Positions 1-64,000 of a stretch of 64,000 nt of DNA are shown here, in pieces (positions within the stretch are counted from its first letter, which is position 1; each line of letters begins with the position of its first letter). This DNA is from Streptomyces sp. NBC_01717. GTDB lineage: Bacteria > Actinomycetota > Actinomycetes > Streptomycetales > Streptomycetaceae. Both the position numbers and the translations under genes were made by a program. The notes under the pieces were generated by a model that ran no database searches, was not told the origin of the DNA, and was given only the letters and a program-made list of their open reading frames with translations. The stretch lies in the NCBI RefSeq assembly GCF_036248255.1, contig NZ_CP109178.1:9181001-9245000 (forward strand), in the 5' to 3' direction.

Positions 1-230
1 TGCCTGACCACATCCGGGTTGAACAGTTCATTTCGCAGGAGCTGATTCTGCCCGAGTGCGATCTGGTCGTCTCGCACGGCGGCTCCGGCAGCCTCATGGG
101 AGCGTTCGCCCGCGGTTTGCCCTCGGTCCTGCTCCCCCTCGGCGCGGACCAGCCGACAACGCGCAGCGGAGGCTTCCACGCAACTCGCGCTCTGGCGCCC
201 GACGGTGGGTATCGTCCCACAGCTCAGTGA
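1..230 (+). pseudogene. Glycosyltransferase (MGT/UGT type) C-terminal remnant, partial at window edge
   Basis: Reading frame 3 gives the C-terminal nucleotide-sugar-binding region of a macrolide-type glycosyltransferase: residues CDLVVSHGGSGSLMGAF followed by GLPSVLLPLGADQP match the HGG(S/T)G...PxGADQ signature. Family members continue DQPxNAxR. Here the DNAQR residues occur only in the frame one base away, just after position 155, so a single-base deletion near 155 breaks the frame and a stop follows at 228-230. The usual 60-70 further residues are missing. The N-terminal part lies outside the window. Identification of the motif is firm; whether the gene is dead or carries a sequencing error cannot be decided here. 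Confidence 0.7.
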
Positions 231-356
231 CGCTGGCGGTGATGCGGGCGATGCCCGGTTCCGTCTCCGAGGGCCGTTGGACCGGCTGTGATGGGCGGGT
301 CGGGTTCCGGAGAGTTGTGATTGAGAGGGTCGAGGCCGGGCCTGGGGCCCCGGGCA

Positions 357-857
357 CTACGTGTTGTCCTCGGCATCCGTCGACTTCGGTAGCAGGCTGT
401 GCATCATCGCGCAGTCGTGCTGGCCCTCCAGGCTCTTGATGGCTCGGGTGACGGCGTCGGCCAGCGCGCCGGAGGCGTCTCGGAGGAGTTGCCGTGCCTT
501 GTCGGTGAGCGTCACCTGGATGCCCCGCCGGTCGCCGCAGGCGGTGCTGCGGGTGATCAGTCCGGCGTGCTGGAGGCAGGCGACCTGGTAGGTGAGTCGG
601 GTCTTGGGGCGGCCGAGGCGTTCGGCGATCTGCGTCATGCGCAGGCCGGTGGCGGGCCCGTCGGCCAGGAGGCATAGCACGAGGAACTCGTCGTGGGAGA
701 CCCCGAGCGACTCCTTCACGCGGGAGCGCAGTTGCTGCTCGATCGCGCCGGCCGCGGCCAGCAGCCCCATCCAGGCCCGGAGTTCGGGCGGCAGCAAGGC
801 GGACCCGCCGGTCGCGTCATGTCCGGGCAGGTCGGCGGGGACGGGGACAATTGCCAT
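357..857 (-). CDS. MarR-family transcriptional regulator
   Basis: Winged-helix MarR protein of 166 residues. The core LGVSHDEFLVLCLLADGP...MTQIAERLGRPKTRLTYQVACLQHAGLITR is the HTH, followed by the wing with the conserved DRRG turn (CGDRRGIQVTLTDKARQLL). The start is placed at ATG 857 (MAIVPVPAD); a longer frame to 914 would run into the operator palindromes. It is divergent from the YceI gene, with two related palindromes in the shared intergenic region, so autoregulation and control of the YceI gene are inferred. The pairing of a MarR repressor with a YceI protein is common in Streptomyces. The ligand is unknown. Confidence 0.88.
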   Translation of the reverse strand: MAIVPVPADLPGHDATGGSALLPPELRAWMGLLAAAGAIEQQLRSRVKESLGVSHDEFLVLCLLADGPATGLRMTQIAERLGRPKTRLTYQVACLQHAGLITRSTACGDRRGIQVTLTDKARQLLRDASGALADAVTRAIKSLEGQHDCAMMHSLLPKSTDAEDNT

Positions 858-876
858 GATTCCAGTGTACCTGTTG

Positions 877-931
877 TTCAAATTTGGAGTATCGGCTAGC
901 CCCCAGTCATCCAAATTTGGACGACTGGGGG
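877..931. promoter_or_regulatory. Operator palindromes between marR and yceI
   Basis: Bases 900-931 form a near-perfect 32-bp palindrome: CCCCCAGTC, one unpaired base, TCCAAATTTGGA, one base, then GACTGGGGG. A second AT-centred site, TTCAAATTTGGAG, lies at 877-889. Two sites sharing CAAATTTG about 31 bp apart between divergent starts fit MarR dimer binding. The long GC arms of the first site could also form a hairpin in the yceI leader. Confidence 0.7.
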
Positions 932-986
932 GCGTCGCGCCCCGCCTCCGGTCCGTTCACCTCAGGCATCCCATCAGGAGGACCGC

Positions 987-1502
987 ATGTCCAGTGCAGT
1001 CGAAACCGGCACCTGGCAGCTCGACCCCGCCCGTTCCACTGTCGGTGTCCGACACAAGACGATGTGGGGCATGGTCACCGTGAAGGGCAACTTCACCGGT
1101 CTCGCGGGTGGGGGTGAGGTCGGCCCCGACGGTTCCGCGAGCGGTTCGATCACCTTGGACGCCACCTCCCTGGACACCAAGAACGCCAAGCGCGACACGC
1201 ACCTGCGATCCGCCGACTTCTTCGACGCGGACCGGCACCCCGAGCTCACCTTCGCCGTGGGCAGCGCGACTACCGGGGACGACAAGACGGTCCAGGTCGC
1301 CGGTCAGCTGACCGCGCGGGGCATCAGCCGTCCACAGGCCTTCACCGCTCACCTCACCGAGGCGAGCGCCGACGCAGTCACGCTCACGGCGGAGTTCACC
1401 GTGGACCGGGAGCAGTTCAGCATGGGATGGAACCAGCTGGGCATGATCCGCGGCCGCACCACCGTCACCGCATCCCTCCGCTTTGTCCGCGCGACATCCT
1501 GA
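987..1502 (+). CDS. YceI-family protein
   Basis: The 171-residue protein has the YceI lipocalin-like layout: TGTWQLDPARSTVGVRHKTM at the N-terminus, SGSITLDATSLDTKNAKRD, HLRSADFFDADRHPELTF, and RGISRPQAF before the C-terminal strands. YceI proteins are beta barrels that bind polyisoprenoids or similar lipids. No signal peptide is visible, so a cytoplasmic location is likely, as for many actinobacterial members. An AGGAGG site six bases before ATG 987 supports the start. The gene is probably repressed by the divergent MarR protein through the palindromes upstream. Confidence 0.9.
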   Translation: MSSAVETGTWQLDPARSTVGVRHKTMWGMVTVKGNFTGLAGGGEVGPDGSASGSITLDATSLDTKNAKRDTHLRSADFFDADRHPELTFAVGSATTGDDKTVQVAGQLTARGISRPQAFTAHLTEASADAVTLTAEFTVDREQFSMGWNQLGMIRGRTTVTASLRFVRATS

Positions 1503-2125
1503 GAGAGTCCCGCCTGGCCGAGGCAATGCTGTCGGCGTATCAAGTCAGCCGCCAGGTTGGCGTGGCGAGGATGCGCGCGGACGCGGCCGCCCGTCGGCCA
1601 TGGGTGCGATTCACCCCGGTGACGGTGCCGCTCCCGCTGCACCCCAAGCCTGCGGAGCACTCCCGCGGTCCGGCGTCGCCGGGACGTGGGCAGGACGCGC
1701 CCGCAATCGGCGAGAGCGGCGGGGGTGGCATCAAGACCTGCCGGAACCGGTACGTCAACTTTGAGCACGCGCTGGGCCGTTCGCAGAGGCCGACATCGTT
1801 CCGCACGTGGCCTACGCGCTGGTGACCGTCGCCGTCGTCAGGGGTCTGGAACCTGGCCCGCCCCATCACACCGGCGGGATCCGCACGGGAGTAGGGGAGT
1901 GCGGCGCCGCGCTCCGGCACAACCTGTGCTCATGACCGACGAGCACGCGGAAGGGGCTCGGGCAACTTCGAGCAGTCCCTGATCCGCCAGGCCTGGGCCG
2001 GCCTCGAGGTGTGCGGCTGCTTCACCGAGCCTCCTCCGAGCGTCGCCGGTTCCCTAACCGCGCCAGGCCCCAGGGGGGCGAGGGTCTTGGGGTGATCCGC
2101 TCGGGTTAAAGAGCCTGGTGGGGCC
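1503..2125. other. Gene-poor stretch, no recognisable gene
   Basis: About 620 bases between yceI and the oxidase operon. Open frames here are short, mutually overlapping and arginine/proline-rich, as expected of non-coding high-GC DNA. No family, repeat or transposase motif could be recognised. It presumably holds the promoter of the oxidase operon at its right end. Confidence 0.5.
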
Positions 2126-3610
2126 GTGTCGGCACGCGCCCCGATCACACCGGGCGCGAGGATGCGGGGCATGCCGTCAGCCTCATGCGCCACCACCGCA
2201 GTGCTGCAGGCGCTGGCGTCCGCAGGTGAGCCGTCACAGTTGCTGCCAGCTCGTGAACAGATGGCCTTCACCCTCGGCTTCCACATCATCATCGTGCCGT
2301 TCGGTGTGGCCTTCACCTTCCTGATGCTCCTCGCCAACCATCGAGGACTGCGCCGCGGCGACAAGCAGGCCATGCTCCTGGCACGCCGCTGGTCGAAGGT
2401 TGCCGCAGTGCTGTTCGCGGTGGGAGCCGTGTCCGGCACCGTACTCACCTTCGAACTGGGCATCCTGTGGCCCGGACTGATGGGGCGGTACGGCGCCGCC
2501 TTCGGGTTCCCGTTCGCCATCGAGGGAATCTTCTTCTTCCTCGAAGCGATCTTCATGTCCTTCTACATCTACGGATGGGACCGGCTGTCGCCTTGGGCAC
2601 ACTTCTGGACCGGTGTCCCGGTGGTGATCTCCAGCCTCGGCGGTGCCTCGGCCGTGGTGGCTGCCAACGCCTGGATGAACCAGCCCGGCGGCATCACCAT
2701 GCGTGCGGGCCGCATCGTCGACGTCAGCCCGGCCAAGGTGTTCTTCAACGGCGCGTTCTGGTTCGAGACGATCCACATGCTGCTGGCGGCCTACATCGTC
2801 GCCGGCTTCGTCGTGGCCGGGGTGTACGCGGCGGGGATGCTCAAAGGAAGACAGGACGCCTACCACCGCACCGGCTTCCTCATCGGCTTCGTCGTGGCCG
2901 CCGTCACCGTACCCGTGCAGATCTTCGTCGGGGACCTGGTCGCCCGTCAGGTATTCCACTCCGAACCGGCGAAGTTCGCCGCCATCGAACTGCTTCCCGA
3001 CTCCGGCGATCACGTCCCCGAAACACTCGGTGGTGTCCTGATCGACGGGAAGGTCCGCTACGGGCTGCCGATCCCGGACATGGCATCGCTGCTGGCCGGG
3101 TTCCGCCCCAGCACCCATATCGACGGGCTCGACGCAATCCCCGCACCGGTGCGCCCCAGCGACGCGGGCGTGAGCATCGTGCACTTGGCGTTCGACATCA
3201 TGGTGGGCGCCTCCATGGTTCTGCTGGCCCTGTCCGTATGGTTCGCCTGGCTGTGGTGGCGCCACCGCCGCGTCCCCACCAACGTCTGGTTCCTGCGGTG
3301 CGCCGCGCTGTCGGGCGTGGTAGCGCTGGTCTCCCTGGAAAGCGGCTGGGTGGTCACCGAAGTCGGACGGCAGCCGTGGACCGTGGTCGGACTGCTGCTG
3401 ACACGGGACGCCGTCACCACCCACGGCAACCTGTGGCCCTTCTTCGGCGCGACCGTGATCATCTACGCCACCGTTGGTACAGGTGCCCTGCTGGTTCTGC
3501 GTGCCTTGCGCCGGCGATGGGCGGCTCAGGGCGACGACGACGTCCAGGTCCCCTACGGACCCGAAGTCCCTGTTGTCTCCGCCGCGAGCCCGGAAAGCCG
3601 AACGCCATGA
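2126..3610 (+). CDS. cydA: Cytochrome bd-type quinol oxidase subunit I (CydA/CioA-like)
   Basis: Quinol-oxidising, O2-reducing membrane subunit. The N-terminal haem ligand region is FTLGFHIIIVPFG. The quinol-loop motif EPAKFAAIE matches the K/E pair of the family, the axial haem ligand helices are WFETIHMLLAAYIV and FDIMVGASMVLL, and GRQPW is present near the end. Nine or so hydrophobic helices are visible and the Q-loop is short, as in Cio-type oxidases. GTG 2126 opens the frame, but the residues before about 30 look non-conserved; ATG 2162 or 2171 are equally plausible starts. The stop overlaps the next gene as ATGA. Partner subunit II is broken, so the oxidase may be non-functional. Confidence 0.9.
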   Translation: MSARAPITPGARMRGMPSASCATTAVLQALASAGEPSQLLPAREQMAFTLGFHIIIVPFGVAFTFLMLLANHRGLRRGDKQAMLLARRWSKVAAVLFAVGAVSGTVLTFELGILWPGLMGRYGAAFGFPFAIEGIFFFLEAIFMSFYIYGWDRLSPWAHFWTGVPVVISSLGGASAVVAANAWMNQPGGITMRAGRIVDVSPAKVFFNGAFWFETIHMLLAAYIVAGFVVAGVYAAGMLKGRQDAYHRTGFLIGFVVAAVTVPVQIFVGDLVARQVFHSEPAKFAAIELLPDSGDHVPETLGGVLIDGKVRYGLPIPDMASLLAGFRPSTHIDGLDAIPAPVRPSDAGVSIVHLAFDIMVGASMVLLALSVWFAWLWWRHRRVPTNVWFLRCAALSGVVALVSLESGWVVTEVGRQPWTVVGLLLTRDAVTTHGNLWPFFGATVIIYATVGTGALLVLRALRRRWAAQGDDDVQVPYGPEVPVVSAASPESRTP

Positions 3611-4608
3611 CCGATGCGATCGGCGTCATCCTGTTCGTTGGAGTCATCGCCTACGCCGTCTTCGGTGGTGCCGACTTCGGCGCCGGGTTCTGGGATCTGA
3701 CCGCGGGCGGAGCCGAACGGGGCAGCGCCCCCCGCTCGCTCATCGACCGGTCCATCGGCCCGGTCTGGGAAGCGAACCACACCTGGCTCATCTATTGCCT
3801 GGTAGTGCTGTGGACGGGTTTTCCGCCCGCCTTCGCCGCCATCACCACGACGTTGTACATCCCGCTCGGCCTCGCGGCACTCGGCATCGTCCTGCGCGGG
3901 TCCGGCTTCGCCTTCCGCAAAGTGACACTGCGCACCGCGCAGCAGCGTCTCACCGGGGTCATCTTCGCGGTCTCCTCGGTGCTGACGCCGTTCTGCTTCG
4001 GCGGCATCGCAGGGGCCGTCGCCTCCGGCCGCGTCCCCAGTGCCGGCGGCGGCGCCCCACTGTCCAGCTGGCTCAACCCCACCGGTGTTCTGGGAGGTGT
4101 CCTGGCGGTCGTCGTATGCGCCTACCTCGCTGCCGTTTTCCTCTCCTCGGCTGCCACGCATCCGTATCCGGATGAGGCTCTGCACCTGTACTTCCGGCGG
4201 AGGGCACTGGCGGCAGGTATCGCGGTGGGCATCGTCTGACTGGCAGGCGTCTTCGTCCTGCATGTGGACGCACCGCGTCTGTTCCACCAACTCAGTACCC
4301 GCGGACTGGCTCTGCTGGTCGTGTCCGCCGCAGCCGGACTCGCAGCCCTGGCCACGCTCAAGGCCCGTCGGGCGCGCCTGTCGCGGTCGTTGGCGTCGCT
4401 GGCCGTGGCCACGGTGATCGCCGGATGGGGCGTCGCCCAGTATCCGTACCTCCTGGGCACCCACCTGTCCTTGACCCAGGCCGCGGCTCCCGACTCGACC
4501 TTGTGGGTGCTGGTCGCTGTGGCCTGCACTGCGGCCGTGCTGATCGCTCCCTCCCTGGCCGCCCTGTACGTGCTTCACGAACGGGACCGGCTGACTTCCT
4601 CCGCCTGA
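3607..4608 (+). pseudogene. cydB: Cytochrome bd-type oxidase subunit II (CydB-like), interrupted by in-frame TGA
   Basis: ATG 3607 overlaps the cydA stop (ATGA), a coupled operon arrangement. The frame starts MTDAIGVILFVGVIAYAVFG, then GADFGAGFWDL and WEANHTWLIYC, all classic CydB features. After 210 codons it meets TGA at 4237-4239. The same frame then continues for 122 codons (LAGVFVLHVDAPRLFH to LHERDRLTSSA) with transmembrane helices and family-like sequence. Together the halves give about 333 residues, the normal CydB length. The break is therefore a single nonsense codon in an otherwise undecayed gene: a recent mutation, a base-call error, or possible readthrough. Confidence 0.85.
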
Positions 4609-4679
4609 CCTCTACACGCGCCGTGCCCGGACACTCCAGCAGCCACGACCGCTTCGCCGAAAACTGCCGGCTCACGCGG

Positions 4680-4902
4680 CCATGAAGTGGTTCTGGGACG
4701 CCTACGCACCCCGCGTGGCCGACCGCAGCAGTCCGCTGGCCTCCCCGCAGCGCTGGACGGGCTGCCGGCGAACGCTTCCAGCTCAGAAGCGCGTTGATGG
4801 AGAGGCCCGTCATCGGCGAGGGCGGTGTGGCCGACGTCAGCAGCACCACGATTTCGAAGGGCATCGTGGTGCGACTGGAACCGGCCGGCACGCAGGTCTG
4901 AG
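4680..4902 (+). pseudogene. Remnant of an alpha/beta-hydrolase-like gene, plus unidentified fragment
   Basis: From 4682 the residues KWFWDAYAPRVADRSSPLASP resemble the lid and post-catalytic part of fold-3 esterases (WFWDxYAP...SPL). The similarity stops abruptly near 4745. It is followed in another frame by a short open stretch ending at TGA about 4900 (MERPVIGEGG...VVRLEPAGTQV) that I do not recognise. No complete gene is present. The identification rests on a short motif only. Confidence 0.35.
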
Positions 4903-4959
4903 GGGCTCACACAAAAATCGCCGGCTGCGTCTGTGCCGCGCCCGGAAGGTAGGACGAGC

Positions 4960-6492
4960 TCAGGCCGCGGTGGTGGGCTGGTCGGGTGCGGGTGTGTGCT
5001 CGGCCCAGATGGTCTTGCCGTGGTGGTTGTGGCGGGTTCCCCAGCGTTCGGCGAGTTGAGCGACGATGAACAGTCCGCGTCCGTTTTCGTCGAGGGTGCG
5101 GGCCCGGCGCAGGTGTGGTGAAGTACTGCTGCCGTCGGCGACCTCGCAGACCAGGCTCCCGGCGTGGTTGATCAGGCGCAGCTGGATGGGGGGTTGGGCG
5201 TGGCGGATGGCGTTGGTGACCAGTTCGCTGACGATGAGTTCGGTGGTTGGGGCGGCATCCGTCAGGCCCCAGGCGGTCAGTTTTTCCGCGATGTGGGTGC
5301 GGGCGTGGGAGACGGCGGCCGGGTCGGCCGGCAGGTCCCAGGTGGCGACGGAGCGGGTGTCCAGAGCGTGGGTGCGGACGGCGAGGACAGCGGCCTGGTC
5401 GTGGTGAGCGTGGAGCAGGGCGTCGAGGGCGGCTCGGCAGGTGGCGTCCAGGCAGGACTGAGGCTGGGCGAGTGCACTGAGCAGCTCCTCGCCGCCGGGT
5501 TCATGGGCGCCGTTGCCGGTGTTGGTGTACAGCAGGAGCAGGCTGCCCTCGGGCAGGTCTATCTCGGTGGCTTCGAAGGGCAGGTCTGTCTGTCCCAGGG
5601 GTGGGCCTTCGGGCAGGTCGATGACTGTGACCGTGCCGTCGGGTGCGATGAGGGCGGGTGAGGGGCTTCCGGCGCCGGCGAGTGTGCAGCGGCAGGACGC
5701 GGGATCGTAGACCGCGTACAGGCATTGGGCGCTGACGGTGCCGGTGGGCCGGGTGTCGTGACCGGGACGGTTGTCGGGGCGGAGACGGGCCAGGACATCG
5801 TCGAGGTGGGTGAGCAGTTCCTCGGGCTGCAGGTCGATGTCGGCCAGGGTGCGTACCGCGGTGCGGAGTTCGGAGGCGGTGGCGTCAGCGCCCGGCCCGG
5901 ATACGGCGCCGGCGACCAGTCCGACCCGGGTGCCGGACAACGGGATGGCGTCGAGCCAATGGGCACGCGTGCCGAGCCGGCCGGACCCGGTCCGGTAGTA
6001 GCCGGCCAGCTCCACCACCGCCGGTTGCGGCAACGCTTCGGGAAGGACGCCGCGTGGTGAGGCCGGAACCGCACGCGGTGTGCCGGGGGCGCTGCCGGGC
6101 TGCGTGCCGGGCGGGCAGGGCAGGCTGGGCGGGTTTCGCGTGGCGGTGGCGGGCGTGTGCAGCAGACGCGGCCGCGCCCAGCAGATGACGAGGCCGAAGG
6201 CGAAGGACAGCGCGACCGCGGTGATGACGACCGCCCGACCGCCTTCCGATACCCCGTGGATGGCGAAGCCGTAGATGGCGACGGTGACAGCCAGCGTGGA
6301 GCCTCCGATGATCAGGGAACGCCGCAGAGGCAGAAAGGCGGCGGCCGCGACGGGGACGAGCACGGAGAACCCCGACCAGCGGACAAGACCGCCTGCGGAA
6401 TCCTGGAGCTGCACGGCGCACGACGCACCGACGTAGGCGATGAGCAGCGCACACAGCCCCTCGTTCAGTCGAGTGACGGTCATCATTGTCAT
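4960..6492 (-). CDS. Membrane-anchored SpoIIE-type PP2C phosphatase fused to HATPase (anti-sigma kinase-like) domain
   Basis: About 510 residues. Several hydrophobic helices occupy residues 10-110, followed by a proline-rich linker, a divergent SpoIIE phosphatase domain (about 165-365; the GD and DDLAL metal-binding motifs are weak here) and a C-terminal HATPase_c_2 domain with TTELIVSELVTNAIRHAQPP, CEVADGSSTSP and NGRGLFIVAQLAERWG boxes. Such fusions act in partner-switching control of sigma factors: the HATPase phosphorylates a STAS antagonist and the PP2C domain reverses it. ATG 6492 is preferred over 6504 because GGAAAGG lies six bases upstream. That start also overlaps, as ATGA, the stop of the upstream phosphatase in its probable original frame. 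A STAS protein is encoded at 41.8-42.2 kb. Confidence 0.88.
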   Translation of the reverse strand: MTMMTVTRLNEGLCALLIAYVGASCAVQLQDSAGGLVRWSGFSVLVPVAAAAFLPLRRSLIIGGSTLAVTVAIYGFAIHGVSEGGRAVVITAVALSFAFGLVICWARPRLLHTPATATRNPPSLPCPPGTQPGSAPGTPRAVPASPRGVLPEALPQPAVVELAGYYRTGSGRLGTRAHWLDAIPLSGTRVGLVAGAVSGPGADATASELRTAVRTLADIDLQPEELLTHLDDVLARLRPDNRPGHDTRPTGTVSAQCLYAVYDPASCRCTLAGAGSPSPALIAPDGTVTVIDLPEGPPLGQTDLPFEATEIDLPEGSLLLLYTNTGNGAHEPGGEELLSALAQPQSCLDATCRAALDALLHAHHDQAAVLAVRTHALDTRSVATWDLPADPAAVSHARTHIAEKLTAWGLTDAAPTTELIVSELVTNAIRHAQPPIQLRLINHAGSLVCEVADGSSTSPHLRRARTLDENGRGLFIVAQLAERWGTRHNHHGKTIWAEHTPAPDQPTTAA

Positions 6493-7798
6493 TCGCCTTT
6501 CCATGGATGGTGTGTCGCGCCGGGAACATCCGGCGCGTCACGGCGTGGCCTGCGCGGGGTGGGGGCGCTGGGGGGGAGTCCGGACCCTGGCCGGTGTCCG
6601 GCGCGGAGGTGCGCTGGATGGCCACCAGGGCGAGGTCGTCCTGCAGGCGTCCGCCGGTGTGGGTGTCCACGTCGTGGTTGATGTGCCGCAGCAGGCTGTG
6701 CGGGCATTCCCAAGGCCAGGTGGAGGCCCGCTCGAGGATCGGATAGAAGCCGCCGGTGATGTTGCGGGCTTCGATGACGCCGTCGGTGTAGAGCAGCAGG
6801 GTGTCTGCAGGGCTGAACTCGAAGGTGTCGACGTTGTAGGTGCCGGGAGATGTGCTCGCCAGCCCAAGGGGTGGTGCGGGATGAGGTATGGGCAGGGCGG
6901 CCACCTTGCCGCGGTGGTCCCTCAGGGGTGAGGGGTGCCCGCAGCTGATGACCTGGACGAGAGGAGCCTCGTCGGGGATTTCTACCAGGAGCGCGGTGAT
7001 GAAGCGTTCGCTGCTCTCGGGGTCGCTGTCGGTGAGCTGCGCCAAGTGCCTGCGCACGCTGCTCTCCAGGGCGGCGGTCAGTTCAGGAAGGGTGGCGTGC
7101 TGGTAAGCGGCCTCGCGGAAGGCGCCGAGAAGGGCGGAGGCGTCCTCCACGGCGGGCAGGCCCTTGCCACGGACATCGCCGATGAGGAACCGGGTCGTCC
7201 GGCCGGTCCGGGCGACGGCGTACAGGTCGCCGCCCACCTGGGCGTGCGCCGCGGCCGCCCGGTACGTACAGGCGACGCGCAGCGGACCCAGCTGCCGGGG
7301 CAGGGGGCGCAGCACGACCCGCTGGGCCACCTCGGCCACCGCGCGTACCTGGGTCAGTTCCCTCAGGTCACGGTCGTGCAGCGCCCGGGCGACGACGACG
7401 AAACCCGACACCACCAGCAGGGCGCCGATGTGGATCGGCAGGAGTGGCGAATGCAGCAGGCCGTCATGGCGGTCGATGACAAACATTGCCGCGCTCGCGG
7501 CCAGGGCGGTACCCGCGATGAAACGGGAGCCGGCGAACGCCGCCGTGGAGGTGGGCGCAGCGACCAGAAGAGGGGACAGATGGATGGTCATAGGGGCGAA
7601 GGTGGCGCACAGAGTGATGGCTGTGATCAGCGCCACCGGGACCGCAGCCTGAGTGAGGATGCCGCCCGCCGGCAGGCGGCACGGGAGGTGCCACAGATGC
7701 CACCCGCGGCCGCCGTCGGTACCCACCTGAGTGGCTGGACGCCCCGGCCTGCGGGTGCCGGTGCCGACACGGGGGAGTGGGAGAGCGGATCGGGTCAT
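6489..7798 (-). CDS. SpoIIE-type PP2C phosphatase with probable 3' frameshift
   Basis: From ATG 7798 the protein has four or so N-terminal membrane helices, then a full SpoIIE domain: AQVGGDLYAV, IGDVRGKGLPAVEDA, LLLYTDGVIEARN and LQDDLALVAI carry the metal-binding aspartates. After that motif the literal frame fails to stop and runs about 600 bases into the next gene in another frame (to 5885), giving a basic, low-complexity tail. A one-base change in the run of seven G at 6570-6576 would instead end the protein at TGA 6489-6491, overlapping the next start as ATGA. I therefore draw the gene to 6489. It should act on phosphorylated STAS proteins. Confidence 0.8.
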
Positions 7799-8029
7799 GA
7801 GGAGCTGCCTCAAGGGAGAGAGGATGCAGAAGCAATCCCTTTGAGCATCCGCCCCGACGACGTCGGGCACATCGGTGCCGACCCGCACTGCGTATCCGTA
7901 GGACCCTGCACCTGCACCGCAGGTATTTCCGTCCGCGGCTGCGCCATCCCCGCGCACCTTCCTGCGGGTTTCCCGCACATGCGCCGACAGCGGCTGCCTG
8001 ACCGTCACAGCGGATCTACCGTTGCAGCT

Positions 8030-8695
8030 ATGGATGCCCCCAGCTCCCCCCCGTCCCGGCAAGGGCCCCCGGGGACCACCGTCGTACTGGCCGACGATCA
8101 TCTGGTGGTCCGGGCCGGAATGCGGTTGTTGCTGGCCCAGGACCCGGCCTTCCGGATTGTCGCCGAGAGCGCCACAGTCCCTGACACCCTCGATGCCGTT
8201 CGCCGGACCCGTCCGCGGGTGCTGGTCCTGGACCTGACCATGGCCGGCCAGTCGAGTCTGCCCATGATTCCCGAGCTGCTCACCGTTTCACCCGGCACGC
8301 GGATCCTGGTCCTCACGATGCAGGAGGATCCGGCGTTCGCCCGGGAGGCGCTGCGCACCGGCGCGGCCGGTTACCTGCTCAAGGAGGCAGCCGCCGAGGA
8401 GCTGAGGGCCGCCGTACACCAGGTCGCCGGCGGTGCGACGTACGTCCAGCCGGTGCTGGGAGCCAGGCTCGCCGTCGAGGCGCCGGGCCCGGTGGACCAG
8501 GAGTCGCTGACCCCACGCGAGGCCGAGGTCCTGTCGCTGCTGGCGCTGGGCCACACCAATCAGGAGATCGCACAGCGTCTTTATGTCTCGGTCCGGACGG
8601 TGGAAACCCATCGTGCCCGGATCCGGGACAAGCTCGGCAAGGACACCCGGGCAGAGCTCATCGCCGCGGCCCGCGAGCGTGGCCTGGTGACATGA
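8030..8695 (+). CDS. NarL/LuxR-family response regulator
   Basis: A 221-residue two-domain regulator. The receiver domain has the acidic pocket VVLADDHLVVRAGM, phospho-acceptor Asp about 68 in VLVLDLTM, and the conserved Lys in GYLLKEAAAEEL. The C-terminal LuxR HTH is SLTPREAEVLSLLALGHTNQEIAQ...VSVRTVETHRARI. The last codons overlap the downstream kinase start (ATGA), so the two are translationally coupled. It lies divergent from the SpoIIE block, suggesting a shared stress or developmental theme, though no direct link is shown. ATG 8030 is chosen because the receiver begins shortly after it. Confidence 0.93.
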   Translation: MDAPSSPPSRQGPPGTTVVLADDHLVVRAGMRLLLAQDPAFRIVAESATVPDTLDAVRRTRPRVLVLDLTMAGQSSLPMIPELLTVSPGTRILVLTMQEDPAFAREALRTGAAGYLLKEAAAEELRAAVHQVAGGATYVQPVLGARLAVEAPGPVDQESLTPREAEVLSLLALGHTNQEIAQRLYVSVRTVETHRARIRDKLGKDTRAELIAAARERGLVT

Positions 8696-9777
8696 GGGGA
8701 CTGCGCCGGTCCCGATGGGGCCTTGCCCTGCAGGTAGCGGGAACCTGTCTGCTCGCGGCCGCGGCGGCCCTGGAGATCACCGACCAGCCGCTGCCCTCCG
8801 AGCTGGCCCTGTCCCTGGCCGCGGCCACCCCGTATCTGGCGGCAGCGCCGCTGTACACCGCGGGACGCCGGACCTGGATGGTCGTGGCCGGCGCCATCGC
8901 GCTCATGCTCGCCGTGGCCAGCCTGGTCCGCATCACTGAGCAACCGCTGCTGAACGCCCTCCACGTGCTCCCGCTTCTCCTGGTCGCGTACACGGCCTCC
9001 ACCATCCGCAGCGCAACCCACCGTGACCGGGGCCTGCAACGTGAACGTGTCCGAGCCCGCCATGACGGCGCAGAGCGCGAACGCCGCCGCTGGGCCCGTG
9101 AACTGCACGACGACACCCTCCAGGAACTCGGCGCCGTGCAGGTGGTGCTCTCCGCCGCGGCCGCCGACGGCCGCTCCGAGGCCATGCGCAGCGCCATCGA
9201 GCAGGCACGCTCGCTGGTGGGTAACCAGATCACCTCGCTGCGCCACCTGATCACGGATCTGCGTCCTTTGGTCCTGGACGAACTGGGACTGCGCGCGGCC
9301 CTGGAGGCGCTGTGCCGACGCACCTCGGAGACCTTCGGTATCCGCGTCGATCTCCGGATCGATCCGCAGGACACCGGCATCAGCGACCGGCTGACCTCAG
9401 AAGCACAGGCCCACGTGTACCGCATCGTGCAGGAGGCCCTGACCAACGCGGTGAAACACGCCCAACCCACTCGGATCACTGTCGGTATGGAGGCGGGCCG
9501 CCATGTGATGACGCTGACCGTTACCGACGACGGGCACGGAATGTCCCAGCCACCGGACTCCAGACGCTGGCCGACCCTGCGCGCGGCCACACCCCCGGCC
9601 TCCACCGTGCGGGGAGTGGGGCTCTCCGCCATGCACGAGCGCGCAGACCTCATCGACGCCCGGCTCACGCTCCGCAGCGTTCCTGGGAAGGGCACCACCA
9701 TCATCCTGAGAGTGCCCCTTGCCCCTCGGCGCGAAGGTCACGCACAGCCTTCAGGCGGAGATCTTGGCACGGAGTAG
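8692..9777 (+). CDS. Sensor histidine kinase (HisKA_3 / NarL-type partner)
   Basis: A 361-residue membrane kinase. Hydrophobic segments over residues 11-105 form two to four helices with almost no extracytoplasmic loop, so it probably senses within the membrane. The dimerisation box ERRRWARELHDDTLQELG places the phosphorylated histidine at residue 139. The ATPase domain carries the N box (VQEALTNAVKHAQPT), G1 (VTDDGHGM) and G2 (RGVGLSAMHERA). The ATG overlaps the stop of the response regulator gene, so the pair is one operon and almost surely cognate. Confidence 0.93.
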   Translation: MRGLRRSRWGLALQVAGTCLLAAAAALEITDQPLPSELALSLAAATPYLAAAPLYTAGRRTWMVVAGAIALMLAVASLVRITEQPLLNALHVLPLLLVAYTASTIRSATHRDRGLQRERVRARHDGAERERRRWARELHDDTLQELGAVQVVLSAAAADGRSEAMRSAIEQARSLVGNQITSLRHLITDLRPLVLDELGLRAALEALCRRTSETFGIRVDLRIDPQDTGISDRLTSEAQAHVYRIVQEALTNAVKHAQPTRITVGMEAGRHVMTLTVTDDGHGMSQPPDSRRWPTLRAATPPASTVRGVGLSAMHERADLIDARLTLRSVPGKGTTIILRVPLAPRREGHAQPSGGDLGTE

Positions 9778-9996
9778 CGCCTCCGGCGGTCAGGTGGAGA
9801 GGCAACCCCACCCTGTCCTTCGAGCCGAACTGCCGCCCATTGCCCTGGTCAGAAGTCATCCGCTGTCAGGCGGATGTTCAGCCCGGGCACCGTGGGCCCG
9901 GACCGGTACCACCCCGCTGAGGGCGGGGAGCTGCGTCATTTGACCAGACGTGAGAGCCCGGCCAGGAGGCATTGAGCCCTCACAAGAGTACCTACG

Positions 9997-10345
9997 TCAG
10001 GCATCGGTCAGCCCGAACGATCCACCTTCTCCAGTACCTCGGCGATGTTGGCCCGGTACGTCCGCAGCGCCTGCAGCCCGGCGGCGTAGCGGTCGCGATG
10101 CCGTGCGATGTCCGCGGCCTGCTTCTGCGCCCGTACGGCGTGCCAGAGCTCGGCCATGGTGGCGGCGCTTGCAGGTGACGTCCGCGACGGCGATGGCCCG
10201 CTCCCGCTGCGTATGCCGGGTGTTGCCGTCGCTGTCCCGCTGCCAGGCGTCGTCCGTGTATGCCGCGACGGGGTCGCGATAGCGGGTGAATCCCTCGGCC
10301 CCGGCCCCAGCGACTCGTCCACGTACACCGAGCACGCCAAGCGAC
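9997..10345 (-). pseudogene. Frameshifted hypothetical gene remnant
   Basis: Coherent protein-like sequence on the minus strand is split between two frames: TRYRDPVAAYTDDAWQRDSDG...AIAVADVTCK in one, then MAELWHAVRAQKQAADIARHRDRY...ANIAEVLEKVDRSG in another. The composition (charged, helical) is unlike the arginine/proline noise around it, which suggests a decayed gene with at least one frameshift near 10170. I do not recognise the family. Confidence 0.35.
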
Positions 10346-10413
10346 AGAAAGCTCGATCAGGTGACACCTACTGACCAAAGTCACAGCTCTGCGGGCGACT
10401 TCGAGGTCTCAGG

Positions 10414-10566
10414 GGCTACGTCGTCAAGGACGGCGAGACGATCTACCTGCACTTCGGCTCCACGGACGGCCTCGTGGAGAGCATGCCGAACGCTGTCGCT
10501 GAAGTCGAACGAAGCCAAGGGAGTGATGACACACCCATCATGACAGGTCAGAGGGTGATTTCGTAG
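10414..10566 (+). pseudogene. Unidentified C-terminal gene fragment
   Basis: An open stretch without a start codon reads GYVVKDGETIYLHFGSTDG and continues to a stop at 10564-10566. Its balanced composition looks like real protein, but nothing upstream in frame continues it and the family is not recognised. It may be the tail of a gene lost when the neighbouring remnant decayed. Confidence 0.3.
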
Positions 10567-10627
10567 GACGAACGGCACAGGTCAGCGGGCTTGTTCGGCC
10601 TTCTCCGGGACACCCAGAATCTCCGTT

Positions 10628-11911
10628 ATGAATCTCTCGGGGAAAGTCGATCAGGACGACATCGTGCGGGCGCGGAATGTACTGCTCGCGTCGGGACGCC
10701 GCACTCCACGTGAGGAAGTCGACGCCTACCGGGTGCTAGCCCAGGTCAGCCCCGTCTCCTACCTGCCGCGCTTGGTCAAAGCCCTGCAACGCCTGAGTTA
10801 CGACACCAGCGCGGGCGAACGGCATGCAGCCTGTCTCGCATTGCGCGAGGAGGCGGTGGCTGCGGCGCGGGCCATCGATCCGGCCGAACCTGCTCGTGGG
10901 GATCTTCTGTACGAGGCACTCGACTCGTGCCAGAGAGAGCTGTACACCCTGGGCCGACGCGCCGAAGGGCTCGCCATGCGCGCCGAGATGCTCGCCATCG
11001 GCCGCGCGCAGGCCGAACTGTCCCGAGACCCTGCGGTAAAGGGGCTGCGTGACTGGGCTGCCGGTCTCTCCGAGGAAGGCCGCTGTGCCGAGGCTGCCGA
11101 TGCCCTCACCGAGTGGGTGGCGGCGATCCTGCCCGACGGGCCCGGTAGTGGGGGTCTCGCCTGGTCACTCCTGGAGTGGATCGCCGCTCTCGATGACGCC
11201 GGCCGGTCCGGCGAAGCACTCGCCGCGTTCGAGACTCTCGTCAGCATGCAAGCGGTTGAGGCCGCGAACGACCGTGGCCCGATGGCCTGCCATCTCTACT
11301 CACTGATCGGGTATGCACAGATGCTCGACACCTGCGGCCGAGGCGAGCAGGCGGCCGCCGTACGGCAAGAGGCACTTGCCTTGCTGACGGGGTTGGCCGC
11401 CACGGGTGAGCGCAAGTCCTGGAGTGGCTATCAGGCGTCCTACTGGGCGGTTCTGCTGTCCTTCTCCGGCGCAGACAGCGAGCGGCCGACGTCCGGTGGA
11501 CCGCGTCCGCCTTCGGGGGCGACGCCCATGCAGTGGTCCCCCGATGCCAAGCGGCGCTACTTCGACAGCCGTATCGCTCTGCGGGAAAGAGTGGACACCC
11601 TTGCTCCGCGAGCCACCGAAGATCCGGACCTGCACCTGGCCGAACTGGTCCGACTGCACCGGGTCCTGACCGTCCGCTCCGCTGTCTACTGGGAGCACCG
11701 GACCCATTTGTTCGCGGATCGAGTGCGCCCCCTGTTCGATGACGGAGTGAGCCTGGCCCGCCGGCTGTCCCAGCACCACCCGGCAGACGGAACCCCGACA
11801 CTGGCCAAGATCCTGATAGACCGATCGACGTTCCACACCGCCGCCGGCGAGTTCGGGCCCGCCCTCGATGACTTCTGTCAAGCCCTGAGCTACCTGGGGG
11901 AGGCCGACTGA
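10628..11911 (+). CDS. Tetratricopeptide-like helical protein, function unknown
   Basis: A 427-residue, alanine- and leucine-rich, fully helical cytoplasmic protein with degenerate TPR-like helical pairs (for example AAGLSEEGRCAEAADALTEW, LIGYAQMLDTCGRGEQAA and FHTAAGEFGPALDDFCQAL near the end). Related proteins in Streptomyces are scaffolds or sensor modules of unknown partner. No catalytic motif is present. The last 51 coding bases and 31 downstream bases recur at 51645-51726, where only the tail of a paralogue survives. The start is taken at ATG 10628; no strong ribosome site is seen. Confidence 0.7.
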   Translation: MNLSGKVDQDDIVRARNVLLASGRRTPREEVDAYRVLAQVSPVSYLPRLVKALQRLSYDTSAGERHAACLALREEAVAAARAIDPAEPARGDLLYEALDSCQRELYTLGRRAEGLAMRAEMLAIGRAQAELSRDPAVKGLRDWAAGLSEEGRCAEAADALTEWVAAILPDGPGSGGLAWSLLEWIAALDDAGRSGEALAAFETLVSMQAVEAANDRGPMACHLYSLIGYAQMLDTCGRGEQAAAVRQEALALLTGLAATGERKSWSGYQASYWAVLLSFSGADSERPTSGGPRPPSGATPMQWSPDAKRRYFDSRIALRERVDTLAPRATEDPDLHLAELVRLHRVLTVRSAVYWEHRTHLFADRVRPLFDDGVSLARRLSQHHPADGTPTLAKILIDRSTFHTAAGEFGPALDDFCQALSYLGEAD

Positions 11912-11942
11912 CGCGAGTCAGCCGACGTCCGCATCAGGACTC
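11861..11942 (+). repeat. Direct repeat copy A (TPR gene tail plus downstream)
   Basis: These 82 bases match 51645-51726 at 79 of 82 positions, in the same orientation about 39.8 kb apart. They cover the final codons (ALDDFCQALSYLGEAD) and 31 bases after the stop. Two of the three differences turn GAC TGA into AAC TAA, so the end of the protein is kept. Confidence 0.85.
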
Positions 11943-12289
11943 GTGCGAACGAGCAGCTCGCGCCAGGTTGAGGAAGACACAGTCCACAACGTGCCATAGC
12001 CGGGACTACCAGTACGGGCGCAGAGGAGCGTCCCCGGCGGCGCTCGGGCAGGAAGAAAGCTGGACTGCTTCCGGGCGGTGATCGATTCCTCGCGCGTCCG
12101 CGCGGGCCGGGCTCGGCCCAAAAGCGGGCCCAGCCCGGCCGACCGCGCACGTCCGGACAGCAAGCACCACATCATCGTCGACGGGCAGGACATCCCGCTC
12201 GCGGTATCCGCACCGCCGACAGCCGGGCCCGCTTCCCCCGGGGCAGCTCCCGGTGCGTCGGCCGGGGGGCAGCGGTCTGCGCTGCGTTG
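11943..12289. other. Gene-free stretch
   Basis: About 350 bases between the convergent TPR and signal peptidase genes. Only overlapping arginine/proline-rich frames are present. I see no gene, clear terminator or repeat beyond the direct-repeat end at 11942. Confidence 0.4.
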
Positions 12290-12796
12290 TCACCGCTCCA
12301 GCGCACGACTCCCGAGGCCGCTCGTAACGACGGTGCGCATGGGAACACCACGGAAGGTCTGGATGAGGACGACTGCGGCACCGGCGGTCACACACTGGTC
12401 GGCGAGGTTGAAGATCCCTGACTCGCCGATCTGGATGAAGTCCAGCACGGCGCCACGACCGAATCCGGGGGTGCGGAATATGCGGTCGGCGAGGTTGCCG
12501 CCGGCGCCCGCGGAGATCAGTCCGAGGCCGACCGCCCAGCCGGTGGACCGGATGGAGGGGGCGACCCGGGCGATGAGGATGAGCACGACGATAGCCAGGA
12601 GCGTGAAGACCAGGGTTGCGCGGGGCGCGAAGGAACCGGCCGCTCCGGAGTTTCGGAAAGCGGTGAAGGTCACCGCACCGCCCAGCAGGTGCCTGGGTTC
12701 ATGGCCCTCGACGACAACCGCGGCGATCGCCTTCGTGATCTGGTCCACGGCGAATCCTGCCGCCGCAATCTTCCAAAGCAGATACATCCGCTGCAC
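12290..12796 (-). CDS. lspA: Lipoprotein signal peptidase (signal peptidase II)
   Basis: A membrane aspartyl protease of 168 residues that cleaves prolipoproteins before the lipidated cysteine. Motifs in order are VDQITK, FRNSGAAGSF, GAGGNLADRI with the first catalytic Asp, and LDFIQIGESGIFNLADQCV with the second; four transmembrane helices are visible. GTG 12796 is chosen because AGGAGG sits six bases upstream (a longer frame reaches 12826). It is probably an accessory paralogue, since it lies in an accessory region. Lipoprotein clients nearby include the multicopper oxidase and the 38.9-kb lipoprotein, but no operon links them. Confidence 0.9.
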   Translation of the reverse strand: MQRMYLLWKIAAAGFAVDQITKAIAAVVVEGHEPRHLLGGAVTFTAFRNSGAAGSFAPRATLVFTLLAIVVLILIARVAPSIRSTGWAVGLGLISAGAGGNLADRIFRTPGFGRGAVLDFIQIGESGIFNLADQCVTAGAAVVLIQTFRGVPMRTVVTSGLGSRALER

Positions 12797-13042
12797 CGCC
12801 CACCTCCTGATCGCCGGCTCCTCCACCGAGCGTACGTCGCTGACGATCAGCAGCTACGAGCCGTGATCGACGTGATGTAGTTGTAGCCGATCACCGGCTT
12901 GCAGCTCTTGCGCAGGTCGGTAGTGGCCCGCCGGGCCAGAGATGGAGTCCCAGGCCGTGCATGGTTGCCTCCGTGCGGCTCGAGCGTGCAGGTATGGGTC
13001 CGGGTCTCGATCCCTGGACTCGGGGTCTGAGCCGGAGAAGGT

Positions 13043-13900
13043 TCAGATGGCGTCGAGTCGGGCGAACTCTTCCGGGGTCAGGATCAGGTCGGCTGCTGCT
13101 GCTGAGTCGACCGCAGTCGCGGGGCGGCTGGAGCCGGGAATCGGGATTACGACGGGCGAGGTCGCCAGCATCCAGGCGAGGCAGACTCGTTGGGGGCTGA
13201 CGCCATATGTCTGCGCCACGGTGGTGAAGGGCAGGTACTTGAGGCCCAGACGACGGGCGTTGGAGATCCCGCCGAGCGGACTCCAGGGCAGGAAGGCGAT
13301 ACCCAGTTCGGTGCAGAGATCCAGTTCCGGACGGCTGGAGGGAAAAGCGGGAGAATACTGATTCTGGACACTGGCCAGTCGGCCACCGAGGATCTTGTGG
13401 GCGAGCCGGATCTGATCCGGATTCGCGTTGGAGATCCCAGCCATCCGGATCTTTCCTGCGTCGAGCAAGTCGGCCAGGGCTCCGATGGAGTCGGCGTAGG
13501 GCACCTGGGGATCAGGGCGGTGGAACTGGTAGAGACCAATCGCCTCCACGCCCAGCCGAGTCAGAGACAGCTCGCAGGCACGCTTGATGTGCTCGGGCGA
13601 ACCGTTGACCGTCCAGGTGCCGTCACCTGGCCGCAAGTGACCGCCCTTGGTAGCCACCAGCACCTCAGAACCGGCGCTGTGCGTGGAGAGGGCCTTGGCG
13701 ATGAGGGTTTCGTTGTGCCCGACCTCATCGGCGCCGACGTGGTAAGCGTCAGCGGTGTCGACGAGAGTCACACCGGCGTCCAGCGCGGCATGGATGGTGG
13801 CGATGGAGCGAGCTTGATCAGGCCTGCCTTCGATCGACATCGGCATTCCCCCCAGCCCAATGGCGCTGACCTGGACAGAGCCGATACGGCGAGTCTGCAT
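13043..13900 (-). CDS. Aldo/keto reductase
   Basis: A 285-residue NADPH-dependent TIM-barrel oxidoreductase. The catalytic tetrad is recognisable: Asp and Tyr in DTADAYHVG, Lys in VATKGG, His in LYQFHRPDP. The cofactor region GLGGMPMS at the N-terminus and VVIPIPGSSRPATAVDSAAA near the end are typical. Residues QYSPAFP...LPWSPLGG match the usual barrel strands. The start at 13900 has GGAAAGG upstream. The gene is divergent from a LysR regulator whose probable binding site lies between them, so it is the likely target. The substrate is unknown. Confidence 0.92.
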   Translation of the reverse strand: MQTRRIGSVQVSAIGLGGMPMSIEGRPDQARSIATIHAALDAGVTLVDTADAYHVGADEVGHNETLIAKALSTHSAGSEVLVATKGGHLRPGDGTWTVNGSPEHIKRACELSLTRLGVEAIGLYQFHRPDPQVPYADSIGALADLLDAGKIRMAGISNANPDQIRLAHKILGGRLASVQNQYSPAFPSSRPELDLCTELGIAFLPWSPLGGISNARRLGLKYLPFTTVAQTYGVSPQRVCLAWMLATSPVVIPIPGSSRPATAVDSAAAADLILTPEEFARLDAI

Positions 13901-14012
13901 GGTGACGTAAGCCTTTCCTGGAACCTGGAACCTGGTGCCGCACGCTGCTGCCGCGGCGCGCGCTCTCAGCAGCGTGCCCCCGGCTCACAATTTGCGTCCA
14001 ATAGAAGAAAAC

Positions 14013-14036
14013 GAAGCCATTCAGCGTCTAGGCTTC
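14013..14036. promoter_or_regulatory. Possible LysR binding site
   Basis: The inverted repeat GAAGCC-N12-GGCTTC lies immediately before the LysR gene start, in the region between it and the aldo/keto reductase gene. Dyads of this size with an AT-leaning spacer fit a LysR recognition site. The assignment is by position only. Confidence 0.4.
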
Positions 14037-14042
14037 TGAATC

Positions 14043-14927
14043 ATGGAACTGAGACACCTGGAGTATTTCGTCGCAGTCGCCGAGGAGCGCCACTTCACCC
14101 GCGCCGCCGAGCGGCTGCTCGTCTCCCAGTCCGGCCTGTCGGCATCGGTCCGCTCCCTGGAGAAGGAGCTGGGCGCCCGGCTCTTCCTGCGCAACACCCG
14201 CAACGTTGAACTGACCGACGCCGGGCGTGCTCTGCTGGCCGAGGCGCACCGCACCCTGGCGGGTGTGCGCGCAGCGAGGGAGGCTGTGGACGCCGTACAA
14301 GGACTGCTGCGCGGCACCCTGGCTGTCGGCAGTGAGCAGTGCATGCTCAGCGCCGTGGACGTTCCCGCGCTGCTGGCCCGTTTTCGCAGCCTCCACCCCG
14401 GCGTGGAGATCCAGCTCCGGCAGGCGGGCTCGCAGACTCTGGCCGACGACGTCGCCGCTGGCCGGCTGGACCTCGCATTCGTCGCGCTGTGCGGGAAACC
14501 GCTGCAGGGCATGAGCCTGCTGCCGCTGGCAGACGAGCCGATGGTCCTGATGTGCCACCCCGAGCACCGGCTCGCAGCCCGCGAACAGGTCGAATGGGAG
14601 GAGCTGAACGGCGAGGCGTTCGTGGACTTCACTCCTGACTGGGGAGCTCGCGCTCTGGCTGACCGGGCCTTCGGCGAGGCCGGGGTGAAGCGGCAGGTGT
14701 CCCTGGAGGTGAACGACGTACACAGCCTCATCGACATGGTGGGGCACAGCCTGGGCATCGCCCTGGTACCCGAGCCCATCGCCCACAAGCCACAGGCGGC
14801 TTCCCTGCGTTGCCTGCGCCTGCCGGCCGCGACCACCCCGGTCTGGCGTGCCTCGATCGCCGTACCCGAACCGGATCGAACAGGGCCCGCCGCACGCCGA
14901 TTGATCGACCTCGTGCCGGGAATCTGA
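14043..14927 (+). CDS. LysR-family transcriptional regulator
   Basis: A 294-residue regulator. The N-terminal winged helix reads MELRHLEYFVAVAEERHFTRAAERLLVSQSGLSASVRSLEKELG, a textbook LysR HTH, followed by the linker helix and a periplasmic-binding-like effector domain (GTLAVGSEQCMLSAVDVPALLARFRSLHPGVEIQLRQ). It is divergent from the aldo/keto reductase gene and presumably activates or represses it in response to an unknown small molecule. Confidence 0.93.
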   Translation: MELRHLEYFVAVAEERHFTRAAERLLVSQSGLSASVRSLEKELGARLFLRNTRNVELTDAGRALLAEAHRTLAGVRAAREAVDAVQGLLRGTLAVGSEQCMLSAVDVPALLARFRSLHPGVEIQLRQAGSQTLADDVAAGRLDLAFVALCGKPLQGMSLLPLADEPMVLMCHPEHRLAAREQVEWEELNGEAFVDFTPDWGARALADRAFGEAGVKRQVSLEVNDVHSLIDMVGHSLGIALVPEPIAHKPQAASLRCLRLPAATTPVWRASIAVPEPDRTGPAARRLIDLVPGI

Positions 14928-15060
14928 AGGCTGCCGCACAGGCGTGGCCTACCGGGCAGCGGTTCGCCGATCGCACCCGGCAGAAGCGCGCCCGCATCGA
15001 CGCCCTCCTTACCGAGGGCTACAGCCGGTGCGGAACCGCGCGAGCACTGAGCAGTTCGTC
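14928..15060 (+). pseudogene. Transposase HTH remnant (ISL3-like)
   Basis: Just after the LysR stop, one frame reads PTGQRFADRTRQKRARIDALLTEGYSRCGTARAL. This resembles the HTH region of ISL3-type transposases (RFADRTRxxH...LLxxGxS). No catalytic domain follows, and the frame decays after about 15050. It is a short scrap, so the family call is tentative. Confidence 0.35.
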
Positions 15061-15175
15061 GACGGCGGACTGCGCGCCACCTGACAGGACTGCCCTGTCC
15101 GACGGGCCGGGAGCGATCGCCGGAGGTGGGCTCCTCACAACGGCCCGGTACCGTACCTTGCCCTGTCGTCGGCTG

Positions 15176-16657
15176 TCAGTTTTGCGAATCGCGGCTTTTG
15201 TCGACGATGTCGAGGACGGCCATCATGCCCATGTCCTCGTGGTTGAGGATGTGGCAGTGCAGGACGGTCTTGCCGGTGAAGTCGATGAAGTGGATGCGGA
15301 AGACGATCTCTCCACGCGCGGGCACGTTCACTGTGTCGTACCAGCCGTGGGAGGGGTCGTGGGTTTTCCCATCGGTGCTCATCAGCTGGAAGTCGTTGGT
15401 GTGGATGTGGAAGCTGTGGTCCTCGTTCGTGTCGTTGCGGACGCTCCACTCCTCGACGGTGCCGAAAGTGGAGGTGAAGTCGATCCGGTCCGGGTCGTAC
15501 ATCCGGCCGTTGATGAAGAACTTCGTGCCCGCTTTGTTTTCCGTGTAGACCACGGTCTTGCGGGCAGCGATCGTTGCGTGGCTCAGGTCTTCGTGTGAGG
15601 CGAAGCTGGTGGGGATGGTGGCCTGGGTCATGGACGGTCCGTCGGTGACGACGGTCGCGAGGACCGCTTGGGGGAACTGGTTTCCCGCGGTACCGGTGTT
15701 GTAGGGGAGGGTTTCCAGCCGGGTCGTGCCCGGGTTGCCGCCCTGGACGAGGACGTCGAAGCGGGCGCCGGCGGCGATGATCAGCGTGTCCTGGGCATAG
15801 ACCTTACGGACGGGAATGCCGTCCTGGGCGATCACATGGAAGCGGGCGCCCGGGAGGTGAAGCTTGTAGTAGATGTTGGCGCCGATGTTGGCCAGCCGCC
15901 ACAGCTGTGTCTCTCCCGGCCGGATGCGAATGATGGGGTTCTTCTGGCCGTTGACCGTGCGGTTGGTGGGTGCGCCGATGCTCAGGGGATGGGTCTTGAT
16001 CGAGTCGCCCTGGATCTGGAAGTCCTTGAGCGCGAGCGTGTGCTCGGTGATGTGGCGCAATGACGGGGGCAGGTAGTGCTGGAGTCCGTCGACGATGATG
16101 ATGCCGGACTCGCCGCCTGCGACCTGGGGGGCGGACATCATGTCGGCGTGTGAGTGGTACCAGTAGGTGCCGGTGGGCTGGTTGAGCGGCATTCGGTACG
16201 AGTAGTGGTACGAGTGGTTGTACTTGATGGCGATGAAGATGTCGTCGGCAGGCGCGCGCGGTGAGACGTGGAGGCCGTGCGTGTGCAGGTTGGTGTCCTC
16301 GTTGATGCGGTTGGTCATCGTGAGGTCGATGCGGTCGCCGGGTCGTGCGCGCAAGGTGGGCGGCATGTACGCCCCGTTGTAGGTTGTTGCGTACAACTGA
16401 TGGTCGCCGACCTGGACCTTGCGTCGTTCCACGACAAGGGTGGCCTTGAGGGTGCCGTTGCGGCTGACGAGTTCCGGGGGGTCCTGCAGTCGGGGGGCCA
16501 GGCCCGCAGGTGTGGCGCCGTCCTGCGCTGCGGGCTGGTGCGTGGCGTGGGAGTGTCCCGTCGGTGCACAACCCGAGCCACCGGCCAGCGAGGCGGCGGC
16601 GAAGACCACGCCGACAACCAGCGAGGGCAGCGAGAAGTGGGTATTGAGCCGGGTCAC
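15176..16657 (-). CDS. Multicopper oxidase, lipoprotein
   Basis: A three-cupredoxin oxidase of 493 residues. All four copper motifs are present in order: HTHGLH (about residue 125), YWYHSHADMM, HSFHIHTNDFQ near 435 and HCHILNHEDMGMM near 475. This gives T1, T2 and T3 copper sites. The N-terminus has a basic start, hydrophobic core and lipobox LAGGSGC, so the mature enzyme should be lipid-anchored outside the membrane. The start is GTG 16657, with GGGGAGA upstream; the frame extends to 16726 without support. Substrates may be phenols, metal ions or siderophores. The gene stands alone, and a lipoprotein signal peptidase gene lies 2.4 kb away. Confidence 0.92.
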   Translation of the reverse strand: MTRLNTHFSLPSLVVGVVFAAASLAGGSGCAPTGHSHATHQPAAQDGATPAGLAPRLQDPPELVSRNGTLKATLVVERRKVQVGDHQLYATTYNGAYMPPTLRARPGDRIDLTMTNRINEDTNLHTHGLHVSPRAPADDIFIAIKYNHSYHYSYRMPLNQPTGTYWYHSHADMMSAPQVAGGESGIIIVDGLQHYLPPSLRHITEHTLALKDFQIQGDSIKTHPLSIGAPTNRTVNGQKNPIIRIRPGETQLWRLANIGANIYYKLHLPGARFHVIAQDGIPVRKVYAQDTLIIAAGARFDVLVQGGNPGTTRLETLPYNTGTAGNQFPQAVLATVVTDGPSMTQATIPTSFASHEDLSHATIAARKTVVYTENKAGTKFFINGRMYDPDRIDFTSTFGTVEEWSVRNDTNEDHSFHIHTNDFQLMSTDGKTHDPSHGWYDTVNVPARGEIVFRIHFIDFTGKTVLHCHILNHEDMGMMAVLDIVDKSRDSQN

Positions 16658-17385
16658 ATCTCTCCCCAGGGAAGTGTGTGGCCGGGCAAGACCTGCGCCC
16701 GGCCACGAAGTCACGACGACGGCCAACAGCCCGTCAGCTGGATCGTAGAGATGCGCATGTCAGGAGCAGCACGGCCACGCGGCGAGGGCGGCGGCATCCG
16801 CTCGGTCGGCCGTACACCGAGCAACCAATTGAGGCGGACGCGAGACGGTCTTGGCGCGGCCACTTGGAACATCCGTGTCATGACGTGCTTGAACCTTCGC
16901 CACCCTTGCGGCAGCCTCGGTTCCACAGAGCGGTGGCCCTGGGGTGCCGGGGGCTGTCCTGGGGGAAAGCCCCAGTTCGAGTTGTCGACCAGGGGCGTGG
17001 TTGAGGGTGGGCCAGGTTCTGCTCGTACTCGTTGACGAGGTCGTCGAGCAGATGAGCTCGGTGGACGCGACCAACAACGCTGAACTCGGCAGCTCTCCAC
17101 CCGGCGCCGTGCCATGGTGCCGTCGGAGACACCGGGGCAAATGCTGACGACACCTCATTGCTTGGGCGGGAGACGGCTGGGTCGGGGCGCGCCGTGACTG
17201 GCACGTCGGCCCGATGGCCCGCACTCACCGACGAACAGACCGCCGCCGACGCTTCCCATGACGGCGACCAGGTCGCCCTCCGAGCGGGCGCCGGAGCCGG
17301 GCCTCGACGGTCCCACCGAGGCATTGACGGCAGCCGGTGGCCGTAGATCGCCCATCCGGTCACAGCTCGAGCGCAGTCGCCCGGT
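16658..17385. other. Decayed stretch with a possible transposase tail
   Basis: About 730 bases without an intact gene. On the minus strand, near 16990-17085, the residues VGRVHRAHLLDDLVNEYEQN resemble the GRxxRxxxLGGLIHEY tail of Streptomyces IS3/IS481-type transposases. The rest is unassigned. The left part must contain the promoter of the multicopper oxidase gene. Confidence 0.35.
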
Positions 17386-18018
17386 TCACGGGTCCGTAAG
17401 TGGACGCACCCCCGCCTCTCGGCGGGGGAGCAGCGGGGGAGTGTTGGTGACGAGTTGGACAAGGTGTTCGGCGAGGTCGGCGTCGAGGGGGGAGCCGGTC
17501 ATGAGTCGTCGGTAGAGGATGGTGCCGGCCCAAATGTCCTGAACGAGGTCGGTGTCGAGGTCTTGGGGCAGGTCGCCGCGTCGGATTCCGCGGTGCAGTG
17601 CTGCGGCGATGTTCTCGCGTTTCCGGGAGAGGAAAGCCTCCCGGAAACGAGCCATGAGTTCGGGGTGGGGGAGAAGGCCGCCGGCGAGTGCGGGCAGCGA
17701 GGCGGCCATGTCCTCGTTCGCGTAGTTGTCGATGGTCATGTCGACGGCGTGGCGCAGTTCGGCGTGGGTGTCGCCTTGATCGGGGATCTCCTCGGCGCGG
17801 AAGATCTCGGCGAGCGCGTCGGCGACGAGTGCCTCCTTGCTGGGCCACCAGCGGTAGATGGTCGATTTGCCGACGCCCGCGGCCGCCGCGACGGCTTCGA
17901 TGGTCAGTGCCGGGTATCCCTGTCCCGACAGGACATCCCGTGTCGCGTCGAGGATCTTTGAAACAGAACGCGGCCCACCGGCCACCGAACCTGAGGAGAA
18001 GACGAGTCCCATGTTCGG

Positions 18019-18042
<24 letters not shown>
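17386..18042 (-). CDS. TetR-family transcriptional regulator
   Basis: A regulator of 208-218 residues. The HTH is SKILDATRDVLSGQGYPALTIEAVAAAAGVGKSTIYRWWPSKEALVADAL, typical of TetR, followed by a C-terminal domain resembling TetR_C (DLVQDIWAGTILYRRLMTGSPL). ATG 18042 would translate across the first operator palindrome; ATG 18012 (MGLVFSSG) avoids this and is at least as likely. Two palindromic operators separate it from the divergent acetoacetate-decarboxylase-like gene, so it should repress both. Confidence 0.92.
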
Positions 18043-18938
<896 letters not shown>

Positions 18939-19280
18939 CGGTGGCGGAAGACGGCGGCGCCTTGTCAGTTCCGGTGTGCGGGGGTGTGGTGCCCGCAGCT
19001 GCACGGCACAGGACGGCGTCGACGCGATGAGGGTCCCCCTCCTGCGAACGAAGCCGAGCGTGGGGAGTCGGTAATCGATGACAACGCCGCAGATGTGTGT
19101 GCCACACCGGCGTCTCCGCCGTGATCGACCGGACAGATCCAAATCACCCCCACACACCACGAGGGCCCCGTCATCAGCCACCACCCCGGAGGCCCCTCCT
19201 CCAGGACGAACCATCCCCAACCCAGCCGTGCACCCGATGCCCGGGGGCACGCCCACAGGTCCTTCATCTCAGGAGTCGAC
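18939..19280. other. Intergenic, no gene seen
   Basis: About 340 bases between the ADC-like gene and the tautomerase. Only short overlapping frames are present. The right end carries the ribosome site AGGAG of the tautomerase. No terminator hairpin stood out. Confidence 0.4.
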
Positions 19281-19682
19281 GTGCCCATCTATACCTGCAC
19301 CACCGCCCAGGGAACGCTGAGGGCCGGTGCCAAGGGCGACCTGGCCGCCGAGATCACCAGGATCCACGCGGAGATCAATCACGTCTCGCCCACGTACGTC
19401 AACGTGCTCTTCTCCGAACTGCCTCAGGACAGCGTCTACGTCGGCGGGGAACCAGGGGCGCCGCTCCTGATCAGCGGCTGGGCGCGCCGCGGCCACCCGC
19501 AGGAGGAGACGACCCGCTTGGCACTCGAGCTGTCGGCGGCGGTGTCCCGCATCACCGGGATACCCGAGCACCGCATCCTGGTGGTGATCCAGGACAGTCC
19601 CGCGCGTTCCGCTGTCGAGGCCGGCCGGGTCCTGCCCGACCCGGGTCAGGAGAAGGAATGGCTGAGCCGGTACGAGGCGTAA
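19281..19682 (+). CDS. Tautomerase-superfamily protein
   Basis: A 133-residue protein starting (GTG) with Met then Pro-Ile-Tyr. The exposed Pro-1 after Met removal is the catalytic base of the tautomerase superfamily. The beta-alpha-beta halves read PIYTCTTAQGTL...KGDLAAEITRIHAEI and PLLISGWARRGHP...LALELSAAVSRITGIPEHRILVVIQD. The length fits the cis-CaaD-like or fused subgroup rather than the 62-residue 4-OT type. AGGAG lies six bases upstream. It may act on keto-enol or unsaturated acids made or consumed by neighbouring enzymes, but no operon is evident. Confidence 0.85.
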   Translation: MPIYTCTTAQGTLRAGAKGDLAAEITRIHAEINHVSPTYVNVLFSELPQDSVYVGGEPGAPLLISGWARRGHPQEETTRLALELSAAVSRITGIPEHRILVVIQDSPARSAVEAGRVLPDPGQEKEWLSRYEA

Positions 19683-20056
19683 TGCCGGGGCCGGGGCTAC
19701 GGCCCGTGGTTCTCTGAACAGAGCTCCCTCGGGAGCCATCTGGGAACCCACCTCGGCATCTTGCACCCAGTCGGTTCCCGTGCATACGGAGCTCACGCCT
19801 TGGTGTGGCTCTCGCGCAGGGCGACCCATGTCTTCGTGATCATTGGAATCTGCGCGCTCGCGTGCGTCATGCGCTCGATCGGCGGCCTTCCCGCCGATGG
19901 CCTGGGCCCTGGGAGCGGCGTGCCTGCGCGCCAAGCGTGCTGCGACCGTCGTGGTCGATCTGTCCGGACCCGGCGCGGAACCGACAGGGAGCACCCCAGC
20001 GCGAAGCCACTTGAGTTCGCCGACGCGTCGTGTTTTCGGAGCCCCTGGCCAGTCCG
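19683..20056. other. Intergenic, no gene seen
   Basis: About 370 bases between the tautomerase and the first UbiX-like gene, which converge here. A short minus-strand frame ending in MTHASAQIPMITKTWVALRES looks protein-like but could not be placed. No clear terminator was found. Confidence 0.35.
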
Positions 20057-20689
20057 CTAGCGTGCTTGAGTGTGCTCGCGTCGCGCCGCGGTGTCGGTGC
20101 CGTCCCACTGGTAGCGATCTGTGCCGGGAAGGCCCAGGAACTGCAAGACGCGTTCGACGAACTCGTCCCGCAGTTGCGCGAGTGTCTCCGGCACGTTGTA
20201 GTACGTGGGGATCATGGGGTACACGGTGGCTCCGGCCTCTGTGATAGCGACCATGTTGCGCAGGTGGATGAGGTTCAGAGGGGCTTCCCGCAGGCAGAGG
20301 ACGAGTTTGCGCCGTTGCTTCAACATCACGTCCGCGGCTCGCTCGATGAGGCTCTCGGTCTGGCCGTGAGCGATGCGTCCGAGTACGCCGGCCGCGCATG
20401 GCAAGATGATCATTGCGTCGCTCGGGTAGCTGCCGCTGGTCACTGGTCCGGACATGTCGGCCGGATCCAGGAAGCGTACTTTCGGCGATGTCGCCTCCAG
20501 GGCCTGGACCACCGAGTCCGGATCTTCACTGGTCTGGAATTCGAAGGCCACTAGTTTGCGCCCGTTGGCCGACACCAGAAGATTGATATGGCCGACCCGG
20601 TCGTCCTGCTGAAGTGCGGCAAGCAACGCCTTGGCCACACCGGTGCCGCCCGCTCCCGTGACAGCAACTGTCACATTCTGCTGGGTCAC
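20057..20689 (-). CDS. UbiX-like flavoprotein (divergent paralogue)
   Basis: A 210-residue flavoprotein of the UbiX/Pad1 fold: VTVAVTGAGGTGVAKALL forms the nucleotide loop, PCAAGVLGRIAHGQTESLIERAADVMLKQRRKLVLCLREAPL is the core, and IPTYYNVPETLAQL the C-terminus. UbiX enzymes prenylate FMN to make the cofactor of UbiD decarboxylases. Compared with the second UbiX at 22.8-23.4 kb it is altered at key points: PCAAG for PCSMKT and REAPL for RETPL, so it may be a specialised variant. The start is GTG 20689 with GAAAGG upstream; the open frame extends to 20839. It lies downstream of ubiD in the same direction but after a gap of 637 bases. Confidence 0.82.
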   Translation of the reverse strand: MTQQNVTVAVTGAGGTGVAKALLAALQQDDRVGHINLLVSANGRKLVAFEFQTSEDPDSVVQALEATSPKVRFLDPADMSGPVTSGSYPSDAMIILPCAAGVLGRIAHGQTESLIERAADVMLKQRRKLVLCLREAPLNLIHLRNMVAITEAGATVYPMIPTYYNVPETLAQLRDEFVERVLQFLGLPGTDRYQWDGTDTAARREHTQAR

Positions 20690-21326
20690 GACTGTACCTT
20701 TCTCGACGCATCGGGTCGGCAATCGCACTGTCTCGTGCCCAACAAGTGATGGCTCGACGCGTGAGGTTGAGGACCGTTTCCCGCTTCGGTCCGACACGCA
20801 TGCTGATCGGTACCTCGCCATGCGATCGTCAAATCCCATGGATCACTCGACCAGCGGCTTCTTACGATTCTCATTCACCCAGGCGGCGTCCACCGCTCAG
20901 CGAGGTATCAAAAATATCCGAACCGGCTGGGCGTGTACCGGCGTGTTCTACGTCCCACCTGCATGAGACACGAGCACCGCTCCTTCCTCGGTGAAGGTTG
21001 TGGACAGGCATCTGAACTTCCTTTGATGCGGCTCCAATTGCGCCGTCTGAGAACGAGCCCGTGCGGGAGATCCACCCGGCTCCCGCGCCTCAACCGACCG
21101 GGCTGGTCCGACGCCGCCCCCTGACCGCCAAGATGTGAACGATCAGGGGGCGAGCCGTGGACGGCGCCGTCTGGTTTTCCGTTGTGTCTGTTCTGGGACT
21201 CTGTCCGACGGCGGTCCAGCCCGTTGTGACGGGAGGTTGAGGGTCCCGACGAGCCTGACAACCGATCATGCTGGTTGTATGGCGGGCCACCTGGCGGTTG
21301 CACCCCAGAGGTCTATGGCACCGCAG
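20690..21326. other. Gap inside the UbiD/UbiX locus
   Basis: A 637-base gap between two co-directional genes of one pathway. No open frame here looks real. Related decarboxylase operons often encode a third, small (about 75-80 residue) subunit, but none was found. The gap may hold a separate promoter for the divergent UbiX-like gene. Confidence 0.35.
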
Positions 21327-22829
21327 TCAGCTCGATGCGGCAGAACCGGTGTCGCCTGCCAACTCGGACTCGGCGGCCAGGACCTTGGCGCGCACCGCTG
21401 CCGGGAAGACACCGTCGAATGTCGCGGGAGGGACGCGTCCGCCACCCACCGCCGGGAGCAGGGCGTCGTGCACGACGACGGCTCCCCAGCCGTTGTGCAG
21501 TTCCTCCTCTAGGAAGCACGGGTACCACGGCATGATCGGTCCGTGCCACTGCTCTTGACGGAGTGACGGATGCACCCTGGTGGCAAGCGCCCACAGGAGA
21601 TCCGAGTCATTCGACGGATCCACGTCGTCGTCGAGGACATAGACGACGGGGGAGAGTCGGCCAACCCGGGTGCCGTTCAGTACTTCACCGATGCGGTGCA
21701 CGAATCGCGCGGTGTCCATACCCGGCAACAAGTCGCGCCAGTTCTGCGGGACCGTGATCACCGTCCAGAAGCAGGCGGCGCCGAGAGGTAGCCAGGCCGT
21801 CGTGATCGGCAGACCAGCCTCCTGCAAGACCGCGACGACCTCTGCTGAGATGCCCGCAGCCGGAGCGACGTGCGAGTCGTCCACAGGCCGTCCGGCGGCG
21901 GCCAGCGGCCAGATGGGGCCGTCCCGGTACGTGATCGCTTCGATGCTGAAGAGCGGTTGCGGCGACGTCTCGGGCAGTGCCCAGCCGTGGAACTCCGCGA
22001 ACGGGCCCTCCACGGCATCACGCGTTGCGGACAGGTGCCCCTCGATGACGACCTCGGCGGAGGCAGGCACCTCCAGATCGTTGGTCTCGCACTTCACCAC
22101 GTCGACCGCCTTGCCCAGCACCGCCCCGAGAAACGCGCCCTCGTCGACCTCGGTCGGAACGGTCATCCCACCGACGATGGGTACGCCTGGGTCGCCTCCC
22201 TGAACGAGGGCGTAGGGCATCGGCTCGCCGATGGCCTCCCACTCACGCCAGATCATGCCGAGATGCTGACTCGGCAGCACCAGTCCGGTCATGTGCCGCT
22301 CGTCGACCATCATGATGCGAGAAATTGACCAGTTCGTCCACCGGCCGTCCGGTGTCTTGGCGACGATCACACCCCACGTGTTGACGTAGGGGCCGCCGTC
22401 GCTCTGGTGAACGAACGGGATCGGGAATCGGTCGAGACGCGCCTCTTCACCCATCAGGATGTTCTGCTTGCAGGGTGCCGAGTCGGCTGTCACACGCCGC
22501 GGCGGGAGCAGTTGCTTGGTTCCTGCCTGCCTGAGATGTTCGACCAGCTCGGCAGTGGTCGTCGTGTACGGCAGGCCGAGAGAGAGGGAGACCCGCGCCA
22601 GCGGATACCCGGGAACGCTCGACAGGGCGCCCGGGGCTCCGATCATGCGGAACCCCTCATCGACTCCGCTGAGGTGTTCGAAGAACGGGGCGGGCCGGCC
22701 GTTCTCGGTGGACCGCCGTGTGACAGCTGACGCTTCCAGATTCGGATCGATCACGCGCGAGATGCGCTGAACATCTCCCAGCGCTTCGAGCGCGGAGATG
22801 TAGGACCGGAGGTCATTGATTTCGGTCAT
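21327..22829 (-). CDS. UbiD-family prenyl-FMN-dependent decarboxylase
   Basis: A 500-residue reversible aromatic or unsaturated-acid decarboxylase. The N-terminus DLRSYISALEALGDVQRI is typical. The prenyl-FMN/Mn site is seen in WTNWSISRIMMVDERHMTG (catalytic Arg) and in VVIEGHLSATRDAVEGPFAEFHGW, where the Glu residues of the E-R-E network sit. ATG 22829 follows AAGGAACTG and shares its A with the TGA of the upstream UbiX gene, so the two are translationally coupled. The upstream enzyme should supply prenyl-FMN. The substrate class is probably hydroxybenzoate- or vanillate-like, by analogy with regulated Vdc/Bsd-type loci, but is not determined by sequence. Confidence 0.92.
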   Translation of the reverse strand: MTEINDLRSYISALEALGDVQRISRVIDPNLEASAVTRRSTENGRPAPFFEHLSGVDEGFRMIGAPGALSSVPGYPLARVSLSLGLPYTTTTAELVEHLRQAGTKQLLPPRRVTADSAPCKQNILMGEEARLDRFPIPFVHQSDGGPYVNTWGVIVAKTPDGRWTNWSISRIMMVDERHMTGLVLPSQHLGMIWREWEAIGEPMPYALVQGGDPGVPIVGGMTVPTEVDEGAFLGAVLGKAVDVVKCETNDLEVPASAEVVIEGHLSATRDAVEGPFAEFHGWALPETSPQPLFSIEAITYRDGPIWPLAAAGRPVDDSHVAPAAGISAEVVAVLQEAGLPITTAWLPLGAACFWTVITVPQNWRDLLPGMDTARFVHRIGEVLNGTRVGRLSPVVYVLDDDVDPSNDSDLLWALATRVHPSLRQEQWHGPIMPWYPCFLEEELHNGWGAVVVHDALLPAVGGGRVPPATFDGVFPAAVRAKVLAAESELAGDTGSAASS

Positions 22830-23428
22830 CAGTTCCTTACGCCTTTCAATTCGGATGGGCGAGGCATTCCGTCCCATCGCTGCGTCGATGGCACCTGGAT
22901 GTCCAGCTGATCCAGCACTCGGACAACCACATGCTCAACGAGCTCGTCGATAGTTTTTGGGCGGCTATAGAAAGCCGGCATAGGCGGAACGATCCTCGCT
23001 CCCATGCGGGAGAGCGCCAGCATGTTCTCGAGATGGATTTCGCTGAGCGGGGTCTCCCTCGGCACGAGTACCAGGGGGCGCCGCTCTTTCAACGTGACGT
23101 CGGCGGCGCGGGGAATGAGACCATCGGCGTATCCGGCTCGAATTCCGGCGAGTGTCTTCATGCTGCACGGTGCGATAATCATTCCGTCTGTCTGAAATGA
23201 CCCTGACGAAATCGCCGCACCCTGATCATTCCAGGCATAGGACACGTCTGCCAGGTCGGTAACTTTGCGAACCGATAGGTTGGTCTCCAGGTGGATTGTT
23301 GCTTTGGCCCATTGAGACAGAACGAGATGCGTTTCCACGTCCGGCTGGTTCTGTAGCCGGCGAAGCAGCTCGACACCGAAGACGGCGCCGGTTGCTCCGG
23401 TCATCCCCAAGGTCACCCGTCGCGGCAT
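22829..23428 (-). CDS. UbiX-type flavin prenyltransferase
   Basis: A 199-residue canonical UbiX: RRVTLGMTGATGAVFGVELLRRL, IIAPCSMKTLAGIRAGYADGL, RAADVTLKERRPLVLVPRETPLSEIHLENMLALSRMGARIVPPMPAFYSRP. It joins a dimethylallyl unit to FMN to form prenyl-FMN for the adjacent UbiD. The start is ATG 23428 with an AAGG element about 10 bases upstream. The open frame runs back to 23593 but would cross the operator repeats. It is first gene of the operon and divergent from marR. Confidence 0.92.
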   Translation of the reverse strand: MPRRVTLGMTGATGAVFGVELLRRLQNQPDVETHLVLSQWAKATIHLETNLSVRKVTDLADVSYAWNDQGAAISSGSFQTDGMIIAPCSMKTLAGIRAGYADGLIPRAADVTLKERRPLVLVPRETPLSEIHLENMLALSRMGARIVPPMPAFYSRPKTIDELVEHVVVRVLDQLDIQVPSTQRWDGMPRPSELKGVRN

Positions 23429-23440
23429 GGGAACCACCTT

Positions 23441-23537
23441 CCGTACACGGTAAGTCCGTACACGGATCAATGTAGAAGGTGAGGGTTCCGAATGCAAATA
23501 GTCCGTGTACCGACTGACAGTGCACGGATGTACCCTG
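23441..23537. promoter_or_regulatory. Operator repeats between ubiX operon and marR
   Basis: CCGTACACGG occurs at 23441-23450 and again at 23456-23465. A related inverted copy CCGTGTACCG lies at 23503-23512, and a degenerate CACGGATGTACC follows at 23524-23535. The two direct copies are 15 bp apart and each is itself nearly palindromic. This arrangement around divergent promoters suggests cooperative MarR binding. Confidence 0.75.
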
Positions 23538-23542
23538 GGCCT

Positions 23543-23986
23543 ATGACTACCGGAGCGCGATACGAGGGCTTGCTGGCTGACGGCATGGCCCACCAGCTAC
23601 GACGTGCCTCGCAGGCGGTGAACGCATCGTGGCAACTTCGCAGCAGTGACCTCACGCCTCCGCAGTTCGCAGTGGTTCAAGTCCTGGATGAGCGCGGAAG
23701 CCTCGACCAGAAGACTCTCGGCGCCCTCGCCGCAGTCGACCGGTCGACGCTCACCCCCCTCCTCGACCGACTCGTGGCCCGTGGCCTGATCACCAAGACC
23801 ATGGATGTCCACAACCGCCGTCGGCAACTGATCGCTCTGACTCCTGCCGGGCATGAACGAGCAGCCCTGGGCCGCCAGCAGGCACAGGAAACCAGCCGTT
23901 GGATCGAAGAACTGCTCGGGCCTGAGCGACTCGCGACCCTGACTCTGCTGCTCAAGGAACTCGGGGACGCGGGCCGCGACCAGTAG
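23543..23986 (+). CDS. MarR-family regulator of the UbiX/UbiD locus
   Basis: A 147-residue MarR protein with LTPPQFAVVQVLDERGSLDQKTLGALAAVDRSTLTPLLDRLVARGLITK as HTH and NRRRQLIALTPAGHERA as wing. ATG 23543 is preferred; ATG 23528 in the same frame would fall inside the degenerate operator. The position, divergent from the UbiX/UbiD operon with repeats between, makes it the probable phenolic-acid-responsive repressor of that operon. That role is inferred from context only. Confidence 0.88.
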   Translation: MTTGARYEGLLADGMAHQLRRASQAVNASWQLRSSDLTPPQFAVVQVLDERGSLDQKTLGALAAVDRSTLTPLLDRLVARGLITKTMDVHNRRRQLIALTPAGHERAALGRQQAQETSRWIEELLGPERLATLTLLLKELGDAGRDQ

Positions 23987-24365
23987 TCGGAGAGCGATCG
24001 CGCGCGAGCAATTCTGTGCGCCGAGCCATCACCTGCTGTGCCCATCTACACCGAACGCCCCAACGACGCCACCACGCAGCGCGACTGGTGTCCGCTGTGG
24101 GGTTCGTGGGGTTTGCCCGGCTGCTGCGAAGACTTGTAGCCGCTCCTCCAGCATCGGTCCCCGCCGACGGCGGGGCGCAGGCACTCGTGGCGGCGTGCCG
24201 GACGGCGGCCTGCCCGGCTTCGGACAGGACCTGGTGTTCACCCACGCGACGGTCGCGAGGCCGGGACAGCATCGAGCCCGGGCCCCGAACTGTCACTTCG
24301 CCCACCAGTTTTCGACGGCCCCCGACACCCTGGGGTCGCGGCCGCTGCCCGGTCCTGGCCCTTCG
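23987..24365. other. Intergenic, no gene seen
   Basis: About 380 bases between marR and the broken kinase gene. It holds only low-complexity frames. It may contain the scar where the 3' half of the kinase gene was lost. Confidence 0.35.
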
Positions 24366-24911
24366 TCAGCGCGGACACCGCGAGCAACCGCACAGGCTCA
24401 TGCGCGTTCCGCGACCAGGACCGTGCTTCCCTCGCCAGATCACTAACGCCGTGAAGCGTGACAGCAACGGACCGTTGACCGGCATCACCATCCCGTAGCC
24501 GGAGAGCTGCACCAGACCGCCGGGCCGCAGCTGCGCGGCGATCACGTCGACATCCGACCGCGTCAGCTCCGCTTCGACCCCGAAACTGGTGACGAAGGTA
24601 CGTTCGCCACCGCCGTCGACCAGGGCCACGGTGAAGCCGGTGTCGCCGTCCGTACGGGCGGGCAGCAGCGTTCCGATCTGTTCGGCGGCGAGCGCCTCGC
24701 GTATGAGGTCGCCGTACGGCCCCGTGCCGTGCAGCCCGGCGAAGACCGCTTCCGCGCCGAGGTGGCGGGCCGCGACCAGGGTGTTGAAACCGCCGCCCGC
24801 AGTCAGTTCCGTACGCGTGCCGATGACGTCGCCGCCGCGTTCGGGCAGTGCGGGAACCTCGATCACCAGATCGGCGATGACATTCCCTGCGAGGATGAGA
24901 CGGCCGCTCAT
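24366..24911 (-). pseudogene. PfkB-family sugar/nucleoside kinase, 3'-truncated
   Basis: The first about 160 residues are a good PfkB N-terminus: LILAGNVIADLVIEVPALPERGGDV, then TAGGGFNTLVAARHLGA and GTGPYGDLIREALAAEQI. After GYGMVMPVNGPLLSRFTAL (near 24430) the sequence becomes unrelated and stops at 24366. The ATP-site motif DTxGAGD and about 120 C-terminal residues are missing, so it is inactive. ATG 24911 overlaps the stop of the upstream permease remnant (ATGA), showing a former permease-kinase operon. Confidence 0.82.
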
Positions 24912-25183
24912 TGTCCGGCCTCCTGAAGAGCGGGGAAGGCGGGTTCGTTCCCGGTGCCTGCCGCGGTGCTGGTACGTCGGCCGAACAGCGCGTACACCAC
25001 CGCGCCGACGGCCATCGAGATCGCCCAGCCCAATCCGTTCACACCGAACCAGGTGTCGGAGAGCGAGCCCGCGAACCAGACGTCGGTGTCGCTCGTCGAC
25101 GCCTTGGTGAAGAGCAGACCGGCCACGATGGCGGCGGCCCAGCCGAGGACGGCGGGAAGGTGGAAGCCGCCCAGGGGCCGTGT
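24908..25183 (-). pseudogene. Cytosine/purine permease-family (NCS1) C-terminal remnant
   Basis: An open frame reads GGFHLPAVLGWAAAIVAGLLFTKAS, then WFAGSLSDTWFGVNGLGWAISMAVGAVVYALFG. These are the last two transmembrane helices of an NCS1 nucleobase transporter. The preceding ten helices are absent; similarity stops near 25183, where an unrelated leader of the MFS gene begins. Permease-PfkB operons for nucleobase or nucleoside use are common in Streptomyces, often with an ADP-ribosylglycohydrolase. Confidence 0.75.
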
Positions 25184-25260
25184 GTAGTATCAGAGCACTG
25201 GAAGTAAAAACGTGTGTTCACTGCTGGGCATCGACGCCGGTTGATGAAGTAGGGGCCACG

Positions 25261-25272
25261 CGCGTATACGCG
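25261..25272. promoter_or_regulatory. Palindrome upstream of MFS gene
   Basis: CGCGTATACGCG is a perfect 12-bp palindrome 44 bases before the MFS start codon, in the leader after the permease breakpoint. It could be a repressor site, but no adjacent regulator gene is present to pair with it. Confidence 0.35.
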
Positions 25273-25315
25273 GTATCGGACGATCCGCCACTTCTTCACA
25301 TCGAAGGAGTGTGCA

Positions 25316-26821
25316 GTGAACGTCCGTCGCAATGGAGCTGTCGAGAATGTCGGCGCCCCGACCGCGGCCTCTCGGGCGCCGCAATCCCTGCGCGAAGTGG
25401 GGGTAGCCCTCGCAGGGCTATCAGCGGTGTTTCTGTTCGAGATGCTGGACAACTCGATCCTCAACGTCGCATTGCCGACCATCGGCCGCGAGCTGTCGGC
25501 GTCGACGACTGCTCTGCAGTGGGTCACGGGCGTGTATGCCGTCGTGTTCGGCGGGCTGATGCTGGCCCTCGGCGCGCTGGCTGACCGGGTTGGCCGCCGC
25601 AAGGTCATGCTGGTCGGGCTGGTGCTGCTGGGTGTGGCAAGTCTGGCAACCGCGTTCGTCACCACGGCGGAGCAGCTCATCGCGATCCGCGCGGCGATGG
25701 GCGTTGCGGCCGCGATGACGACGCCGGGCTCCCTCGCCTTGGCGTTCCGCCTGTTCGACGAAGACGGGCTCCGCGTCCGTGCGACGACGCTGATCTCGAC
25801 CGTGGGCCTGGTCGGACTCGGGATCGGGCCCACGGTAGGTGGCTTCGTGCTCGCATTCGCTCCGTGGCAGGTGCTGCTGCTGGTGAACGTGCCGATCGCT
25901 GCACTCGCGTTCATCGGCATTCGACGCGGTATCCCCGCTGACAAGGCGGACGAGCTGCACCGCGACCCTATCGATGGCGCGGGTGCCCTGCTCGGCACGG
26001 CCACGATCGTGCTCGCGCTGGTCGCACCGACGCTGTTCGTCCACACGGGCACCGCATCGCCTCTCCCGTGGCTGACGACGGCAGCGGCCATCGTGATGGC
26101 AGTGCTGTTCGTCGTCCGCGAGAGGTCTGCCCGCTATCCGCTGCTCGATCTCAAACTCGTCGCTCGCCCACTCGTGTCGAGCGGCCTGGCGTTCAAGGCC
26201 GCCGCAGGCCTTGCGACCGCCGGCCTCGGCTACCTCGTGACCCTCCAGCTCCAGCTCGATTGGGGCTGGACGCCCGCCGAAGCGGCTATGGGAATGTTGC
26301 CGCAGGTCGTCGTGCTCATCGCTGGCGGTGCTCTCATCGGTCCGCTGGTCATGCGCGTCGGTCTCGACAAGGCCGCCTGGCTCAGCGCCGGTGCTGTCGT
26401 GTGCGGGCTCGCCGTCTACGGGCTGCTGGGCCGCTTCGGGTACGTGTGGATCGCCCTCGCGCTCGTGCTCGTCGCCGCCGGTATGCGCGTCGTAGGTGTC
26501 GTCGCAGGGACCAACGTGATGCGCGGCCTCCCTACCAACCGCACCACCATCGGAGCGGCGCTGGTGGACACCGCCAGCGAAGTCACCACCGGAGTCGGCA
26601 TCGCTGTCAGCGGGACCATCCTCGCAGCGCTCTTCACTGGCGATCTCGCCACATCGAGCTGGAGCACTTACCAGACCACGGAGTTCCGCGAGGCGGTCAC
26701 CTGGGCCGGCCTCACGCTCACGGTCCTGGCTGCGGCGCTGGTGGGATGGGGCATCATCCGTGCCCGTTGCGACGCGGGCAGCACGACGCGATCGCCCGCG
26801 GCCGATGCGGACGTCGAGTAG
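25316..26821 (+). CDS. MFS multidrug exporter, DHA2 (14-helix) family
   Basis: A 501-residue EmrB/QacA-type proton antiporter. Motif D1 is visible in FEMLDNSILNVALPTIGREL, motif A in GALADRVGRRKVMLVG, and motif C in STVGLVGLGIGPTVGGFV. Fourteen hydrophobic segments follow, with the extra pair in the middle. The start is GTG 25316, with AAGGAG at 25304-25309. The gene sits exactly where the permease remnant is cut and is followed by IS3 remnants, which suggests arrival by a mobile-element event. The substrate is unknown (dyes, antibiotics and lipophilic cations are typical). Confidence 0.92.
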   Translation: MNVRRNGAVENVGAPTAASRAPQSLREVGVALAGLSAVFLFEMLDNSILNVALPTIGRELSASTTALQWVTGVYAVVFGGLMLALGALADRVGRRKVMLVGLVLLGVASLATAFVTTAEQLIAIRAAMGVAAAMTTPGSLALAFRLFDEDGLRVRATTLISTVGLVGLGIGPTVGGFVLAFAPWQVLLLVNVPIAALAFIGIRRGIPADKADELHRDPIDGAGALLGTATIVLALVAPTLFVHTGTASPLPWLTTAAAIVMAVLFVVRERSARYPLLDLKLVARPLVSSGLAFKAAAGLATAGLGYLVTLQLQLDWGWTPAEAAMGMLPQVVVLIAGGALIGPLVMRVGLDKAAWLSAGAVVCGLAVYGLLGRFGYVWIALALVLVAAGMRVVGVVAGTNVMRGLPTNRTTIGAALVDTASEVTTGVGIAVSGTILAALFTGDLATSSWSTYQTTEFREAVTWAGLTLTVLAAALVGWGIIRARCDAGSTTRSPAADADVE

Positions 26822-26867
26822 GCGCAAGGAACGAGCTTCTGCCGAGATCCGCGAGCCGCCTCCCGGC

Positions 26868-27392
26868 TCGACCTTGTCCTTCGGGACTTCACTCCCGATC
26901 CCACGGCGATCGACACCTGCTGGTGCGGCGACATCACATACATTCCGACCGCAGAGGGCTGGCTCTACCTGGCCACCGTCATCGTCATCGCCTCCCGCCG
27001 CAACGACGGCGCCCCCGGTGACTTCATCGGAGACCTACCCGTCAGTTCCTTCATCCACCCTGTCGGGCTGCCCATTACACCTCCACCATCGAGGTGTTGC
27101 GACGACCGGTTGAATCCGCCCAATACACCATCCAGCAATTCGCGGCTCTGGCAACCGAGTTCGGCGTTCTTCTCTCAGTCGGCCGCACCGGCCAGTGCTG
27201 GGACAACGCCCTCGTCGAGTCCTTCTTCGCGACGATCAAACACGAACTACTCGACACAAAACCCCGCCGAGCCGGGCCCCGGCCCGAATCGCGATCTTCG
27301 ACTTCATCGAGAGCTGGTACAACTTGCACCGACTGCACAGCAGCCTCGGCTACCGCAGCCCCGCCGACTACGAGACCGCACTCGCGGCCTGA
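26868..27392 (+). pseudogene. IS3-family transposase (orfB) remnant
   Basis: Two blocks of an rve-type DDE transposase survive. The first is [44 protein letters not shown] at 26868-27000, carrying the first catalytic Asp region. The second is [44 protein letters not shown], with WDNA and the Glu. After a frameshift near 27270 comes [28 protein letters not shown]. The middle, with the second Asp, is deleted or scrambled. Terminal repeats were not identified. Confidence 0.88.
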
Positions 27393-27558
27393 CCACCACA
27401 CCAAGTGTGTCCGTCAAAGCGGAACAAGTTCACGACCGTGAGTGATGATCCGTGGGTTCTTGTGGGTGGTGTTCGGCACCGTGATATCGGTGCCTCAGCT
27501 TGTTCTTTACCTTGGGCGGAGCTTCAGTGACACCGGTAGATTCTTCGCGGTGACTTTG

Positions 27559-28419
27559 ATGGAGACGCAGGGGCTCGTGTCGATGACCGACGGGGCGCAG
27601 TTGCGCTGGATGGCGCTGGGGGACACGACTCGGCAGCCGGCTGTGATCCTGCTCCACGGCGGTCCGGGTCTGCCGGACTATCTGGGCGATGTTGCCCCCA
27701 TGATCGCGGACCTCGCGCCTGTGTACCGGTACGACCAGCGTGGCACGGGCCAGTCCCCGTGGCGTGGCCCCCATTCCTTCGCCCGGCATGTCGACGATCT
27801 CGCTGAATTGCTCGCCGCATGGGACGTGCCCGGTGCAGTGCTGATCGGGCATTCCTACGGCACCGATCTGGCGAGCCGGTTCTGCCTGAGGCACTCTCAC
27901 CGGGTTGCCGCAATCCTGCTGATGTGCGGGCCATTCGTCGGTGATTGGCGTACTGGGGACCGAGCGGAGCGCGGCCGCCGCATGTCCGCAGCGCAGCAGG
28001 AGCGGCTCCGCGAGCTGGAGGAGCTACCGGATCGCACGGAGGAACAGGAAGTCGAGCTACTCACGCTGGCCTGGTTCACCGACCACGCCGACACCGAACG
28101 CGGGTGGCACTGGGCAGCCCAGAGTGCCCGGCGGCGTCGCCCGGTCAACTGGTCCATGAACGGCGAACTCGGCAAGGAAGGACGCGCGGATCCGCTCGAT
28201 GGACACCTTGCCGATCTCCGTGCGCGCCTGCCCGCGCGGGCGGAGCTCCTCGGTGGGGTCGACGATCCCCGTCCTGTGTCGGCGCTTGAAGAACTCGCGC
28301 TCCGGCTCGCTATTCCGCTTACCCGGATCGAGGGCGCAGGGCACGAGCCCTGGTTGGAGCAGCCCGACGCTGTGCGTACGCACCTTCGGCGGTTCGTGCA
28401 AGGCGCCGTGGGCGCATAG
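27559..28419 (+). CDS. Alpha/beta hydrolase, proline iminopeptidase-like
   Basis: A 286-residue serine hydrolase. The oxyanion signature is LLHGGPGLPDYLG, then YDQRGTGQS, the nucleophile elbow IGHSYGTDLASRF, and the catalytic His in GAGHEPWLEQPDAV. These match the S33 peptidase/hydrolase group (HGGPG plus GxSxG). The frame is open back to 27442 with a hydrophobic lead-in, but ATG 27559 gives the usual N-terminus. The substrate may be an N-terminal prolyl peptide or an ester; a cytoplasmic location is likely. Confidence 0.85.
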   Translation: METQGLVSMTDGAQLRWMALGDTTRQPAVILLHGGPGLPDYLGDVAPMIADLAPVYRYDQRGTGQSPWRGPHSFARHVDDLAELLAAWDVPGAVLIGHSYGTDLASRFCLRHSHRVAAILLMCGPFVGDWRTGDRAERGRRMSAAQQERLRELEELPDRTEEQEVELLTLAWFTDHADTERGWHWAAQSARRRRPVNWSMNGELGKEGRADPLDGHLADLRARLPARAELLGGVDDPRPVSALEELALRLAIPLTRIEGAGHEPWLEQPDAVRTHLRRFVQGAVGA

Positions 28420-28614
28420 GGCTTCGACGGGGTCGCTGGCTGCTTGGTCGTGAACTCGTCCACCAGGGGCTTCACCCTTCCGTCAGACCAACAGCGCAAC
28501 CACGATGGCAAGTTGGCAAATCCTCACTGTCGGTTCGGGTGCGGGTGGCCGACCCGCCGGGCCGTGGTGCGGAAGTCGACGGACGGGTTCGGGCGCCTTG
28601 GCGTGCTCTGAGAA

Positions 28615-29574
28615 TCACCGGTGCTTGAAGTCCTCGATGGCCGCCCGGACCGTCGCCCCCAACGCGTCGCTTCCGGCGTGCCCTGAGTTCTCGATGATGT
28701 GGAGCCGCGCGTCCGGCCAGACCTTCGCCAGCTCCCACGCGGTCTGTACCGGGCTGCCCATGTCGTGTCGGCCGTGGACCAGCACCGCCGGGATCCCGGC
28801 CAGCTTGTGGGCGTTCCTCAGTAGTTGGTCCTCCTCCAGCCATGCGCCGTTGCTGAAGATGTGGGCGCAGATCCGTACGAACGCGATCTGCGATTCGACC
28901 TCCCGGTCGCTGTACATGCCGGGTACGCCGTTGGGCTCGTTCGAGATGACCGCGTCCTCCCAGGCGAGCCAGCCGAGAGCGGCCTTCTCCCGAATCGCCC
29001 GGTCAGGGTTCTCCATCAGCCGTGCGTAAGCGGCCAGCAGGTCGCCCTCGCGCTCGTCCTCGGGAACGCCGTCGCGGAACCTGTCCCACGCCTCGGGGTG
29101 GAACCGCCCGGCACCCCGGTAGAGCCAGTCGGTCTCGGTGCGGCGGGTCATCGTCACTGCTGGGATGACCATCTCGCTGACCCGCTCGGGATGCTGTTGC
29201 GCATAGGCCAGGACGAGCGTCGCGCCCCAGGAGGCTCCGTACAGCAACCACTTCTCGATGCCGAGGTGCTCGCGCAGCTGTTCCATGTCGTCGATCAGGT
29301 GCTGCGTGGTGTTCAGGCTCATGTCGGCCGCCGGGTCGCTGGCGTGCGGGGTGCTACGACCGCAGTTCCGCTGGTCGAAGCGGACGACACGGTAGCGCTC
29401 AGGGTCCCAAGCCCGCGGGGGCCGCTGCGGTGTGCCCGCCCCCGGGCCGCCGTGGACACTGAGGGCAGGCTTGCCTTCTGGGTTGCCGATCTGTTCGTAG
29501 TAGACGCGATTGCCGTCTCCGGCGTCGAGAAAACCGACGTCATAGGGATCGGTCGGAGGATAGAGATCAACCAT
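28615..29574 (-). CDS. pip: Prolyl aminopeptidase (proline iminopeptidase, peptidase S33)
   Basis: A 319-residue enzyme releasing N-terminal proline from peptides. The N-terminus is MVDLYPPTDPYDVGFLDAGDGNRVYYEQIGNP as in Pip proteins. The oxyanion motif is SVHGGPGAGTP, followed by RFDQRNCGRSTPH, the nucleophile elbow YGASWGATLVLAYAQ, Asp in VHGRHDMGSP, and His in ENSGHAG. All triad residues are in place and the length is normal. It converges with the previous hydrolase gene, which belongs to the same broad family but is clearly not a recent duplicate. Confidence 0.93.
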   Translation of the reverse strand: MVDLYPPTDPYDVGFLDAGDGNRVYYEQIGNPEGKPALSVHGGPGAGTPQRPPRAWDPERYRVVRFDQRNCGRSTPHASDPAADMSLNTTQHLIDDMEQLREHLGIEKWLLYGASWGATLVLAYAQQHPERVSEMVIPAVTMTRRTETDWLYRGAGRFHPEAWDRFRDGVPEDEREGDLLAAYARLMENPDRAIREKAALGWLAWEDAVISNEPNGVPGMYSDREVESQIAFVRICAHIFSNGAWLEEDQLLRNAHKLAGIPAVLVHGRHDMGSPVQTAWELAKVWPDARLHIIENSGHAGSDALGATVRAAIEDFKHR

Positions 29575-29789
29575 GACCGTAGATCCTACGGAGTGATCGT
29601 GGCGGAGCCCCTTGGTTTTTTCAGCAAACTGCCCTTCTGGCATGGGCGTTGAGCAGGCAGACGGGCGGAGCCCCCGGAGGTGGGTCTTCGCACCTGTGCC
29701 CACCGGAGGGTTCGTGCGCCTTCCCGTCCGTCCGGGCTGACAATAGACAGGACGAACAGGCAGTTCACCGCAGAGCCGTCTGGCCGCCT

Positions 29790-30130
29790 GCTGTGGGCCT
29801 CTCTTGCTCTCCCCGAAGCCGTCCACGATATCCATGCGGCTCGCGAGCACGGCATCGGCGACCTCTCGTCAAAGCCGGCATCGCGTGCTGGGCCGACGAG
29901 GGCCACCAGGGCGCCGGAGGCACGGTCCGTGTCCCTACCGTGGCCAGTGGAAGAAGCCTTCCGACGCGCAGCAGGCGGTCAACCGGTCGTACGCGAAAAT
30001 CCGAGCACTCTTGAACAGGCATCGCCGTCCGCAGCCTCGCGGTTCCTCCGCAAGGTTCGCTGCTCGACGACCCGGATTGCGGCCCTCGTTCAGGCTGTCC
30101 TCTGCCCGCACCTGGCCTGCACAGACTGAG
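29790..30130 (+). pseudogene. IS5-type transposase remnant
   Basis: Pieces of a DDE transposase appear in shifting frames: EAVHDIHAAREHGI, KAGIACWADEGHQGAGGTVRVP, then QQAVNRSYAKIRAL and CSTTRIAALVQAVLCPHLA before a stop at 30127-30129. The order matches the C-terminal half of Streptomyces IS5-group transposases. At least three frameshifts are needed. A second remnant of the same type lies at 55.1-55.5 kb. Confidence 0.75.
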
Positions 30131-30420
30131 AATGAAAACGCTCAGTGACACTTTCTCTGTCAAGTTCAGCGTGCTGAACTGTCGTGTTCTCTCCAGCGGC
30201 CGGCCATTCGACGGGCGCTGGACCGGTTGACGGATGTTGACGGAGTCGGCGGGCGACGGCATGATGACCGACTGCGTGGCCTACGCCGAACCTCCCGCGA
30301 CCGTCCCCAGCACGGTCTCCCCTCGGAGGCAAAGGGACCAGTGTCTCAGGTCGTTGTCGCAGCCCGATCGCCTCGGGCGAGGTTGCTGGGGAGCCGTCGC
30401 TCAAGGCGTGGAAGGCCGCG

Positions 30421-31437
30421 ATGACAGCCGGTAGGAACTTCAAGCGCCAGGTGCGTGCCCGCGCCGCCAAGACCGGCGAGTCCTACACGTCCGCCCTCCG
30501 GCACTTCCGTCCGACTCCATCAGGAGACGTCATGTCGGAAGCAAGGAATCCCAAGAGCGTGTGGCTCGCAGTAGCGCAGACCCCCGTACGCGATGACCCC
30601 CGAGACGCTGAAGCGCTGCGTGAGAGCGGCCGTGAGGTCCGTGCTCTGATGCGCGAGGCCAGTACTCGGGGAGCGAGGATCGTGCACTTTCCGGAAGGCG
30701 CGATCTGTTCTCCCAACAAGCTTGTCATGTCCGTCGACGGCCCGGACGTGGTCGGCCCGGCGGACTGGGATCGGTGCCAGTGGCCGGTGCTCCATTCGGA
30801 GTTGGCCGCGATCGCCGAGTTGGCCCGCGATTTGCGGCTGTGGACGGTGATTGCCTCGGCGCACCGCTTGACCGAGGCGAACCGCCCGCACAACAGCCTC
30901 TACGTAATTTCCGATCGTGGCGCGGTCGTCACGCGTTACGACGAGCGCCTGCTGTCGAAGACGAAGGTCTCGTACATGTATTCGCCGGGCATCTCACCGG
31001 TGACCTTCGACGTCGACGGTGTGCGCTTCGGCTGCCTGCTCGGCATGGAGATCCACTACCCGGAGTTGTTCGCCGAATACGAGAAGCTGAATGTCGACTG
31101 CGTCCTGTTCTCGACGACCGGCGTCTCCCCGGGTGCTGTCGCCGCGCAAGCCCAAGGCCATGCCGCGGTCAACAGCTACTGGGTCAGCTTCTCGGTGCCC
31201 ACACAGCACAGCGCCACCGCACCGTCCGGAGTCATCGCGCCCAATGGCGACTGGCTTGAGCGGTGCGCCACGGACGGCTCGCCATCCGTAGCCGTCGTGA
31301 ACCTTGACGACAGTTCCGAGGCGGCCGCCGAATCAGTGACCTACGCGCGTCCCTGGCGTCGTGAGTCGCGCGCGGGCGTCTACGCCGAACACCAGGTGAC
31401 CGACCCGCGCAGCGAAGACCGAACTGCGGCCTTCTAG
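30421..31437 (+). CDS. Carbon-nitrogen hydrolase (nitrilase superfamily)
   Basis: An amidase/nitrilase-fold enzyme. The triad is recognisable: Glu in VHFPEGAICSPNK, Lys in YDERLLSKTKVSYMYSPG, Cys in VRFGCLLGMEIHYPE. Residues HNSLYVISDRG and VLFSTTGVSPGAVAAQAQGHA are typical of an actinobacterial subgroup. The leading 37 residues (NFKRQVRARAAKTGESYTSA) look like a conserved small-protein motif of Streptomyces. ATG 30532 with a strong AGGAGAC site is the alternative start and may be the real one. The product hydrolyses an unknown amide or nitrile. Confidence 0.88.
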   Translation: MTAGRNFKRQVRARAAKTGESYTSALRHFRPTPSGDVMSEARNPKSVWLAVAQTPVRDDPRDAEALRESGREVRALMREASTRGARIVHFPEGAICSPNKLVMSVDGPDVVGPADWDRCQWPVLHSELAAIAELARDLRLWTVIASAHRLTEANRPHNSLYVISDRGAVVTRYDERLLSKTKVSYMYSPGISPVTFDVDGVRFGCLLGMEIHYPELFAEYEKLNVDCVLFSTTGVSPGAVAAQAQGHAAVNSYWVSFSVPTQHSATAPSGVIAPNGDWLERCATDGSPSVAVVNLDDSSEAAAESVTYARPWRRESRAGVYAEHQVTDPRSEDRTAAF

Positions 31438-31714
31438 CGCAGAAGCAGAATCCGAGGGTTCGCGGGTTCGGGATGGCTCCCGCGCCGCGAACACCTCGGA
31501 TTCTGAGTTGTTGGGGTAACCGGATCATTGTCGGCGGCCGGTCCCCGCATCAGTCACGGGTTCTGGAGGGGCGCACCGTATCGAATCGTCATTACAGCAA
31601 GTACCGAATTGACGGCTCTGGCGATGGTGTCCCAGGAGTCAGTCATCAAAGCCCGGACACTACTCGATACCTGCTGAACCCACCGTCGAATTGCGGACGT
31701 TCGCTATGGCGGCG

Positions 31715-31862
31715 ACCGACACCACAGTGCCTCAACTCAGCCGCCCGACAGGCGAGCAGGACACGCCTACGGAGGAGTCGGAAGCCGACGCGGCCGAGCA
31801 TCTGCCGTTTGAGCGTCTTGATCCACAGGCTGATGCCCGCCACCACGTCTTCGCCGACCAGC
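31715..31862 (-). pseudogene. ISL3-type transposase C-terminal scrap
   Basis: The minus strand reads WIKTLKRQMLGRVGFRLLRRRVLLA, which matches the very conserved tail (KTLKRQMxGRAGFxLLRxRVLL) of ISL3-family transposases. Nothing of the catalytic core precedes it. The scrap abuts the RidA gene stop. The rest of 31438-31714 is gene-free. Confidence 0.65.
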
Positions 31863-31864
31863 GG

Positions 31865-32275
31865 TCAGGTGGGTAGTGCCGCCGTGAGGTCGACCTCGAT
31901 CAGCTGCCCGGGAAAGCCGAGCTGCTCGATGCCGAGCAGTGTGCTCGCGGTGGTGAACGCGGGCCCGACGGCCGAACGGGTGAGGCGTTGCCAGGCGGCG
32001 CCCAGGATCGCGGCATTGCCGCTGACCACATAGATCACCGAACGGACGACCTGATCGGGCCGGGCACCCACCGTACTGAGGGCGGCGAGGGCATTGGCTG
32101 CTACCTGGTCGATCTGCGCATCGAGGTCGCCCGGACCCACCAGCGTGCCGGAGCGGCCGAGAGGGCACTGTCCGGCCAGGAAAGCCGTCCGGCCCGCTTC
32201 CACCACTGTGATGTGGTGACAGCCGGGCGTCGGATGGAGCTGATCGGGATTGATTCGAGTGATCTCCGTGGTCAT
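31865..32275 (-). CDS. RidA/YjgF-family enamine/imine deaminase-like protein
   Basis: A 136-residue trimeric chorismate-mutase-like fold protein. The start MTTEITRINPDQLHPTPG, the strand RTAFLAGQCPLGRSGTLVG, QVAANALAALSTVGARPDQVVRSVIYVV, and the C-terminal PGQLIEVDLTAAL are all RidA hallmarks. The substrate-binding Arg of archetypal RidA lies in the VVRSVIYV strand. ATG 32275 is chosen; the frame is open to 32407 without support. The archetype removes reactive enamines; the subgroup is uncertain. A second RidA-type gene is at 54.6 kb. Confidence 0.87.
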   Translation of the reverse strand: MTTEITRINPDQLHPTPGCHHITVVEAGRTAFLAGQCPLGRSGTLVGPGDLDAQIDQVAANALAALSTVGARPDQVVRSVIYVVSGNAAILGAAWQRLTRSAVGPAFTTASTLLGIEQLGFPGQLIEVDLTAALPT

Positions 32276-32477
32276 GCGGGCGAGTCTGGCGATTCGGCCG
32301 ACGGAGTGCACTGGGTATTCGTCCGGTCCACGATCCGGACACAGCGCGCTTCCGAAGTGCGGGCTGCACCACATCGTCCAGTACGACGACGGGAATGGTG
32401 TCGTCATCGCCGCCTTGACTCGCGGTTCCTGGGAATGTGAGTGATGTGTGGTCGCGCAGTGGCTGGCTGCGGGAGCG

Positions 32478-32897
32478 TCAGCCCAGCGCCAGCCGGGGTA
32501 TCTCCCGTCCGGGGGAGCGGTCCATCACCATCAGCAGGCCGGCCTCGCGAGTCCTGGCGTAGGCGGCCTCGTCTATGACGCCCAGTTGGAACCAGACCGC
32601 TTTGGCGCCGATCGCCACAGCCTGGTCGGCGACGCCTCCGGCGAGGGCGGAGTTGACGAACACGTCCACGACATCAACCTGGAAGGGGATCTCCGCAAGG
32701 GAAGCGTAGCCCTGCTCACCGTGCACCGTCTCGGCCTTTGGGTGCACGGGCACTACTCTCTTGCCGATGCGCTGCAGCTTCTCGGCCACGCGGTAAGCGG
32801 CCCGTTCGGGGTTGTCGGACAGGCCCACCACGGCCCAGGTGTCTCCTGCAGTGGTGAGAATCTTCCTGATCGTCGCGTCATCGCCATAGATCGTCAT
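32478..32897 (-). CDS. CoA-binding domain protein (YccU-like)
   Basis: A single-domain Rossmann protein of 139 residues. TWAVVGLSDNPERAAYRVAEKLQRIGKRVVPVHPKA is the CoA_binding_2 signature, followed by DVVDVFVNSALAGGVADQAVAIGAKAVWFQLGVIDE. The family binds CoA or a nucleotide, but its role is poorly known. ATG 32897 is used; GTG 32906 is equally possible. The gene lies alone between RidA and a MarR gene. Confidence 0.88.
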   Translation of the reverse strand: MTIYGDDATIRKILTTAGDTWAVVGLSDNPERAAYRVAEKLQRIGKRVVPVHPKAETVHGEQGYASLAEIPFQVDVVDVFVNSALAGGVADQAVAIGAKAVWFQLGVIDEAAYARTREAGLLMVMDRSPGREIPRLALG

Positions 32898-33152
32898 GCC
32901 CAGCACCGCCGCGCGGTGGTGAGTTCCGCACCAGTCATGGGGAGCGTCAGGTCTGTGGACTTCGTCAGTCGCATGAGTAGACGTTATCCAGTTTGAATAC
33001 TGTATGCAATAGTGCAGGCGTGGGCTCCCGTCGCGCGGGCAGCTGGAGCGACCCGGATGCGGTGGCCGAGCAGTGCAGTTCGATGCGCTCAGCTGCTTCG
33101 CCGGAGCCAGAGCGTTCCAGGGGCGGTCGTTGCCGATCGGCCCGGAGGGCGG

Positions 33153-33656
33153 CTACGGCTTCGCTTTGGCGTGAGGTTCTGCCGCGGCATCGAGATCGCG
33201 GGCGCGGGCGGCGACCGACGGCGTCAATCGGTGGGCCAGCAGGTCCAGGGCCTCCGTGACCTCGATGAGGATGTCCGGGTCGGGGGCGGTGCCGTCGGGG
33301 CCGGACAGGGCCGTGGTAAGGGCGTCGTCGATGGTGGCAGCGCGGACCTCGGCGACCCGGGCGGAGGGCTTCGCAGTGGGGTGGATGAGTCGGCGACGCC
33401 GGTCGGCCGGGTCGGGCTCCGTGTTGACCGAGCCCGCCTGCTCCAACCGGGCAACGGCGGTGGAGACCTGACTCTGCGGCAGGCCTGTCCGCGCGGCGAT
33501 TTCGCCGACCGTTGTCCCGGGGTGGGTGACGAGGTCGCCGAGGACGACGACCACCGAGCGGATCGATCCCTGCGAATCCGACGTCGGCCGGGGCATCGCC
33601 TGTTCGCCGATCTTCATGAGGGTGCGTCCCAGGAGGAACAGTTCGACTCCGTTCAT
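33153..33656 (-). CDS. MarR-type winged-helix regulator
   Basis: A 167-residue regulator with LGDLVTHPGTTVGEIAARTGLPQSQVSTAVARLEQAGSVNTEPDPADRRRRLIHPTA as HTH and wing. The N-terminal helix ELFLLGRTLMKIGEQAM is a dimerisation helix. The start at ATG 33656 leaves a long inverted repeat between it and the divergent hydrolase gene. It is likely the repressor of that gene. Confidence 0.85.
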   Translation of the reverse strand: MNGVELFLLGRTLMKIGEQAMPRPTSDSQGSIRSVVVVLGDLVTHPGTTVGEIAARTGLPQSQVSTAVARLEQAGSVNTEPDPADRRRRLIHPTAKPSARVAEVRAATIDDALTTALSGPDGTAPDPDILIEVTEALDLLAHRLTPSVAARARDLDAAAEPHAKAKP

Positions 33657-33670
33657 GACCGCAAGGGTAC

Positions 33671-33710
33671 ATCGAAATGGATGCATCTATATTGATGTAT
33701 CTATTTCGAT
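33671..33710. promoter_or_regulatory. Long operator dyad between marR and hydrolase
   Basis: Left arm ATCGAAATGGATGCATC (33671-33687) and right arm GATGTATCTATTTCGAT (33694-33710) are inverted copies matching at 15 of 17 positions, with six bases between. This 40-bp AT-rich dyad lies 15 bases before the marR start and 60 before the hydrolase start, as expected for a repressor site controlling both. Confidence 0.8.
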
Positions 33711-33769
33711 GAGTTACTGTCGCGGTGTCAGTCGGAGATGCCGACGACAGTCGGCAAGGGGGACCCGTC

Positions 33770-34618
33770 ATGACCACGACCGCCGCCACCATCCGCACCC
33801 TCTCCGTCCCGGGCGCAACCCTCCACTTCCAGGTCGAGGGCATCGGCCCCGTCCTCCTTCTGTCCCAGAGCGGCGAGGGTGATGCGGACCGCACGGTCGA
33901 CCTTGTCCCGTACCTGGTCGACACCTTCACGGTCGTCACCTACGACCGCCGCGGCCTGTCGCGCAGCACTCTCGACGACCCCGCCCGGCCCGTCGCCATG
34001 GCCGACCACGCGGACGACGTCGCCCGGTTGCTCGCCGAGGTCACCGATGGGCCGGCGCTGATGGCCGGGTTCAGCATGGGCGCCGCGATCGGCCTCCAGA
34101 CCGTGGCCCGCCACCCGGGCATGTTGAGCACACTGATCGCACACGAGCCCGTGATGCCGAACCTGCTGCCCGAGGCAGACCGTGCGGAGCACGTGGCCGA
34201 GCTGTCGGCCATCCAGGACGCATACGCGGCCGGTGGCCTGACGGCGGCGTTCCCGGCGATCGCCCGGCACCTCGGCATCGACCCGGCGCACGACGAGACC
34301 GAGGAGGGCCTCACCCCTCAGCCGCTCACGCTCCGCCGACAGGCCAACTTCGGGTTCTTCATCGGAACGGAGTTCACGGCCGTCACCACGGACGGCCTCG
34401 ATCCGGCGGAGCCGGTGCGGGCTGCAGCGCGGACCGGAACGCGGATCATCCCGGCGACGGGCCGGACGACCCGGCCGGTGGTACACACCTATCGCTGCGC
34501 GCTGGCACTGGCGGCGCGACTGGGCGCGGAGTCGGTCGAGTTTCCGGGCGGCCACAACGGGAACACCGCGTTCCCCCGGGCGACGGCACAGGTGCTGAAG
34601 TCCGTGCTCGGGTGGTGA
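33770..34618 (+). CDS. Alpha/beta hydrolase
   Basis: A 282-residue hydrolase. VTYDRRGLSRSTLDDP follows strand 4, MAGFSMGAAIGLQTVA is the nucleophile elbow (Ser in GFSMG), and FPGGHNGNTAFP carries the catalytic His. The usual HG oxyanion motif is replaced by LLLSQSGEGDAD, seen in one common actinobacterial subgroup. AAGGGGG precedes ATG 33770. It is divergent from a MarR regulator with a shared dyad, so expression is probably ligand-induced. The substrate is unknown. Confidence 0.87.
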   Translation: MTTTAATIRTLSVPGATLHFQVEGIGPVLLLSQSGEGDADRTVDLVPYLVDTFTVVTYDRRGLSRSTLDDPARPVAMADHADDVARLLAEVTDGPALMAGFSMGAAIGLQTVARHPGMLSTLIAHEPVMPNLLPEADRAEHVAELSAIQDAYAAGGLTAAFPAIARHLGIDPAHDETEEGLTPQPLTLRRQANFGFFIGTEFTAVTTDGLDPAEPVRAAARTGTRIIPATGRTTRPVVHTYRCALALAARLGAESVEFPGGHNGNTAFPRATAQVLKSVLGW

Positions 34619-35212
34619 CCTCCTCCAGCGGCACACGCAGAGCCCCAGCGTGTTTTTCCTTGGGCCTGTATGGACGGAGGTCCTCGCGGACAAGCCGGGC
34701 AGGCAGTAACTCCGGTTGAACAGGAGGCAGGTGCTGCCTCACTGACGATGCGGCCGCGAGGCTGCCGCCGAACTGGTCAGCCGTTCTACGCTGCCGCTGT
34801 TCTTGGGCTGCAAGTCGGTGAAGCAGGCCGGGAAGCAGATATGGATTTCTTCGTAGTGTCCGTACGCGACAGTGCGCCGCAAGTACGCCACTGATCAGTG
34901 GGTTTCTCCTATCGTCCCGCTCGGGTACGCGATCCGAGAGGTCGCGGTGACGGGCACCGGGGCGCAGGGCGGCGCCGATGCCGTGGCGGTGTCGAGCGGT
35001 CTGGCTCACCGAGAGGCCCACATGGATCAGATGAGGCTCGCGAACGGGTGTGGTTGACGGTGCCGACCGCCTTCGCGCGAAAATGCAGCAGGGCCTGGTC
35101 TATCTCTGAAGGTCCACGGGCCGGCGGTGGGCCGGTGTCCCGCCCTCCTGATCGGGGTAGCCGTGCGGGCAGCCGACGCCCGCCGATGCCCTACCGGAAA
35201 AGGAGCACGCCC
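34619..35212. other. Gene-free stretch
   Basis: About 590 bases with only overlapping low-complexity frames on both strands. No transposase or family motif could be read. The end supplies the AAAAGGAGC ribosome site of the next gene. Confidence 0.4.
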
Positions 35213-35818
35213 ATGCGCCTCTACGCCCAGACCCCGGCACGTCGGAGCCGCCAGGTCCTCGCAGACCTGAGCGCGGCGGCCCTGATCTACGCCGCGGTGA
35301 AGCTGGCCTTGGCCGTGCACGACGCGATCGGGCGACTGGCCTATCCGGGCCGAAAGGCGGAAAGTGCCGGCAACAGCCTCTCCGACGGACTCGTCGACGC
35401 GGGCGACGCCGCCTCGAAGGTGCCGTTTGTCGGAGGCCAGTTGAAGAAGCCGCTCAGGTCCGCCGCCGAGGCCGGCACCGGGCTGGCCGACGCAGGTCGT
35501 TCGCTCCAGGACACGGTGGGCCATGTGGCGACGCTGACCACGGTCGCCCTGATCGTCATCCCGGTGGTGTTCGTGCTGCTGCTGTGGCTGCCCCTGCGCC
35601 TGCGCTGGATCCGCCGCAGCGCCGTCACCCGGCGCCTCGCGGCCGATCCGGGTGGCGCCGACATCCTCGCGCTGCGCGTCCTCACCGGCTCGCAGCGCGA
35701 ACTCGCCGCGCTGCCCACGCCACCCGGCGGCCTCGCAGAGGCTTGGCGGCGCGGCGACAAACAGGTCATCGCCGACCTGGCGGCGATCGGCCTGCGGCAA
35801 GCGGGTCTACGCCCCTGA
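35213..35818 (+). CDS. Two-helix membrane protein, function unknown
   Basis: A 201-residue protein. A first hydrophobic segment lies at about residues 15-38 (LSAAALIYAAVKLALAVHDA) and a strong second helix at about 108-132 (LTTVALIVIPVVFVLLLWLP). Between them is an amphipathic stretch with GLVDAGDAASKVPFVGGQLKKPLRSAAEAG, and the C-terminus is helical and cytoplasmic. AAAAGGAGC lies upstream of ATG 35213. Similar proteins are conserved in Streptomyces without known function. No operon partner is present. Confidence 0.72.
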   Translation: MRLYAQTPARRSRQVLADLSAAALIYAAVKLALAVHDAIGRLAYPGRKAESAGNSLSDGLVDAGDAASKVPFVGGQLKKPLRSAAEAGTGLADAGRSLQDTVGHVATLTTVALIVIPVVFVLLLWLPLRLRWIRRSAVTRRLAADPGGADILALRVLTGSQRELAALPTPPGGLAEAWRRGDKQVIADLAAIGLRQAGLRP

Positions 35819-36056
35819 CGGGTGAATGCGGGGTTTGGTGGCAGTGGTTGGGCGTCAGCGCGGACGCTTCTACTGCCCGCGGTAACTTCCGGACCTGGGC
35901 GAAGATCACCTCGCACGTCTACGCCATCTTTCAGCGTGGCCCCGGCGCGGTGAAAGATGGCGCTGCTGGAACGGGCGTGCAGCCGGCTGGGCCCCTACAC
36001 CTGACTATTCGTCTCCTCCTCATCACTGCGACGGAATCCTGATACCGGAGGCGACG

Positions 36057-36494
36057 GTGGACAGCAGGGCCGACCATGTGGACACAACACCGGCAGGACC
36101 GTCTGCCGTCGAGGCCGGAGTGCTGGGGGAACAGTCGCTGATCGCGCTGCGGCCGCCGGCCGTGCGCCGCCTGCTGGCATTGCGATGGCAGCACCGTCCG
36201 ACACGGGGCCATGTGCGCCTTGTGGTCGAGTGTCTGGGGGTGTCGGAGCGGACGGTGTGGCGGTGGCTGTCGGACGCCTCCCGCTCCGAAGATGCTGCGG
36301 CTCGCCCTGGCGCACACAGTTCGGAGCGTTTTGAGATCACCGGGCCGGTCCGGGTGCTCCTGGCGTACAGGCACGGGAACGCCTCCGCGATCCACCGCCA
36401 GCTCGTCGCTCGAGCTCGGGCCGCGGCGTTTCGGCTGGATTGCTGGCTGTGGGTTTCCCGGGGTGGGGATGGGTACTGCGGGCTGGTCAGTTGA
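36057..36494 (+). pseudogene. TniA/TnsB-like (Mu-type) transposase N-terminal remnant
   Basis: The frame reads LIALRPPAVRRLLALRWQHRPTRGHVRLVVECLGVSERTVWRWLSDASR, then FEITGPVRVLLAYRHGNASAIHRQLVARA. This is the double-HTH N-terminus of Mu/TnsB-like integrases found in actinobacteria. It parallels the longer remnant at 60.6-61.5 kb (PAVRRLLALRR, GVRERAVWRWLS, RALLGLWRGNVAAVHREL). The catalytic DDE core is absent and the end is unrelated sequence. Confidence 0.7.
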
Positions 36495-37311
36495 TGGTCC
36501 GGTCGCGCAGTTGACGGGCGATGCGGGCAACGTCCAGTGTCCCGGCGGCGGTGCGACCTGTTCCGGACTCGGGCTCACCCGAACGCGTGTACGTGTCGGC
36601 GGGGCATCGGTAGCCGGGCGTGCTGAGGTGATGTGGGCGGCGGGAACCGGGCCGGGATCGGTCGGCTCGCCGTCCGTCTGTTCCTTGTCGAGATGGGAGC
36701 GTTCATGTACGGCGCGCTCAGACCAGATGCCGAGCTGGGTCTGGAGACGTTTGCTGTGCGGCATCCCGTGAATCTCCCCGAGCCTCGCTGACCCTGTGGT
36801 CAGGGGGCTCTTCCTCGTCATATTGGGGCTGGTGGCCGTATTGCTGTCGTCACGCACGCGCGAGCGTGAGCAGACCTACACAGAGTGGGCGCCTTCAGGC
36901 CTGAGGGGCCCTCCTGAACGCCACACGTACGCATGCTCAGTTCCCGCCGAACCCACGGATACACCCAGGTGGCGCACGGACCGAACCGCGAGTTCCCCCT
37001 GAACAGGCTTCGGTTTCCCTGAAACCCCGGGGCTCCCCGGCTTCCAGAAGTTGCGGACGGTCGTGTCCCGCCGTGCTTATCGGCGTTGCCGTCTTCCTCG
37101 ACGAGCTTGCGCTCGCCAACCCACCTGCGAGCGCACCCTGCCACGCCGGCCGCGAGCAGCGCAGACAGGGCCCTTCTTCCCTCCCCCAATGGTCATGGGC
37201 AGGTCATGGCATGGGCTGACAGGGCGAACTGCAAAAGCTCCCGGTCAGGCCTCCGTCGGGAAGCTGAGGCCGTGGCTACCGTCGGATTATTCCCCACCTC
37301 TACCTACCGGG
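36495..37311. other. Gene-free stretch before the HU gene
   Basis: About 820 bases without a gene I can support. The frames are proline/arginine-rich. A GTG at 36796 opens a short hydrophobic frame (GLFLVILGLVAVLLSSRTR), but it lacks any ribosome site and soon degenerates, so it is not called. Confidence 0.4.
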
Positions 37312-37545
37312 ATGGACATGAACAAGGCTCAGCTCGTCGAAGCGATTGCTGACAAGCTCGGTGGGCGGCAGCAGGCTGCCCACGCGGTCGATGCGGTCCT
37401 CGACGCCATGGTCCGCGCAGTTGTCGCGGGCGAACGGGTGTCGGTCGCCGGAATCGGCAGCTTCGAAAGGCTTGACCGGACCACTCGTTACGCATGCAAG
37501 CCGCAGGCAGGCGAGCGCGCGCCCGCCAAGAAGCGCGCCGATTGA
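37312..37545 (+). pseudogene. HU-family DNA-binding protein (HupB-like), 3'-truncated
   Basis: The first 63 or so residues are a clear Streptomyces HU: MNKAQLVEAIADKLGG, AAHAVDAVLDAMVRAVVAGE, VSVAGIGSFERLDR, YACKPQAGERAPAKK. A normal HU then continues through PRFRAGQGFKDLVSG, which closes the DNA-binding arm and last helix, and HupB adds a Lys/Ala-rich tail. Here the frame ends at once after KKRAD (77 residues). The protein would lack the C-terminal helix and tail, so it is probably non-functional. ATG 37312 or 37318 can be the start. Confidence 0.8.
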
Positions 37546-37647
37546 TATCCGGCGACGCCTAGATGTAGTCGTCCACCGAGTTGCTACTGAACTTGATTGG
37601 GTGATCACGGGTTCGGTTGACGTGACGCCTCCCGCCCGCCTGATCTT

Positions 37648-37977
37648 TCAGCTACGAGTCGGTTGCGGGCGCTCGATGCGGTCGAGGTCGCCGGTGAGCA
37701 GGTCGCGGTGACTGATGGTGAAGTCTCCGTTGGGCAGAGTCTGCCCGCGGCCGTAGTGCCGGCCGACGACGGCGGTGGGGAGGTAGGCGCGCAGGCGGTG
37801 GCGCATGTCCCCGGGGTACACGACGGGCGCGCCCCAGTCGGAGGGGGCTTCGTCGGTGGAGAACAGGACCCAGTGGTCCACGGGCACGGTGGCGTCGAGG
37901 TCCGGCGCCTTACCGGTGTGGCTGTCCAGGGCAGGCACAGTCAGCCGGTCGGGGTCGAGGGGCGGATACCACAGCAC
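37648..37977 (-). CDS. Hypothetical protein, possibly 5'-truncated
   Basis: A 109-residue open frame with balanced protein-like composition (VPVDHWVLFSTDEAPSDWG, DMRHRLRAYLPTAVVGRHYG, GDFTISHRDLLTGDLDRIE). I do not recognise the family. The frame begins right beside an IS630 remnant reading in the same direction, so the original N-terminus may have been lost. No ribosome site is apparent. Confidence 0.45.
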   Translation of the reverse strand: MLWYPPLDPDRLTVPALDSHTGKAPDLDATVPVDHWVLFSTDEAPSDWGAPVVYPGDMRHRLRAYLPTAVVGRHYGRGQTLPNGDFTISHRDLLTGDLDRIERPQPTRS

Positions 37978-37984
37978 GTGTCAG

Positions 37985-38245
37985 CGGGCCGGGCGCCAAC
38001 TCCCGTTCCGGCCAAATGATCTGGGCCTCGCTGAGTCGCGGTCGACCTGGCGAGCCCTTCGACAGCACCCCGTCATCGCCCTGCTCGCACCAGGTCCTGC
38101 GCCACCGCTCCACCGACCGCTCGCTCACCCGCAGCGCGGCAGCGATCTCCCCGTTCTTTTGCCCGTCCTCGAAGCGCTCCACGGCCTGCATCCGTAACCG
38201 CTCCCGCGTGTCCCTCTCAGCATCGGGGCTTCTCGCCGCCGCGGC
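37985..38245 (-). pseudogene. IS630-family transposase N-terminal remnant
   Basis: From about 38240 the minus strand reads SPDAERDTRERLRMQAVERFEDGQ and then NGEIAAALRVSERSVERWRRTW, followed by GVLSKGSPGRPRLSEAQIIWPERELAPGP. This is the HTH-29/HTH-32 N-terminus of IS630-type transposases. The DDE catalytic half is absent, and similarity stops near 37985 where a different gene fragment begins. Confidence 0.82.
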
Positions 38246-38360
38246 CTGAACTCAACGCGCCGAACCCATGCGGTCATAGCTGTGGTCGAGTGGGGACGAA
38301 GAGGCGCTGGATTGGTGGTCCTGGTGTCGGATGGAACTCAACGTCGCGCGTGGCGGATCT

Positions 38361-38790
38361 TCAACCGCCCGAACTCCATGGTCCCGGAGATCCGGATCCT
38401 GGGCCCGCCGGGGCGGGAGCGCCGCCGGGTCTTGTGAGCGAGTCCTTCCACCCGGTGCGCAGATCCTCGACGTCGACGATGGCGTCGCGAGGCGCCGTGA
38501 TCTTCGCCCTGCCGGTGCCGAGTTGCAACTCGATGTCGACTACCGAATGCTCGAAGACCGCCCGGGACAGGTCCAGATGCACCCTTCCCAATGCGGACTC
38601 GACCTTTAGGCTCCGAGGTACCCGCCATATGCCGCGCTGTCGGATCCGTCCGCCGGCAGCGGCAATCGTGGACGTGGCGCCCGCATTCTCCGCCGGGAGC
38701 GAGGCCGGAGCCGACACGAGCTCGCTGTGCGTGTTGGCGGTGAGCGCCTGGTCGAGGGGAAGGGCTGGGCCGGCACGTGGCCTCGCGCAG
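38361..38790 (-). pseudogene. DUF1707-type (LiaF-like C-terminal) protein remnant
   Basis: The minus strand reads LDQALTANTHSELVSAPASLPAEN, resembling the end of the DUF1707 domain. It is followed by IWRVPRSLKVESALGRVHLDLSRAVFEHSVVDIELQLGTGRAKITAP, the beta-repeat part of the cell-wall stress (LiaF-like) domain. The N-terminal DUF1707 start (ELRASDADRE-type) is missing and no start codon fits, so this is a 5'-truncated gene. The protein family is probably envelope-associated. Confidence 0.65.
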
Positions 38791-38910
38791 CGGCGCACGT
38801 GGACTCGGGGCCGCGTGAACCGGTCGGCGTGCCGCCTGGACCGGCTCGGGAACCGTTGCCCCGGATCCTGCGTGACGTCTTGTGTTGCCGGCCGGTGGTG
38901 AGGGGACCGA

Positions 38911-39471
38911 ATGAGAGCTCGGACGATGGTGAGCGTGGCGGTATCGGCCTGTGTGGCGCTGGTGGTGTGCGCGTGCGGTCCGGAGAAGTCGAAGGAGGAC
39001 ACGGACGCGAAGCCTTCGCAGCCGTCCGCGTCTACGCGGTCCGAGGAGCCGTCGGCCACGCCGTCCGTGTCTGCTCGACCCGAGAAGCCGTCGGCCGAGC
39101 CAACCGGCGACCAGCCCGCGCCCAGGACGAAGGAGGGTGCGATCCAGCGGTACGAGCAATACCTCCACGCCCTGGGCCGTGAGGACATCGACACGGTCTG
39201 CGAAGTGGCCGGGCCCGCCGCGAAGAAGGCGCAGGACGAGGGGCTCGGCCCGTGCACGTCGACGTACGCCGTCGTGGTCCAGATGATCTCGCCCGTGCAG
39301 AAGAAGGCTCTGCAGACCGCGACCGTCGATCCGCAGCGCATCGCCGTACGCACGCCCTACAAGATCGAGATGCCTGTCGAAGCGGTCAGGGCTTCGGCAA
39401 CCTTCTCCGAAAGCGACCTCGGCAGCTACACCCTGGAGTACCTCAAGAACGATTGGTACATCACCGACTGA
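38911..39471 (+). CDS. Putative lipoprotein
   Basis: A 186-residue exported protein. The signal peptide MRARTMVSVAVSACVALVVC ends in a lipobox with Cys 20 or 22 (LVVCAC). A Ser/Pro/Glu-rich linker follows to about residue 70, then a small NTF2-like globular domain (AIQRYEQYLHALGREDIDTVCEVAGPAAKKAQ ... YTLEYLKNDWYITD). The function is unknown. ATG 38911 has GAGGGG upstream. Processing would need signal peptidase II. Confidence 0.82.
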   Translation: MRARTMVSVAVSACVALVVCACGPEKSKEDTDAKPSQPSASTRSEEPSATPSVSARPEKPSAEPTGDQPAPRTKEGAIQRYEQYLHALGREDIDTVCEVAGPAAKKAQDEGLGPCTSTYAVVVQMISPVQKKALQTATVDPQRIAVRTPYKIEMPVEAVRASATFSESDLGSYTLEYLKNDWYITD

Positions 39472-39752
39472 ACCCGACGCGCCGTACGCGGAGCCACCCG
39501 ACGGACGGCTCCGCGCGCACGCCATCCGGTGGCCGGTCGACCGGCGCCCGCTGACGACCTTCAGCGCCGGGCTGTGACGGTGACTCCCGAACTCATCGAC
39601 ATTGATCAAGCGGCGGGGCTACGCGGTGGCTTCCGAAGCCGTCGACAAATGACTCCCGTTCTCGGGCTCTGGTCCACTTCGTGTGGTCGCGTACACAGGG
39701 TGACTGTTGATCTCCGCCTAATGGTGGTTCTAGTGGTCGTAGGCGGCCAGTG

Positions 39753-39822
39753 CGCGCATGACTGGCTGGCTACGCATGAACCTGGCTCCCCTCATCAGGC
39801 CCCTTGGAATCGATCATCTAGG
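39753..39822 (+). repeat. Left inverted repeat of methyltransferase cassette
   Basis: About 70 bases that recur inverted at 40695-40766 with about five mismatches and one gap. The outer end begins CGCGCATGACTGGCTGG and the inner end finishes ATCATCTAGG, eight bases before the methyltransferase start. Repeats this long and well kept resemble transposon or MITE termini. Confidence 0.85.
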
Positions 39823-39830
39823 CTGGCGCG

Positions 39831-40679
39831 GTGACTGATGAGCAGGAGCGGGTGCAGCCGTCGGGAGTGTGGGCCACGGCGGTGGGGGTGGCCAGGGTGC
39901 GGGCGCTGGAGACCGAGCGGGAGAACGCGCTGTTCCGCGACCCACTGGCACAGGCCTTCGCCACCGCCGGCGGCCTGTGGCCCTCCTCGCCGCCGCCCGA
40001 TGACGAGGCCGCGCGACGCCGCCGGTTGGCCGTGTCGTTCTCCATCGTCATCAGGACGAAATTCCTCGACGATCTGTTGCAGCAGGCCTCCGCGTCCGGT
40101 GTCCAGCAGGTCGTGCTGCTCGGCGCCGGCATGGACAGCCGGGCCTTCCGGATGGACTGGCCCGAGGGCACCCGGTTGTTCGAGGTCGACACCGCCGCGC
40201 CACTGGACTTCAAGGCTTCGGTGCTGCGCCAGGAGCGGGCCGTCGCACGCTGCGAGCGGATCACCGTCGCGGTGGATCTGCGTGAGGACTGGCCAGGCGC
40301 GCTGGCCGCCGCAGGGCACGACCCGGCCGTGCCGACCGCGTGGATCGCCGAAGGACTACTGATCTATCTGCCCGAGGACGCGGTGGAGTTGCTGTTGGCC
40401 CGGATCAGCACGCAGTCGGCGGCAGGCAGTCGGATGGGGCTGACATTGGGCTCGCGCGGCGTGATCGAGCGCTTCGGCGCGGACGCCGCGCAGGGATCGG
40501 CGGCGTCCATGTGGGTCTCGGAGATGCCCGACGACCCGGTGGGCTGGCTGGTCGGGCACGGCTGGGAGGCCGACAGCCACACCCTGCGCGAGCGCGCTGC
40601 CGCCTACGGCCGCCCGATCAGCACCCCGCCGCAGCGCGAGGAGCGGCCCGGCGGACTGATCTCGGCGGTCCGCCGGTAG
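39831..40679 (+). CDS. SAM-dependent methyltransferase (leucine carboxyl methyltransferase-like, TIGR00027 type)
   Basis: A 282-residue class I methyltransferase. The N-terminus SGVWATAVGVARVRALETERENALFRDPLAQAF and the SAM loop VVLLGAGMDSRAFRMDWPEGTRLFEVD define the family; WIAEGLLIYLPEDAVELLL follows. Many actinobacterial members act in secondary metabolism or are orphan enzymes. The start is GTG 39831, directly inside the left inverted repeat, so promoter elements must lie in the repeat itself. The gene fills the space between the two repeats completely. Confidence 0.9.
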   Translation: MTDEQERVQPSGVWATAVGVARVRALETERENALFRDPLAQAFATAGGLWPSSPPPDDEAARRRRLAVSFSIVIRTKFLDDLLQQASASGVQQVVLLGAGMDSRAFRMDWPEGTRLFEVDTAAPLDFKASVLRQERAVARCERITVAVDLREDWPGALAAAGHDPAVPTAWIAEGLLIYLPEDAVELLLARISTQSAAGSRMGLTLGSRGVIERFGADAAQGSAASMWVSEMPDDPVGWLVGHGWEADSHTLRERAAAYGRPISTPPQREERPGGLISAVRR

Positions 40680-40694
40680 AGCGCCTCCCGGTTC

Positions 40695-40766
40695 CCTAGA
40701 TGACCGATTCCAAAGGGGCCTGATGAGTGGAGCCAGGTTCATGCGCGGCCAGCTAGTCATGCGCGA
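40695..40766 (-). repeat. Right inverted repeat of methyltransferase cassette
   Basis: The reverse complement of this segment aligns to 39753-39822 over its whole length. The segment GCATGAACCTGGCTCC near the middle is identical in both. It ends five bases before IS110-like coding sequence begins. Confidence 0.85.
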
Positions 40767-40771
40767 GCGGA

Positions 40772-41085
40772 AATCGTTGTTTCGACAGGAGATCTGGCGG
40801 TCCAGGCCGACGTCGGCCACCTAGCCTCCGCCGCCGGACTGGTGCCCGTGCCCCGGGACTCCGGGCGCCGGACCGGGCATCTGCACCGGCCCAAGCGCTA
40901 CAGCCGCCGCCTGCGCCGAGTGTTCTATCTGTCTGTCCGCACAAACCAGCATCATCCGCGACGGCCCCAACCGAGATTTCTACCTCAAGAAGCGCGGCGA
41001 GGCATGCAAGAACGCCCAGGCTGCCATCGCCTTGGCCCCGCCAGCGTGCTATGGGCCCTCCTGCGCGACCACCGTGTCTCCACCC
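40772..41085 (+). pseudogene. IS110-family transposase C-terminal remnant
   Basis: The frame reads VGHLASAAGLVPVPRDSGRRTGHLHRPKRYSRRLRRVFYLS, then in the next frame TSIIRDGPNRDFYLKKRGEACKNAQAAIALA, and finally SVLWALLRDHRV. These are the Transposase_20 (C-terminal) motifs of IS110 elements, with two frameshifts. The N-terminal DEDD domain is not present next to it; the methyltransferase cassette takes that position. Confidence 0.85.
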
Positions 41086-41801
41086 CCGCTCCACCGCTCG
41101 CACAGGTGGCGCGACCGCTGTCTGAAGCTCAGTCGCCGCCGGAGGCGGCAACCGCCTGCATCAGTCCTTCCAGTCCGGGCTGGTGCGGTGTGCTGAGGTG
41201 ACCGCTTCGGCGCGGTGAGGGCGGTGTGGTCCCTGGTTGGCTGGTTCAGGCGGAGTTGTGGGGGCACCACTCGCTCAAACCGGGCAAAGTGTGCACTCTG
41301 ATTGCACATTCAAGCATCACTCGGCGGCAAGGCCGGGTGCCGTCATTGCTGGGCCCGCGGCTGCTGCTGATGCGACTCGTTGGGGGGGGGCGTCGGGGCT
41401 GGGGGCGGCATGTCCTGGTGCACGGCGTCAAGAATCTGCTCGCGGCGCTGCTGGCCCGGGAGAGCCGTCGTATGTGTCTGTGGCCACCGCATTGCTCATG
41501 GTCAATGCTGAAACGGTGTATCGCATCTGTGATGCGAGGTGTTCGGGCGCACCCGGGTAAGCCGAAGGAGAGCCTGGGCAAGCCGCCCTTTGCGACGACT
41601 TGCACTTCAGTTTCTGCGTGCTGCTGTCCATCGCCAAGGGCCGACACGTCCTTCGAGGCCCTGGAGCCGTCGGCTCCAAGGCCTTCGCCACGTGTGACAC
41701 GGGCCGGGCATTGATGCGGTCGATGAACTGTCCGAACGTTTCCTCAAGGTCGGACTCCGAGGCCAGAGTCCACGCCCACCCTGCACGCCAGTGAGTGTTC
41801 C
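41086..41801. other. Gene-free stretch
   Basis: About 715 bases without a recognisable gene. It includes a run of nine G near 41390. Neither strand gave a motif that could be trusted. Confidence 0.4.
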
Positions 41802-42206
41802 TCAGCTTGACGGGTGGGGCCAGTGCGCCAGGCCACCGGTCGAGGGAGCGTGTCGGGTCGCCTCCTGTGGCGAGGGGTGGATCTCGTAAGCCTCACGCAG
41901 GCCGCTGATGTCGAAGACCCTGACTATCCGGCCAGAGGCGGACGCGATCCGTAGTGAGCCATCGTGTTCACGGATGCGTTTCGTGACCGCCACGACCACG
42001 CCCAGCCCCATCGAGTCCAGGAAGGAAACGAAGCTCAGATCAAGGACGAAGTGGCGGTGTCCCTCGTCGACGAGCTTGATCACTGCTTCACGGACCAGGG
42101 GGGAGGTGTGGGCGTCCACATCGCCGTCGATCTCAACAACCGTCCAGCCGTTCACCACGTCGTAGCTGACGGCCATGCGCTCGTTGCGGATAACGTTCGT
42201 TCGCAT
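41802..42206 (-). CDS. STAS-domain anti-sigma factor antagonist (SpoIIAA/BldG-like)
   Basis: A 134-residue STAS protein: VVNGWTVVEIDGDVDAHTSPLVREAVIKLVDEGHRHFVLDLSFVSFLDSMGLGVVVAVTKRI. The serine in FLDSMGLG is the phosphorylation site used in partner switching. Three consecutive ATG codons follow AGAAGG; ATG 42206 (MRTNVIRN) has the best spacing. Such proteins release sigma factors when dephosphorylated by SpoIIE-type phosphatases, of which two are encoded at 5-8 kb. A functional link across 34 kb is only a possibility. Confidence 0.9.
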   Translation of the reverse strand: MRTNVIRNERMAVSYDVVNGWTVVEIDGDVDAHTSPLVREAVIKLVDEGHRHFVLDLSFVSFLDSMGLGVVVAVTKRIREHDGSLRIASASGRIVRVFDISGLREAYEIHPSPQEATRHAPSTGGLAHWPHPSS

Positions 42207-42453
42207 CATCATCCTTCTCACGTCTCCGGGCGGCGGGGGATCCGCCAGCATGGCGTCGCACGTGGGACTGGATTCGTCCGCGCGGCCGACGTACCAGAAC
42301 CGCGTGGCCCGAGCGAGAGTCGGTATGGTCGACGAGTGACCGTGACGGTGCAGGCCGCGCCGACGGCACAGCGCCACACGACGTGCGCTCCGCCGCACCC
42401 ACCGTCGACGATCAAATTCCGCAGATCGCCGTCCTTGTGAACACTCATGTTCG

Positions 42454-42805
42454 TCACCGCTTCTTGGTCAGCCACTCGGCCAGGACCGCGGCCTGGCTGT
42501 GGTCCAAGTCCTTGGTGGCGGTCAACAGCATGAGCTTGTCATGCGTTGCCACCTCACGCAGATGCTCGACCGCCTGGCGGTGCCCGGCATCGCGTGGTTC
42601 GGCCAGGTAGCGGCGACGGAACTCGGTGCTCATGGCTGTACCACCTGCGCAGTTCGCTCGACGGGGCGACATGACGCAGCCACTGGTCCAGGTGCGCGTC
42701 CTCCTTGCGCATGCCGCGGGGCCAGATCCGGTCGACGAGTACCCGCTTGCCGTCCTTGGGCGCGGTCTCCTCGTAGACTCGGCGATAGGTGATCTGTTCG
42801 GCCAT
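42454..42805 (-). pseudogene. DUF488-family gene with a frameshift
   Basis: The first half, from ATG 42805, is a good DUF488 N-terminus: YRRVYEETAPKDGKRVLVDRIWPRGMRKEDAHLDQWLRHVAPS and LRRWYSHE. The second half, in another frame, is EFRRRYLAEPRDAGHRQAVEHLREVATHDKLMLLTATKDLDHSQAAVLAEWL. The shift occurs around 42620, where the family normally has a few more residues, so a small deletion removed both frame and residues. The protein is probably not made. Confidence 0.85.
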
Positions 42806-42936
42806 GACGGCACCCTTCAGATCGATCGGCCGCCCCGGCCCGGGACCGGCGGACAGCGGGGACGGCCCCGGTGGGAGTGGATGTGTTCGGCTCGCCCAAT
42901 TTTATCGCCGGATGGGTGGGCCGGCCGGAGACCCGC

Positions 42937-42970
42937 TGCGGGCTGAGGGCGCCGGCGCCCTCAGCCCGCA
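42937..42970. promoter_or_regulatory. Perfect 34-bp palindrome before uracil-DNA glycosylase gene
   Basis: TGCGGGCTGAGGGCGCC is followed directly by its exact inverse complement, with no loop bases. It ends where the purine-rich ribosome site GGAGAGGAG begins. As RNA it could form a very stable hairpin beside the TTG start, or as DNA a cruciform or binding site. It has no following U-run, so it is not a classical terminator. Confidence 0.7.
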
Positions 42971-42986
42971 GGAGAGGAGAACGCCG

Positions 42987-43790
42987 TTGCACGACACCGG
43001 CCCTGCCACCCCGGACGGGCAGCACTTCCCGGCCGCGACCGCACCCCGGATGCGTGACGTGAGCAGGCTGGACACCGCCGTGGCCTCCTGCCGGGCCTGC
43101 CCGCGCCTGGTGGCCTGGCGAGAAGAGGTCGCCCTGGTCAAGCGCCGGGCATACAGGGAGTGGGAGTACTGGGCGAGGCCGGTGCCCGGCTTCGGACCGC
43201 CGGACGCGGTGCTGGCCATCGTCGGCCTGGCACCGGCCGCACACGGCGGCAACCGCACCGGGCGGATCTTCACCGGCGACCCGTCCGGCGATGTCCTGTA
43301 CGCCGTCCTGTATGACCTCGGCCTGGCCTCCCAGCCGACCGCCACCCACCGCGGTGACGGCATGGAACTGTACGGGGTGCGGATCACAATGCCGGTGCAC
43401 TGCGCACCGCCCGATAACCGACCCACCACCACCGAGCGCGACACCTGCCGCCCGTGGCTCGTTCGCGAACTGGCACTTTTGCGACCGACGTTGCGGGCTG
43501 TCGTGGTGCTCGGCGGCTTTGCCTGGCAGGCGCTGCTCCCCGTGCTGTCGGGTGCAGGCTGGCAGGTGCCTCGCCCCCGCCCGGCCTTTGGCCACGGCGC
43601 CGAAGTCCTCCTCACCGACGTTGGCGGTGAACGGCGGGTGCACTTGGTCGGCGGATTCCACCCCAGCCAGCGCAACATGTCGACCCGGACCCTGACCCCC
43701 GCCATGCTCCGCGACGTGCTGCAACGGGCCGCTATGCTCGCAGGGCTGCCACATGAGCCGCATCACCCGCAGGCTCCCACGCCCCCCTGA
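42987..43790 (+). CDS. Uracil-DNA glycosylase, family 5 (UdgB-like, Fe-S)
   Basis: A 267-residue DNA repair enzyme removing uracil and related deaminated bases. The N-terminal SCRACPRL holds two of the four Fe-S cysteines; the others appear in MPVHCAPPDN and further on (ERDTCRPWL). Motif A is GLAPAAHGGNRTGRIFTGDPSGD, lacking the catalytic polar residue of family 1, as expected for family 5. Motif B is HPSQRNMSTRTLT. The start is placed at TTG 42987 behind GGAGAGGAG; the frame is open to 42789. It follows a perfect palindrome. Confidence 0.9.
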   Translation: MHDTGPATPDGQHFPAATAPRMRDVSRLDTAVASCRACPRLVAWREEVALVKRRAYREWEYWARPVPGFGPPDAVLAIVGLAPAAHGGNRTGRIFTGDPSGDVLYAVLYDLGLASQPTATHRGDGMELYGVRITMPVHCAPPDNRPTTTERDTCRPWLVRELALLRPTLRAVVVLGGFAWQALLPVLSGAGWQVPRPRPAFGHGAEVLLTDVGGERRVHLVGGFHPSQRNMSTRTLTPAMLRDVLQRAAMLAGLPHEPHHPQAPTPP

Positions 43791-44416
43791 GAAGCGGCCA
43801 GCGGATTGCACCTTTCCGGACCGCCCTGCGCCCTCTCGCAGTCTCGGGGCCGGAGCGGCCCAGGTGGGTGGCGATCTGAACGCCCGGCTGCCGCGCACGT
43901 CCGCGAAGTACACGGAATCGCATCGGGCTCGACGCCTTATCCGAGGACTTTCACGGACCCCAGGTAGCCCTTCTCCACCACGGTGGCGTCGCCTGCGATC
44001 CCGCGCCATCCGGCACCGGAATGGATGCGGCAACGGCGTGAACAGGTCCGACGTCAGGAACTGTGAGGGCATGTCGAAGAGTGCTCTGGCTCCGACGGGT
44101 GGCGGCTGAGGAGTCGCGCGGTCGACGCCATGTCGGACCGGCGCGACCGTGGGCAGACACAGTCGTTCATCACCACCGACCGTGTTGCTGCCCTGACGTC
44201 ATTCGGCCTCGCCTGCCGCGCGGCCGCACCGGAGCAGGAGTGCTCGGGGGCAGCATGGGAAGCGGGCCCGCCCGGGCGCCCTCGCACGTCGACCCTGTAC
44301 CGCACCCTTGCCGCATACGACGAAGCCGTCGCCACGACAGCCGACCACTGATCAAATCCGGTCCCGCGGCCGCTGACTTCATCGGCCGCACGGGGTGCGG
44401 TCGGGCCGCCGCAACC
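43791..44416. other. Gene-free stretch
   Basis: About 625 bases between convergent genes. A 73-codon frame from 44130 (SFITTDRVAALTSFGLACRA) is the only one with protein-like sections, but it has no ribosome site and no recognisable family, so it is not called. Confidence 0.4.
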
Positions 44417-45331
44417 CTAAGGGCGGCGGTGTGTTTCACCGGGCCGGTCGGCCGCGGGTGCGCTGGGTTCCCGCGGCGGAGAGTTGTCGGGGCCGGTCCA
44501 GGATGCGAGGAACCGGAGGCTTTCCTGTGCGGCGGATCCCGGCACGGCGGTCATGACCATGAGCTGCTGGTCGGGATCGGTGGCGCAGCCGAGGATCTCC
44601 CAGTCGAGGGTCAGCTCTCCGGCGACGGGGTGGTTGAGTTTCTTGGTGCCGCATGTCTTGTGTGCGACGTCGTGGGCGGCCCACCACTGCCGGAAATCGG
44701 GGTCACGTACGGAGAGCTCGCCGACCAGTGTGGCGAGACGGGGATCGTCCGGGTATTGAAGGGCGTCCATTCTGAGGTAGGCCACACAGGTGCGGGCTGT
44801 TGTTTCCCAGTCCGCGAAGAGTCCACGCACATGCGGGTCGACGAAAGCCAGTCTGAGATAATTTCGCTCCCCTGGTGGCAAGGCAGAAAAATCAGTGATG
44901 AGAGAAGCCGCGAGTGAATTCCAGGCCAGGATGTCCATGTGCCGCCCCAGGACCAGGGCGGGCGAGTCCGTGAGCTGGTCCAGCAGCCGCTGCAGCTGCG
45001 GACGGACTCGCTGGGCGGGTCGACGCTGCGGGCGCCCCCTGCGCTTGGCTCCGTGCAGGCCCTTCACGTAGGCGGTCTGGTCCTCGTCGAGGTGCAGAGC
45101 GCGGGCCAGGGCGCTCAGGACCGGTTCGGATGCCTGGAGCCGGCCTTGCTCGACGCGGGTGTAGTAGTCCGTGCTGATGGCAGCCAGGTGTGCCACTTCC
45201 TCGCGGCGCAGGCCGGGGACCCGGCGGGCGGCTCCGGACTGGGGAAGACCTACTTGGGCGGGGGCCAGTTCGGCCCGCCGCGCCTTGAGGAATTCCCCGA
45301 GCTCGTTGCGCTGTGCGTCTGCAGTAGCCAT
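44417..45331 (-). CDS. XRE-type regulator with MmyB-like ligand domain
   Basis: A 304-residue regulator. The HTH is NELGEFLKARRAELAPAQVG ... RRVPGLRREEVAHLAAISTDYYTRVEQGR, the hallmark of the MmyB/HTH_31 group. The C-terminal PAS-like domain has VLGRHMDILAWNSLAASLITDF and RNYLRLAFVDPHVRGLFADWE. These proteins bind fatty-acid-like ligands and control divergent oxidoreductase or hydrolase genes. The divergent hydrolase at 45.5 kb is the probable target. Confidence 0.92.
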   Translation of the reverse strand: MATADAQRNELGEFLKARRAELAPAQVGLPQSGAARRVPGLRREEVAHLAAISTDYYTRVEQGRLQASEPVLSALARALHLDEDQTAYVKGLHGAKRRGRPQRRPAQRVRPQLQRLLDQLTDSPALVLGRHMDILAWNSLAASLITDFSALPPGERNYLRLAFVDPHVRGLFADWETTARTCVAYLRMDALQYPDDPRLATLVGELSVRDPDFRQWWAAHDVAHKTCGTKKLNHPVAGELTLDWEILGCATDPDQQLMVMTAVPGSAAQESLRFLASWTGPDNSPPREPSAPAADRPGETHRRP

Positions 45332-45371
45332 GTCCCCAGTGTGGCAGGCGGTACGCCTCCTGCGAGGGGGA

Positions 45372-45405
45372 GGAATATTTCCCAGGAACGCCCTTTCCTA
45401 GGAAA
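45372..45405. promoter_or_regulatory. Operator-like palindromes between XRE regulator and hydrolase
   Basis: TTTCCTAGGAAA at 45394-45405 is a perfect palindrome, and GGAATATTTCC at 45372-45382 is a near-palindrome sharing the GGAA/TTCC arms. They lie 22 bp apart in the divergent promoter region, a likely two-site operator for the XRE regulator. Confidence 0.65.
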
Positions 45406-45515
45406 TAGCTCTCTCTTGTTGCCCTCCATGCGGCGTGTGATCGTGATGGAAATGCCTCCCCAAGAGGCGTCGCAGACACAAACCATCACGGAAATTTGCC
45501 GATATCAAGAAGGGC

Positions 45516-46445
45516 ATGAAAATGAAGCCGATCAGTGTGGAATTCCAGAGCAACGGCATCACGCTTGCCGGAAACCTGTTCTTCCCCGAGGACCATGTGG
45601 AAGGTGACCGGCGGCCGGCGGTGCTCATCGCGCACCCCTTCGGCGGTGTGAAGGAGCAGACGGCCGGACTGTACGCGCAGAAGCTCGCCGCACAGGGCTT
45701 CGTCACGCTCGCCTTCGACGCCGCCTGCCAAGGCGAGAGTGCGGGAGAGCCGCGGTTCCTGGAGAACCCGTTCGCCCGTGCGGAAGACATCAAGAGCGCG
45801 GCAACCTTCCTGACCACCCGCGATGAGGTCGACCCGCAGCGCATCGGCGCGCTCGGCATCTGCGCCGCGGGAGGCTACGTTCCCTTCGCGGCGACGACCG
45901 ACCACCGCATCAAGGCGGTGGCGACCGTCAGCGCGGCGGACATCGGCGCCCTGTTCCGCGAGGGGCTGGGCGGCGGCCAGGACGAGCAGGTCCTGCGGGA
46001 CATGCTCGACGCCGCGGCCCAGGCCCGTACCGCGGAAGCCACGGACGGCACCTTCCAGCTGGGGCCGGTCGTCCCGGAGACCCAGGAAGAGGCCCGCGGC
46101 TGGCCGACCCTCTACCAGGAGGGCCACAACTACTACCGCACCCCGCGCGCGCAGCACCCGAACTCTCCCAACCGGTACCTGCTCCGCAGCGTCGACCAGA
46201 TCGCCCAGTACTCGTCGTACGACCTGATCGACCTGATCTCCCCGCGCCCCCTGCTGATGATCGCCGGCACCGTGGCGGACACGGCGTACTTCAGCCGTGA
46301 GGCGATCGAAAGGGCCCGTGAGCCCAAGGAGCTGTTCTGGATCGACGGTGCCACGCACATCGACCTCTACGACAAGGACGAATACGTGCCGACCGCGGTC
46401 GCGAAGCTGACCGGGTTCTTCAAGGAGAGCCTGGCCGCTGCCTGA
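45516..46445 (+). CDS. Alpha/beta hydrolase with cysteine nucleophile (dienelactone hydrolase-like)
   Basis: A 309-residue hydrolase. PAVLIAHPFGGVKEQTAGLYAQKLAAQGFVTLAFDAACQGES is the oxyanion and strand-4 region. The nucleophile elbow reads GALGICAAGGYVPFAA, with Cys where most members have Ser, as in dienelactone hydrolase. RPLLMIAGTVADTAYFS carries the acid, and IDGATHIDLYD the His. AGAAGGGC precedes ATG 45516 (a second ATG is at 45522). It is divergent from an MmyB-type regulator, a common pair in Streptomyces. The substrate is unknown. Confidence 0.9.
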   Translation: MKMKPISVEFQSNGITLAGNLFFPEDHVEGDRRPAVLIAHPFGGVKEQTAGLYAQKLAAQGFVTLAFDAACQGESAGEPRFLENPFARAEDIKSAATFLTTRDEVDPQRIGALGICAAGGYVPFAATTDHRIKAVATVSAADIGALFREGLGGGQDEQVLRDMLDAAAQARTAEATDGTFQLGPVVPETQEEARGWPTLYQEGHNYYRTPRAQHPNSPNRYLLRSVDQIAQYSSYDLIDLISPRPLLMIAGTVADTAYFSREAIERAREPKELFWIDGATHIDLYDKDEYVPTAVAKLTGFFKESLAAA

Positions 46446-46744
46446 CCTGGGGCCCGGGCTGGCTGCCCGCAGGTGAATCCGGCCCGGCCTCAGAGGCCGG
46501 GCCGGTGCCAGCCGGTTGCGGGGTCGGACGTGAGAGCGGCGGACTGCTGTGGCCGGTCGGTGTGCACCGGGAGCCTGGGGCCGCCGTTGTAACCGGTCAG
46601 AGCGGTTTCCAGCTCCTCGACGAGGGCGGGCGACAGACGGCGGTCGCCGCAGTCGCCTGCATGGCCAGGTGCGCGCCTCGCCAGCGCCGACGCAGCCGAC
46701 GATCATGGCTGACGATGACGGCGGCACAGGCACGTCAAGACCCG

Positions 46745-47090
46745 CCGTCGGGCCATTGAACGGTCTGTGCCCGGGGCGGAAGAGCCGGCGGCTTTCGCGG
46801 ACGATGAGTCCCTGTGCTTCGAGCGCGGTCTTGTAGGTGTCTGTCAGGGAGTGGCCTCTGCGCCATAGCCAGTCGCTGTGCATGACGAGCGCGGCAGCGG
46901 CTCGGGTGAGGAGGGGGTCTGCTGGTCCTGGGAGGTGGCCTGGCACGATTCGGCCGCCGTCCAGCCGGATGGTCGGGGTCTTGAGGAGGTCGATCAGTTC
47001 CGCTCCCGCGAGGGACAGTTCGCCTGGTGCGACGGGGTGGCCGGCCGCTTCGCCCAGGACGACGATCAGCGGGCCTGTGGCGTGGTCATG
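46745..47090 (-). pseudogene. GOLPH3/GPP34-family protein remnant
   Basis: The minus strand reads TGPLIVVLGEAAGHPVAPGELSLAGAELIDLL, IRLDGGRIVPGHLPGPADPLLTRAAAALV and SDWLWRRGHSLTDTYKTALEAQGLIVRE. This matches actinobacterial GPP34 proteins (PI4P-binding GOLPH3 homologues). No start codon fits before TGPL, and after RPFN the frame turns into noise, with further GPP34-like pieces in other frames to about 46590. It is a decayed gene. The rest of 46446-47299 holds nothing else. Confidence 0.65.
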
Positions 47091-47299
47091 GAAGGGCTCG
47101 CGTTCAATGCGTCGGCGCTCGCGACGGCGAGCGGTGCCGATCGGTGCGGTGGAGATCGCGGTGCTGGTGGCAAGTCTTCTCCACCGCGGCAGACAGGTTC
47201 TGCAGCTGGTGCCACCCGTCGGCGACCTCGAGGGAGCGGGAGGTGCCCCTATCTGTTTGGTCAAGGTGGTGCGGGCTGCTGTTGGGTGAGGATGAGGGC

Positions 47300-47623
47300 A
47301 TGACGACTTGGTTCCGCACCTACTACGAGGACGAAGATCTGTGGCTGTATTTCGAGGCTGATGACGAGGGCTGGGCGGCGCGTCACGTTGAGGTCCAGAG
47401 GAAGGACTCACGGCCGGTGACGGCTGCCTCTTTGGAAGAGGTGCTGCACTTGCGTGATCATGCCGATCTCGCGGCGATGGGTCGCTATGAACGGCAGTAC
47501 GGAGTCCTGGCCGAGGCTGTGCTCGACGGCTGGCAGGACCAGCCGCAGGCAGCCGAGATCTCCGCGGAGGAGTTTGAGCGCCTGTGGGTCGAGGCCAGGC
47601 GAGTTCTTGGTGCTTCAGGCTGA
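47300..47623 (+). CDS. Conserved small acidic protein, unknown function
   Basis: A 107-residue cytoplasmic protein: MTTWFRTYYEDEDLWLYFEADDEGWAARHVEV, then AASLEEVLHLRDHADLAAMGRYERQYGVLAEAVLDGW and ISAEEFERLWVEARRVLG. The composition (acidic, aromatic-rich) and a GAGG stretch upstream of the ATG support a real gene. I have no function to assign. Its end overlaps the convergent IS110 remnant by nine bases. Confidence 0.75.
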   Translation: MTTWFRTYYEDEDLWLYFEADDEGWAARHVEVQRKDSRPVTAASLEEVLHLRDHADLAAMGRYERQYGVLAEAVLDGWQDQPQAAEISAEEFERLWVEARRVLGASG

Positions 47624-48013
47624 TCCGGCGAGCTGAGGTTCGTGGAATGTTCCGTCGCGGAGCATCGCGAACAGGACATCGGCCCGGCGTCTGGCGAGGC
47701 GGAGCAGGGCCTGGGTGTGGTGCTTCCCCTGGGCGATCTTCCTGCCGTAGTAGGCCCGCGATGCAGGGTCGCCCAGGGCCACGAACGCGGAGAGGAAGAA
47801 GGCCCGTTTGAGCAGCTTGTTTCCCCTCCGGGAGGGCTGTTCGCCGCGGATCGACGACCCGGAACTGCGGGGCGCCGGGGCGAGACCCGCAAAGGCGGCG
47901 AGATGGCCGGCGGTCGGGAAGGTGCTGCCATCACCGGCCTCGATCAGGATGCGGGCTCCGGTCCTGACGCCGACTCCCGGCATGGATGTCAGGGCCTTGG
48001 AAAGACATCTCAC
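47615..48013 (-). pseudogene. IS110-family transposase C-terminal remnant
   Basis: An open frame reads LTSMPGVGVRTGARILIEAGDGSTFPTAGHLAAFAGLAPAPRSSGSSIRGEQPSRRGNKLLKRAFFLSAFVAL, then YYGRKIAQGKHHTQALLRLARRRADVLFAMLRDG. This is the Transposase_20 half of an IS110 element, here without frameshifts. The N-terminal DEDD catalytic half is absent. It differs from the 40.8-kb remnant in sequence and strand. Confidence 0.88.
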
Positions 48014-48025
48014 GGTGCCAACGCG

Positions 48026-48190
48026 TCAAGCGGTGGCCGTGCGCAGTGGCGTGAAGGCGCGTTGCTCGTTGAAGAGCGTTTGGTGTTGTAGGCAGTGGTA
48101 GAGCATCCCCAGCATGCGGTTGAACAGGTTGCGTTGGGCGGCTGCGTGCCAGTCACCGCGTTTGCGGCGGCGTCGGTAGTGGCCCCATCC
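48026..48190 (-). pseudogene. Second IS110-type transposase tail
   Basis: The residues GHYRRRRKRGDWHAAAQRNLFNRMLGMLYHCLQHQTLFNEQRAF end at a stop next to the previous remnant. This is the characteristic tail of another IS110 subgroup. It is fused in frame to the phosphotransferase scrap upstream. Confidence 0.7.
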
Positions 48191-48520
48191 GGTTGCGTGT
48201 GAAGACGCTGACACCTCTGCCGGCTCTGCCCAGGCGAGCGGCGCAGGGTGGACATCGTCAACAAGGACGCGGCGCACGGCGTCTGAGCTGAGCCGCACAA
48301 GGTATGCGTGGAGGCGCTCGCGCAGGTGGGGCGGGAGTGGGCCGGTGGCGTGCCAGTGGGCGAGCAGTTCGGCGTAGATGCCGATGGCGCGCCACTGCGG
48401 CTACCACGGCCATCAGTAGATGAGCCAGGCCGCATCGTAGAGGTGGTCGCCGTACCGTGCGTTGCCCCAGTCCAGCACGGCGGTGACGGTGCCGTCGGCA
48501 GCAAGGACGGACCTCGCTCA
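48190..48520 (-). pseudogene. APH-family phosphotransferase C-terminal remnant
   Basis: The minus strand reads VLAADGTVTAVLDWGNARYGDHLYDAAWLIY, then stop codons TGA and TAG at places where the family has Trp/Tyr, then PQWRAIGIYAELLAHWHATG and LRERLHAYLVRLS. LDWGNARYGD carries the DxD/DWG-type metal site of APH kinases. The N-terminal lobe is missing and the two nonsense codons confirm decay. It cannot confer resistance in this state. Confidence 0.7.
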
Positions 48521-48625
48521 TCTCCTCAGGTGTCACACCTGATTCAAGTTCACGCGCTCCCTGGCAGACGGCAGTTGGGGTACCTGACGAAGCTCTACTA
48601 GTAACTCGTAATTTAGGAATTATTA

Positions 48626-48654
48626 TTGACACGCGCCGGTAACCGCTGCAAGAT
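48626..48654 (+). promoter_or_regulatory. Candidate promoter of the alpha-galactosidase gene
   Basis: TTGACA at 48626-48631 and CAAGAT at 48649-48654 are separated by 17 bases, close to the vegetative sigma consensus of Streptomyces. It lies in a locally AT-rich patch (TAATTTAGGAATTATTATT) that could hold a sugar-responsive repressor site. The distance to the start codon is about 120 bases. Confidence 0.55.
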
Positions 48655-48782
48655 CCTGGAAACCGACCGCAGGCGCGCGGGCGTTGACTGGTCCGAAGGC
48701 CGACGGCCGCACCCTCCACGAGGGAGCGGTACCTCAGACACACGACCAGGACGGGTCGGCACGCCTGATCGAAGGATCCGAT

Positions 48783-50864
48783 GTGAAACGACATCTCACC
48801 GTCCTCCTCGCCCTCCTGACCGGCTTGCTGGTCGTGGCAGCACCCGCCCACGCCGGGCCGGCGGCCGGCACTGTCGCCGTCACGGCGCCAGCACCTCAGC
48901 AGGTGCTGAGCCCGACGCCGTACATGGGCTGGAACACCTACTACGCGCTGGGTGGCGATCCGACCGAGGCCGAGGTCAAGTCAGTAGCGGACTTCCTGGT
49001 CAGCAGCGGTCTGCGCGACGCCGGCTACCAGTACGTCTGGATCGACGGCAATTGGGCGGCGCCGACCCCACGCAGCTCGGCCGGCGACCTGGTGGCCAAC
49101 CCCGACCAATTTCCGAACGGGCTGAAGCCGCTGGTCGACTACATCCACGCCAAGGGCCTGAAGGCCGGCATCTACACCGACGCCGGCCCGTACATCCCGG
49201 GCAAGTGCGGACTCGGCAGTCACGGTTACTACCAGCGCGACGCGGACCAGTTCGCTGCCTGGGAGTTCGACGCGGTCAAGGTGGACTACCTCTGCGGGAT
49301 CGCCGCGGACCTCGACCCGAAGACCGTCTACACCGAGTTCGCGCAGGCGCTGCGGAACAACGCCAGCGGGCGCCCCATGATCTTCAACCTCTGCAACCCG
49401 GTGACCTCCCCGGACTGGGGCAACTACCCGGATGAGCAGCAGTCGACGTACTCCTGGACCTACGCGCCGGCGATCGCGCAGTCCTGGCGGACGTACACGG
49501 ATGTGGGTTTCGTCGGCGAGATCAAGTTCAAGGACGTGCTGCGGAACTACGACGCGAACGCGCGGCACCCCGAGGCCGCCGGGCCGGGGCACTTCAACGA
49601 CCCGGACTACCTCGGACCTGAGCTGGGGATGACCGACGAGGAGTTCCGTACCCAGATGACGCTCTGGTCGGTGGCGGCCGCGCCGCTGCTGATCGGCAGC
49701 GACGTCCGTAAGCTCAGCCAGACCTCGCTCGGCATTCTCGCGGACCCCGATGTACTCGCGATCAACCAGGACACCGCCGGCATCCAGGCCGTCCGCGTCG
49801 GCCCCGCCGGTACGACGGAGACCTGGGTGAAGCGGCTGGCCAACGGTGACCGTGCCGTGATGCTGCTGAACCGGGGCGACAGCCCAACGACCCTGACCAC
49901 GAAGGCGTCGTCGGTCGGGCTGTCCGGGGATCGGTTCACCCTGAAGAACGCCTGGACCAACCAGGTCACCGAGAGCGCCGGCACCATCAGTGCCGCTGTC
50001 CCGGCCCACGGCGCGGCCCTGTTCCGGGTCGGCCCGGCCACGGGCAAGCCCGGTGTTCCGCACGTCGTCGCCGGCCTGCCGCAGGTGACGCAGGTCGGTG
50101 GCGACGCGGTGCCGGCCGGGGCCGCCCCGCTGGTCGCCGGCGGCGACCAGGCCCGGGTCGAGGTCACCGTCCGCAACGACGGTGCGCAGCCGGTGTTCAC
50201 GCCGCAGGTTGAGCTGACGGTGCCCGCCGACTGGACGGCCCGTCCGCTCGGCAAGGCGCCGAAGCTGCTGCGTTCCAACCATTCCGCGACCTTCGCCTTC
50301 ACGGTGACCCTGCCGGTCACCGCCGCGCCGGGCAGCACTGCGCTGACCGGCAAGACGTCGTACAAGGTGATCGGCAAGGGACGCCTGCGGCAGGAGACGG
50401 CCACGGCGGTAATTGTCGCACCGGCAGCGCCGGACGGCGACGTCGTACTGTCGCACCACAAGTGGATCAGCGCCACCAGCGGGTGGATGAGCCCGACGGT
50501 CGACCTGAGCGTCGGTGGCTCGTCACCGATCAGCATGCTCGGCCAGGTCCACCCGACCGGTATCGGGGTCGCCTCACCCTCCGCGGTCCGCTACTACCTC
50601 GGCGACAAGTGCAGCCGGCTGACCGCGACCGTCGGCATCGACGACGCGGTGCGCAACGTCGGCCCGGACGGCGGCACGTCGACCTTCCAGGTGATCGGTG
50701 ACGGCCGGGTGCTGTTCGACAGCGGTGTGCTGACTCGCGACGACACCCGCCAGGCCGACATCGATCTGACTGGCGTCCGCGTGCTCGACCTGGTGGTCGG
50801 CGACGGCGGCGACGGCGGCTACAACGACCGCGCCGACTGGGCCGGTCTGAACGCCACCTGCTGA
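48783..50864 (+). CDS. Secreted GH27 alpha-galactosidase with C-terminal NPCBM-like domain
   Basis: A 693-residue exported glycosidase. The signal peptide (VKRHLTVLLALLTGLLVVAAPAHA) is followed by a GH27 barrel: TPYMGWNTYYALGG, nucleophile Asp in FDAVKVDYLCG, acid/base Asp in HFNDPDYLG, and the antiparallel domain around NRGDSPTTLTTKASSVGL. A linker domain (NEW3-like, VEVTVRNDGAQPVFTPQVELTVP) and a C-terminal NPCBM domain (CSRLTATVGIDDAVRNVGPDGGTSTFQVIGDG) follow. It releases terminal alpha-galactose from plant oligo- or polysaccharides. The start is GTG 48783 with AAGGAT upstream. A promoter and tandem hairpins frame it as a monocistronic unit. Confidence 0.93.
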   Translation: MKRHLTVLLALLTGLLVVAAPAHAGPAAGTVAVTAPAPQQVLSPTPYMGWNTYYALGGDPTEAEVKSVADFLVSSGLRDAGYQYVWIDGNWAAPTPRSSAGDLVANPDQFPNGLKPLVDYIHAKGLKAGIYTDAGPYIPGKCGLGSHGYYQRDADQFAAWEFDAVKVDYLCGIAADLDPKTVYTEFAQALRNNASGRPMIFNLCNPVTSPDWGNYPDEQQSTYSWTYAPAIAQSWRTYTDVGFVGEIKFKDVLRNYDANARHPEAAGPGHFNDPDYLGPELGMTDEEFRTQMTLWSVAAAPLLIGSDVRKLSQTSLGILADPDVLAINQDTAGIQAVRVGPAGTTETWVKRLANGDRAVMLLNRGDSPTTLTTKASSVGLSGDRFTLKNAWTNQVTESAGTISAAVPAHGAALFRVGPATGKPGVPHVVAGLPQVTQVGGDAVPAGAAPLVAGGDQARVEVTVRNDGAQPVFTPQVELTVPADWTARPLGKAPKLLRSNHSATFAFTVTLPVTAAPGSTALTGKTSYKVIGKGRLRQETATAVIVAPAAPDGDVVLSHHKWISATSGWMSPTVDLSVGGSSPISMLGQVHPTGIGVASPSAVRYYLGDKCSRLTATVGIDDAVRNVGPDGGTSTFQVIGDGRVLFDSGVLTRDDTRQADIDLTGVRVLDLVVGDGGDGGYNDRADWAGLNATC

Positions 50865-50872
50865 TTCGGCTC

Positions 50873-50910
50873 GGCCGCACCCAGGTGACACCTCACCTGG
50901 GTGCGGCCGA
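50873..50910 (+). terminator. Strong hairpin after alpha-galactosidase gene
   Basis: CGGCCGCACCCAGGTG pairs perfectly with CACCTGGGTGCGGCCG across a six-base loop (ACACCT), starting nine bases after the stop codon. There is no U-tract, as is usual for Streptomyces terminators. Confidence 0.85.
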
Positions 50911-50927
50911 TTCGCCAAGACTTTGAG

Positions 50928-50958
50928 ACGCCGTGGCGCGGTTACGCGCCACGGCGTC
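50928..50958. terminator. Second hairpin in tandem
   Basis: GACGCCGTGGCGCG and CGCGCCACGGCGTC pair perfectly over 14 bp with loop TTA, 17 bases after the first hairpin. Two strong stems in tandem would block transcription from both sides. Confidence 0.75.
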
Positions 50959-51034
50959 GTGATGTTGGGCCGGCCCGCATGGGAGTGGACGGTGTCAGGC
51001 GCGCCGCAGCACAACGAGTTCGGATTCCCTCGAT

Positions 51035-51390
51035 GACTATGCGTACTACCTCGACCCGTCCGGGCACTTGGTGGGCCTCGAACTGGACAGTGGTGCGGTG
51101 CGCTGGCGCGGCCGGGTGCCGCTGCCGAAGAGCCCGGTGCAGGGCGGGATCGCTCCCGAGCTCGTGAGTTACGGCCACGACCTCGTCGGCCAGGTCGGCG
51201 GCGAGCTCTTCAGGATCAAGCCCCAGCTGCCTCAAGGAGGTTGACGGTCGGGATGCAGCGAGGGCTCTGGCCGGGAACCCGCAGCCCGACGGGCCGGCTG
51301 TGGCGGTGTGTTCGCTGGATGATGACCCGCATTTGTGGGATCTCGATGTGCGTTCCACGACCGCACGCCGCCACCACCGTGGCCCGCAGA
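51035..51390 (+). pseudogene. Beta-propeller (PQQ/WD-like) protein remnant
   Basis: An open stretch reads YAYYLDPSGHLVGLELDSGAVRWRGRVPLP, then YGHDLVGQVGGELFRIKPQLPQGG and a stop at 51241-51243. Right after, another frame gives PDGPAVAVCSLDDDPHLWDLDVRST. Both resemble blades of PQQ- or WD-type propellers. No start is present, and the two parts are out of frame, so this is a decayed fragment. Confidence 0.45.
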
Positions 51391-51599
51391 CTGGCAGAAT
51401 CATCTGCCTTCTTGTGGCCGGCTACCCAGTGTGTTCCACCTGACGGGGCTGCACCTTCAGGACGTTCTCGCCCTGTAGCGCCAGAGCCGGGTGTGTAGGC
51501 GGCCAACGCGGGGCGCCTACACCCACTGGTCTATGCCCTCACGCCCAGCGCATCCTGTTCCGTGCTGCTCCGGCCGCCGTCCACGACGTCCACGCGAAT

Positions 51600-51695
51600 C
51601 TGTCGATCGCGAACGTGGATTTCGATGAGTTCGCTTTCGGCCCTGCCCTCGATGACTTCTGCCAAGCCCTGAGCTACCTGGGGGAGGCCAACTAA
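51600..51695 (+). pseudogene. Tail of a TPR-gene paralogue
   Basis: The frame DEFAFGPALDDFCQALSYLGEAN ends at TAA 51693-51695. It is the C-terminus of a protein like that of 10628-11911, with nothing of the preceding 400 residues. Upstream, bases near 51570 read AAPAAVHDVHANLSIAN, faintly like an IS5-type transposase, which may mark the breakpoint. Confidence 0.65.
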
Positions 51696-51726
51696 CGCGA
51701 GTCAGCCGACGTCCGCATCAGGACTC
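51645..51726 (+). repeat. Direct repeat copy B
   Basis: Matches 11861-11942 at 79 of 82 positions, same orientation. Identity stops sharply at 51726/11942, 31 bases after the stop codon, and on the left near the GPALDD codons. Confidence 0.85.
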
Positions 51727-51734
51727 CCCGACCG

Positions 51735-52030
51735 AGACGGCGGGGAACGCATCTGCCTGATCACCACGGTCACCGAGCCGGACTCTGCGGCCGCCGCCGA
51801 ACTGGCCTCCGCCTACCACTCCGGAGATGGGAGGAGGAAACTGCAAACGCCAGCTGAAGACCGTCCTACGCGGCCCGGGGAAGGTCCTGCGGTCCAAGAG
51901 TCCGGACCTGGTCCACCAGGAGATCTGGGCCTACCTGCCGGTCCACTACGCGATCAACTCCCTGATCTGCCAGGCCGCGACCGGAGCCGACAAAGACCCC
52001 CGGACCGCATCAGCTTCCTCAGGACCCAGC
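51735..52030 (+). pseudogene. IS4-type transposase C-terminal remnant
   Basis: ERICLITTVTEPDSAAAAELASAYHSG, then in a new frame QLKTVLRGPGKVLRSKSPDLVHQEIWAYLPVHYAINSLICQAATGAD, then DRISFLRT in a third. This is the end of an IS4-family DDE transposase. It finishes inside the sigma factor gene that it truncates on the opposite strand. Confidence 0.85.
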
Positions 52031-52530
52031 CGCCTGCTGATCCAGGCCCGACCACACGCAGAGCTCGACGACGTCGCGTTCGTGGCGCGGCAGCCGAGCC
52101 AACGCCCGGTGGATTTCCGACATGCGACGCTCGTCGTCGACCAGGACGGCGACGCGGTCCGCGTGGTCGCCCACCGGCTCGGCATGCGAGACGAGCCGGC
52201 GCAGCAACGCCTCGGCCCGCCTCAGCCGCCGCCTGGTGTTCGACAGCAGGCGGTCGGCGATGCCCAGCAGCCACGGCAGGGCCGAGTCTCGGTCCAACAC
52301 CGTCTCCGATCGCCGACGCCAGGCGTGCAAGAACACGGTCGACGTGAGGTCTTCAGCTTCGGACCAGTCGGCCGTGCGCCGGAACAGGTGGTTGTAGACG
52401 GTCTTCCCATCCCATGACGGTCGAACATCCGACCGAACGCCTCCCGGTCGCCGTCGACGGCCCTCGCCCACAGCTCTCGGTCAGATATCCCTCCGGCCGG
52501 TACGGCGGGACCAGCATCGTTCAGTTCCAT
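52019..52530 (-). pseudogene. ECF RNA polymerase sigma factor, frameshifted and 3'-truncated
   Basis: The N-terminus from ATG 52530 reads DRELWARAVDGDREAFGRMFDRHG, sigma region 2.1. After an out-of-frame step the other frame gives VYNHLFRRTADWSEAEDLTSTVFLHAWRRRSETV (regions 2.2-2.4), the linker, and IHRALARLPRHERDVVELCVWSGLDQQAAG (start of region 4). At the shift the coding strand has ATGGG twice in a row; removing one copy restores the frame exactly. Region 4's HTH is missing where the IS4 remnant joins. It lies divergent from rpoA. Confidence 0.85.
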
Positions 52531-52772
52531 GCTCTATACGTGTCCGGCAACCGGCCGAAGGTTCCCGCTGAGCCAGCTCCGCTTTGACGGACGGATCTGG
52601 CCCTGCTGTGAAGACACGTCTTCAGTCGATATGTCATCACTCGAGTCCATTTGCATGCTTCGCCTGTCCCCTGGCGGTGTCGGGCGGTGCGGCCTCTTGT
52701 GAGGTCGTATTGCCGATACCGTTGGGTGTCTACGGCGTCAAATAGCGGGCGCCGAAATCTGGAGGCACCACC

Positions 52773-53795
52773 ATGCTGATTGCTCAGCGTCCTTCGTTGA
52801 CCGAAGAGGTTGTCGACGAGTTCCGCTCCCGGTTCGTCATTGAGCCGTTGGAGCCGGGCTTCGGTTACACCCTCGGTAACTCTCTCCGTCGTACGCTCCT
52901 GTCCTCGATCCCGGGTGCTGCGGTTACCAGCGTCCGTGTCGACGGTGTCCTGCACGAGTTCACCACGGTGCCGGGCGTCAAGGAGGACGTCACCGACCTC
53001 ATCCTCAACATCAAGCAGCTGGATCTCTCCTCGGAGCACGACGAGCCGGTCGTGATGTACCTGCGCAAGCAGGGTCCCGGTCTGGTGACCGCTGCTGACA
53101 TCGCCCCGCCGGCCGGTGTCGAGGTCCACAACCCGGACCTGGTCCTGGCCACGCTGAACAGCAAGGGCAAGCTGGAGATGGAGCTGACCGTCGAGCGCGG
53201 TCGCGGCTACGTCTCCGCCGTCCAGAACAAGCAGGCGGGCCAGGAGATCGGCCGTATCCCGGTCGACTCCATCTACTCGCCGGTGCTCAAGGTCACGTAC
53301 AAGGTCGAGGCGACCCGTGTCGAGCAGCGCACCGACTTCGACAAGCTGATCGTCGACGTCGAGACCAAGCAGGCCATGCGTCCCCGTGACGCCATGGCGT
53401 CGGCCGGTAAGACCCTGGTCGAGCTGTTCGGTCTGGCGCGCGAGCTCAACATCGATGCCGAGGGCATCGACATGGGCCCGTCCCCGACGGACACCGCTCT
53501 CGCTGCCGATCTGGCGCTGCCGATCGAGGAGCTCGAGCTCACGGTCCGTTCGTACAACTGCCTCAAGCGCGAGGGTGTCCACACAGTCGGTGAGCTCGTC
53601 GCCCGCTCCGAGGCCGACCTGCTCGACATCCGCAACTTCGGTGCGAAGTCGATCGACGAGGTCAAGGCGAAGCTGGCCGGCATGGGCATGGGCCTCAAGG
53701 ACAGCCCGCCCGGATTCGACCCGACCGCCGCTGCCGACGCCTTCGGCGCCGACGACGACGCCGACGCGGGCTTCGTCGAGACCGAACAGTACTGA
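52773..53795 (+). CDS. rpoA: DNA-directed RNA polymerase alpha subunit, stand-alone copy
   Basis: A complete 340-residue alpha subunit. The N-terminal assembly domain includes [22 protein letters not shown] and [14 protein letters not shown]. The C-terminal domain [43 protein letters not shown] keeps the DNA- and activator-contact residues, and the acidic tail ends FVETEQY as in Streptomyces. CTGGAGGCACC precedes ATG 52773. The usual neighbours (rpsM, rpsK, rpsD upstream; rplQ downstream) are all absent: it stands between a broken sigma factor and a SnoaL gene. Streptomyces keeps rpoA in the ribosomal operon, so this is probably a second copy. It looks intact and functional. Confidence 0.95.
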
Positions 53796-54101
53796 ACGCT
53801 GCGCCAGGTCGCGCGGAGCCGGGGGGCGCCTCCCGGACCGCACGGCCAGTCAGGCAAACGGCCACATTACGGCAGCTCAGATGCCCTGCCAGTCATATCC
53901 GTTGTTGTGCGGCGACCACTACGGGGGTGTCGAGCCGGCGATCGGGTCGATGGTCGGGCTCGCGCGTTTCTCGTTTCGCGGGTCGTTTTTGTGCGCAGTG
54001 TGTGTTCTGAGCTGAGGTTTTCTCAGTTGTAGTGGTTCGTGCTTGGTGCTGATGGTGCTGCGAGTAATTGTCAATTCCTGTGGATCGGTGCTGCCGCCTG
54101 G
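53796..54101. other. Intergenic downstream of rpoA
   Basis: About 300 bases between the convergent rpoA and SnoaL genes, locally less GC-rich (GTTTCTCGTTTCGCGGGTCG and the T-rich part around 54010). No rplQ or other gene is present. No perfect terminator stem was found by eye. Confidence 0.5.
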
Positions 54102-54476
54102 TTATGCGCTGAGGTGTTCGTGGAGCATCTGCCAGGTTCCGGCGTTGTTGACGAGCACGTTGGTGCCGCGGCCGCTTCCTGATCGCGGCTGGCTGTCGAT
54201 GGTTCCGGTCCAGGTGAACCGGTAGCGGCATATCGCGTGGTCATCGCTGTGGGCGATCCACTCCAGGTCGTCGATCTGGTAGATCTCGTCGCGGATGGTG
54301 GCGAAGGTCTTGGCGATGGCGGAGAGGATGGCTTCGCGGCCGCGATGCGATCCGTCGGAGAACCAGTAGACGGCATCGGGAGCGATCAGCGGGACGAGCT
54401 GGGTGATGTCGTGGCTGTTGGTGGCCTGCTCGTAGGCGCGGATGAACTCGGTGAGCGGGGCAGTGGGTTGGGGCAT
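54102..54476 (-). CDS. SnoaL-like / NTF2-fold protein
   Basis: A 124-residue cone-shaped alpha+beta protein: LTEFIRAYEQATNSHDITQLVPLIAPDAVYWFSDGSHRGREAILSAIAKTFATIRDEIYQIDDLEWIAHSDDHAICRYRFTWTG. Members include polyketide cyclases, hydrolases and ligand binders, so the role is open. ATG 54476 has AAAAGGAC upstream. The preceding gene has the same leader element and orientation, 75 bases away, so the two are probably one transcription unit. Confidence 0.85.
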   Translation of the reverse strand: MPQPTAPLTEFIRAYEQATNSHDITQLVPLIAPDAVYWFSDGSHRGREAILSAIAKTFATIRDEIYQIDDLEWIAHSDDHAICRYRFTWTGTIDSQPRSGSGRGTNVLVNNAGTWQMLHEHLSA

Positions 54477-54551
54477 GGACTGGTCCTTTTCTCCCTTTCG
54501 CGGCGCGACAAGTGGCAGGGGCTGTCAGGCCGCCGCAGCGCGTCAGTGGGC

Positions 54552-54962
54552 TCAAGAATCGAGCACGGCGGCGACGGCCTCGATCTCGACGAGTTGGTCC
54601 TTGTAGCCGAGCACGGTGACGCCCATCGAGGTGCTGGGGACGTCATGGTCAGCGAACGAGTCCCGGACTGCTTCCCAGGCAGCCACCAGGTCCTCTCGCC
54701 GGGCCGACGCGACGAGAACCCTTGTACTGATGACGTCCTGGAGCGACGCACCTGAGCTAGCGAGGGCGGCCTGCATGTTCTCGATGGCCTTCATTGCCTG
54801 ACCCGCGTAGTCACCGATCGCTGCCGTGGAGCCGTCATCGTTCAACGGACACGCCCCGGCGAGGAAGATCAGGCGTGACTCGGCGGGGGCCGTAGCCGCG
54901 TAGGCATACTCGGCGACGTCGGACAGGAAGGCAGAGCGGATCAACGTGATGGCACGAGCCAT
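54552..54962 (-). CDS. RidA-family protein
   Basis: A 136-residue RidA-like protein: SRLIFLAGACPLNDDGSTAAIGDYAGQAMKAIENMQAALASSGASLQDVISTRVLVAS, ending VTVLGYKDQLVEIEAVAAVL. The deaminase Arg position is in the STRVLVAS strand. ATG 54962 is used, about 14 bases after AAAAGG; ATG 54983 is less likely. It heads a two-gene unit with the SnoaL-like gene. It is only distantly similar to the RidA at 31.9 kb. Confidence 0.87.
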   Translation of the reverse strand: MARAITLIRSAFLSDVAEYAYAATAPAESRLIFLAGACPLNDDGSTAAIGDYAGQAMKAIENMQAALASSGASLQDVISTRVLVASARREDLVAAWEAVRDSFADHDVPSTSMGVTVLGYKDQLVEIEAVAAVLDS

Positions 54963-55079
54963 AGTCGGCTGGTCCTTTTCCATCGGGTGCTGAGCTCGGA
55001 CATCCTGCCAACGCCCGTTGGTTCCCGCCTTCCCTTTTCGTAGCCGTCCCCACGCGCAGCGCCGTCACTTCTGCTCGAC

Positions 55080-55480
55080 AATCACGAGCCGAGTGATGAC
55101 CAACTGACTCCGGAACCCGTCGACAAACGCTGTTCCCAGAGATCGACGAAGCCAACCTGACTGCTGCGCGAACCCACGGCATCGTCGCCGCGCTGACCAA
55201 CGCTGACGTGATGACCTTCGCGGACAAGGCGTATCAAGGCGCCGGCGGTTCCGTGCGTATCCCGTTCAGGCGGCACCGCTCCCGGCCGAAGCTGTCGCGC
55301 CGGCAGAAGGCCGTGAACAAGGCCCACGCCCGGATCGGCTGCCGCGGCGAACGCGCCGTCGCCACCCTCAAGACCTGGAAAATCCTGACCAAGCTGCGCT
55401 GCAGCCCGTCCCGGACGACCGCAATGGTCCAGGCCGTCCTCGTTCTCCACCACGTCGAAAACTCGGCCTACCAAGGATGA
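55080..55480 (+). pseudogene. IS5-type transposase C-terminal remnant
   Basis: From about 55140 the frame reads IDEANLTAARTHGIVAALTNADVMTFADKAYQGAGGSVRIPFRRH, then KAVNKAHARIGCRGERAVATLKTWKILTKLRCSPSRTTAMVQAVLVLHHVE and stops at 55478-55480. It is the C-terminal half of an IS5-group transposase, undamaged in frame. Its stop overlaps the first codon of the truncated tpg (ATGA). It is the same type as the remnant at 29.8-30.1 kb. Confidence 0.88.
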
Positions 55481-55926
55481 GAAAAGTCGAGCGGTACGTG
55501 AAGGACCAGATCAAGAAGCCCCGCCCCGACCTCGCCGCGCGCCTGGAGACCGAGGTCAAGAGGCGGTGGCAGCCGCAGATCCGGGCGAAGGCCAGGGAGA
55601 AGGCAGCGAGCACAGGCGGCATCGTCATCGACACCCGGGCCCGGCTCGGCTACGTCGCGCCGATCGGGTCGACGGATGAGGACCGGGTCCGGCACCTGAC
55701 CGTCGCCCTGCCGCCGCGACACGCCGCCCGCCTCTTCGAGGCCCAGGAGCAGGGCGCCAACGACGACCGCCTGAGGGAGATCGCCGCCGAAGCCCTCAAG
55801 GAGACCTACTTCCAGGACGGCGGCCGCCGCGCCGGCTCCCTGGAAGAGGTCCACTTCACGGACATCGAGCACCTGAGTTCGACCTGTAGAAGCCGCACCC
55901 CGAACAGCCCGCGAGCCCGGATATGA
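55477..55926 (+). pseudogene. tpg: Telomere terminal protein Tpg, 5'-truncated
   Basis: The frame reads VERYVKDQIKKPRPDLAARLETEVKRRWQPQIRAKAREKAASTGGIVIDTRARLGYVAPIGSTDEDRVRHLTVALPPRHAARLFEAQEQGA, then EIAAEALKETYFQDGGRR and VHFTDIEHL. This is the Tpg family, which caps the 5' ends of linear Streptomyces replicons and primes end-patching. About 40-60 N-terminal residues, including the first part of its HTH, are replaced by an IS5 remnant. The surviving ATG 55477 is fortuitous. No tap gene lies upstream. The tail after EHL is also altered. Confidence 0.85.
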
Positions 55927-56206
55927 CTGATTCCCAATCGTGTTCGGCAAGCCGCTGGCGAGGCAGGGGGGCTCTTGGGGGCAGCCGCCTCAGCGTTTGA
56001 GCGGCCTGCGGAGCGACGCTGCAGGGGACCGTAGGATGTGCGTGTGGCTCGATTTGACGAGGTCAAAGGGGTCAAGGCGATGTTCTGCCGCCCTGGAGGT
56101 TGCGTAGTCGAAGGCCCGTCAGTTCCAGCAGCTCGGGCTCATTGTTGGGCACCCGGTGCGAGAGCACGGTTCCCCGACGTGAGGGGGGGACCGGGGTCGT
56201 ATGCGG

Positions 56207-56986
56207 TCACACGACCAGGATCACGTCTCGGCACACGTAGCTGACCGTCGCCGAATAGACCTCCAGTGTCCACCGTCCGGCCTCGGCGCGGGCCTCGGCG
56301 CGGAAGGTCCCGTCGCCGCACGGCCGCATCTCCTCGTCCCACACGCACGTGCCGTTCTCGGTGAGGCGCCGCACTCGTAAACGCATCGTGGCCTCGGCGT
56401 TCGTTGCCCAGATCTCGAACGGCTCGCCGGCGACGGCGACATCGGGCAGTTCCACGCCGACTGGGTACTCGGAACTCAGCGCTTGGGCGAGCGGAACGTC
56501 GTCACAGATGCGCTGGAGCTGCTCGATGGCCTTGTTCGCGTTCATGAGATCCGCGTGCCTGCTGTCCAGCCACAGCGGCTGGCCCGTGCTCGACCACTCG
56601 GGCGGGGTCTGCGCGAGGATCGACACCGTGCCGTCACCGCGGATAGGCATGTACCGGTCATTGAGCTCGGTGGACTCCGAGAAGTCGGAGTGGAACCTCG
56701 GCTTGCTCCCCGAGGGGAAGGAGATCGCCTGATCGGTGCGGTGCTTGTCGCCCCCGAAGGCGAACAGGGCGTAGCGATTGTGCCCGTACAGAGCGTCGTT
56801 CTTCTGGATGGCGTTGTCGATGTGATCGACGCCGAGCTCCACCGCCCCCGGGCCAGCCGAATCGGGTGGTCCCGGGCCGCCCGGCGGCCCCCAGATCCCC
56901 GGCCCGGCTAGCCTCATGGCGCCGAACGCCATCCGCGTGTTGCCGAGCCGGACCCTGTCGGGCGCGTCCGGACTTGCGCGCCGCAT
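56207..56986 (-). pseudogene. Chimeric gene: aldo/keto reductase start fused to an esterase-like C-terminus
   Basis: The first part (to about 56813) reads VRLGNTRMAFGAMRLAGPGIWGPP and AVELGVDHID, the N-terminus of an aldo/keto reductase, where HIDTAxxY is expected. The frame then changes identity: NRYALFAFGGDKHRTDQAI, RGDGTVSILAQTPPEW, DLPDVAVAGEPFEIWATNAE-type Ig-like tail. GDGTV resembles the acid-site region of lecithin-cholesterol acyltransferase-like esterases. An in-frame deletion joining two genes explains it. Neither activity can be complete. Confidence 0.6.
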
Positions 56987-57016
56987 CCGGTCGCCGCGAT
57001 CCTTGGTCGACAGCGG

Positions 57017-57574
57017 TCAGCCCCTGCGGGTCGAGCGGGACAGGCGGAACGCCGAGATGAGGAAGAAGATCCCTCCGAGCGTGGCGTAGCCGGCGAGGGT
57101 GGTCAGCGAAGGGTCATGCTGTGAGGCGCCTCGGAAGAAGGATGCGCCGGCCAGCACCGAGATGCCGCCGCTGACGATCATGGCCCACTGGCCGCCCATC
57201 GGCCGGCGCGCGACGCCCACGAGGAGCTGGACCAGGCCGGAGACGACCGCCCACGCGCCCCAGACGCGTAGCACATCGGCGACGCCCGAGGCGCTGGCGA
57301 CCGCGACGCCGACGGCGGCGAGCGAGCTGATGGCCATGTTGGCGTACAGGCCCTTGACCGGCCCGGCGGCGCGCGCCGACCTGGCGTCGACGACGGCCGC
57401 GGCCACGTCGAAGGCGGGATAGAGGAACAGCAGCAGCTTGGCCCCGGTGGTGAGGTCGGAGCCGGACACCAGCAGGAGCACCGCCCACGCGGCGGCGAAG
57501 ACGAAGCGGATGACGTACAGCCGGCGCAGCGCGGGCGCGGCGCTGACGTGCTCGGCGGAGGCGACGGATGCCAT
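57017..57574 (-). CDS. Membrane protein with six helices (HdeD/DUF308-like)
   Basis: A 185-residue integral membrane protein with about six helices, for example YVIRFVFAAAWAVLLLVSGSDLTTG, LLLFLYPAFDVAAAVVDARSA, VWGAWAVVSGLVQLLVGVARRPMGGQWAMIVSGGISVLAGASFF. The layout is that of DUF308/HdeD-like proteins. It is divergent from a TetR gene with three operator-like sites between, so it is probably de-repressed by the TetR ligand. The function is unknown. Confidence 0.82.
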   Translation of the reverse strand: MASVASAEHVSAAPALRRLYVIRFVFAAAWAVLLLVSGSDLTTGAKLLLFLYPAFDVAAAVVDARSARAAGPVKGLYANMAISSLAAVGVAVASASGVADVLRVWGAWAVVSGLVQLLVGVARRPMGGQWAMIVSGGISVLAGASFFRGASQHDPSLTTLAGYATLGGIFFLISAFRLSRSTRRG

Positions 57575-57633
57575 GGGGTTCTCCAGTGAGTGCGGGGAGA
57601 GGTACGGGGTTGGCTACGGGCGGCTGTCTCGGA

Positions 57634-57728
57634 GAGAGAGAACGATCTCTCTTGTTTGTAGCCTGGCACACCCTATTCGTTAAAACAAGAGAGAACGTTC
57701 TACATCAGATATAGAGAGATCGTTCTAT
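57634..57728. promoter_or_regulatory. Three TetR operator-like sites
   Basis: Sites at 57634-57652 (GAGAGAGAACGATCTCTCT), 57687-57702 (AAGAGAGAACGTTCTA) and 57711-57728 (ATAGAGAGATCGTTCTAT) share the dyad AGA-N-GA(A/T)CG(A/T)TCT. They span the whole region between the divergent membrane-protein and tetR genes, so each promoter has its own site. Confidence 0.8.
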
Positions 57729-57733
57729 CCGCT

Positions 57734-58429
57734 ATGATGAGCGACATGACACAGACGGAAGCCGGCACCGGAAAGAGAGTCTCCGAGGCCCGAGAGCGGC
57801 TCCTGGGTACCGCCGGGCAGCTCTTCTACACCGAGGGCATTCACACGGTGGGCGTCGACCGCCTGGTCGCCGAGGCGAAGGTCACCAACGCCACCTTCTA
57901 CCGCCACTTCCGCAGCAAAGAAGACCTGGCCGTCGCCTACATCGGAAGCGTCGACCAGGCGATCCGCACCCAGATCGGCGCCCTGATGGCCGCGGACGCG
58001 CCGACCGACGGCATCCTGCGAGGTATCGGTGCGTCCCTGGTCGAGCAGATCCGCTCGCCCGGCTACCGCGGATGCGCCTTCCTCAACGCGGCGGCAGAAT
58101 TCCCCGCCCCCGGCCATCCGGTCCACCGGGCCGTCGTGCAGCACCGCGAGTGGTTCCTGCAGACGATCACCGGACTGTTCGCCGAGATCACGGACGCGTC
58201 CGCCGATTACGCCGGGCGGCACTTCGTCATGCTCCGCGACGGCGCGATGAGCGCCGGCTACCTCGGCGACCCCGTCCTGGCCGGCGAGACCCTGCTGCGT
58301 GGCATCGAAGGACTCCTGCGGGTCCACGCCGCCCGCGGGCTCGACGAGGGCGCCGACCCCGCCCCCAACCAGGCGCCTTCGGCGGCCACGACGGTCCCCG
58401 ACATCGAGTGCTCTCCGCCCAGCGCGTAG
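57734..58429 (+). CDS. TetR-family regulator
   Basis: A 231-residue TetR protein: ARERLLGTAGQLFYTEGIHTVGVDRLVAEAKVTNATFYRHFRSKEDLAVAYI is the HTH. The C-terminal domain has GCAFLNAAAEFPAPGHPVHRAVVQHREW, typical of the subgroup that controls neighbouring redox or membrane genes. ATG 57734 is used; ATG 57746 is close behind. Operators upstream indicate autoregulation with the divergent gene. Confidence 0.92.
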   Translation: MMSDMTQTEAGTGKRVSEARERLLGTAGQLFYTEGIHTVGVDRLVAEAKVTNATFYRHFRSKEDLAVAYIGSVDQAIRTQIGALMAADAPTDGILRGIGASLVEQIRSPGYRGCAFLNAAAEFPAPGHPVHRAVVQHREWFLQTITGLFAEITDASADYAGRHFVMLRDGAMSAGYLGDPVLAGETLLRGIEGLLRVHAARGLDEGADPAPNQAPSAATTVPDIECSPPSA

Positions 58430-59072
58430 CGGTCGGGGCGCGACCGGCCGTGTTCAGCGCCGAGTGGGCCGAGGCGCGGTCAGCTGCCGGAGTGGAAGGC
58501 GCGCGAGAGTCGCAGGGAAAAGCCGGCGCTCAAGGCGCATTGGTCCTCTGGCCGCGACTTTCGTCTCTACCAGGGGCCCGTTTCGTCGGTACCTCGGGGC
58601 GGCCAACGACCGACCGGCTCATGGGACGAGTCCATCCGGAAGCCGACCGACCTTATCAGCCGCACTGAAGCCCTTCCCGGCACCGTGCCGCACATGACGC
58701 TCCAGTTCGCCGCCGGACTTGAGATGCACTACCTTCCTGGCAGCCCGTCATCCCGGACGCGTCCAACGACGTCGCGGCCGCCCTCGCCTCCCGTCTTCCG
58801 CGACGGCCAGGGCTGCCTGGTGCTGTCCGGTGTCGTCCGGCCAGGCCGCCTACACGATCAGACCGCCGGGCCGTCCGCAGTGAGGGCATCGCCTTCCGTC
58901 CCACTACGTACGGGACCCTCGTGAGCTCGAGCGGCTCCCCCGCCAGCGGCACCGTGTACAGCGATGTTCTGTACGTGCCCTGCACGTAGTGAGAAATTGG
59001 AGGGCCTGGTGGTCGTCGAATTGGTCCTCGGCCTCAGGCCTTCCACTCGCCGTCGAGTCGAGAGGATCGACC
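58430..59072. other. Gene-free stretch
   Basis: About 640 bases after the TetR gene. No frame stands out and no transposase motif was recognised. The end holds the GAGAGGA ribosome site of the next open frame. Confidence 0.4.
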
Positions 59073-59645
59073 GTGCCCCCCGACCACGACATGCTGTGGC
59101 GTCGTTGCGCTCATCTGGGCCGTGTTCTGCTGCCGTTGGTAGACCAGGAGCCATGGCGGCAGGCTCGTCGCCACGAGAACCTGCAGGCCTGGGGCATCGA
59201 CACGACGGCAGGCGAGCGACTGATCGAGCTCTTTGCGGCTCTGGCGACCCATGCTGTTGCAGTCGACACTTCATTGTCCGCCGCAGAATTAGATGATCTG
59301 TCCCTCAAAGCCGTGGCCGACGCGGCGACCGGCAAGCGCGACTACGAACTGCTCGCCGGGCTCCCGAAGACCTTCGCCGACGATCGTGACGGACACGCCG
59401 TCAACGTCTTCCGCCTGCACATATACAGGGGCGGCCAGTCCAGCCATCGACTCACCCAGCTGAGCACGGAACTGCGGCATGCACTGCTCGTCCTCGCCGA
59501 ACGCGCGCCGATTCCTCCGGGCCGAGAACGGGAACCTCCTCGACGCCGCTCCAGGTGTCGTCCAGCAACAGGTTCGCGGCAACCGCGGCGACATCCCGGA
59601 CGGCACAGGTCGGCATCACGCGGTCACCGGAGACGGGTGAGGTGA
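59073..59645 (+). pseudogene. Hypothetical helical protein, 3' end lost
   Basis: From GTG 59073 (with GAGAGGA upstream) a coherent protein begins: DHDMLWRRCAHLGRVLLPLVDQEPWRQARRHENLQAWGIDTTAGERLIELFAALATHAVAVDTSLSAAELDDLSLKAVAD, continuing to LRHALLVLAERA near 59510. After that the frame becomes arginine-rich noise because it enters the NmrA gene on the other strand. The family is not recognised. The break coincides with the end of NmrA similarity, so one rearrangement cut both. Confidence 0.5.
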
Positions 59646-60177
59646 ACATGTGCTGGTTCCTGATGAGTTCGGCCTGGCGAAGCAGGTTGTCCATGATGGA
59701 GGGCATGGTCAGCGCCCGGTAGGCGACGCCCGTCGCGGCCAGTAGGTCGTCCATGGCGAGCGACGCGGTGACATGACCGGCCCGGCCCGCCATCGGGGTC
59801 CCCCGGCCGAGGGCCGAGATGCCGACGACCCGCCGTACGCCGGCCGCGCCCAGGGCCTCGGCGGCGGGCCGGGTGAAACCCGAGAAGGCGGCGTCGAGAC
59901 TCTCGGTCCTGCCGTCCGGGGGGACCAGCCAGAAGACGGATTCCGCCCCGCTGAAGGCCTTGGCCACCACGTCGGGATCCCCGTGCGAGCCCTCGACGAT
60001 CTCGGCCCGACGTCGCACCTCGGCGGGGAGGCGGGAGGCGTCGCGCACGATCACGCGGACCGGCGCTCCGGCCGCCAGGACACGACCGAGGGTCTGGCTG
60101 CCGATCTGGCCGGTGGGGGTGGTGATGACGATCAAGGGAATGGGCAAGCGCACTGAACCGCTTCCCTGCCCGCTCAT
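59452..60177 (-). pseudogene. NmrA-like NAD(P)-binding protein, 3'-truncated
   Basis: The Rossmann start LIVITTPTGQIGSQTLGRVLAAGAPVRVIVRDASRLP, then FWLVPPDGRTESLDAAFSGFTRPAAEALGAAGVRRVVGISALG and VAYRALTMPSIMDNLLRQAELI and PTCAVRDVAAVAANLLL define an NmrA/NAD(P)H-quinone-oxidoreductase-type protein. Similarity ends at VPVLGPE (about 59520); the remaining residues belong to the antisense of another gene. About 50-60 C-terminal residues are missing. The start may be ATG 60177 or the GTG ten codons later. It begins within a PIN-like scrap. Confidence 0.75.
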
Positions 60178-60220
60178 CCCCCAGGTAGGACCAGATGTTG
60201 TTGTCGAGCATGATTCTCAC
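60160..60220 (-). pseudogene. N-terminal scrap of a PIN-domain-like toxin
   Basis: GTG 60220 opens RIMLDNNIWSYLGDERA, the first strand and catalytic Asp of a PIN-type ribonuclease. It then fuses out of frame into the NmrA gene. Only about 17 residues survive and no antitoxin is next to it. Confidence 0.4.
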
Positions 60221-60640
60221 GCTGCCGTCCTTTCCCTCGGACTCCTGCCCACACTGGCCACCCCCGGGTCAGCACGCATAAGAAGGATCCTTCTCACGTT
60301 GGTAGTTCGGCGCACCATTTTTCGTCCCTGGCCGTGGACACCCTGCTCTGCCTGACCGCAGCACACACGGTGGTCGACAGCCAAGATCTCTCCCCTTCGG
60401 CCGCTTCCGCCGGCCGCCGCGGCGGGAACGGGCCGATGCCCCAGACAGCGCCCTGCAAGTGTCCACGCAGCCGCTGGACACCTCTGCCTGCATACGCCAT
60501 GTCGCGCATCGAGCACCGGCATCGACCGGCTCTTATGGAGTCGACGTGTCCAACCCGGCGGTGAACTCCTGCGGGACAGGGCTCTGGACAGCCACCTTCG
60601 GACTCATTCCGCCTGGCCCAACCGGGGCCGGCACAAGGGT
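60221..60640. other. Gene-free stretch
   Basis: About 420 bases with no supported gene. A perfect palindrome AGAAGGATCCTTCT lies at about 60281-60294 and could be an orphan regulator site. Confidence 0.4.
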
Positions 60641-61506
60641 GGGTGAAGGAACTCAGCCGCCGGCGGGGTCGGGCGCGGTTACGGGCGCTGCTTTGCCGGT
60701 CGAGTCGGTTCGGGCGTTGCGGGGGCCCGCGGTGCGCCGTCTGCTGGCTCTGCGCCGGTGGGGGAGCTCACTACCGGGCATGTGAGGTCGGCGGCGGATG
60801 CGTTGGGTGTGCGAGAGCGCGCGGTGTGGCGGTGGCTGTCCGCCGCCGTGAAGGACGGAGCTGCGGCGGCGGCGCCTGGTGAGCGGGTCCGCTACTACGG
60901 GAGGTTCACGGTTACTCCGGAGGTCCGTGCCCTGCTCGGCTTGTGGAGGGGGAACGTTGCTGCGGTCCATCGTGAGCTGACGGCGCGTGCGGCGAGGGGT
61001 GAGGGCGATCCGCCGCCGTCGATTCCGACGTTGCATCGTGCGATTCGGCGTGATCTGACGGCGGGGGAGCGGGCGAGGCTGGCCGGTGGTGAGCGTGAGG
61101 CCCGGAAGCATGATGTGTTCCTGGCCCGTCCTAGGGGCTGGCGGAATCAGGTGTGGGAGGCCGATCACGTCCAGGCCCCGGTCCTCGTCGATGTCGAGGG
61201 CACCGTGCGCATGCGTGGATCACGTGGTTCGTGGACTGCGCGTGGAACCCGGTGATGGGCGTGGTGGTCACCCCGGGCCATCCGTCACGGGAATCGGTCC
61301 TGGCCGCGCTGCGCGCGGCGGTGGTGCGGGAGGAGCCGTTCGGGCCGCAGGGTGGGTTGCCGGAGAAGGTACGTGTGGACTGCGCTCAGGGGCCCGGCTC
61401 GGTCGTGGGGAACATCGTTGCAGCCGTTGGCAAGGACCTTCATCGTCCTGGGCCGCTGCAGCTTCAGCGCTTCCGTGCCGTGCGTGGGCCTACGTCCGCT
61501 GCGTGA
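60640..61506 (+). pseudogene. TniA/TnsB-like (Mu-type) transposase remnant
   Basis: PVESVRALRGPAVRRLLALRRW, then after a frameshift near 60760 GELTTGHVRSAADALGVRERAVWRWLSAAVKDG, VRALLGLWRGNVAAVHRELTARA, SIPTLHRAIRRDLTAGERARL, KHDVFLARPRGWRNQVWEADHVQAPVLVDVEGTVR. A second shift near 61215 leads to WITWFVDCAWNPVMGVVVTPGHPSRESVLAALRAAVVREEPFGPQGGLPEKVRVD. EADHVQAP carries the first catalytic Asp and VRVD the second. The C-terminal third with the Glu is missing. Such transposases normally act with a TniB/TnsC ATPase, which is absent. Confidence 0.82.
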
Positions 61507-61671
61507 CCCGGACGCGATCGAGCTCGACGAAGACGGCGCGGGGGAGTAGAGCCCTCAACCAGGTCAGGCCGATCAGCCTTGTAGGGAGCGTGTCCATTCC
61601 TGCGCCTGTCGGGGCCGGGCCGTCTATCGCGAACGCCTCAGCTCCACGTCCCGCAGCGGCCCTGAGTCGCA

Positions 61672-62280
61672 TCAGTCGAGGGCGTGGCTGCGGCCGGTCT
61701 GCAGGATCTCGTCGGAGAGCTCGGGCTCGACGTGGCATACGGCGCGGGCGAGCATCAGCGCGCCGACCATTTCGCTGAGCAGGCGGATGGCCCTGTGGCG
61801 GGCCTCGGCCGGGTCGAGCTCGTGGCCCTTGTCCTCGGCTTCGCGCAGGAACTCGGCGGCGAAGCCGGTGAGGTAACCCTCGACGCCTTCGGCGTACGCG
61901 CTCTGCACGGCTTCGCTGTGCCGTCCGGCGTCGGTGACCAGGGAGGCGGAGGGACAGCCGCCGTCCGGGTCGTCACGGTGCGCGGTGGACAGATACCCGG
62001 CCACGACCCGCTCCAGCGGAGAGCCTGCCTGGCCCGGACCGTCCTCGATCGTCCGGGCCAGGCCCCCGAGCGAGGCGGCGTAGGAGGCGCCGCACACCTC
62101 CACGGCCAGGTCGTTCTTGGAGGCGAAGTGGTTGTAGAAGCCGCCGTGGGTGAGTCCGGCTTCCTTCATCAACTCGGCGATGCCGACCGCGTCGATGCCC
62201 TGCGAGCGAAACATGCGGCTCGCCGCTTCGAGGATGTTCTGCCGGTTGCGGGCCTTGTCCTCCTTGGTGATCCGCGGCAT
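61672..62280 (-). CDS. TetR-family regulator
   Basis: A 202-residue TetR protein: NRQNILEAASRMFRSQGIDAVGIAELMKEAGLTHGGFYNHFASKNDLAVEV is the HTH, and GYLSTAHRDDPDGGCPSASLVTDAGRHSEAVQSAYAEGVEGYLTGFAAEF the C-terminal signature of the LmrA/YxaF-like subgroup. ATG 62280 (MPRITKEDK) has GAGAGGA upstream. It is divergent from an oxidoreductase operon with ATGATG/CATCAT dyads between, so it should repress that operon. Confidence 0.92.
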   Translation of the reverse strand: MPRITKEDKARNRQNILEAASRMFRSQGIDAVGIAELMKEAGLTHGGFYNHFASKNDLAVEVCGASYAASLGGLARTIEDGPGQAGSPLERVVAGYLSTAHRDDPDGGCPSASLVTDAGRHSEAVQSAYAEGVEGYLTGFAAEFLREAEDKGHELDPAEARHRAIRLLSEMVGALMLARAVCHVEPELSDEILQTGRSHALD

Positions 62281-62318
62281 GGCCGTCCTCTCGCGTCGCT
62301 CTCGATTTGACATTTTTA

Positions 62319-62364
62319 ATGATGTCTCTCATCATAGCAGGAGAGTTTCAATGATGCCCATCAT
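62319..62364. promoter_or_regulatory. TetR operator dyads
   Basis: ATGATG-N5-CATCAT at 62319-62335 and ATGATG-N2-CATCAT at 62351-62364 lie between the divergent tetR and oxidoreductase genes. The same half-sites with different spacers suggest one true operator and one secondary site. Confidence 0.7.
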
Positions 62365-62389
62365 CAATAGTTCGTGGAAGGGGAGCGTC

Positions 62390-63400
62390 ATGCGCGCCAT
62401 CGCCTACGACCAGCACGGAGAAGCCGGGCAGGTACTACGCCCGAGCGAGCAGCCGGCCCCTGCTGCGCCCGCGGCCGGGCAGGTGCAGGTGCGGGTGCTG
62501 TCCCGGCCGATCCACCCCGGCGACCTGGCGGGAGTGGAGGGCCTTCCGGGTGGGCTGCGGCAGCGGTTCGCCACGCCACGGATTCCCGGCGTGGAGGGAA
62601 TGGGCGTCATCGAGACCGTCGGCGAGGGTGTGCAGGATCTGCGGCCCGGTCAGCGGGTGGCGTTCTTCCCGGTGCCGGGCGCGTGGAGCGAACTCGTCAC
62701 GGCGCCGACCGATCTTGTGGTGCCGGTGCCCGAGGACCTCAGCGACGAGACCGCGGCTTCGATGCTGGTCAACCCGCTGACCCTGCTCTCCTTGCTGCGG
62801 GCGGTCGAGGACGCCCAGCACGGCCAGGCCGGTCCGGTGGTGCAGACGGCCGCCGGTTCGTCGGTGGGAAAGCTGGTCAGCGCCGCAGCACTCAAGCACG
62901 GCATCGAGCTGGTCAACCTGGTACGCAGCGCCACGGGGGCGCAGACCTTGCGGCAGCGCTTCCCCGGACTGCCGACCATCTCGACGGCCGACGCGGACTG
63001 GCGCACTCAGGTCCAGGACGCGACCGGCGGCCGGGGTGCCCGGGTCGTACTGGACGCGGTGGGCGGATTCCTGACCGGTGAGCTGGCCGGGCTGCTCGCC
63101 GACGGCGGCACGCTGATCACCTACGGACAGCTCGGTTCCGGCAGTACGCCGCTGGAGTCGCTCGCGCTGACCGAGCGGGCCCTGACCGTGCGGGGCGTGT
63201 CCATCGGCCGGTGGATGGCCGCCCGCACGAGCGAGGAACGGGCCGAGGACGTCGCCTTCGCCGCCCGTCTGGCCGCGACCGCCCCGGAACTCTTCGAGGT
63301 CGCCGCCGGCTACGACCTCGCCGACTTCGCGAAGGCCATCGACCATGTCCGCCGCCCCGGCAAGAGCGGAACCGTCCTGCTCACCAGCCCCCCACCCTGA
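62390..63400 (+). CDS. Zinc-type alcohol dehydrogenase-like / quinone oxidoreductase (MDR superfamily)
   Basis: A 336-residue NADPH-dependent reductase. The N-terminal GroES-like fold has LSRPIHPGDLAGVEG, PRIPGVEGMGVIETVGEGVQDLRPGQRVAFFP; the nucleotide domain has VVQTAAGSSVGKLVSAAALKHGIELVNLVRS and ARVVLDAVGGFLTGELAGLLADGGTLITYGQL. No structural zinc cysteines are present, so it belongs to the quinone-reductase/enoyl-reductase branch. GGAAGGGGAGC precedes ATG 62390. It heads a two-gene unit with the next gene, controlled by the divergent TetR. Confidence 0.9.
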   Translation: MRAIAYDQHGEAGQVLRPSEQPAPAAPAAGQVQVRVLSRPIHPGDLAGVEGLPGGLRQRFATPRIPGVEGMGVIETVGEGVQDLRPGQRVAFFPVPGAWSELVTAPTDLVVPVPEDLSDETAASMLVNPLTLLSLLRAVEDAQHGQAGPVVQTAAGSSVGKLVSAAALKHGIELVNLVRSATGAQTLRQRFPGLPTISTADADWRTQVQDATGGRGARVVLDAVGGFLTGELAGLLADGGTLITYGQLGSGSTPLESLALTERALTVRGVSIGRWMAARTSEERAEDVAFAARLAATAPELFEVAAGYDLADFAKAIDHVRRPGKSGTVLLTSPPP

Positions 63401-63420
63401 ACCCCACGAAGGGCACCGCC

Positions 63421-64000
63421 ATGAAGATCGGAACCCTCGGCGCCGGAACCGTCGCCCAGGCCATCGCCCGCCACGCCGTGGCCCACGGCCACCAGGTCGT
63501 ACTGAGCAACAGCCGCGGCCCCGCCTCCCTGGCCGGCCTCGCCGACGAACTCGGACCGCTCGCCCACGCCTGCACCCCAAAGGAAGCCGCCGCGGCGGAA
63601 CTCGTCGTGCTCGCAGTCGGCTGGCCCCAGATCCCGGACGCGGTAGCCGGCCTGCCACCCTTCGACGGGCGCATCGTCATCGACGCCACCAACCAGTTCG
63701 TCTCCCCGCCCCCGCCCATGATGATCGCCGACCTGGGCGAGCTGACCGGCAGCGAACACGTCGCCTCACTGCTGCCCGGAGCCCGCGTCGTCAAGGCGTT
63801 CAGCACCCTCTACGGCCAGTACATCGCCGCCGACCCGCGCCACCAGGCCGGACGCCAGGTGCTGTTCCTCGCCGGTGACGACGCCGACGCCAAGACCACC
63901 GTCAAGGACCTCACCGCCGCCTTCGGCTTCGCCCCCGTCGACCTCGGCTCCTTGCGCGAGGGCGGACGCCTCATGCAGCTCGGCGGCCCACTCTCCGGCC
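63421..64000 (+). CDS. F420-dependent NADP reductase-like / NAD(P)-binding domain protein, partial at window end
   Basis: The N-terminal 193 residues are in the window: MKIGTLGAGTVAQAIARHAVAHGHQVVLSNSRGP is the dinucleotide loop, followed by LVVLAVGWPQIPDAVAGLPPFDGRIVIDATN and HVASLLPGARVVKAFSTLYGQYIA. The arrangement matches the NADP oxidoreductase coenzyme F420-dependent (F420_oxidored) family, which moves hydride between F420 and NADP or acts as a plain reductase. It starts 20 bases after the MDR gene, so the two form an operon under TetR control. The remainder lies beyond the window. Confidence 0.88.
   Translation, partial: MKIGTLGAGTVAQAIARHAVAHGHQVVLSNSRGPASLAGLADELGPLAHACTPKEAAAAELVVLAVGWPQIPDAVAGLPPFDGRIVIDATNQFVSPPPPMMIADLGELTGSEHVASLLPGARVVKAFSTLYGQYIAADPRHQAGRQVLFLAGDDADAKTTVKDLTAAFGFAPVDLGSLREGGRLMQLGGPLSG

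Follow-up and report, generated by a model that had tools for sequence, protein, structure and literature searches.

Identity and surroundings of the window gene

The DNA that was analysed, hereafter the window, is a stretch of 64,000 nucleotides (G000:C1:9181001-9245000) from a Streptomyces genome of 10.2 Mb in three contigs (G000). It contains an rpoA gene at 52773..53795 on the forward strand, an intact ORF of 340 amino acids with an ATG start, at a distance of about 99 kb from the end of contig C1 (9.33 Mb). PF01193, PF01000 and PF03118, which represent the dimerisation, insert and C-terminal domains, all matched this single full-length ORF above the Pfam cut-offs, as expected from the original prediction of a complete stand-alone rpoA outside the ribosomal operon. 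The C-terminal DNA-binding domain (PF03118, residues 245-302) is encoded at 53505..53678 (+) and carries the paralog-type substitutions I269V and S271T. Among solved structures, the best match to the protein over its full length is the native alpha of Streptomyces (chain 7vpd_A, among other entries; E 4e-215), which we take to be from S. coelicolor.

The gene is not located between rpsD and rplQ, and its flanks were described correctly from the sequence. An apparently truncated sigma factor ORF lies on one side (52019..52471, minus strand; Sigma70_r2, E 1.9e-9) as a neighbour outside the rpoA unit; its region 4 match was below the cut-off and covered profile positions 3-30 of 54. On the other side are genes for a SnoaL/DUF4440 protein (54102..54476, minus strand; Pfam) and a RidA-family protein (54552..54983, minus strand; Pfam), the latter an addition to the predicted neighbours, and a DDE transposase fragment (55112..55480, plus strand) that matches PF13359 from profile position 58 of 158. 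An alpha-galactosidase with an NPCBM domain is encoded at 48684-50864 (+) of the window.

In the following, "native" denotes the rpoA of the ribosomal operon, "extra" any additional rpoA outside it, and rpoA2 and alpha2 the paralog lineage and its product. When we searched the genome itself, three full-length rpoA genes were found, and neither of the other two is identical to the window copy. The copy between rpsD and rplQ, for which a search had been proposed, is the native gene at G000:C1:4043896-4044915 (-); it is preceded at a distance of 109 bp by rpsD (Pfam Ribosomal_S4) and followed, after an Rfam L17 leader (L008:7733-7788), by rplQ (Ribosomal_L17). The third gene is at G000:C2:643818-644822 (-) on the 799-kb contig C2. 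Sequence alignment revealed that 53796..53905 (+), immediately behind the window gene, is common to the C2 copy and to the plasmid copies H3 and H4.

A leader carried with the gene

For comparison we assembled 69 full-length extras from 62 genomes and 67 natives, to which five plasmid copies and the two extras of G000 were then added. Alignment showed that the 92 nucleotides before the window gene (52681..52772, plus strand; fold z-score -4.3) are homologous to the native rpsD-rpoA intergenic region. This leader is common to the plasmid copies, and the type associated with the extra lineage is the GTGTCTACGGCGTCACATAG-type. Since the conserved leader starts right where the native rpsD ends, the copied unit seems to have been the leader together with rpoA.

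Two stem-loops are predicted in the leader. A 14-bp stem-loop at 52683..52714 (+) corresponds, by predicted fold and sequence, to the hairpin that follows rpsD in native leaders. The other, at 52733..52754 (+), has the loop AAATAGCG, is positioned just upstream of the ribosome site and is common to native leaders; its loop in the natives and in many extras reads A(A/C)AUAGYG. Covariation of the latter was examined in 50 conveniently referenced leaders (28 of the 67 natives and 22 of the 76 extras). In these leaders 95% of cells pair, and four of the seven pairs show double-sided changes; the 22 double-sided cells compare with 6.6 in shuffles, a number reached in 0 of 500. The count of further pair types was no higher than in shuffles, and 14 of 45 distinct rows do not form the outermost pair. 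By a simple search the stem-loop is absent from 21 of the 76 extras. A GGAGG-type ribosome site persists in most extras. The stem-loops may function as RNA elements or as sites on the DNA. No Rfam family matched the window leader at E values up to 1, and the native intergenic region with the covarying stem-loop (L008:8917-9025) had no Rfam match at the gathering threshold.

Mosaic structure of the window gene

The window gene differs from its own native, encoded in the ribosomal operon, at 41 nucleotides and 9 amino acids. The differences quoted in the original prediction are real and belong to these nine (V84D/V85L, and L306M/A307G in GMGMGLKD), but the description of them as scattered needs to be corrected, because they are spread unevenly and none lies within 53082-53492. 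This tract of 411 nt (53082..53492, plus strand) aligns with the native without any difference and is inferred to be a gene-conversion tract; the longest identical run of polymorphic sites between the two genes was not reached in 1000 shuffles. The dS value between them was 0.585 for codons 2-30, 0.009 for codons 95-245 and 0.197 for the C-terminal domain. Over codons 95-245 dN was 0, with A241T just outside on alignment columns. Four substitutions fall in residues 54-85.

Based on these comparisons of sequence, the leader, the first codons and the C-terminal domain of the window gene belong to a separate paralog lineage and its middle to its own native. The gene is therefore a mosaic whose middle follows the host. 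Over the middle of the assembly domain it hardly differs from the host's native, and the differences that persist are found mainly in the leader, the first codons, the C-terminal domain and the tail. A pseudogene is excluded, as the frame is intact and the dN/dS of the lineage is about 0.1 in the C-terminal domain.

Distribution in Streptomyces and related genera

A protein search of 392 Streptomyces genomes, in which about five candidates were scored per genome, gave more than one rpoA match in 86 genomes besides G000. After removal of false second matches (G025, G060, G075, G115, G198, G234 and G375), a real second rpoA was counted in 79 genomes and G000, that is 80 of 392, a hand count and a lower bound. 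For 17 of the 80 the second copy was deduced from duplicated fragments, with an assembly break or gap inside rpoA. One single contig (G350:C1) holds two rpoA as four half genes at four places, most likely an assembly error within the identical middle. The frequency of extras rises with genome size: 0 of 39 genomes below 7 Mb, 2 of 89 at 7-8 Mb, 14 of 115 at 8-9 Mb, 24 of 80 at 9-10 Mb and 40 of 69 at 10 Mb or more. Among Streptomycetaceae outside the genus, 11 of 73 genomes have a second copy, some as duplicated fragments (hand count). In a class sample of 265 genomes from outside the genus, none of the same family and with at most seven candidates scored per genome, no clear second full-length rpoA was found; nine had more than one match, and the drafts G436, G458 and G478 are ambiguous.

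Extras are also found on plasmids: 20 Streptomyces plasmid records have an rpoA that spans 80% or more of the protein, and in 19 of these the identity is at least 95%. The map position was determined for 32 extras on long contigs with a central native, from which rotated-looking contigs and drafts had been removed by hand: 21 map to the outer fifths and 3 to the intervening parts; the other 8 are in the chromosome core, which counts against the best explanation given below. In G254 two identical extras with identical 6-kb flanks occupy mirror positions, as in terminal inverted repeats.

When we compared the flanks, 35 of 76 loci shared at least 300 bp of collinear sequence with some other locus. 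In the largest sharing group, of 14 loci, the common upstream sequence measures 0.4-0.9 kb for most pairs and about 5.5 kb for one. The flank lengths include leader sequence, because masking covered just the 20 bp before the gene. A conserved operon or island around the extras was rejected, as the other 41 loci have no shared collinear flank, with the proviso that short genes are missed by ORF calling. A phage origin was also rejected: tblastn against 50,697 phage records gave 23 matches, all below 60% identity and several resembling host DNA. No relative was found in a scan of viral contigs.

At two plasmid loci (L004:9594-12552 and L039:5875-9119) the extra rpoA is downstream of a gene for a single-stranded DNA-binding protein, with MerR and helix-turn-helix genes before it. 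A small divergent gene (L074:5350-5727, minus strand), with homologues in 13 of 76 loci, is in most cases 0.4-0.65 kb ahead of the extra rpoA; its product has a weak match to the CarD/TRCF RNA-polymerase-interaction domain (E 2e-4, just under the cut-off) and is possibly a polymerase-binding partner beside one extra sub-lineage.

An old lineage with a probably renewed middle

Trees of the gene ends separated natives from extras far better than trees of the middle. With the first 143 rows, the native/extra label changed 17 times on the ends and 59 times on the middle, compared with a mean of 47.5 for shuffled labels on the ends. In the full set of 160 rows (86 extras and 74 natives, including ten extras from seven genomes of other genera and the natives of these, none dropped) the label changed 4 times on leader plus ends, 20 times when only the ends were used and 64 times on the middle; shuffled labels averaged close to 53 changes. 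As the ends need 20 changes rather than 4 without the leader, the clean split between natives and extras rests largely on the leader. In the tree of leader plus ends, 80 of 86 extras including the window copy form one supported set (97), and the rows nearest the window copy are the plasmid copies H3, H1 and H4. Earlier trees had omitted six extras with native-like, odd or decayed leaders (two of G175; G236, G237, G242 and G382). One of the earlier trees was also constrained to keep its 70 extras, all except two, in a single group (G255 and one G388 copy were omitted from this test), and the likelihood exceeded that of the unconstrained search (AU p 0.9).

The start codon also marks part of the lineage. 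All 67 natives start with ATG, whereas 56 of the 69 fetched extras start with GTG and 13 with ATG. GTG is the mark of the larger extra sub-lineage; the window copy belongs to the lineage and yet starts with ATG, so GTG does not define rpoA2 as a whole.

We then compared each extra with its own native and with other natives (68 pairs, 60-nt bins; the three extras of G142 are absent because that genome has no whole native copy). Over alignment columns 121-240 the extras differ by 0.8-3.2% from their own native and by 3.0-9.1% from others, while beyond column 300 they are equally distant from both; in the first 20 codons the values are 7.6% and 9.0%. The dS of the middle was 0.078 to the own native and 0.238 to other natives. 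In 49 of 68 pairs no native matched the middle of the extra better than its own, and for the ends this held in 25. Mantel tests on 50 genomes showed that the middle of the extras follows the middle of the own native (r 0.54) more than the ends of the extras (r 0.17). Against the conversion reading we counted the 19 of 68 extras for which another native is closer in the middle. The longest-run test was passed by 48 of 68 extras against their own native, but also by 20 of 68 against a random other native, so its signal partly reflects uneven conservation and the test is supporting evidence only.

For the middle of the ten extras from other genera, the own native ranks first of 74 natives in six cases and second in one (G712). 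It ranks 4th, 13th and 18th for G676, G685c and G685a, respectively, indicating little or no conversion. G685, of another Streptomycetaceae genus, has four rpoA (on C131, C245, C287 and C316), and those on C287 and C131 show little sign of conversion in the middle. Based on these results, repeated gene conversion of the extras by the native of each host, in the direction from native to extra, is likely, and conversion of the middle appears to mask the age of the lineage, making an old paralog look recent.

Selection on the extra copies

The dN/dS analysis covered natives (67), extras with a GTG start (55) and window-like extras selected by hand (8); G242 and G382 are not in these sets. In the C-terminal domain dN/dS was 0.022 for natives, 0.09 for GTG-start extras and 0.10 for window-like extras, and selection on this domain is thus 4-5 times weaker in the extras. 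The tail of the extras is loose, with values of 0.28-0.29 against 0.017 in natives. Since dN/dS of the extras is low but above that of the natives, the extras are kept, though more loosely. In the C-terminal domain dS was 0.30-0.33 for extras and 0.34 for natives; the extra lineage is about as diverged as the natives and so has lasted. The claim of divergence under selection rather than recent copying is therefore borne out as regards purifying selection and age, but the gene is a mosaic and not a single diverged duplicate.

Length is 337-348 amino acids in 67 of the 69 fetched extras. The DNA-contact residues that had been noted in the window protein are present, as seven C-terminal domain positions, which match the DNA contacts of E. 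coli alpha, are invariant in all 76 extras. The commonest lineage marks in the core of this domain are I269V (60 of 76 extras, 1 of 67 natives) and A307G (36 of 76 and 0 of 67).

Interpretation of the extra rpoA

We suggest that the window gene is a member of an old Streptomycetaceae rpoA2 lineage, whose middle is renewed by conversion from the native and which would provide a second, stand-alone source of working alpha; we put the probability of this reading at about 0.6. Other readings need to be weighed against it. A very recent duplicate or an assembly artefact of the native could account for the identical 411-nt tract, and the 17 genomes with a break or gap inside rpoA fit with an artefact. 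It is nevertheless highly improbable and was rejected, since the ends are diverged (dS to the own native of 0.585 in codons 2-30 and 0.197 in the C-terminal domain), leader and flanks differ from those of the native, and the same lineage occurs in other genomes and on plasmids. A somewhat unlikely but more serious alternative is that the extras are near-neutral passengers of plasmids and chromosome arms with no role of their own, remaining intact through repair by native conversion and through the harm that a broken alpha would cause. The 41 of 76 loci without a common 300-bp collinear flank, the weaker selection on extras than on natives, a frequency that tracks genome size like accessory DNA, a decayed relic in G234 (76% over 53 amino acids) and an internal stop in the G242 extra are all consistent with passengers. 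Such genes would hardly be expected to show clear purifying selection outside the converted middle too (C-terminal domain dN/dS about 0.1), to retain a GGAGG-type ribosome site and a GTG start in most cases, or to persist as a lineage with a C-terminal domain dS of 0.30-0.33, compared with 0.34 in natives.

The retained ends might also point to a specialised alternative alpha, in which the C-terminal domain, the tail and the leader are selected against conversion and an alpha2 polymerase reads promoters or activators differently. The ratio of own-native to other-native divergence is lowest in columns 121-240 (0.27-0.45), reaches about 0.7 in columns 241-300 and approaches 1 beyond column 300 (0.96-0.99); in the first 120 columns it is no more than 0.5-0.84, so the 3' end is the best shielded from conversion. 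The high frequency of I269V and A307G in extras and their near absence from natives, and a tail rebuilt with indels, agree with specialisation. However, conversion should for mechanical reasons be less frequent near the edges of any homologous block, the seven tested DNA-contact positions are unchanged throughout the extras, and selection on the extras is looser, not tighter. We consider specialisation unlikely.

Under the favoured reading of an old lineage renewed by its hosts, rpoA2 would have arisen as a duplicate from the ribosomal-protein operon that brought the rpsD-rpoA intergenic leader along, but neither rpsD nor rplQ; it is now found on chromosome arms, chromosome cores and plasmids. 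Homologous recombination with the native would repeatedly overwrite the middle of the assembly domain, so that alpha2 probably stays compatible with the beta and beta-prime of its host. Made from its own transcription unit and thus uncoupled from ribosomal proteins, alpha2 would dimerise with itself and with the native alpha, and may provide functional alpha under conditions in which the ribosomal operon is down-regulated. Mixed or alternative holoenzymes with alpha2 may form, and the altered C-terminal domain and tail would change promoter responses subtly at most.

Paired rpoA genes have been described before. In a survey of 1055 genomes, S. avermitilis MA-4680 was among the few with two rpoA, and the case was called fairly recent (Mukhamedyarov et al. 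2011, PMC3294249). Its second gene is likewise outside the ribosomal operon and is very probably a member of the window lineage, which we consider old and family-wide and able to look recent because of conversion; the consulted part of the account (PMC3294249) has no mention of a lineage, a leader, the start codon, plasmid copies or gene conversion. Literature searched mostly outside subscription journals gave no description of the wider rpoA2 lineage beyond this mention of S. avermitilis. Francisella also has two rpoA, the second encoded elsewhere, and both alphas enter one polymerase; according to the same source, both copies are fast-evolving and pair efficiently only as a heterodimer (PMC3294249). 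Because the middle of the assembly part is nearly host-identical in the window lineage, homodimers and mixed dimers would probably both form here, unlike in Francisella. The Chloroflexus pair is an older duplicate with assembly regions that lack drastic change, as in the window lineage, but the part of the survey that treats it describes no mosaic signature or mobility (PMC3294249).

Implications for Streptomyces

Gene conversion making an old paralog appear new has a clear natural case here, which calls for caution in rpoA-based phylogeny and in short-read assembly. Genes for the RNA polymerase core are commonly regarded as present once and at a fixed place, whereas rpoA2 is a core polymerase gene that is mobile, plasmid-borne and mosaic in about one fifth of the sampled Streptomyces. 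In a bolder and rather doubtful extension, rpoA2 would be an old and mobile gene for a second alpha; the host's native would keep renewing its assembly half, and selection would keep its leader, start and DNA-binding half apart. Large genomes would then have two classes of RNA polymerase and an alpha supply or promoter response independent of ribosome synthesis. If alpha2 is made, antibiotic producers may hold several forms of the polymerase.
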